From Candidatus Dormiibacterota bacterium (GTDB lineage Bacteria; Chloroflexota; Dormibacteria; Aeolococcales; Aeolococcaceae), in contig PKYW01000055.1 in assembly GCA_003132805.1 (NCBI GenBank), positions 1,599-39,866 of the forward strand: a stretch of 38,268 nt of DNA, given 5' to 3'. This document shows positions 1 through 38,268 of this stretch, piece by piece. Numbering within the stretch: position 1 is the first letter of the stretch; each line of letters starts with the position of its first letter. The notes under the pieces are model-generated. The model was given only the letters and a program-made list of their open reading frames with translations. It ran no database searches and was not told where the DNA came from. The position numbers and the translations under genes were made by a program.

Positions 1-74
1 TTGCGCGAACGAGGGCGCTGACAAGCTGAGCACTGGCGAGGGTGACCCCTTCCGCTCCGCGTCGCAGAACGGTC

Positions 75-2414
75 TTAATGAGCCGCCACGCCGATCGGTG
101 CAGGCCGGAACCGCGCGACGACTTCGTCGGCCGTGATCGGTCGGCTGATCAGGTAGCCCTGCAGCTCGGAGCAATGGCGTTTCACGAGGTAGGCCCGCTG
201 CACCTCGGTCTCGACGCCTTCAGCGACGATCTTCAGTCCGAGACTGAGGCCCATTGCGATCATCGCGTCGACGATGGGTGCACTGGCATTTTCAGCGACG
301 ATCGAGCGCACGAACGATAGGTCGATCTTCACCGTGTCCACCGGGAATCCCTGGAGGCGGCTGAGGACTGAGTATCCGGTACCGAAGTCGTCGATCGCGA
401 TGCGCACGCCCAGGTCGCGAATGCTCTGGAGCAGGCCGAGCGCCTCGCCCTGCTGCGGAACCGCGGCACTCTCGGTGATCTCGAGCTCGAGGAGTGTCGG
501 ATCGAGGCCGGTCTGTTTGAGCGCGCCGAGCACGCGATCGATGAGCCCGCAGCTCACCAGGTTCCTTCCCGACACATTCACCGCCACCGGCACGGGGCCG
601 ACTGTGGAGGTCGCCCAAGCCTGAGCCTGGCGACACGCGGTGGCCAGCACCCAGGCATCGATATCGTTGATGAGCGCACTCTGTTCCGCGATCGGGATGA
701 ACTCGTCGGGAGCCACGAGGCCGCGGAGTGGATGGTTCCAACGGACCAGCGCCTCGACGCCCGTCATGCTGCCCGACAGCGCGTCAACCTTCGGCTGGTA
801 CAGGAGCATCAGCTCACCACGCCCGATGCCTGCGCGAAGGTCCTGCTCCAGCGTGAGCCGCTCCATGGCGGTCGCGTGCATGTCCTCGAGGAAGACCTCA
901 TACCGATCCTTGCCGTGCGCCTTGCCCACGTACATCGCAGCATCCGCGTTGCGGACGACATCGGTCGCGGCCCCGCCACCCGATGACGTCGCCACACCGA
1001 TCGTCGCGGTGATGGTCAGGAAGCGTTCGGCGACCGCGAAGGGCGGACGCAGCCGTTCGCGAATGCCCGCAGCGGCTCGCGCTGCTGCGGCAGGGTCGGC
1101 GAGGTCCTCGAGAAGGATCGCGAACTCGTCACCGCCAAGACGCGCGGCCGTGTCTCCAGCACGGATCTCGGTCGACAATCGGCGCGACACCTCGAGCAGG
1201 AGCGCATCGCCGGCAGCATGACCGAGGCCGTCGTTCACCGTCTTGAAGTTGTCGAGATCAAGCATCAAGACGGCGTAACAGCCAGTGCCACGAGCGAGGC
1301 GCTGGTGCGCATGGTCGAGGCGATCCTCGAAGAGCGATCGATTCGCCAGGCCGGTGAGCGCGTCGTGAAACGCCTGGTGCTCGAGCTCGCGCTGCAGACG
1401 TGCGCGGTCGGTGACATCGCTCGAGCAGATGATCATCGCGGGCTCGCCGTCGAAGATCGTCTCGCGAGTATCGATCTCGACGTCGATGACGCCGCCATCC
1501 TTGGTCGAATGACGGATGCCATCGAAATGGGTGCGTCCCCCCCGCATCGCGTGCAGGTTGGAACGCAGCTGTTCACGATCCTCGCGAGGGCGTATCTCCG
1601 CAAGCGTCAGTGCGAGGAAGTCGGCACGACTGTATCCGTACATCGCGATCGCGGCGCTGTTGACCGCAAGGAATTGCAGATTGCCGCCCTCGGTGGTCAC
1701 AGCCGGAAGTCTGGTGACCAGCATCGCCTGAGGGTTCTCATCGAAGAGCAGCCGAAACGTTTCCTCGCGTGTCGCAGTGACGCGCGCCTCGGAGGCGACG
1801 GCGGCCGATGCCGCATCTTCGGCGGCGATGGCGGTGCGTCTCCGGCGCGCGTACAGCGCAAAGAGAAGGATGACGACTCCGGAGCCCGTGACGATGCCGA
1901 TCGACGCGAGGAAGGCCGCGGTCACTCCGCTCGCGGCGCTGGATGCGTCCTTTTCGCTGACGTGTGCGAGCTCGGGGTCGAGGATGGTGAAGGCCGGGTC
2001 GCCAATCGTGGTATTGATCGCGGCCGCCGCCAGGGTGTTGCCCCGAACCATTGCGGATATCTCGTCCGTGACGGCCGTCTGGTAGTTGCGTGTCAGCGTG
2101 ACGATCGTGCTGAGGTCGGAACTGGATGTCTCGTTCGCTTCGACGAGCGAGAGGGCCTGATTTGCCGCCGCCTGCTGGTTGGCCGTAGTACTCGCGGAGT
2201 CAAGAACTCCCTCCTGTTCGATCGCCACTGCGGTGCGAAGCGAGCCGATCGATTCCGCCGCCAGTTGCCGTTGATTCGACCATGCATGGAGGCCGACCAG
2301 CGCGGCGACCACGCCGAAGGTCAGCAGAGCGGCAGCTGCGCTGCTCACCCAGAAATGGGCATCCCGCGACGACGCGCGTTCTCGATCACTTCCTGGTGCC
2401 ACTAATTGCCTCAT
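75..2414 (-). CDS. PAS-GGDEF-EAL cyclic-di-GMP enzyme, membrane-bound
   Basis: Probable c-di-GMP turnover protein of 779 residues at the inner membrane. A first membrane helix (about 22-45) and a second (about 165-189) enclose a roughly 120-residue external sensor segment. A PAS domain (about 215-340), a GGDEF domain (about 345-510) and an EAL domain (about 520-770) follow. GGDEF at 427-431 is intact and is preceded five residues earlier by RAGD, the RxxD product-inhibition site. The EAL motif is at 554-556, and later EAL residues (NVSGRNL, ELEITES, DDFGTGYS, KIDLSFV, EGVET) are present, so both cyclase and phosphodiesterase activity are possible. I chose the ATG at 2414; an upstream in-frame ATG would add 36 Arg-rich residues that look like non-coding translation. 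No neighbour suggests the signal sensed. Confidence 0.93.
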   Translation of the reverse strand: MRQLVAPGSDRERASSRDAHFWVSSAAAALLTFGVVAALVGLHAWSNQRQLAAESIGSLRTAVAIEQEGVLDSASTTANQQAAANQALSLVEANETSSSDLSTIVTLTRNYQTAVTDEISAMVRGNTLAAAAINTTIGDPAFTILDPELAHVSEKDASSAASGVTAAFLASIGIVTGSGVVILLFALYARRRRTAIAAEDAASAAVASEARVTATREETFRLLFDENPQAMLVTRLPAVTTEGGNLQFLAVNSAAIAMYGYSRADFLALTLAEIRPREDREQLRSNLHAMRGGRTHFDGIRHSTKDGGVIDVEIDTRETIFDGEPAMIICSSDVTDRARLQRELEHQAFHDALTGLANRSLFEDRLDHAHQRLARGTGCYAVLMLDLDNFKTVNDGLGHAAGDALLLEVSRRLSTEIRAGDTAARLGGDEFAILLEDLADPAAAARAAAGIRERLRPPFAVAERFLTITATIGVATSSGGGAATDVVRNADAAMYVGKAHGKDRYEVFLEDMHATAMERLTLEQDLRAGIGRGELMLLYQPKVDALSGSMTGVEALVRWNHPLRGLVAPDEFIPIAEQSALINDIDAWVLATACRQAQAWATSTVGPVPVAVNVSGRNLVSCGLIDRVLGALKQTGLDPTLLELEITESAAVPQQGEALGLLQSIRDLGVRIAIDDFGTGYSVLSRLQGFPVDTVKIDLSFVRSIVAENASAPIVDAMIAMGLSLGLKIVAEGVETEVQRAYLVKRHCSELQGYLISRPITADEVVARFRPAPIGVAAH

Positions 2415-2548
2415 GACGGTCGCGGAGCGTGCGCGCTGCCGTCGACAACCCCACGTTACGCGCGCGAGGGCGGACGTTCCGGCGCGTCGACGCCTGCGTT
2501 CAATCCCGGAACGGCGACGCAACGGGAGATTCCCTGTGCGACAGTCCC

Positions 2549-2962
2549 CTACCAGGCGACGAGGGCGTCGGTCAGCGCATCAATTCCGCCGAGTCGCGTC
2601 GAGAGCTCAGGACTCAGGCCATAGCGCGCTGCGAGAGCGCTCGGGGCCGTGTAGCTGACCTTGGTCTGGCTTCCATCCGCCCAGATCAGCACCTTGAGGG
2701 GAAGATCGAGGGCGGCGAGCGGGGCTTTCTGCATCACCGGAGTTCCCGCCTGCGGAGATCCGAAGATCACCACCTTGGTATCGCGGAGCGTGAGGCCGGC
2801 ACCTGCCGCGGCGCCGCTGTGATCGATCACCGCGAAGACCGTCAACCCTTTCGATGCCACGAGTGCAAGCAGCCGCTCGACGGTGTCCGCCACCGACTGT
2901 GGGCTCAGCTTCGTGATGACAGTGGATTCAAGTTGCGAGTTGTGGCCTGATTCGTCCGTAAT
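2549..2962 (-). CDS. DUF302 family protein, probable ATT start
   Basis: Small soluble DUF302 protein of unknown biochemical role. The family pattern is clear: VITKLSPQSVADTVERLL, then KGLTVFAVIDHSGAA, a KVVIFGSP strand, and LPLKVLIWAD. The first ATG/GTG/TTG-type start in frame is GTG at 2893, but that would remove the conserved VITKLSPQSV strand. The frame stays open upstream, and an ATT codon at 2962 lies 5 bases after a strong GGAGGAG ribosome site (2974-2968). From ATT the protein has 137 residues, close to the family size. The upstream zincin gene ends 20 bases before, so the two are probably cotranscribed. The start is an inference; the family call is firm. Confidence 0.85.
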   Translation of the reverse strand: MTDESGHNSQLESTVITKLSPQSVADTVERLLALVASKGLTVFAVIDHSGAAAGAGLTLRDTKVVIFGSPQAGTPVMQKAPLAALDLPLKVLIWADGSQTKVSYTAPSALAARYGLSPELSTRLGGIDALTDALVAW

Positions 2963-2967
2963 CGCCG

Positions 2968-2974
2968 CTCCTCC
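2968..2974 (-). promoter_or_regulatory. Shine-Dalgarno GGAGGAG that selects an ATT start
   Basis: GGAGGAG reads on the minus strand just after the stop codon of the zincin gene and 5 bases before ATT at 2962. No ATG, GTG or TTG lies in that frame between this site and GTG at 2893, which is about 75 bases away and too far to be served by it. Confidence 0.6.
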
Positions 2975-2982
2975 GGGTTGGC

Positions 2983-3354
2983 TCAGTGGTGCAGTCGAGT
3001 CGTCTCAATGTCCTGATGGTTCAGGCCGAAGTAGTGGGCGACCTCGTGCAGCACTGTGTCGTGCACTTGGTCGACGAGTTGCTCGCGTGTCCAGCACCAC
3101 CGTTCGATATGGTGCTGGAGCAGCACGATTCGCTTCGGATACCCGCTCGGGCTGAAGGTCGACTCGTTCGCACCCTGGAAGTAGCCGAGCACGCGCTCGT
3201 CGATCCCCCGGGCGCGGTCATCGTCGGTGGCCTCGGGCTGAATGGTGATCAGGAGGTTATCGGCGTCCATCCGAGCGCGGAGCGCGGTCGGGATGCTCTC
3301 CAGCGCGTCGGCGGCGATGCGCTCGAAGTCTTCCGTGGAGACGTGATACGCCAC
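2983..3354 (-). CDS. Zincin-like metallopeptidase (PF06262 type)
   Basis: Predicted 123-residue cytoplasmic minimal metallopeptidase of the family once called DUF1025. The zinc motif HEVAHYFGLNH is near the C terminus (HExxHxxGxxH, two His and a Glu plus a third His). The region before it (GYPKRIVLLQHHIE) matches the family's core strand and helix. There is no signal peptide and the length is normal for this single-domain family. The start is GTG at 3354, without a well-spaced ribosome site. The DUF302 gene follows 20 bases after its stop. Substrates of this family are largely unknown. Confidence 0.88.
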   Translation of the reverse strand: MAYHVSTEDFERIAADALESIPTALRARMDADNLLITIQPEATDDDRARGIDERVLGYFQGANESTFSPSGYPKRIVLLQHHIERWCWTREQLVDQVHDTVLHEVAHYFGLNHQDIETTRLHH

Positions 3355-3418
3355 CCCCTGAGAATGTCACACGCCCGATGCCGAGGGCTGGTCAGGTGGT
3401 GCTTCGGGCCTCTTGCCC

Positions 3419-3434
3419 TATCCTCGTGCGGCCA
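3419..3434 (+). promoter_or_regulatory. -10 box of a probably leaderless promoter (ABC transporter)
   Basis: TATCCT at 3419-3424 ends 9 bases before ATG 3434, so transcription would begin at or within a few bases of the start codon. No Shine-Dalgarno lies in between. Other genes in the window have the same arrangement. Confidence 0.45.
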
Positions 3435-4450
3435 TGGCGCTCACCAACACCGATTTCGCCATCGAGGTCTCAGCGCTGCACAAGTCCTTCGGCAAGGTGC
3501 ATGCGCTGCGGGGCGTCGACTTCGCGGTCCCTCGGGGGAGCGTGCTCGGCATGCTTGGGCCCAACGGCGCCGGCAAGACCACCGCGGTGCGTGTGCTGAC
3601 GACGCTGCTGCGGCCGGATTCGGGGCGGGTCATCGTGGAGGGGTACGACGTGGTTCGTGACGCGGCTGCGGTGCGCCGCCGGATCGGCCTCGCCGGTCAG
3701 GCAACCGCGATCCAGCTCGAGCTGACCGGGCGCGAGAACCTCGAGATCATGGGCCGCCTCAACCACATGCCGCGATCGAGCGTCCGGGGCCGAGCCGCTG
3801 AGCTGCTCGAGCGCTTCGAGATCGCGGATGCGGCCGATCGACCGGCCAAGACGTACTCGGGTGGTATGCAGCGACGCCTCGACCTCGCGGCGAGCCTGAT
3901 CGCCGAGCCCTCCGTGCTCTTCCTCGATGAGCCGACCACCGGTCTCGACCCCTACGGGCGCCTCGGCATGTGGGACATCATCCGCGAGCTCGTCGGCCGG
4001 GGCACCACGCTGCTGCTGACCACGCAGTACCTCGAGGAAGCGGATGAGCTTGCGAACACGATCGTCGTGGTGGATCACGGCGAGGTCATCGCCTCGGGAA
4101 CGCCGGACCGGCTCAAGGACCAGGTGGGCGGCGATCTCCTCGAATTCACCGTTCCCGACCGCGCCCAACTCGACGACGCGGTGCGCGCCGTCGCCGGGCT
4201 GTCCGACTCCGCTCCGACTGTGGAGACCGATGCCAAGCGCATCAAGGTGCCCGTCGGGAGTGGCGGATCGACCGCGCTCGTGGAGGCGGTGCGGCGCCTG
4301 GACGCCGCCGGCGTCGTGACCGAGGACCTGGCGTTGCACCGACCGTCGCTCGACGACGTGTTCCTTGCGGTCACCGGCCATGCGGCCGAGGCCGCGCCGG
4401 ACGGTGCCGCGAAGGGCCAGAAGAGCCCGGCCGCCGGAGTGGCATCGTGA
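3434..4450 (+). CDS. ABC transporter ATP-binding protein, DrrA type
   Basis: Cytoplasmic ATPase of a drug-type ABC exporter, 338 residues. Walker A GPNGAGKT is at 42-49, the signature YSGGMQRRLDLA near 140, and Walker B with the catalytic Glu in LFLDEPTTGLDP near 162. An H-loop-like TTQYLEEAD follows, where Gln stands in the usual His position, as in DrrA-type proteins. The roughly 110-residue C-terminal extension is typical of the daunorubicin-resistance ATPase family. The ATG at 3434 is preferred to a TTG 21 bases upstream because the conserved domain starts directly after it and a -10 box is correctly placed. The permease gene overlaps its stop by 4 bases. Substrate unknown. Confidence 0.95.
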   Translation: MALTNTDFAIEVSALHKSFGKVHALRGVDFAVPRGSVLGMLGPNGAGKTTAVRVLTTLLRPDSGRVIVEGYDVVRDAAAVRRRIGLAGQATAIQLELTGRENLEIMGRLNHMPRSSVRGRAAELLERFEIADAADRPAKTYSGGMQRRLDLAASLIAEPSVLFLDEPTTGLDPYGRLGMWDIIRELVGRGTTLLLTTQYLEEADELANTIVVVDHGEVIASGTPDRLKDQVGGDLLEFTVPDRAQLDDAVRAVAGLSDSAPTVETDAKRIKVPVGSGGSTALVEAVRRLDAAGVVTEDLALHRPSLDDVFLAVTGHAAEAAPDGAAKGQKSPAAGVAS

Positions 4451-5274
4451 CCGCGATTGCAGAACCCCTGAAGTCCAGGGCTCGGCCCAGTGCCGCGCAG
4501 ATGGCCCGCTGGGCAATCAGCGATTCGCTCGTCATGACCCGGCGCAACCTTCTCGTGTGGCTGCGAGTCCCGGCCTACATCGTCTTCACTGTGGTGCAGC
4601 CGGTGATCTTCGTGCTGCTCTTCCGCTACGTGTTCGGCGGGGCAATCCACGCGCCGGGGTCGGGCGGGTATGTCAGCTACCTGATGCCCGGCATCATCGG
4701 ACAGACCGCGGCCTTCGCAACCTTTGCCACCGCAATCGCGCTGGCGCAGGAGGCGACGAAGGGAGTCATCGACCGTTTCCGCGCCATGCCCATGGCTCGC
4801 TCCGCCGTGCTCGCCGGACGGCTGATCGCCGACTCGATCCGCATGCTGATCGTGATCCTCGTGATCATCGGTGTCGGCTACGCGGTTGGGTTCCGCTTTC
4901 AGAATGGAGTCGCCGGCGCCGTCGGCATGGTGCTGCTCGCCGAGATTTTCGGCATCACGATCTGCTCCGTGTCGGCGTTCGTCGGGCTCGCGATCAAGGA
5001 CGAGGAATCGGTGCAGGCCTTCGGGCTGATCTGGATCTTCCCGCTGACGTTTGTCAGCTCCGCGTTCGTGCCGATCGCGACCATGCCCGGCTGGCTGCAG
5101 GTGTTCGCGAACAACCAGCCGGTGACGCTCGTGATCAACGCGATGCGGGCCATGGCGCTCGGTGGACCGGACTTCCCGCTCAACCCGTCACTCTGGGAAA
5201 GCCTCCTGTGGCTCGCAGGCATCCTCATCGTCTTCGTCCCGCTGGCAGTGTGGAGCTACCGGCGAGTCGGTTAG
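4447..5274 (+). CDS. ABC-2 type transporter permease, DrrB type
   Basis: Membrane partner of the preceding ATPase, 275 residues. It has a short cytoplasmic N terminus, then about six hydrophobic segments (IVFTVVQPVIFVLLFRYVFG is the first). The ABC-2 family pattern YVSYLMPGIIGQ and the EATKGVIDRFRAMPMAR coupling segment are clear. A late LTFVSSAFVPIATMPGWLQ block is also typical. The GTG start overlaps the ATPase stop as GTGA, so translation is coupled and the subunits are probably made in fixed ratio. Together they make a half-size exporter that works as a dimer of both proteins. The exported compound cannot be deduced. Confidence 0.94.
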   Translation: MTAIAEPLKSRARPSAAQMARWAISDSLVMTRRNLLVWLRVPAYIVFTVVQPVIFVLLFRYVFGGAIHAPGSGGYVSYLMPGIIGQTAAFATFATAIALAQEATKGVIDRFRAMPMARSAVLAGRLIADSIRMLIVILVIIGVGYAVGFRFQNGVAGAVGMVLLAEIFGITICSVSAFVGLAIKDEESVQAFGLIWIFPLTFVSSAFVPIATMPGWLQVFANNQPVTLVINAMRAMALGGPDFPLNPSLWESLLWLAGILIVFVPLAVWSYRRVG

Positions 5275-5287
5275 GGCGACATCGGTC

Positions 5288-7057
5288 TTGAACGGCAGGA
5301 GCTGGGTCGAGACCGCGGAGCTCCGCATCGGCCTCGGCTGTATGCGTTTGCCGGTCGACGATGACGTGGCAGGCGAGACGATCGCCGCAGCCGCAACGGC
5401 CGGGATCACGATCTTCGATACCGCGCACGCGTATGGCAGCGACGATACGGCGTCGGGACAGAACGAGCGGGTCCTGGCCCAGGCGCTGCGCGCGTGCGGC
5501 GCGGATCGTCGGGCGAGGATCGTCACCAAAGGTGGCATGACCCGCCCTGAGGGCGCCTGGATACCGGACGGCCGCGGCAAATCGATGCACGCGGATTGCG
5601 AGGCAAGCCTCGAAGCGCTTGGCGGCGTGACCATCGACCTCTACCTGATCCACGCCCCAGACCCGCGAACGCCGTGGCCCACGTCGGTGCGCGCGCTGGC
5701 GCGACTGCTGGACGAGGGCATGGTCAGCCATGTGGGACTTTCCAATGTCACCCGTCGTCAACTGGAGGAGGCCGTCGACCTTGTCGATGTCACCGCCATC
5801 GAGGTGGCGCTGAGTGCACTCGACGACACGGCCGTCCGGGGAGGGCTGCTCGAGCTCTGCAGCGAGCGCGGCATCGCGGTCATCGCCCATTCGCCGCTCG
5901 GCGGCCCACGCCGCGCCCGTGCACTCGCGCGGCGACCGGAACTCGTGGAAATCGCAGGTGCTCGCGATGCAACTCCGGAGGAGGTGGCGCTCGCCTGGGT
6001 GCTCGACCTCTCCCCTCTGATCATCGCCATCCCGGGAGCACGGCGGCCGGAGACGGCGCGGTCGGCGGCCCGCGCAGCCTCAATCGTGTTGACACAACGC
6101 GAGAGATCCACCCTCGCCGCCGCGTTCGGCTGGCCGCAAGCAGGACCTGCCAAGAGCTCCGCACCCGCGAAGGGCACGGCTGAGGTCGTGGTGGTCATGG
6201 GCGTTCCCGGCGCTGGGAAGAGCCGTCACGCTGAGGACTATGTTGCGCGCGGGTACGTTCGTCTGAACCGTGACGAACGCGGAGGGTCGCTGCGCGAGAT
6301 CAGCGACGCGCTCGACGCCGCGCTGGCTTCAGGTGAGCGTCGAATCGTCCTCGACAACACCTACCTTAGCCGCGCGGCGCGCAGTCACATCATCGAGAAA
6401 GCTGCACGGCATGGAGCCGTGGTCCGCTGCATCTGGATCGACACGCCACTCGCTCAGGCGCAGGTGAACATGGTCGAGCGTCTCCTCGACCGCTTCGGCT
6501 CGCTGCCGGACCCCGATCAGATCAGCGAAATGGCTCGCCGCGAGCCGGGACTGCTCAGTCCGACCAGGCAGATGCGCGCATTCCGTGAGCTCGAGCCGCC
6601 GTCGACGGATGAGGGCTTCGTTGAGGTGCAGCGGCAGGCATTCGAACGCTCGCCGCGCGTGTCGGCGAAGACCAACGACGCAGCGGCCGTGTTCGTGGCG
6701 GCCGGCGCGCTGTCCCGTCCGGGTTGGGAAGCTGCGGTGTCCACCACCACACCTGCATCCCCGCACTTGCTCTTCGACTGGAGACCGGGTGCGGGCACCG
6801 AAGTGCTCGATGCAGATGTGGCCCGGCTTGCGGCGACCGTGAGCGGTCCCGTCACCCCCGCGATCTGCCCGCATCCGGGTGGCGCACCCGTGTGCTGGTG
6901 CCGGCCACCACTTCCCGGGCTCATCCTCGAATTCGCGCGCACACATGGCGTCGACGTGACCCGCTCGGTGCTCGTCGGTACCGGTCCCGCCCACCGCACG
7001 CTTGCAACGACCATCGGTTCGCACTACCGCGCATTGGACAGCAGCGAACAGCGCTGA
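5288..7057 (+). CDS. Aldo/keto reductase fused to PNKP-like kinase and HAD-like tail
   Basis: A 589-residue three-part protein. Residues 10-280 are an aldo/keto reductase with the catalytic set D44, Y49, K81 and H122 (TIFDTAHAYG, VTKGG, YLIHAPDP). Residues about 298-455 are a P-loop domain with Walker A GVPGAGKS (305-312), NRDERG, LDNTYLSRAAR and VVRCIWIDTPLAQAQ, the pattern of the polynucleotide 5'-kinase domain of PNKP/T4 Pnk. Residues about 490-580 resemble the end of a HAD phosphatase: C527xH529 and C536xC538 match the zinc loop of GmhB/HisB-type enzymes and RPPLPGLIL follows, but the HAD catalytic Asp residues are missing. TTG at 5288 is the only plausible start before the first strand. 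It lies 13 bases after the ABC permease. The joint role is unknown. Confidence 0.85.
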   Translation: MNGRSWVETAELRIGLGCMRLPVDDDVAGETIAAAATAGITIFDTAHAYGSDDTASGQNERVLAQALRACGADRRARIVTKGGMTRPEGAWIPDGRGKSMHADCEASLEALGGVTIDLYLIHAPDPRTPWPTSVRALARLLDEGMVSHVGLSNVTRRQLEEAVDLVDVTAIEVALSALDDTAVRGGLLELCSERGIAVIAHSPLGGPRRARALARRPELVEIAGARDATPEEVALAWVLDLSPLIIAIPGARRPETARSAARAASIVLTQRERSTLAAAFGWPQAGPAKSSAPAKGTAEVVVVMGVPGAGKSRHAEDYVARGYVRLNRDERGGSLREISDALDAALASGERRIVLDNTYLSRAARSHIIEKAARHGAVVRCIWIDTPLAQAQVNMVERLLDRFGSLPDPDQISEMARREPGLLSPTRQMRAFRELEPPSTDEGFVEVQRQAFERSPRVSAKTNDAAAVFVAAGALSRPGWEAAVSTTTPASPHLLFDWRPGAGTEVLDADVARLAATVSGPVTPAICPHPGGAPVCWCRPPLPGLILEFARTHGVDVTRSVLVGTGPAHRTLATTIGSHYRALDSSEQR

Positions 7058-7074
7058 ACTGAGAGAGTACCCAC

Positions 7075-7818
7075 ATGGCGGAGCACTACGGCGCGCGCTT
7101 CTTCGGCGAGCGAGAGGCTGCGGTCTATGACCAGCAAGAGGCCGCCATGTTCGACCCGGCGGTCGTGACCCCGATGGTCGACGTGCTCGCGGACCTCGCC
7201 GGTGACGGTGACGTGCTGGAGATGGGCATCGGGACGGGCCGCATCGCGCTCCCGCTCGTGGCGCGCGGGATTCGCGTGCACGGTGTCGATGCGTCGTCGG
7301 CGATGGTCGCGAAACTGCGCGCGAAACCGGGCAACGACGCAATCGACGTCGCCATCGGCGACTTCTCGACCACCCGAGTCGACGGCCAGTTCAGCCTCGT
7401 CTACCTGATCTTCAACACGATCTTCAATCTCAAGACGCAGGACGAACAGGTTGCGTGCTTCGCGAATGCCGCGACACATCTCGCGCCTGGTGGCCACTTT
7501 GTCATCGAGCTCGAGGTTCCCAACCTGCGACGGCTGCCACCCGGCCAGGATGTCTTCGTCTTCCGCGTCGACGCACGCACCATGTCGTTCGACACGTACG
7601 ACGTCGTCACCCAGGGCCTCACCTCGAATCACTTCGTGCTCGAGGAGGACGGTAGGGTGAGCTCGTACCCCGTGGAAGGGCGCTACGCGTGGCCGTCAGA
7701 GCTCGACCTCATGGCACGCGTCGCGGGCCTGCGCCTTCGTGAACGCTGGGGTGGATGGAAACGAGAGCCGTTCACCAGCCTCAGCCGTTCGCATGTGTCG
7801 ATCTACGAAAAGACCTGA
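7075..7818 (+). CDS. Class I SAM-dependent methyltransferase
   Basis: Soluble 247-residue methyltransferase. The SAM-binding motif I is VLEMGIGTGRIALPL (about residues 44-58), the acidic end of strand 2 is VHGVDASSAM, and motif post-II FSLVYLIFNTIFNL is where the substrate-side loop lies. The C-terminal half, rich in beta strands (FRVDARTMSFDTYDVV), is of the type seen in small-molecule methyltransferases. ATG 7075 has only a weak GAGAG ribosome site. The gene follows the fusion gene by 17 bases and may be cotranscribed with it. It converges with the zinc-finger gene with only 13 bases between. Substrate unknown. Confidence 0.9.
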   Translation: MAEHYGARFFGEREAAVYDQQEAAMFDPAVVTPMVDVLADLAGDGDVLEMGIGTGRIALPLVARGIRVHGVDASSAMVAKLRAKPGNDAIDVAIGDFSTTRVDGQFSLVYLIFNTIFNLKTQDEQVACFANAATHLAPGGHFVIELEVPNLRRLPPGQDVFVFRVDARTMSFDTYDVVTQGLTSNHFVLEEDGRVSSYPVEGRYAWPSELDLMARVAGLRLRERWGGWKREPFTSLSRSHVSIYEKT

Positions 7819-7831
7819 GTGATATCGGTCG

Positions 7832-8128
7832 CTATGGATGCGACGGTGCAGGCGGAGCACCCGCGAGCTCGAACATGAGGTCATCGATGTAGCAGTAGTA
7901 CCAGTCCTCACCGGGCTCGTACGAGCGGATGATCGGATGACCGACCTTGTGGAAGTGGACCGTGGCATGTTTCAGGGGCGAGTTGTCGCAGCACCCGACA
8001 TGCCCGCATTCCTGGCAGACACGCAGGTGCACCCAATCGTGCCGTCCGAGGGCAAGGCAGTCGACACAACCGGTTCCCGATGGCGTCACATCCTTGATCT
8101 GGTCAAGATGCCCGCAGACTTTGCTCAT
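7832..8128 (-). CDS. UBP-type zinc finger protein
   Basis: Small 98-residue protein that is almost wholly a zf-UBP domain. Zinc ligands visible in order are CGHL, CVDC, CQECGHVGCCD, HATVHFHKVGH. The ending EDWYYCYIDDLMFE is typical of bacterial family members. In eukaryotes this domain binds the ubiquitin C terminus; bacterial copies have no proven ligand. The ATG at 8128 follows a GAGGAG site with good spacing, and a 24-residue upstream extension is just the tail of the DUF5996 frame read differently. The start overlaps the DUF5996 stop as ATGA, so the two are translationally coupled. Confidence 0.9.
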   Translation of the reverse strand: MSKVCGHLDQIKDVTPSGTGCVDCLALGRHDWVHLRVCQECGHVGCCDNSPLKHATVHFHKVGHPIIRSYEPGEDWYYCYIDDLMFELAGAPPAPSHP

Positions 8129-9066
8129 GTGGATCTCCTCGAACCGTGGGCGGTGGAAGACGGTGTGGGCTCGGCGAATTCCGTCAACTCCCTGCTCCAC
8201 GCCATACGTTTCGCCATTCCCTCATACGACGATGTGAGGAACTCGTGAAGAGCGCGTCGCGGATCCGCGCTCGAGCGCGCGTCGTCGTACAGGTAGAGAA
8301 ACTCGCCCGCGGTCGAGCTCCAGCCGGCCTCCCGTGGCTGCAGCGCGACATCCTGTATGCCTTCCGGCGCCGGGTACGCATAGGCGAAGAACGCCGGTGA
8401 CGCGAGGCGGTGGTCGCCGGGCCACCAGCCGGCACAGATCAGTTCAGCGTCTGAGCCGAAATGCCTGATGACACCGTCGCCGGTATCCGGCTGCACGAGC
8501 CGGCCTGAGTATCGCGTGAGGGCGAGGTCGAAGCTGCCCCAGAAGAAGTGCACCGGGGACGTGCGGCCGCGAAACCGAGCGCGGTGCTCCTTCATCACCA
8601 CGTCGATCATCGAGAGCACGTGGTGAAAGCGCTCCGCCTGTGATCCGTCGTACGTGGCGTGCACGCGATCCTCCGGGAACGGAATCGGATCCGGTACCTC
8701 CGACGGGGTCTCGGAGATGGCGACGTCGATCCCCATGCGTCGCAGCGCCGCCATGACGTCGGCGTAGAAGTCGGCCACCGCGCCGCCGAGCGGGCGGCGC
8801 TCAGTCCTTCCATCGCTCCCGCGGAGCACGAGCACGTGGTCGTGGAGGTCGAGCTCGGCGTCAAACGTTCGCAGGCCGAACGGCACTGGGGAGGTCGCCA
8901 ACCCCCGGGCGGTGACGTAGAGCGCGACGTTAGCCCATCCCGGCTCGAAGGGGCTGAGCGCGAGGCGAAGCTTGCCGATCACCTGCGCATACATGTGCAG
9001 GGTGTCCCGAGTGTCGCGCCACTCCTCATACGGCAGAGCCAGCCACTCCCCGGCAGCGTCGCCCAT
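8125..9066 (-). CDS. DUF5996 family protein
   Basis: A 313-residue soluble protein of a family with no assigned function. Recognisable blocks are LPYEEWRDTRDTLHMYAQ at the N terminus, the KLRLALSPFEPGWANVALYV strand pair, VHFFWGSFDLALTRYSGR in the middle, and the acidic-aromatic ICAGWWPGD with FFAYAYPAPEG. It has no signal peptide or membrane segment. ATG 9066 starts right at the conserved block. It is the first gene of a two-gene unit with the UBP zinc-finger gene and diverges from the MFS exporter with 86 bases between. The conserved Trp, His and Asp residues suggest an enzyme, but this is only inference. Confidence 0.85.
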   Translation of the reverse strand: MGDAAGEWLALPYEEWRDTRDTLHMYAQVIGKLRLALSPFEPGWANVALYVTARGLATSPVPFGLRTFDAELDLHDHVLVLRGSDGRTERRPLGGAVADFYADVMAALRRMGIDVAISETPSEVPDPIPFPEDRVHATYDGSQAERFHHVLSMIDVVMKEHRARFRGRTSPVHFFWGSFDLALTRYSGRLVQPDTGDGVIRHFGSDAELICAGWWPGDHRLASPAFFAYAYPAPEGIQDVALQPREAGWSSTAGEFLYLYDDARSSADPRRALHEFLTSSYEGMAKRMAWSRELTEFAEPTPSSTAHGSRRST

Positions 9067-9137
9067 CCGTCAATGATGAGCCTGCGGCCCCCTGCTTCGA
9101 CTCGACGCCCGAGCTTGTGGCGCACCGCGCCGAAGGC

Positions 9138-9153
9138 TAGTCTGTCGGCTCCG
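9138..9153 (+). promoter_or_regulatory. -10 box of a probably leaderless promoter (MFS exporter)
   Basis: TAGTCT at 9138-9143 ends 9 bases before GTG 9153, with no Shine-Dalgarno in between. Confidence 0.4.
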
Positions 9154-10760
9154 TGACCGACGTTCCGGCGACGTCCGCCCCCGCGCCGCGCGCGTCCACC
9201 TGGGCGCCGTTGCGCTTCGGCGTGTTTCGCGCCATATGGCTCGCTGTCCTGGTCAGCAACATCGGTCTGTGGATGCAGACCGTCGGGGCGCAGTGGCTCC
9301 TCGTCGACCAGCCCCACGCGTCGATCCTGGTGGCGTTGGTCCAGACCGCCGACATGCTCCCTGACGTGATCTTCGGCGTGGTGGGCGGCGTCCTCGCCGA
9401 CATGTTCGACCGGCGCCGTTTGCTCATCGCCGTCCAGGCCTTCATGGCGGTGACCGGTCTCGGGCTCACCCTGCTGACGTTCGCCGGTCAGATGCCCCCG
9501 GCGCTGCTGCTGATCTTCACCTTCGTGCTCGGCTCGGGCTCGGTCATCTCCCTGCCGGCGTACCAGTCGCTCATTCCCGATCTGGTTCCCCGCGACCAGA
9601 TTGCCGCGGCCTCGACGCTTGGGTCGATCAGCGTCAACCTCGCTCGCGCGGTCGGACCCGCGATCGCCGGCGTGTTGATCGCCCGTGTCGGCGTCGGCGC
9701 GGTCTTCGCCATCAACGCCGCGGCATTTCTCGCTTACGGCATCGTGGTGGTCGCATGGCACCCAAAGACCGCGACGTCGAGCCAGCTCCCGGAACACTTC
9801 GTCTCGGCCCTTCGCGCCGGTGGCCGGTACGTGCGCTATTCGCCGGTGGTGCGGCGCATGCTCCTGCGCTCCGCGTTCTTCCTGGTGCCGGGCAGCGCGG
9901 TCTGGGCTCTCCTGCCGCTCGTGGCGACGCAGCGCCTGCACATGAGCGCGAGCGGGTACGGTTTGCTTCTCGGTGCGCTCGGAGTCGGCGCAGTCGCGGG
10001 CTCGTTTGCCATACGTCAACTCAGGACGCGACTCTCGCCGAACCTGCTGCTGTTTGCGTGCAGCGTTGTCTATGCGGCTGTGACGGTCGTGGTTGTGCTC
10101 GTTCCCAACATCTTCGTGGTGGTGGTCGCGCTGCTGCCGGCGGGCCTTGCGTGGATGACGGTGCTGTCGACGATGAACGCGTCGTTGCAGCTCTTTCTTC
10201 CGCAATGGGTGCGCGCTCGCGGGCTCTCCGTGTACCTCACCGTGCTGTTCGGGAGTCAGGCTGTCGGTGCGGTGGTCTGGGGTGCCGCCGCCGCGCCGAA
10301 AGGCGTGGTGCCCGCGTTCCTCATCGCCGCAGGGCTGATGCTTGTCGGTGCCGCAACGATCAGGATCTGGCCGCTCATCGATACCGCCGGCATGGACCGG
10401 CGAACGGTCGCACGATCGGAACCGCAGCTCACGTTCAGTGCCGAGCCCGACGAGGGACCGGTCGTGGTCAGATGCCTCTACACGATCGCACCAGATCGCG
10501 TCGCTGCCTTTCTGGAGGCGATGGTCCGCGTCCGCCTGTCCCGACTTCGCACCGGCGCGATCCAGTGGGGGCTGTTCCGTGTCGGCGAGACGCCCCACGA
10601 GTTCGTCGAGCTCTTCGTGGTCGCATCATGGGATGAGCACCTGCGCCAGCACTCGGATCGATTAACTGGCACGGATGCGCAGTACCTCGATTACGCGCGC
10701 TCGATGTCAGATCCCGAGCCACGCACCTCGCACCTGCTGGCCGCAGAGCTGCCGGACTAA
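9153..10760 (+). CDS. MFS exporter (MFS_3/EntS-like) with C-terminal soluble domain
   Basis: Major facilitator of 535 residues in the inner membrane, PF05977 (MFS_3) type, related to the enterobactin exporter EntS. About 12 membrane helices cover residues 25-405. The loop GGVLADMFDRRRLL between helices 2 and 3 is the family signature, and SLIPDLVPRDQIAAASTLGS is a typical central block. The last 100 residues (VVVRCLYTIAPDRVAAFLEAM onward) form a soluble ferredoxin-fold-like tail usual for MFS_3. GTG 9153 is chosen from the -10 box. It converges with the DUF6510 gene, only 2 bases apart, leaving no room for a separate terminator. Likely exports a small hydrophobic compound; substrate unknown. 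Confidence 0.92.
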   Translation: MTDVPATSAPAPRASTWAPLRFGVFRAIWLAVLVSNIGLWMQTVGAQWLLVDQPHASILVALVQTADMLPDVIFGVVGGVLADMFDRRRLLIAVQAFMAVTGLGLTLLTFAGQMPPALLLIFTFVLGSGSVISLPAYQSLIPDLVPRDQIAAASTLGSISVNLARAVGPAIAGVLIARVGVGAVFAINAAAFLAYGIVVVAWHPKTATSSQLPEHFVSALRAGGRYVRYSPVVRRMLLRSAFFLVPGSAVWALLPLVATQRLHMSASGYGLLLGALGVGAVAGSFAIRQLRTRLSPNLLLFACSVVYAAVTVVVVLVPNIFVVVVALLPAGLAWMTVLSTMNASLQLFLPQWVRARGLSVYLTVLFGSQAVGAVVWGAAAAPKGVVPAFLIAAGLMLVGAATIRIWPLIDTAGMDRRTVARSEPQLTFSAEPDEGPVVVRCLYTIAPDRVAAFLEAMVRVRLSRLRTGAIQWGLFRVGETPHEFVELFVVASWDEHLRQHSDRLTGTDAQYLDYARSMSDPEPRTSHLLAAELPD

Positions 10761-10762
10761 CC

Positions 10763-11056
10763 TCAGCTCGCGGCCCCCTCGTCCTGCATCTCGAGCCATA
10801 CCAGCCCTTGCAATCCAACGCGGAATCGTCCGCCCGCGCGGACGACCACCATGAGCATGCTCCCGCAGGTCGCGCAGCGAAGAACCGCACCCGGCGACAG
10901 TGGTGTCATGTAGAGATGCTGGGCGCCCATCTCACCCTCGGCGCCACATGTCGCACACGCGCCGCGCACGCTCGTGAACTCGTGCACAAAGACGTCCCGA
11001 AGCAGCCCCGCTGCCGCGTTGCCATCGAGTCGCAACTCTTGTTCGGTAATGGCCAT
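10763..11056 (-). CDS. DUF6510 zinc-ribbon protein
   Basis: A 97-residue protein with two CxxC knuckles, CATC near residue 35 and CATC near residue 62, that should form one zinc ribbon. The rest (LDGNAAAGLLRDVFVHE at the N terminus, GLVWLEM at the end) matches DUF6510. ATG 11056 has a clear GGAGGGTGA site directly before it; a GTG 21 bases upstream is less likely. It is the last gene of the molybdoenzyme operon, with one base between the reductase stop and this start. Its place there suggests a helper or electron-transfer accessory role, which is inference. Confidence 0.85.
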   Translation of the reverse strand: MAITEQELRLDGNAAAGLLRDVFVHEFTSVRGACATCGAEGEMGAQHLYMTPLSPGAVLRCATCGSMLMVVVRAGGRFRVGLQGLVWLEMQDEGAAS

Positions 11057-11057
11057 G

Positions 11058-11813
11058 TCACCCTCCGGTTGGACCAAATCGTTCGGTTTTGATGCGCGCC
11101 GGCTCGTGTCCGAGGTTGACGAGGGCGTTTGCGGCAGTCTCGACGAGCGGAGTCGGCCCGCAGATGAAGGTCCACGGCCGCTCCGCCGGTGGCCAGGCGA
11201 CCGCGCTCAGCATGTCGGTGTCGATGCGCCGGTGCAGACCCGTCCAGCCCGGCGGCTGCTGGCGCGTCAGCGTCAGCATCACCTCCAGTCCGTTTTCCAT
11301 CGCGACCAGTTTGTTCAGCTCATCGCGGTAGATGACCTCGTCGAGTGAGCGCGATGAATAGAGCAGACGCGCCGGCACGGTGCTCCCGGCAGCCTGCCGG
11401 AGCCGGAGCATCGCCATGAGCGGACAGAGTCCCGATCCGCCTGCAACGAGGAGCAGCGGACCGCCGACTGCGGGCGCCCACACGAAGTACCCGCCGATCG
11501 GACCACGAAGTTCCACCTGGTCACCGGCATGCAACTCACCGGCGAGATACGGGGAAACCTCGCCGTCGTCAAGCCGCTCGATGGTGAGCGTGAGTCGCTC
11601 ATCGGTGGATGGGGGCGACGCGATCGAGTAGCTGCGCTGCGTCTGGTATCCATCGTCGGCAGTCAGGCGCACATCCACGTGCTGGCCGGCTTGATGTCCC
11701 GGCCATCCCGGAACCGCGAGCACTAGGCTCCGCACACGTGGGGTCTCATCGACGAGGTCGACGACCTCGGCGGTGCGCCAGATCAGTCGCCGCTGTAGCG
11801 CTGTTCCAACCAC
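11058..11813 (-). CDS. FAD/NAD(P)H-binding ferredoxin-reductase-like oxidoreductase
   Basis: A 251-residue reductase of the ferredoxin-NADP reductase superfamily. The FAD-binding motif is RSYSIASPP, followed by VELRGPIGGYFVW; the nucleotide-binding domain has LLLVAGGSGLCPLMAML and the C-terminal CGPTPLVE motif. No 2Fe-2S domain is attached, so electrons must go straight to a partner, probably the sulfite-oxidase-like protein encoded just upstream. The start is uncertain: GTG 11813 overlaps the upstream gene by 31 bases, while an in-frame start at 11894 would add 27 residues that look like shadow sequence. The next gene starts 1 base after its stop. Confidence 0.88.
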   Translation of the reverse strand: MVGTALQRRLIWRTAEVVDLVDETPRVRSLVLAVPGWPGHQAGQHVDVRLTADDGYQTQRSYSIASPPSTDERLTLTIERLDDGEVSPYLAGELHAGDQVELRGPIGGYFVWAPAVGGPLLLVAGGSGLCPLMAMLRLRQAAGSTVPARLLYSSRSLDEVIYRDELNKLVAMENGLEVMLTLTRQQPPGWTGLHRRIDTDMLSAVAWPPAERPWTFICGPTPLVETAANALVNLGHEPARIKTERFGPTGG

Positions 11814-12388
11814 GGGTCGCCATACATGTGGTAGCCGTACGTCTCCCAGAAGCCTGGCGTGTCCTCGTTCATCAGCCGCAGACCGCGCACCCATTTGGCG
11901 CTTTTCCAGAAGTACAGATGTGGGACCAGCAGTCGCGCCGGGCCACCGTGCTGACTCTCGAGCGGCTTCCCGTCGTATGCGTATGCGATCCAGGCCTTGC
12001 CGCCGGTGAGGTCCTCGAGCGGCAGGTTGGTCGTGTACCCACCATCACAAAATGCCATCACGTAGTCCGCCGCCGTCTCGACGCCGTCAAGCAGCGTGTC
12101 GACAGAGACGCCCTCCCACGTGGTGTCGAGCTTGGACCACTTCGTGACGCAATGGATGTCGCGCGTCACCGTCTCGCTCGGCAGCGCACGCAGCTCCGCC
12201 CATGTCCAGCGCTTCGCCGTATCGACCTCGCCTTCGATGGAAAACGTCCACGCGTCGAGCGACGGGTGCGGTGTCGGGCCGGCAGAGAGCACGGGGAAGT
12301 CGTGGACGACGTACTGACCCGGCGGCACGCGCGCATCTCGCGGTTTATCGCGGGGACGGCCCTTGAACCCCCTGCTGATGAAGCTCAC
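11783..12388 (-). CDS. Sulfite-oxidase-like molybdopterin oxidoreductase, cytoplasmic
   Basis: A 201-residue protein of the sulfite oxidase/MsrP molybdopterin family. The molybdenum ligand is Cys80 in DIHCVTKWS. LDTTWEGVSVDTLL, GGYTTNLPLEDL and GGPARLLVPHLYFWKSAKWVRG are family blocks. It lacks a Tat or Sec signal, so unlike MsrP it should stay in the cytoplasm, and it lacks a heme or dimerisation domain. GTG 12388 is preceded by GGAGGT with 6-base spacing, a strong site. It is first in an operon with the FAD/NAD reductase and DUF6510, a set I recall from actinobacterial genomes. Probably reduces or oxidises a small sulfur or nitrogen oxide; substrate unknown. Confidence 0.92.
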   Translation of the reverse strand: MSFISRGFKGRPRDKPRDARVPPGQYVVHDFPVLSAGPTPHPSLDAWTFSIEGEVDTAKRWTWAELRALPSETVTRDIHCVTKWSKLDTTWEGVSVDTLLDGVETAADYVMAFCDGGYTTNLPLEDLTGGKAWIAYAYDGKPLESQHGGPARLLVPHLYFWKSAKWVRGLRLMNEDTPGFWETYGYHMYGDPWLEQRYSGD

Positions 12389-12490
12389 GCTGCAACCTCC
12401 ACACCGTCATTGTGAGAGGCGCTCGATCGGTCCGCAAGGCTGCGGGCTCGTGGCTGACCCTTGGGCGTCAGACGTTTGGGAACGTCCCGA

Positions 12491-12608
12491 TAGGGTATGG
12501 TGACGACATCACCTCGAATCTCGAGGGGTATCGCTCGTGGTCGTCATTCCTTCTCGAACGGACGCGCTGCGTCTGTTTTTCGTACGAGAAGGAATTGGAG
12601 AGACCAGA
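12491..12608 (+). promoter_or_regulatory. Structured 5' leader of the cold-shock gene
   Basis: A possible -10 box lies at 12491-12501 (TAGGGT or TATGGT, overlapping), about 110 bases before the cold-shock start. The leader carries two hairpins. The first is CCTCGA at 12512-12517 with TCGAGG at 12521-12526. The second is a compound hairpin: outer arms 12549-12560 and 12581-12592 pair over 12 positions with one mismatch, inner arms GACGC (12561-12565) and GCGTC (12569-12573) pair, and a T-rich bulge lies at 12574-12580. The 3' outer arm runs into the ribosome site region GGAATTGGAG. This resembles the temperature-responsive leaders of cspA mRNAs. Confidence 0.55.
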
Positions 12609-12809
12609 GTGACTGGTACCGTCAAGAAGATCGTCGCCGAACGCGGCTTCGGCTTCATCACCGCAGAGGATGGACAGGAGTATTTCTTCCATCGCAGCGG
12701 ACTCGATAGTTCGCTGACCTTCGAAAACCTCACGGGCGATGAGCGCGTGAGCTTCGAGATCGAGCGGAGCGACAAGGGCCCGCGTGCCCGCCAGGTCCGG
12801 GCGGCCTGA
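12609..12809 (+). CDS. Cold-shock domain protein (CspA family)
   Basis: A 66-residue OB-fold RNA chaperone. The RNA-binding motifs are present: RNP1 as RGFGFITAEDG and RNP2 as EYFFHRSGL, and it ends with GPRARQVRAA. It should bind single-stranded RNA and keep it unfolded. The GTG at 12609 follows GGAGAG with 6-base spacing and gives the standard family start (TGTVKKIVAERG). A longer frame from 12537 would translate the structured leader and is rejected. A 16-base perfect inverted repeat follows 18 bases after the stop. Confidence 0.95.
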   Translation: MTGTVKKIVAERGFGFITAEDGQEYFFHRSGLDSSLTFENLTGDERVSFEIERSDKGPRARQVRAA

Positions 12810-12827
12810 TCATCGCTGCGTGAGGCA

Positions 12828-12863
12828 TTCCGGTCATCGCCGATCCGTCGGCGATGACCGGAA
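12828..12863 (+). terminator. Perfect 16-bp inverted repeat after the cold-shock gene
   Basis: Arms 12828-12843 and 12848-12863 are perfect reverse complements with a 4-base TCCG loop. There is no T tract afterwards, so it would be a tract-less hairpin terminator. The 3' arm also contains ATGACC (12854-12859), a possible -35 element for the next gene, so terminator and promoter share DNA. Confidence 0.6.
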
Positions 12864-12884
12864 CCTCGATTCGCCGTATAGAGT
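12854..12884 (+). promoter_or_regulatory. Promoter of the small acidic protein gene
   Basis: ATGACC at 12854-12859, a 17-base spacer, and TATAGA at 12877-12882 (extended as TATAGAGT). The start codon lies 8-10 bases after the -10 box, so the mRNA is probably leaderless or nearly so. Confidence 0.55.
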
Positions 12885-12892
12885 GGACTCAT

Positions 12893-13081
12893 ATGGCGGA
12901 CGAAAACCCACCGGCAGATGCGTCGGATACTGAGGACGAGAAGTCGCCACCGGCGGACGAGAGCTACCTGCTCGGTGCCGAAGGCGTGGAAGAGCAGGTC
13001 CTCGCTGATCTGGCCCGCACCGAAGCGGCGCTCAATGATCCGGACGAACCTGCTGACGAGAGCGACGGCGCTGTTGTTTGA
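12893..13081 (+). CDS. Small acidic protein, unknown function
   Basis: A 62-residue protein with about 20 Asp/Glu and only two basic residues. The first half is disordered-looking (PPADASDTEDE); residues about 26-48 (LLGAEGVEEQVLADLARTEAAL) could form one amphipathic helix. I do not recognise a family. ATG 12893 is preferred over a start 39 bases upstream because a good promoter ends just before it. The YbhN-like gene starts at TTG overlapping its stop (TTTGA), so the two may be cotranslated. Very acidic small proteins can be DNA mimics or adaptors, but nothing here proves that. Confidence 0.6.
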   Translation: MADENPPADASDTEDEKSPPADESYLLGAEGVEEQVLADLARTEAALNDPDEPADESDGAVV

Positions 13082-14106
13082 CGCTGTCTAGACCGCAGGG
13101 CCAGGTGTCGAAGCGCGCGCACCGGCGACTGCCTGTGCCGGTTCAGCGAGCGGTCACCGCTGCGGTCGGCCTTGGCGGCATCGCCGCGGTCATCCTCTTT
13201 CTGAACCCGGCAAAGGTGGGGAGCGCACTCGAGCATTTCCAGCTCGCGCTCATCGCGCCGATCCTTGCGCTCTCGGTGCTCGTCTACATCCTGCAGGGAA
13301 TTCGCTGGCACTACCTGCTCACCGACGTGGGGACCAAGCTGCGCTTGCGGGACACGATCCTGATCAATCTCGCCGGGCAGACGATCACCGCACTCGTGCC
13401 ACTCGGCGACCTCACCCGCGCGGCGTTCGCCAGCACTGCCGACGGCACCGATTTCGGCACCGTCGCAGCCACCGTGACCGTGCAGGAACTCTCCTACATG
13501 CTCTTGCTCATTCTCTCGGCACTGCCGGCGATCCTCGCGCTCGGTTACGGGCTCGCAGCAGTGATTCCCGTGGCGCTCGGTATCGCACTGATCATCGTCG
13601 TCCTCACGGTGTCACCGGTGTTCTGCCGCTTCCATGACCTGGTTGCGCACATTCCCTTTCTCAACCGGATCCTCCCAGCCATCGATGAGTTGCAGCAGGA
13701 GACTTCCACGCTGCTGCACCGCACCGACGCGCTCGCCCTCTCCGTGCTCGACGCCGCTCGGGTCGTGGTCGCCGTGACCGCCTTCTGGCTGGTGTTGCAA
13801 GGCCTTGAGCCGGGCAGGATCGGCTGGTGGCAGGCCGCATTCGTGCTTGCGCTGTCGACCATCGGCGGTGCGGTCAGCTTGATACCCGGGGGTGTCGGCG
13901 CCAATGAGGCCAGCGTGGCCGCCCTGCTCATCTTCCTGGGCTTCAATACCGGCGCCGCCGGCGGTGCGGCGATCATCCAGCGCGGGCTCATGACCGGGCT
14001 GTCGCTGATCCTCGGGTTTGGCGCATACCTGGCGATCAACAAGCGACTCCACCTCGGTGGAATCTTCCAGCTGTTCGCGCGACGACCCGCGCCCGCCCAA
14101 GCGTAA
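13078..14106 (+). CDS. YbhN/UPF0104-type membrane protein (LPG synthase TM domain)
   Basis: Integral membrane protein of 342 residues with about eight hydrophobic helices, in the family of the flippase-synthase membrane half of MprF (lysylphosphatidylglycerol synthase TM region). Family blocks are YILQGIRWHYLL, NLAGQTITALVPLGDLTRAAFA, and LIPGGVGANEASVAALLIFLG near the end. The soluble aminoacyl-transfer domain of MprF is absent, so it may act as a lipid flippase or glycolipid transporter. The start is TTG 13078, overlapping the stop of the acidic gene; a GTG at 13105 is an alternative. The positively charged N terminus supports an inside start. Confidence 0.88.
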   Translation: MTLSRPQGQVSKRAHRRLPVPVQRAVTAAVGLGGIAAVILFLNPAKVGSALEHFQLALIAPILALSVLVYILQGIRWHYLLTDVGTKLRLRDTILINLAGQTITALVPLGDLTRAAFASTADGTDFGTVAATVTVQELSYMLLLILSALPAILALGYGLAAVIPVALGIALIIVVLTVSPVFCRFHDLVAHIPFLNRILPAIDELQQETSTLLHRTDALALSVLDAARVVVAVTAFWLVLQGLEPGRIGWWQAAFVLALSTIGGAVSLIPGGVGANEASVAALLIFLGFNTGAAGGAAIIQRGLMTGLSLILGFGAYLAINKRLHLGGIFQLFARRPAPAQA

Positions 14107-14136
14107 GCCACCGAGCCGCGCCACACTTCGTCCATC

Positions 14137-17100
14137 GTGGACGCGACTCCGATTGCAAAGATCCTGCCGCGGAGCCCCACCGATGCGGTCATGGCGCGCC
14201 CGGCGTTGGAGCAGCTCGTCACCACGGCACGAAACCGTCGTCTTACGGTGGTGGTCGCAGAGGCGGGATTCGGTAAGTCGACACTGCTTGCGTCGTGGTG
14301 GGAAGCGGTCCCGTGTGCCTGGTACACGGCCGATCACCGCGACGTGGACCTGCCCACCCTGGGAAGGCAGCTGAGCGACGCGCTCCGCCTGCGCGTCCCT
14401 GACATTCCCAGCGACATGAGCTGGCTCGCCGAGGGCGCCGGCGGTCCCGAACTGGAGCAGTTCCTTCGCGCCGACGCGCTCGCAGCCCAGCTGGCCGAGA
14501 TCCTGCACGCGCAGCTCTCGACCGACCTCCTCCTGGTCATCGACGACGCGCACGAGCTGGAGCTGTCCAGCCCGTCGGCCCGGCTCATCGAAGCGCTGTG
14601 CCGGCATGCGCCGCCCCGTCTCCACCTGGTCATCTCCGGACGGCGGCAACCGCCATTCCAGATCGAGCGTCTGCGTGGACAGGGACAGCTCCTCGAGATC
14701 GACGGCAGCAAGCTCGCATTTACCGTGGAAGAGGTGGCAGCGCTGGTTGTGGACCGGCTCGGCATCGAGACCGAGGACCTCGCGCCGGAGATTCACCGCC
14801 TCGCCGGCGGGTGGCCGGCCGCCGTCAGCCTCGCGATCGAGGCACTGAAGTCCTCCCCGCCCGAAACCTGGAGCAGCGTGTTCGCGGGGATCGACAAACC
14901 GGATGCCCCGCTCTTCTCGTACCTCGCCGAGGAGGTGTTCGCCCACCATCCCGACGCCGTCCGCGACCTGGTGGGCAGGCTCGCGCTCTTCGAGCGATTC
15001 ACCCCGGACCTCTGCGAGGCGATTGGGCTCGCCGGCTCGAGATCGATCCTTGCCGAACTGACCCGCCAGGGTCTCTTCGTCGAGCGGGGACCCGATGGAT
15101 CGCTGGCGCTGCGAACGCTGATCAGGGATTTCGCCATCGAGTCGCTCCCGGTGCCCGAGGTCGAGGCGAAGCGTCTCCGCGTGGCGGCCGCGGCGCGGCT
15201 GGCAGATGCCGGTAATGCCGCGGAGGCGATGCAGGTTCTGCTGGCGGCAGGTGCCGTGGAACAGCTGGCCGCGATTGTCGTGAAGGAAGGTTCGCGGCTG
15301 CTCGCCTCCGGCCAGATCGCAACCGTCCTCGCGGCGTGCCGGGCCATCCCATCTCCACTCCGAACCGCCGGCATCGAGCAGCTGGAAGGCGAAGCGCAGC
15401 AGATCCAGGGCGACTGGAGCGAGGCGATGACGTGCTTTCAACGTGCGGCTGCCGGACGCGAGGCGCTGCCGGCGGAGCTCGCCTGGCGGATCGGCCTCAT
15501 CCACTACCTGCGCGGCGAGCCCGACGCGGCACTGGCCGTCTACCAGCGCGGGGTCAACGATGCGGGGGCCGATCCAGTGGAGATGGCGCTGCTCCTCGCC
15601 TGGATGTCGACCGCGCACTGGATCCGCGGGGACGTCGAACCGTGCCGGGAACTGGCAACCCGAGCGCTGACTGCGGCGAACGCGTGCGGCGATCACCGAG
15701 CGCTCGCCGCCGCACACACGGTGATGGCCATGCTGGCGGCGCTCGACGGCGACCGGCGGGCCAACGACGCGCACTACCTCCTTGCCCTGCGTGCGGCCGA
15801 AGAGGCGTCGGACGTCCTTCAGGTGGTGCGCATCCGGACCAATCGCGGCTCCCATTTCATGGAGGAGGGCTCGTATCGAGAGGCGCTCCAGGAGCTGGAC
15901 GTGGCGGTGCGCCTCGCTGAGCTGACCTCGTTCGCCAGCTTCCTCGCTCTCAGCCTCAGCAACCGCGGGGAGACCAAGCTGCGCATGGGGCGCATCGAGG
16001 AGGCGCTCGCCGACCTCGAGGCGTCGCGGCTTCGCTACCGGCAGATCGATTCGGACATGGTGTCGTATCCCCTGCAGCTGATCGGCGAGATCTACAGCGA
16101 GCGCGGGAATCTCGCCCAGGCGCGGGCCATGCTCGAGGAAGCGCTCGAGGTGGCAGAGGCGTCTGGCGATGTCCAGGGGGTGGTTCCGGCCCTCGCCTGC
16201 CTGGCCACGGTGGTCGCCGGCGAGGATCCCGAGCGAGCCCGGACGCTCGCCGACCGGGCAGTGGCATACGGCACCGGAATGTCATATGTCGTCGCGCTGC
16301 TCGCCGACGGGTGGGTCGCGGCGGCAGCTGGTGACATGGTCCACGCGCGAAAGGTGGCGGCCGAGGCCGAGTCAGCGGCCCGATCCCGCCACGACCGTGC
16401 AGGGCTCGCCGATGCCATTGCCCTCGCCGCCATCAGCGCGGAGGACCAGCGAGTCACCGCCAGGCGCCTCGCCGAAGCCGGCACGATCTGGCGCGAGGTC
16501 GGGAATGCACTCGGCGAGGCGAAGGTGGATCTCGTGCGCACGTCGATCGACCGGGGACCAGGGTCGGCGGCGCTGCGTCACAAGGCCGAGCGCGACCTCG
16601 AGATGCTCGGAGTCCGCGCACATCAGACCGGCAACGTGGCCGCAGGACTGCTCGCATTCCTCAGTCCGCGCGACCGTGTCGCGGTGCGGGTTCAGTCCCT
16701 CGGCGGCTTTTCGGTGATGCGTGACGGCGAGCTCGTCAAGGTTTCCGAGTGGCAGTCGAAACGGGCGAGGGAGCTGCTGAAGTTGCTCATTGCACGCCGA
16801 GGCCGGCCGGCGACTCGCGGCTACCTCATGGAAACGCTGTGGCCGGACGACGAACCTGACCGCGTCGCCAATCGCTTGTCTGTTGCCTTGACCACAGTCC
16901 GTGGCGTGCTCGATCCCCAACGCCACTTTCCTCCTGACCACTTCTTGATGGGAGACAAGGACGCCGTCTCACTCAACCTCGACGCGGTCGACGTCGACAT
17001 GGAACACTTCCTGGCGGCGACGGCAGACGGGCTAGACTGCCTCCGGCGCGGCGACAGTGCCCGCGGGCTGCCGACTCTGAGCTCGGCCGCCGCCATCTAC

Positions 17101-17454
17101 GCGGGCGACTTCCTCGAGGAGAACCCCTACGACGATTGGGCGGTGCCCGTTCGTGAGGCAGCCCGCGCGGCATATATCTCGGCACTCCGTCTTCTGGCTC
17201 GTCACGCCGTCGATTCCGATGGTGCAGTGACCCATCTGCTTCGCATCCTCGAAACCGATCGGTACGACGAGGAGGCGCATCTCGGCCTCGTGCGCGCACT
17301 CGCCGACACCGGCCGTCACGGAGAGGCGCACCGCCACTACCTCAACTACCGCCGGGCGATGGACGAGCTCGGCGTCGAACCCTCACCATTCCCGGGAAGC
17401 CGGCGAGGTGCGACGGCCAGCAGCAGACCCTCGGTCACCTTCAGCCAACCTTAA
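14137..17454 (+). CDS. MalT-like STAND ATPase with C-terminal SARP (wHTH-BTAD) domain
   Basis: A 1105-residue signal-integrating transcription activator. Residues 20-330 are a STAND-class NTPase with Walker A AEAGFGKS (41-48), Walker B LLLVIDDAHELE (about 130-141) and the LAGGWPAAVSLAIEAL block typical of MalT. Residues about 340-840 are helical repeats of TPR type (for example AQARAMLEEALEVAEASGD), which would bind the inducer or a partner. From about 849 an OmpR-like winged helix (VQSLGGFSVMRDGELVKVSEW, RGYLMETLWPDDEP) and a BTAD domain follow. This puts the SARP DNA-binding part at the C terminus, opposite to AfsR. The start is GTG 14137, 9 bases after a weak -10-like CACACT. Targets unknown; the genes just downstream are candidates. 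Confidence 0.9.
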   Translation: MDATPIAKILPRSPTDAVMARPALEQLVTTARNRRLTVVVAEAGFGKSTLLASWWEAVPCAWYTADHRDVDLPTLGRQLSDALRLRVPDIPSDMSWLAEGAGGPELEQFLRADALAAQLAEILHAQLSTDLLLVIDDAHELELSSPSARLIEALCRHAPPRLHLVISGRRQPPFQIERLRGQGQLLEIDGSKLAFTVEEVAALVVDRLGIETEDLAPEIHRLAGGWPAAVSLAIEALKSSPPETWSSVFAGIDKPDAPLFSYLAEEVFAHHPDAVRDLVGRLALFERFTPDLCEAIGLAGSRSILAELTRQGLFVERGPDGSLALRTLIRDFAIESLPVPEVEAKRLRVAAAARLADAGNAAEAMQVLLAAGAVEQLAAIVVKEGSRLLASGQIATVLAACRAIPSPLRTAGIEQLEGEAQQIQGDWSEAMTCFQRAAAGREALPAELAWRIGLIHYLRGEPDAALAVYQRGVNDAGADPVEMALLLAWMSTAHWIRGDVEPCRELATRALTAANACGDHRALAAAHTVMAMLAALDGDRRANDAHYLLALRAAEEASDVLQVVRIRTNRGSHFMEEGSYREALQELDVAVRLAELTSFASFLALSLSNRGETKLRMGRIEEALADLEASRLRYRQIDSDMVSYPLQLIGEIYSERGNLAQARAMLEEALEVAEASGDVQGVVPALACLATVVAGEDPERARTLADRAVAYGTGMSYVVALLADGWVAAAAGDMVHARKVAAEAESAARSRHDRAGLADAIALAAISAEDQRVTARRLAEAGTIWREVGNALGEAKVDLVRTSIDRGPGSAALRHKAERDLEMLGVRAHQTGNVAAGLLAFLSPRDRVAVRVQSLGGFSVMRDGELVKVSEWQSKRARELLKLLIARRGRPATRGYLMETLWPDDEPDRVANRLSVALTTVRGVLDPQRHFPPDHFLMGDKDAVSLNLDAVDVDMEHFLAATADGLDCLRRGDSARGLPTLSSAAAIYAGDFLEENPYDDWAVPVREAARAAYISALRLLARHAVDSDGAVTHLLRILETDRYDEEAHLGLVRALADTGRHGEAHRHYLNYRRAMDELGVEPSPFPGSRRGATASSRPSVTFSQP

Positions 17455-17464
17455 GCGGCCCACT

Positions 17465-17478
17465 TACGCTCGCCGCCA
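17465..17478 (+). promoter_or_regulatory. -10 box of a probably leaderless promoter (70-residue protein)
   Basis: TACGCT at 17465-17470 ends 7 bases before ATG 17478, so the mRNA would begin at the start codon. Confidence 0.4.
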
Positions 17479-17690
17479 TGGACACATTCATGGTCCGGGT
17501 CTGGACGCCCGGCGAAGCCGACTGGTCACCGGGGGTGCGCGGTACCGCCACCCACCTTGCCTCTGGCAGGCAGGTCACATTCACCGAGGCGGACGGGTTG
17601 ATCGCTTTCCTCGCCGAGGCGATTCCACCTGGCGAGAAGACCGACGACGACACGCAGCCAATTACGAGTACTAGCCATGTACGTCTCTAA
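17478..17690 (+). CDS. Small hypothetical protein
   Basis: A 70-residue soluble protein I cannot place in a named family. It starts MDTFMVRVWTPGE, has a strand-like RGTATHLASGRQVTF, a helix-like ADGLIAFLAEAIPP, and a polar tail. The pattern (a beta hairpin around GxxxHxxSGxxxxF, then a helix) is one I associate with small conserved hypothetical proteins of high-GC bacteria. It starts 23 bases after the SARP gene stop, has its own -10 box, and is followed 30 bases later by a lipoprotein gene. It could be controlled by the neighbouring regulator. Confidence 0.65.
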   Translation: MDTFMVRVWTPGEADWSPGVRGTATHLASGRQVTFTEADGLIAFLAEAIPPGEKTDDDTQPITSTSHVRL

Positions 17691-17720
17691 CTCGAGACGC
17701 GACACAAGGGAGAGAGCCGG

Positions 17721-18371
17721 ATGAACCGTGCACTGTCACTAGGAATGACCGCAATCGGCGTGAGCCTGCTCGCGGCGTGCGGCGCCGCGAGCAATGGTGG
17801 CTCACCCACCGCGGCGCCAACCGGCGCGAATGCGCCGCCCCCCACTGCTGCGCCGACCCCGACGGCGGCGCCGACCCCATCACAGACCGCGGCGCCGACG
17901 GCGCTCGACCCGTGTCAGATGGTGACCCAATCGGAAGCGTCGTCGCTCACCGGCGTCGCCTACGGAGCTGGGACAGAGGGGACGACTTCCGGCGGCGGCA
18001 AGACCTGCGTCTACGGCGCTCAGACACTCAACGTCTTCTCAGTGCTTCTGGCCGTCGCGTCGGATGCCGCCACCGCTCAGGCCGACTGGGCGGCGGAGGA
18101 GGCGCAGGTCAAGTCGGCGCTCGACGAGGCTGCGAAGGGATATGCGTTCACCTTCAACGTCAACGACGTCTCCAACATCTCCGGCGCCGACATGGCCGCC
18201 GTCGGGACGGGGAGCGGGAACATCGCCGGGCAGACGCTCGGTGTGGCGGGCGTCTATCTCCTCAAAGGCCCGGTCTTCGTCTCGTACTCGGATCTCGTGC
18301 TGGGCCACGCGGCCCCGAGCACCTCGGCACTGGAAGGTGAGGCGAACACCGTGGTCGGACGCATGTCGTGA
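17721..18371 (+). CDS. Secreted lipoprotein, DUF3558-like
   Basis: A 216-residue lipoprotein. The signal peptide ends in the lipobox LLAAC with the modified Cys at residue 20. A Pro/Thr/Ala linker of about 40 residues with repeated AAPTP follows, then a folded domain with DPCQMVTQSEASSLTG and a second Cys in KTCVYG. That Cys pair and the 'C-x-(L/M)-(L/V)-T-x-x-E' start resemble the DUF3558 domain of actinobacterial lipoproteins; the assignment is tentative. ATG 17721 follows a good GGGAGAG ribosome site. The protein should be anchored on the outer face of the membrane, with the linker spanning the wall. Role unknown. Confidence 0.85.
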   Translation: MNRALSLGMTAIGVSLLAACGAASNGGSPTAAPTGANAPPPTAAPTPTAAPTPSQTAAPTALDPCQMVTQSEASSLTGVAYGAGTEGTTSGGGKTCVYGAQTLNVFSVLLAVASDAATAQADWAAEEAQVKSALDEAAKGYAFTFNVNDVSNISGADMAAVGTGSGNIAGQTLGVAGVYLLKGPVFVSYSDLVLGHAAPSTSALEGEANTVVGRMS

Positions 18372-18412
18372 GGGGGGCCAGACCTCCGCGCTGAGGCTTG
18401 GGTGCGAGGGCG

Positions 18413-18440
18413 GGGGGTCGGTTGACTGCAACCGGCCCCC
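18413..18440. terminator. Bidirectional hairpin terminator
   Basis: Arms 18413-18424 and 18429-18440 form a 12-bp stem with one G-T wobble and the 4-base loop ACTG. It lies between the converging lipoprotein gene (stop 18371) and YciI-like gene (stop 18482) and can serve both. No T tract is present. Confidence 0.6.
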
Positions 18441-18481
18441 GCGCTCAGCCCAGTCTTCGGTTCACGACAACGGCGGTGCGA

Positions 18482-18826
18482 TCAGTCGTCCGCGAGCGTG
18501 ATGCGATGCCCAGCCTGGGTCAACGAGCCCGACGGACACAGCCACGTCATCACATCGACCGTCAGGCGTCCCGCCACAACCGCGGGATCCATCTCCGCCA
18601 GCTCGCGCGCCCGTGCCAGGGATCCCGTCCGGTAGAAGGCGAGGCCGCGGAGCGACTCGTCGGGCTGATCCATGACCGGCCCGTTGGTGGCGATGTCACC
18701 GGACGCCCGAAGTGACGCGTGGTAGCTGAGGTGCTCGCGTTGGATCCGCTCGATGGTTTCCTCGTCGTACGCGGGTGCGTCCGGAGGACGGCGAAGCAGG
18801 ACCAACTCGAAGGATTCCAGTTCCAC
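18482..18826 (-). CDS. YciI-related protein
   Basis: A 114-residue ferredoxin-like-fold protein of the YCII family. The conserved block is HLSYHASLRASGDIATNGPV, then RGLAFYRTGSLARARELAEMDPAV, which contains the family's His and the acidic DP pair. Proteins of this family are small enzymes or binding proteins with poorly known substrates. GTG 18826 is chosen because AGGAGA lies 6 bases before it; the GTG two codons earlier would touch the ribosome site. It converges with the lipoprotein gene and diverges from the propeller gene. Confidence 0.85.
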   Translation of the reverse strand: MELESFELVLLRRPPDAPAYDEETIERIQREHLSYHASLRASGDIATNGPVMDQPDESLRGLAFYRTGSLARARELAEMDPAVVAGRLTVDVMTWLCPSGSLTQAGHRITLADD

Positions 18827-18889
18827 GGTCACTCTCCTGGGTAGCGTGATGGTCTGAGACGTCGCAGATACGGCTTTTTAGTGAGGGGG

Positions 18890-18925
18890 TATAGACTGCG
18901 GCGCGATCCGGCAATTCGTGGAGGG
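18890..18925 (+). promoter_or_regulatory. -10 box and ribosome site of the propeller gene
   Basis: TATAGACT at 18890-18897 is a strong -10 candidate with no clear -35. GGAGGGG around 18920-18925 is the ribosome site for ATG 18932. Confidence 0.45.
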
Positions 18926-18931
18926 GCTCCG

Positions 18932-20029
18932 ATGGGTCTGGCAGTCCTGTTGATCGGCACCCGCAAGGGGCTGATGATCGCTCGCAGCACCGACGATCGC
19001 CGCACATGGACGGTGGATGACTTTCAGTTTCTCAACCAGGAGGTCTACTCGGTCGCCATCGACACGCGACGCGAGAGGCCTCGGATCCTCGCCGGCGTGG
19101 GGGAAGGACATTGGGGTCCGTTGCTGACGTACTCGGACGATTTGGGCAAGTCCTGGACCGAGCCCGAGGAGCCGCCGATCGGGTTCCCACCAGGCAGTGA
19201 GGCATCGGTCGCCCGTGTCTGGCAGATCCAACCGGCGACCGACCAGCAACCGGACGTCATCTACGCCGGAGTCGAACCGCATGCCCTGTTCCGATCGGAG
19301 GATCGAGGGGAGAGCTTTGCTCTCGTGCAGGGATTGTGGGAGCACCCCGACCGGCCGAGTTGGGTGCCCGGAGGGGGCGGCGCCTGTCTGCATACCGTCC
19401 TCCCACATCCAACCGATCCCGACGATGTGCTGGTTGCCATGTCCGCTGCAGGCGTCTATAGGACCCGCGACGGCGGGGCGACGTGGCACGCGGCAAACCG
19501 AGGAATCCAGGTAGCGCATGTGCCCGAGGATCAGCGCTTCCCGGAGTTCGGGCAGTGCGTCCACAAGGTCGCCTTCCACCCAGACCGCCCGCAGCGGCTG
19601 TTTGCCCAGAATCACTTCGGCGTGTATCGCAGCGAGGACCGCGGCGATTCGTGGACGGCGATCGAGTCGGGCCTGCCGAGTAATTTCGGGTTCGCACTTG
19701 TCGCGCATCCCCGCCGGCCCGACACGCTCTACCTGTTTCCGCTCCAGGCGGACGCGGAGCGATTTCCGCCAGACGCGAAGTTGCGTGTCTACCGAACCGA
19801 GGATGCGGGCGAGAACTGGGAGCCAGTGGCGAAAGGTCTGCCTACCGAACCGTATTACGCGGCCGTCCTTCGGGACGCGATGGTCGCCGACTCGGGAGAC
19901 CCGGTGGGCGTCTACTTCGGGACGAGGCTCGGCGAGGTCTACGCGAGCCGGGATGATGGGGACACCTGGTCGCTGATCGCCAGCCACCTGCCCGACATCC
20001 TGTCCGTGCGAGTCGCCGAGGTCGCGTGA
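18932..20029 (+). CDS. Asp-box (BNR) beta-propeller protein
   Basis: A 365-residue predicted beta-propeller of the sialidase/VPS10/BNR type. About seven Asp-box motifs (S/T-x-D-x-G-x-x-W) repeat at blade distance: STDDRRTW, SDDLGKSW, SEDRGESF, TRDGGATW, SEDRGDSW, TEDAGENW and SRDDGDTW. That points to a seven-bladed propeller, with the first and third boxes imperfect. No signal peptide is present, and catalytic Arg-triad residues of true sialidases are not evident, so a binding or scaffold role is more likely than hydrolysis. ATG 18932 has a GGAGGGG site and lies just before the first strand (LLIGTRKGLMI). The MoaD-like gene overlaps its stop as GTGA. Confidence 0.88.
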   Translation: MGLAVLLIGTRKGLMIARSTDDRRTWTVDDFQFLNQEVYSVAIDTRRERPRILAGVGEGHWGPLLTYSDDLGKSWTEPEEPPIGFPPGSEASVARVWQIQPATDQQPDVIYAGVEPHALFRSEDRGESFALVQGLWEHPDRPSWVPGGGGACLHTVLPHPTDPDDVLVAMSAAGVYRTRDGGATWHAANRGIQVAHVPEDQRFPEFGQCVHKVAFHPDRPQRLFAQNHFGVYRSEDRGDSWTAIESGLPSNFGFALVAHPRRPDTLYLFPLQADAERFPPDAKLRVYRTEDAGENWEPVAKGLPTEPYYAAVLRDAMVADSGDPVGVYFGTRLGEVYASRDDGDTWSLIASHLPDILSVRVAEVA

Positions 20030-20307
20030 CCTCGCGGCTGCTCCTGCCTGCGGCGCTGCGCCGTTACGCCGGAGACCAGGCCGAGGTGGAGATGAGCGGC
20101 GGCACGCTCGGTGAGGCGCTCGACGACCTGGCCCAGCGCCTTCCGCAGCTGGAGCGGCGCCTTCGCGATGAGCAGGGACAGTTGCGGCCCCATGTCCTGA
20201 TGTTCGTCGACGGAGTCAGCGTGAGAAGCGGCGCTCCCATGGAGACATCCGTCGGCGACGGCGCCGAGGTGTTCGTGGCCCCCGCGGTATCAGGCGGCCG
20301 CAGCTAG
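20026..20307 (+). CDS. MoaD/ThiS-like ubiquitin-fold protein
   Basis: A 93-residue beta-grasp protein like the sulfur carriers MoaD and ThiS. The N-terminal strand is SRLLLPAALRRYAG, the helix is TLGEALDDLAQRLPQLERRL, and strands HVLMFVDGVSV and GDGAEVFVAPAVSGG follow. The Gly-Gly pair is at 90-91 and is followed by Arg-Ser, so two residues would have to be removed before thiocarboxylation or conjugation. GTG 20026 overlaps the stop of the propeller gene by 4 bases, so the pair is translationally coupled. No MoaE, ThiF-like E1 or protease gene is nearby in this window. Confidence 0.88.
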   Translation: MTSRLLLPAALRRYAGDQAEVEMSGGTLGEALDDLAQRLPQLERRLRDEQGQLRPHVLMFVDGVSVRSGAPMETSVGDGAEVFVAPAVSGGRS

Positions 20308-20311
20308 CGGC

Positions 20312-20683
20312 TCAGACGCGCACAGGCTCCAGCCAGCGGTGGGCCCACTTGCCCAGCGCCTCGATCGCCTCGTTGAGGTCTTGTCCGGCCTCGGTAAGCG
20401 CGTACTCAACGCCGACGGGCGGTCCGGGGAGCACGCGTCGCGAGACCAGCCCGGCGGTCTCGAGCTCGCGAAGCCGATCGGCGCAGAGGCGCTCGGACAT
20501 CCCGGGAACCGCGCTGACCAGGACGTTGAAACGAACAGGACCGCGCATCAGGATGCTGACGATCGCGCCAGTCCAGCGCTTGCCGATCAGCTCGACCGCC
20601 TGGTGGTAAATGGCGCAGACGACGCCCGGTTCGTGAGCGACGACGGGCGGATCCGCGGTTGCGGAGTCGGGCGCTGCAGCCAT
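20312..20683 (-). CDS. HxlR-family transcriptional regulator
   Basis: A 123-residue winged-helix regulator. Family blocks are VCAIYHQAVELIGKRWTGAIV, MRGPVRFNVLVSAVPGMSERL, and RLRELETAGLVSRRVLP with VEYALTEAG, the HxlR pattern. A Cys at about residue 23, just before the first helix, is at the position used for redox or electrophile sensing in many HxlR members (YodB, QorR); that this one senses is inference. It diverges from the DoxX gene and likely controls it through the dyad in the shared promoter region. It converges with the MoaD-like gene, only 4 bases apart. Confidence 0.93.
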   Translation of the reverse strand: MAAAPDSATADPPVVAHEPGVVCAIYHQAVELIGKRWTGAIVSILMRGPVRFNVLVSAVPGMSERLCADRLRELETAGLVSRRVLPGPPVGVEYALTEAGQDLNEAIEALGKWAHRWLEPVRV

Positions 20684-20711
20684 GCCCCAATCATACCTCG
20701 GCCACGTACAC

Positions 20712-20745
20712 TTGACATTGTTACTTATTATCTGTAAGCTAAGTA
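20712..20745 (+). promoter_or_regulatory. DoxX promoter with overlapping dyad operator
   Basis: TTGACA at 20712-20717, a 17-base spacer, then TAAGCT at 20735-20740: a near-consensus promoter. The dyad TACTTA (20722-20727) with TAAGTA (20740-20745) spans spacer and -10, so a bound dimer would block RNA polymerase. The 12-mer CTGTAAGCTAAG (20732-20743) recurs with one change upstream of the DUF4386 gene. Confidence 0.7.
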
Positions 20746-20781
20746 CAATCCATCAGTTCTCTCAGCGCAGGAGCTCGTCCA

Positions 20782-21297
20782 ATGAACACCGGTCTACTCA
20801 TCCTCCGTCTCTTCGTCGGCCTCGCACTTGCAGCCCATGGCGCCCAGAAGCTCTTCGGCTGGTGGGGCGGCCCGGGCGTCGGCGGGTTTCGCCAGCACCT
20901 GATGCGCATGCGCTTCAGGCCCGCTTCCCTCTGGGTCGCCGGAGCCATCGGCAGCGAGATCGGTGGCGGCTTGCTCCTGGCGCTTGGATTGCTGAGCCCC
21001 CTGGGCTCGGTTGGGGTCGGAGCGGCGATGCTCATGGCGATCGTCTCGGTCCACTGGGGCAAGGGCTTCTTCGGTCAGGGCGGTGGCGTTGAGATCCCCC
21101 TGCTCTATCTGGTCCCTGCTGCCGCGCTCGGCATCACCGGCGCTGGTTCGTACTCGCTCGACTCTCTCTTGGGGATCACACTCCCCGAGCCGGTCACTGG
21201 CATCGTCGTCGCGGCAGTGGCCGTCGCCGGAGTCGCGATCGGCATGTTGGGACGTCACCCGGCCATCGAGCGGGCGTCCGAACAGCTCGCCGCCTGA
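20782..21297 (+). CDS. DoxX family membrane protein
   Basis: A 171-residue membrane protein with about four helices in the DoxX family. Family blocks are LLILRLFVGLALAAHGAQKLFGW, GVGGFRQHL and EIGGGLLLALGLLSPLGS. DoxX-like proteins have been linked to quinone-dependent redox reactions and to resistance to oxidants and electrophiles. ATG 20782 follows AGGAG with 8-base spacing. Regulated most likely by the divergent HxlR protein. A strong hairpin terminator lies 14 bases after the stop. Confidence 0.92.
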   Translation: MNTGLLILRLFVGLALAAHGAQKLFGWWGGPGVGGFRQHLMRMRFRPASLWVAGAIGSEIGGGLLLALGLLSPLGSVGVGAAMLMAIVSVHWGKGFFGQGGGVEIPLLYLVPAAALGITGAGSYSLDSLLGITLPEPVTGIVVAAVAVAGVAIGMLGRHPAIERASEQLAA

Positions 21298-21311
21298 CGC
21301 TCCAACGCTGA

Positions 21312-21346
21312 CCGCCGGCGCCCGGTATGTCCCGGGTCGCCGGCGG
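21312..21346 (+). terminator. Hairpin terminator of the DoxX gene
   Basis: Outer arms CCGCCGGCG (21312-21320) and CGCCGGCGG (21338-21346), inner arms CCCGG (21321-21325) and CCGGG (21332-21336), one bulged T and a 6-base loop: 14 GC-rich base pairs starting 14 bases after the stop. No T tract follows. Confidence 0.65.
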
Positions 21347-21402
21347 CGGTGTTCCCTGACCCGCCCGTAACCCCGGCACCGCGCATCGAGTTTCGCCTTG
21401 TG

Positions 21403-22161
21403 ATGACACAAATGAAGGTCTCGATGGGGTTCGTGACAGCCTGTGCGGGAACCGCATGCCTGCTCGCTGCCTGTGCGGCTTCGCCGAAGCCGAGCCCATC
21501 GCCGTCCGCAACCGCGAACCTGGCAGCAACTGCCGTGCCGTCGCCGACCGCTACATCGTCACCCACGACAACAACGACGCCTACCGCAACGTTCTCGCAG
21601 CCACCGTCCGGGCCACCCGTCATCACCGCGCTCTGCGCACCGAACAGCACGGAGTTCGCCTGGCAGGTTTCAAGCAGCGATACCGGACTGGCTGACTACA
21701 ACGTGGATGTGAGCTTCAACGCGAGCGCAACGTTTCCCGTCGAGGAGACCGGAGCGACGCAGCCATACACGTTCGATACACCCAACGGCGGCGCGTACAC
21801 ACTGATCCAGGTGCGTTGGGATTCCTACCCCTCGTTGGTGTCCAACGGCACCGAAGCTGACTCCTACCCTTGCGTCACGCCGAAGCTCACGATCACAACC
21901 AGCTGCGCTTACCGCGGTGCACTGCCGGATGGCGACGTGTCGTTCACGGGTGGCGTCGAGGGCATGCTGTTCGATATCTACGGGCCAGAAACACACAGCG
22001 GAGCGTTCCCGTCCTACGGATTCGTCCCAACGGACGCCACTCGGGGCGGCGACGATGGGTCGGTTGCAGCCGGCTCATATGAGTACGCGTATGTCGTGCC
22101 CGGCAGCCAGACACACACGATTGACGGCTCATTCACCATCGGGACGTGTCCGCCGTCGTGA
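21403..22161 (+). CDS. Secreted lipoprotein of unknown function
   Basis: A 252-residue lipoprotein. The signal peptide has the lipobox LLAAC with Cys24, followed by a Ser/Pro/Thr/Ala linker of about 45 residues. The mature domain begins PPVITALCAPN and looks all-beta: several strand-like segments (EFAWQVSSSD, YNVDVSFNASATF, YTLIQVRWDSY, KLTITTSCAYRG, HTIDGSFTIGTCPPS) in one or two Ig- or FN3-like sandwiches. Four Cys (about ALC, YPC, SC, TC) could make two disulfides. Start is ambiguous among ATG 21403, 21412 and 21424; 21412 also gives a good signal peptide. No enzyme motif seen. Confidence 0.75.
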   Translation: MTQMKVSMGFVTACAGTACLLAACAASPKPSPSPSATANLAATAVPSPTATSSPTTTTTPTATFSQPPSGPPVITALCAPNSTEFAWQVSSSDTGLADYNVDVSFNASATFPVEETGATQPYTFDTPNGGAYTLIQVRWDSYPSLVSNGTEADSYPCVTPKLTITTSCAYRGALPDGDVSFTGGVEGMLFDIYGPETHSGAFPSYGFVPTDATRGGDDGSVAAGSYEYAYVVPGSQTHTIDGSFTIGTCPPS

Positions 22162-22211
22162 GGCTCTCGCCGGGTGATCGTCCCGCTTAGGTGACCGGAC
22201 TCGCAGCTCGC

Positions 22212-22225
22212 TAGGGTTGGAAGGA
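22212..22225 (+). promoter_or_regulatory. -10 box of a probably leaderless promoter (methyltransferase)
   Basis: TAGGGT at 22212-22217 ends 7 bases before ATG 22225. GGAAGG lies directly against the ATG, too close to act as a normal ribosome site. Confidence 0.4.
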
Positions 22226-23046
22226 TGACCGACCAGCACGCCGCGGCGGCCAGGGTCGCGGCCGTTTACAACGCCGCCAGTGACCGCTACACGGCGCCGT
22301 CTCTCAGCTTTTGGAACCGGTACGGCGCAGCGACGGTGCGTCGCATGGGGCTGCAATCGGGGGCTCGCGTCCTCGATCTGTGTTGCGGCGCCGGCGCCTC
22401 CGCACTCGCTGCCGCACGAGTCGTCGGTCCTTCCGGCCAGGTCCTGGCCATCGACCTCTCCCCTCGCCTGCTCGAGCTGGCAGCGCGCCGGGCGGCTCAC
22501 GACGGTCTGGCCAACATCGAGTTCCGCTGCGCGGACGCCACCGCAGCCGGGCTACCAAGCGAATCGTTCGACGCCATCGTCTGTGTCTTCGGTGTCTTCT
22601 TCGCCGCCGACATGCCCGACTTCGTTGCCGAGATGTGGCGCCTCCTGGCTCCTGAAGGCGCACTCGCCATCACCTCCTGGGGCCCGCACCTGTTCGAGCC
22701 GGGAAACGGTCTCTTCTGGCAGGAGGTGGCTCGGCTTCGCCCTGATCTCGATCACGCCTTCAACCCGTGGGACGATCTGGTCACGGCCGACGCACTCGGC
22801 AGCTTGATCCGGTCCGCCGGCATCAAGGACGTCGTCGTGACCGCGAAGCGCGGCACACAACGGTTGGCGACATCTGACGACTTCTGGCAGATCGTGCTCG
22901 GCACCGGGTATCGAGCGACCGTCGATGCGCTCACCCCGGAGCAGGTCGATGCAGTGCGCGACGCGGTGTTGGGCGAGTTGCGCCGGCGCAATGTACGGGC
23001 TGTCACGACCAACGTCATATACAGCCAGGCGAGGCGCGCGACCTGA
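22225..23046 (+). CDS. Class I SAM-dependent methyltransferase (UbiE/COQ5-like)
   Basis: A 273-residue methyltransferase. Motif I is VLDLCCGAGASALAAA, motif II VLAIDLSPRLLELAARRA, then FRCADATAAGLPSESFDAIVCVFGVFF and LAPEGALAITSWGP, the pattern of the Methyltransf_11/UbiE group. The unusual double Cys in DLCCGAG is seen in some family members. The N terminus AAARVAAVYNAASDRY is typical of the cap helix. It stands alone: own promoter-like -10 box and a shared hairpin terminator with the converging DUF4386 gene. The substrate is unknown; quinone or natural-product methylation are both possible. Confidence 0.92.
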   Translation: MTDQHAAAARVAAVYNAASDRYTAPSLSFWNRYGAATVRRMGLQSGARVLDLCCGAGASALAAARVVGPSGQVLAIDLSPRLLELAARRAAHDGLANIEFRCADATAAGLPSESFDAIVCVFGVFFAADMPDFVAEMWRLLAPEGALAITSWGPHLFEPGNGLFWQEVARLRPDLDHAFNPWDDLVTADALGSLIRSAGIKDVVVTAKRGTQRLATSDDFWQIVLGTGYRATVDALTPEQVDAVRDAVLGELRRRNVRAVTTNVIYSQARRAT

Positions 23047-23069
23047 GACCCGGGCCTCGCGAAACGGAA

Positions 23070-23098
23070 AGCCCGGCCGGGGCAAACCCGACCGGGCT
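23070..23098. terminator. Bidirectional hairpin terminator
   Basis: Arms 23070-23081 and 23087-23098 form a 12-bp stem with a single mismatch (positions 23077 and 23091) and a 5-base loop. It has A-rich bases before the 5' arm, which become a partial T run for the minus-strand transcript. It lies between the converging methyltransferase and DUF4386 genes. Confidence 0.65.
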
Positions 23099-23152
23099 GG
23101 TTCAGTCCGCCGCCACCATTTCCTGCCGGCATCGGCGTGTGGCAGTGCCGCG

Positions 23153-23872
23153 TTAGCTCGCCAGTTGGGCGGCGAGGATGCGCTTCGCGGGCTTTGCGGC
23201 CCGTACGCCGACCACGAGCAGGTATACGACCATCCAGGGCTCAGCAATCGCCGGCACGATGGCGGTGAAAGCGTGAATCTGCTTGTCAAGGTCGGGGATC
23301 AAGAAGGCCGCAAGCACGTCCACCAGGTAGGAGACGCTGGCCACGATCAGCACGATGCCGAGCGCCTTGGGGAACCAGCCTGACTTGTAGGCGAGATAGC
23401 CGAGCGGTGCCAGCCAGAGGCCGAAGAAGATCTGCGCGGCGAGGAGTCCGTAGTGCTGGGCGTCGAGGAGGAGCAGTACGAGGGCATTCGATCCGCCGAT
23501 GCCGAGAGTGGCCGCACTGACCCCGCCGGTTGCGACTCGCAGGCCCTCGAACTCGAACACCGCACTCATGCAGGTGATGACCGCCGCGATGACAACAAAG
23601 ACGAGCATCGCCCTTGCCGCGCTCTTGCGCACGTCCTTCAGGAGCATGTAGAGGGCCAGGGCCGTGAAGACGAAGAACGTCCCATCGAGCAGGTCTGAGA
23701 GGACGCCCATTCGGAGCAGACCGGCGTTGGCAACCACGTTTCCGGCGGTGGCCGCCGCGTTGCCGGCGACGTACATCTTGGGTTCCACAAATCCTTCGGC
23801 GAAGCCGCCGAAGATGCCGACGAGCAGGTACAGGCCGCCGGCGATTCTCGCGAGGCGCTTCGTTGGGTTCAT
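23153..23872 (-). CDS. DUF4386 family membrane protein
   Basis: A 239-residue integral membrane protein with about six helices. The family start is MNPTKRLARIAGGLYLLVGIF, followed by a strongly hydrophobic body with a FEFEGLR turn and a conserved LLLLDAQHYGLLAAQIFFGLWLAPLG block. DUF4386 proteins have no established function. ATG 23872 follows a GGGAG site; 23 further upstream residues in frame would be translated operator DNA. Its promoter overlaps the palindromes next to the divergent TetR gene, so it is the likely TetR target. Confidence 0.88.
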   Translation of the reverse strand: MNPTKRLARIAGGLYLLVGIFGGFAEGFVEPKMYVAGNAAATAGNVVANAGLLRMGVLSDLLDGTFFVFTALALYMLLKDVRKSAARAMLVFVVIAAVITCMSAVFEFEGLRVATGGVSAATLGIGGSNALVLLLLDAQHYGLLAAQIFFGLWLAPLGYLAYKSGWFPKALGIVLIVASVSYLVDVLAAFLIPDLDKQIHAFTAIVPAIAEPWMVVYLLVVGVRAAKPAKRILAAQLAS

Positions 23873-23895
23873 CGAGGGGCTCCCTTGAACATACG

Positions 23896-23941
23896 CTGTA
23901 AGCTTAGACTGTAAGTTACACTTACGCCGTAAGTTTGTCAA
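23896..23941 (-). promoter_or_regulatory. DUF4386 promoter with alternating palindromic operator
   Basis: On the minus strand TTGACA (23941-23936), a 17-base spacer and TAACTT (23918-23913). Over it lie three half-sites: GTAAGT (23911-23916), ACTTAC (23920-23925) and GTAAGT (23929-23934), each separated by 3 bases, so two overlapping perfect palindromes are formed. CTGTAAGCTTAG at 23896-23907 nearly repeats the 12-mer in the DoxX promoter. Confidence 0.7.
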
Positions 23942-23959
23942 GGGCGCGGCTCAAGTGAG

Positions 23960-23980
23960 ACTTACCGTGTACGTTAGAGT
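23960..23980 (+). promoter_or_regulatory. Second operator and -10 box of the TetR gene
   Basis: ACTTAC (23960-23965), 3 bases, GTACGT (23969-23974) repeats the operator layout with one changed base. TAGAGT (23975-23980) directly after it is a possible -10 for the TetR gene, so the protein probably represses itself. Confidence 0.5.
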
Positions 23981-23998
23981 CAGCCGCGGAGGATGCAG

Positions 23999-24673
23999 GT
24001 GGCCACCCAAACCGCCGCGAACGCCAAGCCCCGCGCTCCGTTGAGCAGGGAGCGGGTGCTCCGCGCCGCCCTCGCGCTCGCCGACGAAGGCGGGATCGAG
24101 GGGCTCACCATGCGCAGACTCGGGGAGCGGCTCCAGGTCGAGGCGATGTCGCTCTACAACCACATCGCCGGCAAGGACGACATCCTCGACGGCATCGTCG
24201 ATCTCGTTTTCAGCGAGATCGCGCTGCCGTCCGACAGTGCTGACTGGAAGACGGCGATGCGCCGGCGAGCCGTCTCGGCCCGCGACGTCTTGTTGCGCCA
24301 CCCGTGGGCCACAAGCCTGATGCAGTCGCGAACCAAACCCGGTCCCGCCACCCTGCGGCACCACGACTCGGTCATCGGCAGCCTTCGTAAGGCGGGCTTC
24401 TCCATCGACATGGCCGCCCACGCCTTCTCGGTCATGGACGGCTACATCTATGGCTTCTCACTGCAGCAGGTGAATTTGCCGTCCCACACTTCGGCGGAGA
24501 GCGCGGAGCTCGCGGAGAACATCCTCCGTGAACTCCCCGCCCGCGAGTACCCGTTTCTGGCGGAGATGATCGTCGAGCACGCACTCAAGCCCGATTACGA
24601 CTATGGCGAGGAGTTCGAGTTCGGGCTGGACCTCATCCTCGATGGCCTCGAAGGGCTCCGAGGCGCCGCCTGA
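23999..24673 (+). CDS. TetR-family transcriptional repressor (TetR_C_1 type)
   Basis: A 224-residue repressor. The N-terminal helix-turn-helix is LSRERVLRAALALADEGG, LTMRRLGERLQVEAMSLYNHI, with the GKDDILDGIVDLVF helix after it. The C-terminal half (RRRAVSARDVLLRHPWATSLM, GFSIDMAAHAFSVMDGYIYGF) matches the ligand-binding domain of the tetracycline-repressor type. GTG 23999 is chosen because GGAGG lies 6 bases before it; ATG 23993 touches that ribosome site. Divergent from DUF4386, with operators for both genes between them. Ligand unknown. Confidence 0.93.
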   Translation: MATQTAANAKPRAPLSRERVLRAALALADEGGIEGLTMRRLGERLQVEAMSLYNHIAGKDDILDGIVDLVFSEIALPSDSADWKTAMRRRAVSARDVLLRHPWATSLMQSRTKPGPATLRHHDSVIGSLRKAGFSIDMAAHAFSVMDGYIYGFSLQQVNLPSHTSAESAELAENILRELPAREYPFLAEMIVEHALKPDYDYGEEFEFGLDLILDGLEGLRGAA

Positions 24674-24734
24674 CACTCAATCGAGGGCGGACTATCCGAT
24701 GCGCGCTAGGTCTAGTTCGAAGATCGGCTCGCCA

Positions 24735-25181
24735 TCACTCTGTCCGTCCGGCCGATACCGGCTCATCGCCTGGCTGGGCGAGCACCGTCGTGAGGAGTTC
24801 ATCGAACGCCGCCAGCTGCGCCGGTGTCAGCGGCGCAAACGATTCGCGCAGCACCCCCTCGACGATCGTGTCGCCCGCTTGCCGAAGCGCTCTCCCCTTC
24901 TCGGAAAGGCGGTGGCGGACGGCCCTTCCGGGCCCCGGGACTCGCTCGATCAGGCCGCGCTGAATCATGCGGCCGGCGAGCGTCCCGAAGGACTGGTCGC
25001 TCTGGAAGGTGAGGAGCGCCAAGTCGTGCAGGGAGGCCCCAGGGTTCTCGTCGAGGTGGCGGAGCGCATCCCACTGGACCAGGCTGACTCCCAGCGGAGC
25101 CAGCCTGGCGTTGAGTGCCCGGTGGTGGCGCATCTGCAGGCGTTTGACGGAGAGTCCGATGCTCTGAAGCGGCCTGGTCAT
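24735..25181 (-). CDS. MarR-family transcriptional regulator
   Basis: A 148-residue winged-helix regulator. The blocks LGVSLVQWDALRHLDENPGAS, LHDLALLTFQSDQSFGTLAGRMIQRGLIERVPGPG and RHRLSEKGRALRQAG are the MarR DNA-binding core, with dimer helices at both ends. ATG 25181 is preferred; a TTG 24 bases upstream is possible and closer to an AAGGA. Divergent from the alpha/beta hydrolase gene; the palindrome between them lies over the promoter of this gene. MarR proteins usually release DNA on binding phenolic or oxidising compounds; the ligand here is unknown. Confidence 0.92.
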   Translation of the reverse strand: MTRPLQSIGLSVKRLQMRHHRALNARLAPLGVSLVQWDALRHLDENPGASLHDLALLTFQSDQSFGTLAGRMIQRGLIERVPGPGRAVRHRLSEKGRALRQAGDTIVEGVLRESFAPLTPAQLAAFDELLTTVLAQPGDEPVSAGRTE

Positions 25182-25232
25182 CTCGCTATTCTGATCCTTT
25201 ATCAAGATGCTTGTATCAGCATGCCTAGATCA

Positions 25233-25261
25233 ATGTACTTTTCTAAGTATGTTGTGATAAG
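25233..25261 (-). promoter_or_regulatory. MarR promoter and operator
   Basis: The palindrome TACTT (25236-25240), TTCT, AAGTA (25245-25249) lies in the divergent region. Read on the minus strand, TTATCA, a 17-base spacer and TACATT form a promoter whose spacer and -10 box overlap the palindrome, consistent with autorepression. The hydrolase promoter must overlap the same stretch. Confidence 0.5.
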
Positions 25262-25304
25262 GTGGTTGAGATAGCAGAGCAAGGTCGCAGTTGGAGGTTC
25301 ATCG

Positions 25305-26114
25305 ATGAGCGCAGAGGGCAAGCACAACCTGGTCGTTGCCGGCATCGGACCGGTCGAGGTCACCGTCTCCGACGGCGGCACCGGTCATGCGTTTCTGCTA
25401 ATCCATGGCGGGGCCGGTCCTCAGTCGGTGGCAGGGTTCGCGAATCTCCTGAGCACCAAGGGCGCCCGGGTCATCACACCGACGCATCCTGGCTTCGGCG
25501 GTACTCCGCGGCCCGACAGCTTGGACAGCATCGCCGGTCTCGCTCGGGTCTACGCCGCGCTGCTCGACCAACTGGACCTCGATGACGTGACCGTGATCGG
25601 CAACTCGATCGGCGGATGGATCGCCGCCGAGATGGCGCTGCTCGGTTCGCCACGGATCGGCAGCCTTGTCCTGGTCGACGCCGCGGGTATCGAGGTCGCC
25701 GGCCACCCGATCGCCGACTTCTTCTCGCTCACGCTCGACCAGGTCGCCGAGCTCAGCTACCACGATCCCGACCGGTTCCGGATCGATCCGACAACGATGT
25801 CCGAGGAGCAGCGAGCAGTCTTCGCGGGTAACCGCGCCAGCCTGGCGATCTACGGCGGTACCGGGATGACCGACACGACCCTCCGAGGACGCCTCGCGAG
25901 CGTGACGGTGCCGGCACTGGTTGTGTGGGGCGACAGCGATCAGATGGTCGATCAGGACTACGGTCGAGCGTATGCAGCCGCGATCCCGGGCGCAACGTTC
26001 GTCCTGCTCACCGACACCGGCCATGTGCCGCAGATCGAGACACCCGAGCAACTGCTGACACCGGTCTGGGATTTCGTCGCTGCCCATGCTCGCGTGCAGC
26101 AGCGCGGAGCCTGA
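25305..26114 (+). CDS. Alpha/beta hydrolase
   Basis: A 269-residue alpha/beta-fold hydrolase. The oxyanion loop is LIHGGAGP (about 32-39), the nucleophile elbow GNSIGG holds Ser101, the acid is probably in VVWGDSDQMV (about 206-215), and the catalytic His is in DTGHVPQIE (about 240). A lid region lies between residues 125 and 190. ATG 25305 has a GGAGG site. It is cytoplasmic (no signal). Its position opposite a MarR gene suggests an inducible esterase or C-C hydrolase for an aromatic or ester compound; the true substrate cannot be read from the sequence. Confidence 0.93.
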   Translation: MSAEGKHNLVVAGIGPVEVTVSDGGTGHAFLLIHGGAGPQSVAGFANLLSTKGARVITPTHPGFGGTPRPDSLDSIAGLARVYAALLDQLDLDDVTVIGNSIGGWIAAEMALLGSPRIGSLVLVDAAGIEVAGHPIADFFSLTLDQVAELSYHDPDRFRIDPTTMSEEQRAVFAGNRASLAIYGGTGMTDTTLRGRLASVTVPALVVWGDSDQMVDQDYGRAYAAAIPGATFVLLTDTGHVPQIETPEQLLTPVWDFVAAHARVQQRGA

Positions 26115-26124
26115 AGGGCCGGCG

Positions 26125-26685
26125 TCAGCTCCTGACCCGGTAGTTGAGATAGACGAACCCGCTCGCGAAGCGGCGTTCGTCCTGGAGCTCGAGGCCAAGC
26201 TCCACGTCGTCCGGTAGGGATTTGGTGCCGCCGCCGACGATGACCGGCGCGACGAAGACCTGGAGCTCATCCACGAGGCCGGCCCTGAGTGCATGACCCG
26301 CAAGGTGCGGGCCGGCCACGGTCAGGCTCCGATCCTCGGTGGCCTTGAGTCGCCGGACACCCTCGGGATCGAACTCCGGCTCGATCCTGGTGCGAACGCT
26401 GGAGACCACGGCAAGTGTTCTCGAGTAGACGATCTTTTCGGCGCCCTTCCAGAGCTCGGCGAACTCGGTGACGTAGTGCGGCTGGCCTGGGATGGTGCCC
26501 GCCGTCTCCCAGAAGACCATGACCTCGTACATCCGGCGTCCGTAGAGGTAGGTACCGATCGGTCGCTCGAGCTCGTTGACGAAGCTGTGGACCTCCCTGT
26601 CCGGCTCGGCCCAGTCGAAGTCACCATCCTTGCCTGCCACGTACCCGTCGAGCGACTCGATGGTGGCATAGATGAGCTTGCCCAT
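26125..26685 (-). CDS. Dihydrofolate-reductase-like / RibD C-terminal domain protein
   Basis: A 186-residue protein with the RibD_C/DHFR fold, starting GKLIYATIESLDGYVAGKDGDFDW, the standard opening of stand-alone members such as YwjB/YyaP. YLYGRRMYEVM and the late SLTVAGPHLAGHALRAGLVDEL with VAPVIVGGGT form the NADPH-binding frame. Such proteins are not usually folate enzymes; their substrates are mostly unknown. Start ATG 26685 lies 3 bases after the stop of the Ddn-like gene, so the two form an operon of two reductases. Confidence 0.92.
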   Translation of the reverse strand: MGKLIYATIESLDGYVAGKDGDFDWAEPDREVHSFVNELERPIGTYLYGRRMYEVMVFWETAGTIPGQPHYVTEFAELWKGAEKIVYSRTLAVVSSVRTRIEPEFDPEGVRRLKATEDRSLTVAGPHLAGHALRAGLVDELQVFVAPVIVGGGTKSLPDDVELGLELQDERRFASGFVYLNYRVRS

Positions 26686-26688
26686 TGA

Positions 26689-27075
26689 TCAGCCGGCGGG
26701 GCCGTCAATGGTCACCTCGAACAGCGGACTGGACTCGATCATGACGTCGATGTCGTCGCGCTTCCAGATGCGCGCGATGTGCGGGAGCACCTCACGCCGC
26801 TCGGCATCGTCGGTGATCACGCGCGCGGTCGCGGCAAGGTCCGCATTCACCGGTCCCTTGAGATGGAAGGTGAAGTGCGGGTCAGCCAGCAGGTTGGCGA
26901 TGTAACTGCGCTTGAACCCGGGCATCCCGCTGATGTACAGCCTGCCGCCCACGTTGTGGAAGACGATCTCGATGCGATGGGGCTGCCCGGTCTTGCGACC
27001 GATCGTGGTGATATCGATCTTGCCGCCACGGTCGAGTGCGTCGCGGATGGGCTGGTCGAGTTGCGCGGTGCTCAT
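26689..27075 (-). CDS. Ddn-like deazaflavin/F420-type nitroreductase family protein
   Basis: A 128-residue split-beta-barrel protein of the DUF385/Ddn family, whose mycobacterial members use F420 to reduce quinones or nitro drugs. Family blocks are ITTIGRKTGQPHRIEIVFHNVGGRLYISG, KRSYIANLLADPHFTFHLKG, and ATARVITDDAERREVLPHI. ATG 27075 follows AGGGAAG; a longer frame from 27180 would read through the promoter region. TAGGCT on the minus strand at 27124-27119 may be its -10. Whether this cell makes F420 is not shown in the window; family members using FMN or heme exist. Confidence 0.9.
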   Translation of the reverse strand: MSTAQLDQPIRDALDRGGKIDITTIGRKTGQPHRIEIVFHNVGGRLYISGMPGFKRSYIANLLADPHFTFHLKGPVNADLAATARVITDDAERREVLPHIARIWKRDDIDVMIESSPLFEVTIDGPAG

Positions 27076-27169
27076 GGTGCTTCCCTGTCTATCCGCTCGG
27101 ATGGCGTCTTGAGGAGTCCAGCCTAAACGCCCCGGTCCAAGACGCGCGTTGTGCCATCGTCGCACCGCC

Positions 27170-28750
27170 ATGGGATTCATCGATGTCAGCGAGCTGAGCT
27201 ACTCGATCGGCGGCCACATGCTCTTTCACGACGTGAGCTTTCGCGTCGGCGAGGGGAGCAAGGTCGCGCTCGTGGGTGCGAACGGCACCGGCAAGACGAC
27301 GCTGCTTCGGCTCATCGCCGGCGACATCAAGCCTGAGACGGGAACGATCAGCAACAGCGGTGGCATCGGCGTGATGCGCCAGTTCATCGGCAGCACCGGC
27401 GGCGCGACGACCGTGCGCGACTTCCTGCTGGATCTGGCGCGCGAACCTGTCCGAGTCGCGGGGACGGCACTGCACGCCGCCGAGCGCAGGCTCGCCGAAC
27501 ATCCCGACGACGCTGACGTCGCAATCGTCTACGCGCAGGCGGTCGCGGACTGGGCGTCGGCGGGCGGATACGAAGCCGAAGTGACCTGGAACGTGTGCTG
27601 CGAGAGCAGCATCGGCGAGTCCTTCGAAACGGTGCGGGACCGCCTCGTAGCAACGCTCAGTGGCGGGGAGCAGAAGCGCCTCGCGCTCGAGGTGTTGCTC
27701 CGCGGCGACGAGGAGGTGCTCCTGCTCGACGAGCCCGACAACTATCTCGACGTCGCCGCCAAACGGCAGCTCGAGAAGCAGCTGCGCGCGACAGGCAAGA
27801 CCGTGCTCTACGTCAGCCACGACCGCCAGGTCCTCGCCGAGACTGCCAATCGGGTCGTGACGCTCGAGGGACATGGCGTCTGGGTGCACGGCGGCGGCTT
27901 CGCCGACTACGCGGAAGCCCGCGAGGCGCGCCTGGGTCGCCTCGACGAGCTGCACCGGCGCTGGGAGGAGGAGCACGACCACCTCAAGGACCTGGTGCGC
28001 CGCATGCGCATCCAGGCGACGATGAGTGATGCAATGGCGAGCCGCCTCCAGGCCGCTGTCACCAGGCTCCGCAAGTTCGAGGAGGCAGGACCGCCGGCGG
28101 AACGCCCGCGCCGCCAGGATGTCCGCATCCGTCTGCGTGGGGGTCGCACCGGGGTGCGCGTGCTGACGTGCGACCAGCTTGCGATTCCTGGCCTTGTGCG
28201 CCCGTTCGACCTCGAGGTGACATTCGGCGAACGCATCGCGTTGCTCGGCAACAACGGCACCGGCAAGAGTCATCTGCTGCGCCTGTTCTCAGGTGAGGAG
28301 ATCGCGCACGAGGGGCGGTTCGTGCTCGGTGCACGCGTGACGCCCGGCCACTTCAAACAGACGCACGAGCATCCGGAGCTGCGCGGCAAGACGCTCGTCG
28401 AGTCGCTGCACCAGCACGGCCGCGATAAAGCCGGTGCGATGCGCGCACTCGACCGCTATGAGCTGGTGAGTCACGGCGACCAGGATTTCGCGACCCTGAG
28501 CGGCGGTCAGCAGGCGCGCTTTCTCATCCTGCTGCTCGAAATCGGCGGGGCAACCCTGCTGCTCCTCGACGAGCCAACGGACAACCTCGACGTCCACTCG
28601 GCGGAGGCGTTGGAACGCGGCCTTGACGAGTTCGAGGGAACCGTCGTCGCCGTGACCCACGACCGGTGGTTCGCCCGCCGCTTCAATCGGTTCGTGATCG
28701 TCGCGGAGGATGGCGAGGTGACGGACCGGCCATCACCGGTGTGGACGTAG
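27170..28750 (+). CDS. ABC-F family ATP-binding protein
   Basis: A soluble 526-residue protein with two ABC ATPase domains and no membrane part. Walker A motifs are GANGTGKT (37-44) and GNNGTGKS (about 360-367); signatures are TLSGGEQKRLALE and LSGGQQARF; Walker B/D-loop motifs are LLLDEPDNYLD and LLLDEPTDNLD. The linker between the domains holds the charged helices RRWEEEHDHLKDLVRRMR that reach the ribosomal peptidyl-transferase centre in ABC-F factors. ABC-F proteins free stalled ribosomes or protect them from antibiotics; which applies is unclear. ATG 27170 begins right at the first strand. Confidence 0.94.
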   Translation: MGFIDVSELSYSIGGHMLFHDVSFRVGEGSKVALVGANGTGKTTLLRLIAGDIKPETGTISNSGGIGVMRQFIGSTGGATTVRDFLLDLAREPVRVAGTALHAAERRLAEHPDDADVAIVYAQAVADWASAGGYEAEVTWNVCCESSIGESFETVRDRLVATLSGGEQKRLALEVLLRGDEEVLLLDEPDNYLDVAAKRQLEKQLRATGKTVLYVSHDRQVLAETANRVVTLEGHGVWVHGGGFADYAEAREARLGRLDELHRRWEEEHDHLKDLVRRMRIQATMSDAMASRLQAAVTRLRKFEEAGPPAERPRRQDVRIRLRGGRTGVRVLTCDQLAIPGLVRPFDLEVTFGERIALLGNNGTGKSHLLRLFSGEEIAHEGRFVLGARVTPGHFKQTHEHPELRGKTLVESLHQHGRDKAGAMRALDRYELVSHGDQDFATLSGGQQARFLILLLEIGGATLLLLDEPTDNLDVHSAEALERGLDEFEGTVVAVTHDRWFARRFNRFVIVAEDGEVTDRPSPVWT

Positions 28751-28760
28751 GCGTCGAACC

Positions 28761-29303
28761 ATGAACGGTTCGTCTCGGATGATCGGCCACCGTGTCCTCG
28801 TCGACGGCATGATGGGGTCCGGGAAGAGCACGTTCGCACGTGCGCTCGCGGCAAGGACTGGTTTGCCGGTGATCCACCTCGACGTCCACTACTGGAAGCC
28901 GGGTTGGGTGCGACCGTCGGACGACGAGTGGCGAGAACGGCAACGTGCCTTGCTTGCTGGCGAGGCTTGGATCATCGACGGCAACTACAACGAGACGCTT
29001 GCCCTCCGGCTCGAACGCGCGGAAACGGTCGTCTTCCTCGATGTTCCTTGGTGGTTGTGCGCGAGTCGCGCGTTCGCGAGGGGGCTTCGCAAGCCCATTG
29101 GCGAGATGCCCGAGGGCTGCGAGGACTCGATCAACCGACGCTTGCGCGACGAGTGGGGCGGCGTTGGGGGGATTTGGCGCAATCGCCGTTCAGAACCGGA
29201 GTACGTACGCTCCGAGATCTTGCAGCACGGGTCCCATATGACGGTGCACGTGCTCCGTTCGCGGCGGGAGGCGATTGCGTTTCTCGATGCCGTCTGCCAC
29301 TAG
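28761..29303 (+). CDS. Small P-loop kinase-like protein (topology-modulation/FlaR type)
   Basis: A 180-residue P-loop protein related to adenylate or shikimate kinases. Walker A is GMMGSGKST (16-24). HLDVHYWKPGW, EWRERQRALLAGEAWIIDGNYNETL, and VVFLDVPWWLCASRAFARGL are the pattern of proteins annotated as DNA topology modulation protein or AAA_17 ATPase. The name is historical; the likely activity is phosphoryl transfer to a small molecule. ATG 28761 is 10 bases after the ABC-F stop; a second ATG at 28779 is possible. Probably cotranscribed with the ABC-F gene. Confidence 0.88.
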   Translation: MNGSSRMIGHRVLVDGMMGSGKSTFARALAARTGLPVIHLDVHYWKPGWVRPSDDEWRERQRALLAGEAWIIDGNYNETLALRLERAETVVFLDVPWWLCASRAFARGLRKPIGEMPEGCEDSINRRLRDEWGGVGGIWRNRRSEPEYVRSEILQHGSHMTVHVLRSRREAIAFLDAVCH

Positions 29304-29430
29304 AGAGCACCCGCCAGATCATGTGTCAGACGCACTATTAGGCGTTCTCGCTATCCCGCGATGCGATCCATTCGGCCAAATGCGTGAGGTTGTCGTCTCG
29401 CCCCACGCTCATGACGGTGAAGAGCGAAAT

Positions 29431-29841
29431 TCAAGACGCCATCTGGGCGACGCGGATGTGGTTACCGAACGGATCGCGGAGGCCGAAGTCGATTCCATAG
29501 GGCTGTTCGGTCGGTTCCTGCGTGAATTCGACACCCTTGGCGCGGAGATCCTCATACGCCGCGTGGGCATCCGGTGTGGTGAAGAACAGGTGGCCACCGG
29601 TGCGACCCTTGGTCAGGAGAGAACGGACCTCGTCGGCTGTCGCCGGGTCCATCGCGGGAGGTCCTGGCTTCTCGAGCAGGATCTGGTGATCCGGATCGCC
29701 CGGGACGTTGACGGTGAGGAATCGCATGAAACCGAGGTCCTGGTCGGTGTTGATCTCCAATCCCAGCTTGCCGACGTAGAAGTCGACGGCTTGGTCCTGG
29801 TCGAGCACATAGATCTGTGAGATCCGAAGGCTGCTGAGCAT
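29431..29841 (-). CDS. VOC family (glyoxalase/bleomycin-resistance fold) protein
   Basis: A 136-residue two-module VOC protein. Starts MLSSLRISQIYVLDQDQAVDFYVGK; metal-ligand positions are seen as the Gln in DHQILLE (strand 3), His in GGHLFFTTPD and the acidic residue in FGLRDPFGNHIRV. That makes an active metal site plausible. Members detoxify methylglyoxal or act as small-molecule lyases or binders. An AAGGGG site lies about 10 bases upstream of ATG 29841. The 128 bases between its stop and the kinase gene hold no gene that I can support. Confidence 0.92.
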   Translation of the reverse strand: MLSSLRISQIYVLDQDQAVDFYVGKLGLEINTDQDLGFMRFLTVNVPGDPDHQILLEKPGPPAMDPATADEVRSLLTKGRTGGHLFFTTPDAHAAYEDLRAKGVEFTQEPTEQPYGIDFGLRDPFGNHIRVAQMAS

Positions 29842-29883
29842 GTCAGTGGTTCCCCTTGCGTTGTGGTGGTTGATGTCCCAACG

Positions 29884-30306
29884 CTATCCCGTCATCCGGC
29901 GGTCGTCTTCTCCGAAAGTGCTCGGTCTCGTCCATGCCATGGCAAAGCATGTCGGCACTGTGATGACCTCGCCCCGGCGGCGGTAATCCGACGGCGTCTC
30001 GCCGACAATGTTATGAAACGTCTTGCTGAAGGTTCCGAGGCTGGTGAACCCGACGTCGAAGCAGACATCGGTGACGCTTCGATCCGTGCAACGGAGCAGG
30101 TAGAGCGCCCTCTCGACGCGGCGGCGTTGCAGATACCGATGCGGGGTCTCCCCGAACGTCGCGTGAAACTCGCGGATGAAGTGCGCTCGCGACACGCACG
30201 CGATGCGCGCGAGCGCTGGTACGTCAAGCGGCCGCGCATACGTGAGATCCATCGCGTCGCGTGCGCGGAGCAACCGCCGGTTCGTCTCCTCCACTGCCCG
30301 GGTCAT
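29884..30306 (-). CDS. AraC-family DNA-binding protein, HTH domain only
   Basis: A 140-residue AraC/XylS protein containing only the double helix-turn-helix: LDVPALARIACVSRAHFIREFHATFG (first HTH) and RSVTDVCFDVGFTSLGTFSKTFHNIVGETPSDYRRR (second, the family signature). There is no N-terminal sensor domain, so a ligand would act through another protein, or it works constitutively. ATG 30306 overlaps the stop of the dioxygenase gene as TGATG, and GTG 30309 is an alternative. It is the last gene of a four-gene operon and probably regulates it. Confidence 0.92.
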   Translation of the reverse strand: MTRAVEETNRRLLRARDAMDLTYARPLDVPALARIACVSRAHFIREFHATFGETPHRYLQRRRVERALYLLRCTDRSVTDVCFDVGFTSLGTFSKTFHNIVGETPSDYRRRGEVITVPTCFAMAWTRPSTFGEDDRRMTG

Positions 30307-31130
30307 CACGTTGCGCTGATGGCCATGTCGAGGCCAAGGCCGATCCGCACCGCGAGCTCCACGGGCGAGTACTCACCCGATGGACGGTCGTACTGAAACG
30401 GCGCACGCTGCGGGAGCGCCGGCTGGGCCATGAAACGCGGGGTGGTGCCGCGGTGTGGCCACGTGGCGCTATGGACAAGAAAGGGATGACAGAGATACAC
30501 GTCGCCCGCGCGTCCGGTCGCGTAAGCGATCGGGCACGCTTCCATTTCCGGCGTGTTGGTCGCGACTCGAGAGAATGGCATGCCCGCGGTCCCGGCCTCA
30601 CGCAGTTGCGCCGGCACCAACAGATGCGAGCCGACCCGGATGCCCGTTGGTGCATCGTCATTACCGACATCGCTGAGGAGTACCAGCAGGAGCAGCGCTC
30701 GGTCACGCGAGGCGAGATTGACCCAGGACTCGTCCCCAACCGCGTAGCTCCCTTCGATGTGCCAACCGGCATCCCCCGGATCCTCCGGACGCGGATAGCG
30801 AACGACGACCAGCCCAACGTTGTTGCGCGGCGCCCATCGGTCCCGACCGGCGAGCCTGTCATACGCCTGCTGCAGGATCGGCGTGCTGAGGACACCGGCA
30901 AAGCTCGCGTGTCCCGCGCCGACGTGCCGCGTGACCGCGTGCGTCCAGCTCGTCGGGTTGGTCAGGTCGATGCCCGCTTGCGCCGCGATCTGGTACCGGC
31001 ACTCGACGGCAACATCACGCGGGAACGCACCGTCGATACGCAGAAATCCATCGCGGATAAAGCTCGCGACCTGAGCATTGTCAGGCCCGTGTTGACGGAA
31101 AGACGCTACCTCGTCGCCGCAGACACTCAC
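30306..31130 (-). CDS. Phytanoyl-CoA dioxygenase (PhyH)-like Fe(II)/2-oxoglutarate enzyme
   Basis: A 274-residue oxygenase of the PhyH superfamily. FIRDGFLRIDGAFPRD is the typical start, the metal site is H124-I-E126 in GWHIEGSY with distal H220, and R232 follows 12 residues later to hold 2-oxoglutarate. The Asp of the usual HxD motif is replaced by Glu, an allowed but uncommon ligand. GTG 31130 overlaps the stop of the MBL-fold gene (CCGTGA). Much longer frames reading upstream are antisense or out-of-frame shadow. Likely hydroxylates a small molecule made or used by its operon partners. Confidence 0.9.
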   Translation of the reverse strand: MSVCGDEVASFRQHGPDNAQVASFIRDGFLRIDGAFPRDVAVECRYQIAAQAGIDLTNPTSWTHAVTRHVGAGHASFAGVLSTPILQQAYDRLAGRDRWAPRNNVGLVVVRYPRPEDPGDAGWHIEGSYAVGDESWVNLASRDRALLLLVLLSDVGNDDAPTGIRVGSHLLVPAQLREAGTAGMPFSRVATNTPEMEACPIAYATGRAGDVYLCHPFLVHSATWPHRGTTPRFMAQPALPQRAPFQYDRPSGEYSPVELAVRIGLGLDMAISAT

Positions 31131-32083
31131 GGCGCGCGGAACTCGAAGACGGTCCCCACGGACGGCTGCACGAACGCCTCCGGCATGGCGCGCGCCAATG
31201 CGTGCATCGCGCGCCATCCCGTGCAATGTGCCGGCACGATTCGCTTGATGCCGATAGCAGTGACGTCGGCAACGGTCTCCGGGATGAGCGGTTCGAACAA
31301 CGCACCGGTGAGGTGGAACCCGCCGATCACCCCGGCCACGCGCGATTCGCCGGTCAACTGCTGCGCGTTGCGAATGACGTTGACGATGCCCGCGTGCGAG
31401 CAGCCGGACACAATGACCAGCCCTCGGTCGCGAACGTTCACGACGATGTTCTGGTCGTCCCAGGTCCACGGATCGGGCTCCCAGTCGCCACCGTCGGAGC
31501 GCGCCATCTGCAGGGGAAAGCCCTTCTCGTACGAGGTGACTCTCGCAACCTGACCCGAGACCAGCACCTCGTCGTCGATGAGCAGCGTCGGCCCGCGTTC
31601 CTCGACCACGGTAAGGCCTTCGCGTTCGAGGTCGTTGTGACTGGGCGGCGGGAGGTGTATCTCCACACCGGTCGGGAAGGCGAGCTTGCGATCCTTCCAG
31701 GCATCCGGGTGGATGATGAGCGGGAGCTTCATCGGACCGTTGCGGCGGAACAGGCCCTCGAGCCCACCGTGATGATCCACGTGGCCGTGAGAGATCGCGA
31801 TGGCACGCAGGTTGCTGACGTCGATCTGCATGACATCGAGGTTGTGCTGGAGTGCGAGTGCGGACAGACCGCCGTCGTAGAGGACCGAGAATCGCCGTCC
31901 ACTGCTCTCCACGGTGACCAGCGCCGAGAAGCCGTGCTCGGCAAGCAGGGAATCGTGGTCCGACCAGTCGTACGCGACCTTGAAGCGTTGGACCTCTTCC
32001 TGACCGGCCATCAGGATGTCGAGGGAGAGATCCATGACGAGCGTCACGTCGACGGCGTCGACCGGGGTGAGGGCGATCGTCAC
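31127..32083 (-). CDS. Metallo-beta-lactamase-fold hydrolase
   Basis: A 318-residue MBL-fold enzyme. The metal motif HGHVDHHGG holds H99, H101, D103 and H104; later ligands are in VSGCSHAG and the C-terminal GGFHL, and a RIVPAHCTGW block closes the site. The pattern fits the branch annotated as 7,8-dihydropterin-6-yl-methyl ribofuranosyl-aminobenzene phosphate synthase, although that name is taken from methanogens and probably does not describe the reaction here. No signal peptide. GTG 32083 starts 26 bases after the upstream stop; the dioxygenase start overlaps its end, so the genes are coupled. Confidence 0.92.
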   Translation of the reverse strand: MTIALTPVDAVDVTLVMDLSLDILMAGQEEVQRFKVAYDWSDHDSLLAEHGFSALVTVESSGRRFSVLYDGGLSALALQHNLDVMQIDVSNLRAIAISHGHVDHHGGLEGLFRRNGPMKLPLIIHPDAWKDRKLAFPTGVEIHLPPPSHNDLEREGLTVVEERGPTLLIDDEVLVSGQVARVTSYEKGFPLQMARSDGGDWEPDPWTWDDQNIVVNVRDRGLVIVSGCSHAGIVNVIRNAQQLTGESRVAGVIGGFHLTGALFEPLIPETVADVTAIGIKRIVPAHCTGWRAMHALARAMPEAFVQPSVGTVFEFRAP

Positions 32084-32109
32084 GGCTGCTCGCTACGCAC
32101 GCGCATAGA

Positions 32110-33021
32110 TTAGGGGGCCCGGGGAAACCACTCCCGGCGCAGTTTGTGGCTTCCGTCCTCACAGCCAACCTCGTAGTACACCGCGGTGCGGTCACCGTCC
32201 TCGACGACGGCCGCGTAGCGGAGCGCCGGGTATGGTCCCGTCGCTTGAGCGACCGGCGCATCGCCCACGACCTCGAGGTGATCAACGCGACCCCTCGCGA
32301 CACCGGTCCGCTCCTCCCAGTTCTCCGCGGCACTTGCACGGCCGTCGTAGAAGGCGAAGACCTCGTCGCCTCGCTCCATGATCGCGGTGACCCGAGTGCC
32401 GCGCTGATCCCACCGACCCGGGGTGGGCTCCAGCGCCGGGCCGCGCAACGTCCAGGCAATGCCGTCCTTGCTGGTTGCGAACTCCGTCCACATCCGATCG
32501 GTGGCGTCCGGATCGTCGAGCGGATGGCAGCAGATCCACGCGCGCCATCCACTCGCATCGCGGCTGATCACGGGGTCCTTCATGCCCACGCGTGCGTCAC
32601 CCGGCATGACCACCCGGCGCCCGCTCGTCACGAAGGCCTCCGGCGCAGCTGCATCCAGCAACTCGACGCGCCAGTGCCGTGTGCCAAAGGTTGCACAGCT
32701 GAGATAGAGGCGCCAGCGCCCGGCACCGTCCACGACGAGCGCCGGCCGCTCGAGCGACTCGGCATCCATCGCCCGCTTGTCGATGCGGCAGAGCTCGGTG
32801 AGCCTACCGCCGGCGCCGACCTGCCCGACGATCACGTCGCCGCCTCGCCCGTCGTCGACGGGTCGGCGGTTCCGATACGCCACGTAGTGCACACCGTCGC
32901 GTACCAGAACGCTGGCGGCGCCGACCCAGTGGCCCGGTCCGCGCTCGGCGGGCACAGCGATCGTCTCCGCGCCGGCGTTGCGGGGAATCGGGAGATCCGC
33001 CAGTGTCGACGTAGGGTCCAC
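32110..33021 (-). CDS. Five-bladed-propeller glycosidase-like protein (GH43/GH32-like)
   Basis: A 303-residue protein resembling the five-bladed propeller of GH43/GH32/GH130-type glycosidases. Repeated blade patterns occur: VGAASVLVRDGVHYVAYRNR, ESLERPALVVDGAGRWRLYLS, VGMKDPVISRDASGWRAWICC, FATSKDGIAWTLRGPALEP and GDEVFAFYDGRASAAENW. The acidic KDPVI at the centre is like the catalytic or transition-state Asp position in these families. No signal peptide, so it would act in the cytoplasm. GTG 33021 is preferred; an in-frame longer version would run into the divergent NTF2-like gene. First gene of the four-gene operon. Confidence 0.82.
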   Translation of the reverse strand: MDPTSTLADLPIPRNAGAETIAVPAERGPGHWVGAASVLVRDGVHYVAYRNRRPVDDGRGGDVIVGQVGAGGRLTELCRIDKRAMDAESLERPALVVDGAGRWRLYLSCATFGTRHWRVELLDAAAPEAFVTSGRRVVMPGDARVGMKDPVISRDASGWRAWICCHPLDDPDATDRMWTEFATSKDGIAWTLRGPALEPTPGRWDQRGTRVTAIMERGDEVFAFYDGRASAAENWEERTGVARGRVDHLEVVGDAPVAQATGPYPALRYAAVVEDGDRTAVYYEVGCEDGSHKLRREWFPRAP

Positions 33022-33127
33022 CGACCTATCCTGCCGCGTCCGTTCCGCGCGGTGCCCCGGAGCCGCAATCGAACTGCAACCGGGTGCATCGACGATGCGA
33101 ACGTCGTACAACATCAGGAGCAGCGAA
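33022..33127. promoter_or_regulatory. Divergent intergenic region between two operons
   Basis: 106 bases separate the glycosidase-like operon (minus) from the NTF2-like operon (plus). TATCCT lies at 33027-33032 on the plus strand, and its complement CAGGAT-type box sits 5 bases before GTG 33021 on the minus strand. AGGAG at about 33116-33120 is the ribosome site of the plus-strand gene. No clear operator is visible. Confidence 0.35.
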
Positions 33128-33511
33128 ATGACGAATCCCGTGGACAGGTTCACCCAGGCGATCGAGACCGCGTCCCTGAGCGACGCGAACGTCTTCGCTC
33201 AGGATGCGGTGCTCGACGCGACGGTCCCCAACTGGCGGTACACGGTGAACGGCGCCCTCAACATCGAGGCTGAGCTCGGTCGCTGGTACGCGGATCCGGG
33301 CAGGTTCGAGGAGCTCCGACGCACCGTACTTCCGGACGGCGAGCTCGTCGAGTTCGTGCTCACCTGGGAGGAGGACGGCGAGCCGCACATGTGTCATCAG
33401 GCGCACCACATCGAAGTCCACGATGGCCTGATCACACGCGACCGTGCCTGGTGTGGCGGGCGCTGGGGTGCGGCGCTGCAGGCGGAGATGGCCGAGGCAA
33501 CGCGTTTGTGA
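33128..33511 (+). CDS. NTF2-like (SnoaL-type) protein
   Basis: A 127-residue cone-shaped NTF2-fold protein. The opening helix DRFTQAIETASLSDANVFAQDAVLDATVPNWRY and the strands ELVEFVLTWEEDGEPHMCHQAHHIEVHDGLITRDRAWCGG are the SnoaL-like pattern. A His-rich stretch (MCHQAHHIEVHDG) faces the pocket and could be catalytic or bind metal. ATG 33128 follows AGGAG with 7-base spacing. It leads an operon: the APH-like gene overlaps its stop by 4 bases. Confidence 0.85.
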   Translation: MTNPVDRFTQAIETASLSDANVFAQDAVLDATVPNWRYTVNGALNIEAELGRWYADPGRFEELRRTVLPDGELVEFVLTWEEDGEPHMCHQAHHIEVHDGLITRDRAWCGGRWGAALQAEMAEATRL

Positions 33512-34506
33512 CCGCGTTGACGCCTGCGGGCCGGACGGTTGCGGTCGCAGAATCGGTCGACGTGCTGCTCCAGGGCTGCGAACGCCGCGAACCCTGGAGG
33601 ACGGCCGACGCGCTGTCGGGCAGCCGGTTCGAGCGAGTGGTCATCGACGGCGCTCCTCACGTCGTCAAGTACATCTCGGTCGAGGACGACTGGATCATGC
33701 GCGCCACCGGCGACCTCGGCCGGCGCCAGCTGAACCTGCTCGCATCCGATGTGCTCGCGGCGCTGCCGGCATCGATCGATCACGCGATCGTCGGATGCGC
33801 CCCATTGCCGGGCAACCGAGGGGCTGCGCTGCTCATGCGCGATGTCTCCGGCGCCATGGTGCCCCCGGGGAGCGAGCCGATCGCGATGCAATTGCACCGC
33901 GGCTTCATCGAGGACATGGCGGCGATGCACGTCGCGTACTGGGGGTTCCATGAAGGGACCGCGCTGTTTCCGCTCGCGCATCACTATGTCTTTCTCACCC
34001 CGGCGATGGCGGAGCTCGAGGCGGCGACGCCGCACTCGGACCCGGTCCCTCCTGCCGTCGCAAACGGTTGGCGGCAGCTTGGCGAGCGATATCCCAAAGA
34101 CGCGCGCAGACTGCGCGATCTCGCCGAAGACCCGTGGCCGCTGGTGGCCGCCCTTCGGGCTGGCCCGCAGACGCTCATCCACGGCGATTGGAAGCTCGGC
34201 AACCTCGGCCGCGACGGATCGCGAACGATCCTGCTCGACTGGGACCGCACCGGCGAGGGTGCGCCGCTCATCGACCTGGCGTGGTACCTGGCGGTGAACT
34301 GCGACCGCTTACCGGAAACCAAGGACGACGCAATCAACGCGTACAGAGCGTCGCTCGAGTCCGCCGGCATCGCGACGACGCCGTGGTGGGACGATCAACT
34401 CGCCGCAGCGCTGGCGGGAGCGTTCCTGCAACTTGGTTGGTCGAAAACCGGGGACGCTCGCGAGTTCGGATGGTGGAGCGAACGCCTCGCCGCGTGGAAC
34501 CCGTAG
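33508..34506 (+). CDS. APH-like phosphotransferase family protein
   Basis: A 332-residue protein with the aminoglycoside-phosphotransferase/choline-kinase fold. The ATP-lobe Lys is in HVVKYISVED, the catalytic loop is LIHGDWKLGN (H-G-D with N four residues later) and the metal Asp is in LLDWDRTGEGAPLIDLAWYL. All key residues are present, so it should be an active small-molecule kinase. Substrates of this family run from antibiotics to sugars and choline, so resistance is not implied. GTG 33508 overlaps the NTF2-like stop as GTGA. Its last 13 bases overlap the start of the methyltransferase gene. Confidence 0.9.
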   Translation: MTALTPAGRTVAVAESVDVLLQGCERREPWRTADALSGSRFERVVIDGAPHVVKYISVEDDWIMRATGDLGRRQLNLLASDVLAALPASIDHAIVGCAPLPGNRGAALLMRDVSGAMVPPGSEPIAMQLHRGFIEDMAAMHVAYWGFHEGTALFPLAHHYVFLTPAMAELEAATPHSDPVPPAVANGWRQLGERYPKDARRLRDLAEDPWPLVAALRAGPQTLIHGDWKLGNLGRDGSRTILLDWDRTGEGAPLIDLAWYLAVNCDRLPETKDDAINAYRASLESAGIATTPWWDDQLAAALAGAFLQLGWSKTGDAREFGWWSERLAAWNP

Positions 34507-35294
34507 GCACCGATCCAAGCACCGCCTACCAGGGCGTGGCCGGCGCATGGGCTCGTGGCCCGGCGGCGCTGTACGACAGGCTGGCTTCTGTCACCGTCGC
34601 CGGTGTCGCCGACCAGCTCCGAGGCAAGCTGGTGCTCGACGTCGGCGCCGGGACCGGCGCGCTGTGCCGTGCACTCCGGACGGCAGGAGCGACTCCCATC
34701 GCCCTCGACACATCAAGGGACATGCTCCGGCGCATCGGTGAGACCGCCGCGCTGGCGATCGCGGGCGACATGTGTGCGCTGCCGCTTGCGCGCGGAGGCG
34801 TCGATGCGGCTGTCAGTGGTTTCGCCATCTCGCACATCGATGCGCCACAGGACGCGCTGCGCGAGATGCGCAGAGTGGTGCGACCGCACGGATGGGTCAT
34901 CGCCGCGGTGTTCGGCGCAGCGTCTGCGAGCGCCTCGAAGGATGCCGTCGACGAGGTGGCTCGGGACTTCGGGTTTCAACCACCGGCTTGGTACGTCCAG
35001 CTCAAGACGCACACGGAGCCTCGCTCGAACACCCCTGCCTTACTCACTGAGTGCGCCGAGACGGCGGGCCTCGACACCATCAAGATCGCAGATGTGATCG
35101 TGGACCCCGGTATCGATACGCCCGAAGCGATCGCGGCATATCGCACCGGGCTCGCGCACATGGCGCCCTTCGTCGCCTCGCTCCCCGAGCCGACCCGCAT
35201 CGAGTTCATCGCGCGTGCGGTCGCCGCCGTCCGGCAGCGCGGTCAGGCCGTTCGTCCGCGCGTCCTGGTGCTCTCGAGCCGCGTGCCCGCATAG
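34494..35294 (+). CDS. Class I SAM-dependent methyltransferase
   Basis: A 266-residue methyltransferase. Motif I is LVLDVGAGTGALCRAL, motif II PIALDTSRDML, then GDMCALPLARGGVDAAVSGFAISHI and RVVRPHGWVIAAVFG, the Methyltransf_11 pattern. The N terminus AYQGVAGAWARGPAALYDRLA is the usual cap. GTG 34494 overlaps the kinase gene by 13 bases, giving tight coupling within the three-gene operon; the next GTG-type codon would lose the cap helix. Its last 52 bases overlap the 3' end of the AfsR-type gene on the other strand. Substrate unknown, perhaps the product of the kinase. Confidence 0.9.
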   Translation: MEPVGTDPSTAYQGVAGAWARGPAALYDRLASVTVAGVADQLRGKLVLDVGAGTGALCRALRTAGATPIALDTSRDMLRRIGETAALAIAGDMCALPLARGGVDAAVSGFAISHIDAPQDALREMRRVVRPHGWVIAAVFGAASASASKDAVDEVARDFGFQPPAWYVQLKTHTEPRSNTPALLTECAETAGLDTIKIADVIVDPGIDTPEAIAAYRTGLAHMAPFVASLPEPTRIEFIARAVAAVRQRGQAVRPRVLVLSSRVPA

Positions 35295-38268
35295 TCGAGG
35301 AACGAGGCGCGCATCGCCTGATCGAGATGCGCCGCGAGCAGATCCCGATGCGCACCGGCGAGCTGGAAGCACAGCTCCGACTGGAGCGACGCGCCGAGCT
35401 CCGCCATGACCCACCATGCCTCGACACCGGCGACTGCGGACAGCGATGAGCTCAGCTCGCTGAGCGCATCCGGCGACGGTGGCTCGGCGTCGAGTGCTGC
35501 GTTTGCCTGGAGCCGCAGCACCTCACCGAGCTGCGCGTAGCGCGGTGCGTAACGATCCGTCGCGCTCGCGATGAGCCGTTCAGCCCGGACGAGCGCCGCC
35601 TCGGGATCGTCACGCAGCAGCGCGATCCGGCCCCCGAGGAGATCCACGCGCAGCTCGTGGCGCCAGCGATACGCATAGGTCTCGCGCATGCGCTCGCTCG
35701 CCGCCGCCAGTCCACGAGTCGCTGCGGGAACGTCATGCTCGGCAATCGCATCGTCGCAGGGATCGAGCAGCGCATAGACCTCGAGCTCGGGATACATGGA
35801 CTCGCGCGCACCGTCGAGTGCCGCTGCATTGCAGTCAAGCGCTCGCGCTGTGTCTCCGATGTTGCGCAGCACCCATCCGCCCAGGTTGACGCCGAGCGAC
35901 TCATACCGTGTCAGGCCGCGACGCTTTCCTTCGGTCGTAGCCCGGTCCAGCACGACGAGCGCCTCACCGGCGCGACCGCAGGTCGCCAGCGCATACCCAT
36001 GCGCCAGATATCCGTGCACGGGGGTGTAGATCGTCGACATGGCATCGACTGCCGCGTACGGGCTTGCCTCGATGGCGCTGATCGCCAGGCCAGCCTCGCC
36101 CATGTGCACTTTCAGGAACGCGTACACGGAGGTTGGCTGGCGCAGCTTGTACTTGCGGCATGCGGCCATCGCCTGCTCCATCAGCGCGTCGGCAGCGGAG
36201 AGCTCTCCGATCGCATGCAGCGCCCGCGTGCGGATCACCTGTCCCTGCACCCGTTGACTCGGATCGCCGGCCTGCTGCGTCAGCGCCGCGCCGAGTGCCG
36301 CGGCACGCGCGAAGTCCCTGCAATAGTAGGCGACAGACCCGGCTACCTCGAGCGCGCGAGCGTCGCCCGCGCCGTCAATCGCACGCTCGGCGTCCGCCTG
36401 CGCCGCGTCGAACCGCGTGAGACGCAGCTGCACGATCGCTCGCTGGAGACGCGCGTCAGACGTGTCGTCGGCATCGACTGCTTCGGTGGCGAGCGCGAGC
36501 GCGGTGTCGTAGTCGAACCGGTCGGCGGCGATGCGGCTCGCGGCAGTCAGCGCGATCGACGCGAGGATTCGCGCACCGCTCAACCGCGCGTGGTGAGCGA
36601 CGAGCAGGGGATCCGAACCCGCGAGCCCGGACAGCACCCGCGCGGCTTCACGGTGGAGGAGCGCGCGCCGTGGCGAGGTGGTAGCCGCGTCGAGCACCTC
36701 GCGCACGATCGCGTGGCGGAACCCGTAGGCACCGTCGCGCGCCTCGAGCAAGCCCAGGCGCACGCCGACATCGAGGTCTTCGAGCACCCGGATCGGGTCG
36801 GTGCGCACCACTGCGGCAAGGACATCGATATCGACGGTGGCGCCGAGCACAGCAGCGCTCATCAGGGTGCGGGTGGCCGGGCCGGCCTCAGCGCAACGCT
36901 CCAGGACGGCAGCCTGGATCGTTTCCGGCGGCGCAGCATTCTCATCGCCCGACGCCAGTTGGGTGAGAAAAAGCGCATTGCCGCCGCTGCGTTCGTGCAG
37001 CCGTGTGGCGAGCTCTTCCCCAACGATCTGCCGAGCCGCATCGACTGACAATGGCGGCAGCAGAAGACGCATCGCATGAGGAGGTATCTCGCCCTCACCG
37101 GTGCGTCGGGTGAGCAGCACGAGCAGCGCCAGATCCGGGCTCGCGACCAGGTCGGCGATCCATGCCCAGGTGAGCGGATCCGCGCGCTGGACGTCATCGA
37201 CGAAGAGCACGGCCGGCGTCGTGCACGCCCTCCGCACCACACGTCGCAGCGCGGCGAAGAGCACAGCGAGGCCGGCAGGCGACGACACCTGCGCCTGCGC
37301 GAGGTCGGCCAGCGGCTCGGTGTCGGCCGAGGTCCAGTCAAGCATCGGATCGAGCAGCGCCGCGTCGGCACCGAGCAACTCGCGTCCCATGTCCGTCCCG
37401 ACCCGGCGAAGGTGATTGCGGATCATGTGCAGCACGGGCTGGAGCGGCAGCGATCTGCTCAACTGATCACAGCGTGCCGCCAGCACCACGGTGTCAGCGC
37501 TCAGGCGGTCGATCCATACTGACGCCACCGCTGTCTTGCCGATGCCCGGCTCGCCCTCGATGACAACCGCCGCCGGTGTCCCGATCCGCGTGCGGACGAA
37601 TGCGTCGTCGAGCGTGCGCAACTCGTCTTGCCGACCGGGGAGGTCCGTGCCGGCACTCGATGCGCCCGAGCGTGATTGCGGCGCGGCCACCACGATCCCC
37701 GACACGGGGAGACCCTTGAGCACTGCGACGTGCGCCGCGTCGGTCAGGTCTGACGGCGATGTGCCGAGCTCGTCGGCGAGACGGAGCCGCATGCGCTCGT
37801 ACATCGCGAGCGCCGACGACGATCTCCCCTGGGCAGCCAGTGCAGCCATGACGAGGCGCAGCGACTCCTCGTCGTACGGATCCTCGTCGAGCGCCTGCTC
37901 GGCCGCCTCGACACCGGTCGCCAGGTCTCCCGCCGCAAGCGCTGCGCGCGCCACCAGGTGCCGGGCGCGGGCGCCGAGCCGCTCCACCGCGCGCCGGTCC
38001 TCGACGAGCCATGCCTCGTCATCGAGCGCGGGATGGGCGAGCAGCACACGGGCAACGAGTGCAGCAGCCAGTGCCGGCGCCGGCTCGCCCCCGCGCAGAC
38101 GCCGCTCCGCTTCCGCCTCGAGCTCGGTTGCGGCGGTGAGGTCGACCCAGTCCGCGTCGAGTGCGTAGCCCGAATCGCTGTGGGCGATGCGCGAACCGCC
38201 GAGGACACCCCGCAGCCGGCTCATGATCACGGCAAGTTGCGCGGGCGGATCCCGCGGCTGGTCGTCGA
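35243..38268 (-). CDS. AfsR/SARP-type regulator, N terminus beyond window
   Basis: At least 1008 residues; the 5' end is cut by the right window edge. The frame stays open to the edge and its first visible residues (DDQPRDPP, QLAVIMSRLRGVLGG, DSGYALDADWVDL) are the end of an OmpR-type winged helix. A BTAD domain follows over about 170 residues. Then comes a STAND/AAA ATPase with Walker A VIEGEPGIGKT and Walker B AVLFVDDVQRADPLTW, and then about 450 residues of TPR-like helices. This is the classic AfsR order, the reverse of the regulator at 14137. A GTG at 38230 is not the real start. It should activate transcription when the repeats bind a signal; targets unknown. Confidence 0.9.
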   Translation of the reverse strand, partial: DDQPRDPPAQLAVIMSRLRGVLGGSRIAHSDSGYALDADWVDLTAATELEAEAERRLRGGEPAPALAAALVARVLLAHPALDDEAWLVEDRRAVERLGARARHLVARAALAAGDLATGVEAAEQALDEDPYDEESLRLVMAALAAQGRSSSALAMYERMRLRLADELGTSPSDLTDAAHVAVLKGLPVSGIVVAAPQSRSGASSAGTDLPGRQDELRTLDDAFVRTRIGTPAAVVIEGEPGIGKTAVASVWIDRLSADTVVLAARCDQLSRSLPLQPVLHMIRNHLRRVGTDMGRELLGADAALLDPMLDWTSADTEPLADLAQAQVSSPAGLAVLFAALRRVVRRACTTPAVLFVDDVQRADPLTWAWIADLVASPDLALLVLLTRRTGEGEIPPHAMRLLLPPLSVDAARQIVGEELATRLHERSGGNALFLTQLASGDENAAPPETIQAAVLERCAEAGPATRTLMSAAVLGATVDIDVLAAVVRTDPIRVLEDLDVGVRLGLLEARDGAYGFRHAIVREVLDAATTSPRRALLHREAARVLSGLAGSDPLLVAHHARLSGARILASIALTAASRIAADRFDYDTALALATEAVDADDTSDARLQRAIVQLRLTRFDAAQADAERAIDGAGDARALEVAGSVAYYCRDFARAAALGAALTQQAGDPSQRVQGQVIRTRALHAIGELSAADALMEQAMAACRKYKLRQPTSVYAFLKVHMGEAGLAISAIEASPYAAVDAMSTIYTPVHGYLAHGYALATCGRAGEALVVLDRATTEGKRRGLTRYESLGVNLGGWVLRNIGDTARALDCNAAALDGARESMYPELEVYALLDPCDDAIAEHDVPAATRGLAAASERMRETYAYRWRHELRVDLLGGRIALLRDDPEAALVRAERLIASATDRYAPRYAQLGEVLRLQANAALDAEPPSPDALSELSSSLSAVAGVEAWWVMAELGASLQSELCFQLAGAHRDLLAAHLDQAMRASFLDYAGTRLESTRTRGRTA

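Follow-up and report, generated by a model that had tools for sequence, protein, structure and literature searches.

An aldo/keto reductase fused to a PNKP-type kinase and a pseudo-phosphatase in soil bacteria: a candidate two-step enzyme for healing the ends of broken nucleic acid

The window analysed here, a stretch of 38,268 nucleotides from a Candidatus Dormiibacterota bacterium (contig PKYW01000055.1), carries at 5288-7057 on the forward strand an open frame of 589 codons that starts at a TTG and lies in a stop-to-stop frame of about 640 amino acids with zero internal stops. The frame encodes an aldo/keto reductase (AKR), which is intact, followed by a PNKP-type kinase and then by a HisB/GmhB-type HAD domain that is devoid of catalytic motifs. 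Its TTG codon lies 13 nt past the stop of a gene for an ABC-2 type exporter permease (4447-5274, +; Pfam ABC2_membrane, 4.5e-27), which is preceded by a gene for a DrrA-type ABC exporter ATPase (3413-4450, +; ABC_tran, 8e-31; DrrA1-3_C, 2e-4), and a DrrAB-type exporter lies ahead of the fusion gene in the window's genus. A class I methyltransferase gene starts 17 nt downstream of the fusion (7075-7818, +; Methyltransf_25, 2.5e-14). Beyond it, on the other strand, are a small protein with a zf-UBP zinc finger of the ubiquitin-hydrolase type (7832-8200, -; 5e-9) and an adjoining DUF5996 gene (8125-9066, -). AlphaFold2, given an alignment of 44 homologues, predicts the whole fusion product to be a confidently folded single protein with a confident overall domain arrangement (mean pLDDT 92.0, pTM 0.89). 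The coordinates, residues, motifs and family assignments put forward in an earlier sequence-only reading of this DNA were all borne out by profiles, conservation and structure, and the three-domain architecture that it described has the full support of profile matches, predicted structure and conserved residues.

The AKR domain spans residues 13-276 (5324-6115, +; Pfam PF00248, Aldo_ket_red, 5e-46), and when the whole model is compared with the PDB by Foldseek, AKR11A, perakine reductase and AKR13B2 are matched at E values of about 1e-20. The catalytic tetrad, spread over 5417-5653 (+), consists of D44 (5417-5419), Y49 (5432-5434), K81 (5528-5530) and H122 (5651-5653) and is unchanged in 44/44 homologues, so that the domain is as complete as had been claimed. 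NAD(P)H-dependent reduction of a carbonyl is its predicted activity. The closest AKRs of solved structure have small-molecule substrates, pyridoxal reductase being an example.

The kinase domain occupies residues 297-452 (6176-6643, +). It is matched by Pfam AAA_33 (6e-13, residues 300-400) and by the NCBIfam PNKP model TIGR01663 (9e-16, residues 295-405, the match being confined to the kinase part), and a profile of the family matches mammalian PNKP with 2e-14 over 156 positions and T4 Pnk weakly (0.017). In the alignment to mammalian PNKP the likeness runs beyond the P-loop, as far as an E-x-P-x-x-x-E-G-F tail. The P-loop itself, GVPGAGKS (residues 305-312; 6200-6223, +), has its lysine K311 in 46/47 rows, the exception being a homologue (L079) whose remaining P-loop is missing too. 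R328 and D329 of the NRD motif (residues 327-329; 6266-6274, +) are found in 48/48 rows, D329 presumably being the general base, as one would expect from what is known of PNKP and T4 Pnk; D356 and T358 of the DNT motif (residues 356-358; 6353-6361, +) are found in 49/49 rows, and E442 and G443 in 50/50. When the whole model was searched against a viral structure library with Foldseek, AKRs came first and, after them, polynucleotide kinase/phosphatases from phages and giant viruses, a PseT entry included. The presence and conservation of the three motifs and the agreement of profile and viral structure library thus sustain the assignment of the P-loop domain to the PNKP type, and placement in a non-PNKP kinase family with no HAD fold behind it, which had been named as a refuting outcome, is ruled out by profiles and structure. 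Among solved small-molecule kinases none matched the family profile at E < 0.1, apart from two fungal P-loop kinases. These structures (PDB 9d8a_A, 2e-5; 9drz_A, 1e-4) are the sole solved profile matches besides PNKP and T4 Pnk, and a search of the open literature gave no function for them. The domain is predicted to phosphorylate 5'-OH groups of nucleic acid.

The last domain (residues 466-582; 6683-7033, +) is predicted to adopt a HAD fold, AlphaFold2 giving it a pLDDT of 88.6 and a pTM of 0.83 when modelled by itself. GmhB (3l8h, 4e-4; also 3l8e and 2gmw) and HisB (2fpr, 1e-3) top the list of its Foldseek matches in the PDB, the HisB-type NCBIfam model TIGR01656 matches residues 525-573 (4e-5), and the profile reaches GmhB with 6e-8; structure prediction and Foldseek thereby uphold the proposal of a GmhB/HisB-like fold in the tail. 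None of the features of an active phosphatase is left in the window: DxDGT, the Ser/Thr of motif II, the Lys of motif III and the acids of motif IV are all missing. Motif I (hhhDhDGT), intact in the phage relatives described below, is reduced to AAVFVAAGAL (6683-6712, +), with AA in place of the two aspartates whose absence had already been remarked upon, and none of the rows has an intact Asp pair. The lysine of CRKP is replaced by proline (CRPP) in 50/50 rows, and the motif IV acids, lost in the window where sequence comparison places VLVGTGPAHRTLA (6968-7006, +) in the position of hhVGDxxxDxxFA, are mostly lost elsewhere. The zinc-knuckle block CPHPGGAPVCWCRPPLPG (6866-6919, +), by contrast, has an invariant core: C527, H529, C536, W537, C538 and R539, P540, P541, L542, P543, which make up the CxH...CxC and RPPLPG tail that was noticed at the outset, are unchanged in 50/50 rows, as is W498. 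Since the scan by which loci were gathered used the patterns PLAQAQVN and CWCRPPLP, the set is biased towards rows that keep the CWCRPPLP block; loci from pattern-free searches, in the window's family and in Thermoleophilia, carry the same block. With its catalytic motifs lost and its zinc block unchanged, the domain is, on sequence grounds, a pseudo-phosphatase, and its zinc-knuckle loop is very strongly constrained. Zinc would be bound by the CxH...CxC block by analogy with HisB/GmhB. We rejected the idea that the HAD domain works through some other motif, since the window has lost motifs I, III and IV and an intact Asp pair is missing from every member of the fusion family, and also the classification of this protein as a bifunctional PNKP (kinase plus 3'-phosphatase), the active-phosphatase motifs being all missing.

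When genomes were scanned, one for each species, 54 related loci emerged, from Dormibacterota or Chloroflexi, Thermoleophilia/Solirubrobacterales, Myxococcota and Vicinamibacteria. The three domains share a single frame in 43 of them, which belong to Dormibacterota, Thermoleophilia and Myxococcota, so that soil bacteria of three or more phyla have the three-part protein. We found no description of an AKR-PNK fusion in the open literature. Occurrence is patchy (11/399 genomes of Thermoleophilia, 14/195 of the Myxococcota set and, at high score, 10/32 of the window's family), and the genomes carrying relatives are mostly metagenome-assembled. The distances between homologues computed from the AKR and from the kinase-HAD part are strongly correlated (Mantel r 0.90; 0/2000 permutations), which argues that the two parts have been inherited together. 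There is therefore next to no chance that the frame is an assembly fusion or a chance reading of unrelated frames: whereas the window's assembly is fragmented (109 contigs), the other one-frame loci come from several phyla and from independent studies, and separate genes in related genomes, which would point to such an artefact, are not what those loci show. On plasmids, the relatives found were confined to HAD phosphatases of the ordinary kind, AKRs with identities of at most about 40% and weak kinase matches. Two further frames deserve mention as observations in their own right: one, in a genome of the window's family, looks like a HAD-IIIA phosphatase with a transaldolase-like part behind it (L026:1249-2562), and another like a GmhB-like HAD phosphatase joined to a GmhA-like sugar isomerase part (L012:796-2181, -).

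What is new here is the likely origin of the fusion, the family assignments having been made already in the sequence-only reading. A tblastn search of phage records found a collinear relative in two large phage genomes, and a search of IMG/VR with a mixed alignment found 20 loci; scans of IMG/VR with the window protein alone, or with a single phage protein alone, gave no match. Those phage relatives whose sequence was read out completely consist of the kinase followed by the HAD domain, lack the AKR and have intact HAD motifs (DxDGT/DxDDT, NQSG/NQSA, CxH...CYCRKP, GDxTxDxTFA), and in the three that were checked Pfam PNK3P scores above its cut-off. The kinase-then-phosphatase order, which had been likened to that of T4 Pnk, is thus confirmed and can be traced to phage proteins with an intact phosphatase. 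Two Vicinamibacteria loci (L106, L107) also encode kinase and HAD without an AKR, and in these the HAD domain is already broken (RYE for DxD, CRPP for CRKP); a chromosomal relative with an intact HAD domain was not found in about 390 genomes of Acidobacteriota and Myxococcota. In a tree rooted on the phage proteins, which is an assumption, the Vicinamibacteria branch first, followed by a single clade that holds every AKR fusion (100/98), and inside the latter Myxococcota are basal and a clade of Dormibacterota/Chloroflexota and Actinomycetota is nested (100/100). The simplest history that these sequences suggest is that an active kinase/3'-phosphatase lost its phosphatase, was fused once to an AKR and then spread between phyla; the reverse, i.e. 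the gain of four motifs, is unlikely. The ancestor would accordingly be pictured as a two-domain polynucleotide kinase/3'-phosphatase with the kinase first, in which the phosphatase lost catalysis and kept its zinc knuckle, and in front of which the AKR was placed. It is on comparison, then, that the domain identities, the catalytic conservation of AKR and kinase, the loss of HAD motifs, the single-clade fusion and the co-inheritance of its parts are established.

Several genes were seen near the phage relatives. A WGR plus PARP gene lies within a few kb in three cases (L149:8270-9559, L154:1690-2976 and L165:2688-3959; its regions were Pfam-checked in the first two and assigned by sequence only in the third) and looks like a break sensor of the PARP1/2 kind, close to an enzyme that heals ends. 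An RNA ligase is found near one relative (L165:10316-11359) and KptA/Tpt1 directly behind another (L157:7030-7644), which suggests phage RNA repair cassettes. In the 595 kb phage genome LR756511.1, a gene resembling glutamine-dependent NAD synthetase lies about 1 kb from the PNKP gene (L147:9898-11577).

In the bacterial loci, a gene for a LigD primase-polymerase (Pfam PF21686, 1e-90) adjoins the fusion in three Thermoleophilia loci and in two arrangements: in L064 it lies upstream and is separated from the fusion by a PolX-like HHH/PHP gene, and in L066 and L068, which are sister loci, it lies downstream and is followed by ExoIII. The denominator is about 13 Actinomycetota loci with useful flanks, and since these genomes have 1-5 LigD primase-polymerase genes each per 1.5-5.7 Mb, we estimate that chance linkage within a few kb would occur at roughly 0.5-1% per locus. 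No repair-gene neighbours were found in Dormibacterota, the window included, or recurrently in the Myxococcota loci. Neighbour lists are approximate beyond the Pfam-checked genes, because the simple gene caller behind them gets strands wrong where contigs are very GC-rich; each neighbour used as evidence was Pfam-checked. No operon partner conserved across phyla was found, a small CBS-domain cluster near six loci having been rejected as a generic paralogue match. At the level of whole genomes, LigD primase-polymerase is present in 34/34 genomes searched (32 with the fusion, two with the AKR-less form) and Ku in 30; in the genome of the window, both LigD and Ku genes are found, on contigs other than this one. 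The carriers in Thermoleophilia show no enrichment of Ku (9/11 versus 264/388, p 0.51), and the excess of Ku in Myxococcota (12/13 versus 78/176, p 8e-4) is confounded by relatedness; Ku co-occurrence was consequently rejected as proof of a role in NHEJ.

Among known systems, eukaryotic PNKP has a kinase with the same GxPGAGKS, NRD and DNT motifs and ExP...EGF tail (about 155 residues) joined to a HAD-fold domain, but in the fusion the kinase precedes the HAD domain, the latter is dead and of the zinc HisB/GmhB type, an AKR is added and FHA is absent. Closer are the phage kinase-PNK3P proteins (L147-L165), which are collinear over kinase and zinc HAD, in the same order and with 26-30% identity to the fusion family, and which differ in their intact HAD motifs and in lacking the AKR. 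T4 Pnk shares the kinase-then-HAD order and the logic of a bifunctional ancestor; apart from the weakness of its sequence match, its phosphatase has no zinc knuckle and it has no AKR. The GmhB and HisB-N phosphatases share the HAD fold and the CxH...CxC zinc block, whereas the fusion has lost the DxD nucleophile pair, motif II, the motif III lysine and the motif IV acids. In Deinococcus, the HD-PNK protein DRB0098 likewise joins a bacterial polynucleotide kinase to a second enzyme, is encoded in a putative repair operon and has demonstrated kinase activity (PMC1997131); there, however, the partner is an HD phosphatase that precedes the kinase, not a HAD domain that follows it, and an AKR is absent.

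From all this we think it probable that the fusion protein serves to heal nucleic-acid ends in some form. Our fuller proposal is a tentative one, namely that breaks in nucleic acid, most probably in DNA, have their 5' ends healed in two steps. The AKR would use NADPH to reduce a terminal nucleoside-5'-aldehyde, a product of C5' oxidation, to a 5'-hydroxyl, the PNKP-type kinase would then use ATP to turn the hydroxyl into a 5'-phosphate that a ligase can seal, and the pseudo-phosphatase may provide a platform for nucleic acid or for docking; that the substrate is nucleic acid, the order of the steps and this role of the third domain are what we infer. The most specific version, in which a single polypeptide directly reverses 5'-aldehydes on DNA by NADPH reduction and subsequent ATP phosphorylation with no nucleotides cut out, is unlikely as it stands, and we know of no redox enzyme that acts thus on a DNA terminus. 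In favour of end healing, the product of the AKR, a primary alcohol, would be the kind of substrate on which a 5'-kinase acts, which makes for an ordered chemistry; the kinase has PNKP features past the P-loop, and the viral library returns polynucleotide kinase/phosphatases; there are two-domain phage relatives with intact PNK3P, some of them near PARP, RNA ligase or KptA; the AKR fusions form one clade with correlated distances of their parts; there are LigD, ExoIII and PolX-like neighbours in Thermoleophilia; and LigD is present in all, and Ku in most, of the genomes searched. Against it count the absence or non-recurrence of repair neighbours in Dormibacterota and Myxococcota, Ku statistics that are uninformative or confounded, and the promiscuity of AKRs, whose nearest solved representatives here reduce small molecules. 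No DNA-binding domain is recognisable in the fusion protein. Action on damaged 3' ends, an option raised by the sequence-only reading, is less likely, since the domain that would act at 3' ends has lost its catalytic residues and the 5'-kinase and AKR have kept theirs; a 5'-aldehyde end fits better.

It is possible, though rather unlikely, that the protein is instead a bifunctional enzyme of small-molecule metabolism, in which the AKR turns an aldose or some other aldehyde into an alcohol (for instance a sugar alcohol or a modified nucleoside) that the kinase phosphorylates, the likeness to PNKP reflecting ancestry only. Reduction followed by phosphorylation would be equally logical for metabolites, the substrates of the nearest solved AKRs agree with it, and a setting between a DrrAB-type exporter and a methyltransferase, as in the window, would also fit. 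However, the kinase keeps the PNKP motifs and matches PNKP rather than sugar kinases, the dead phosphatase descends from a lineage of polynucleotide 3'-phosphatases, and such a role would leave aside the LigD, ExoIII and PolX-like neighbours in Thermoleophilia. Repair of RNA ends, with the kinase healing the 5'-OH of cleaved RNA and the AKR acting on an RNA-derived or crosslinking aldehyde, would agree with the RNA ligase and KptA/Tpt1 genes near phage relatives and with T4 Pnk being an RNA repair enzyme; it is improbable, given that neither RNA ligase nor RtcB was noticed beside the bacterial fusions, that the repair neighbours seen are DNA enzymes and that near some phage copies there is, instead, a PARP gene. 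Still more doubtful is a reductase retained as a redox sensor, whose binding of NADPH would tune the kinase to the redox state of the cell. The AKR beta subunits of Kv channels, in which an AKR serves as a sensor, are among the search matches, and the confident overall arrangement of the model would suit such coupling, but the tetrad is unchanged in every homologue, which goes beyond the needs of binding, even if Kv beta keeps its tetrad too.

For the 5'-end healing proposed here, the substrate would be a common one. Nucleoside-5'-aldehyde ends arise from oxidation of C5' by radicals and by enediynes of the neocarzinostatin type, are frequent and are stable for days, and the sole route described for them in a 2025 review is non-specific long-patch removal in vitro, by polymerase beta displacement and FEN1 (PMC12564780). 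For double-strand breaks induced by enediynes, the mechanism by which 5'-aldehyde ends are dealt with has been called essentially unknown (PMC3825254). A conserved reductase-kinase fusion of PNKP ancestry would offer a specific enzymatic answer for such ends, one that could be tested with a single purified protein, and if the proposal is true, selection by C5'-oxidising enediyne antibiotics in soil is possible. The family also provides a clear example of a repair phosphatase turned pseudoenzyme, with its zinc block frozen and its catalytic motifs gone, and the fusion that carries it is possibly an enzyme dedicated to repairing, in two steps, the oxidised ends of broken DNA.
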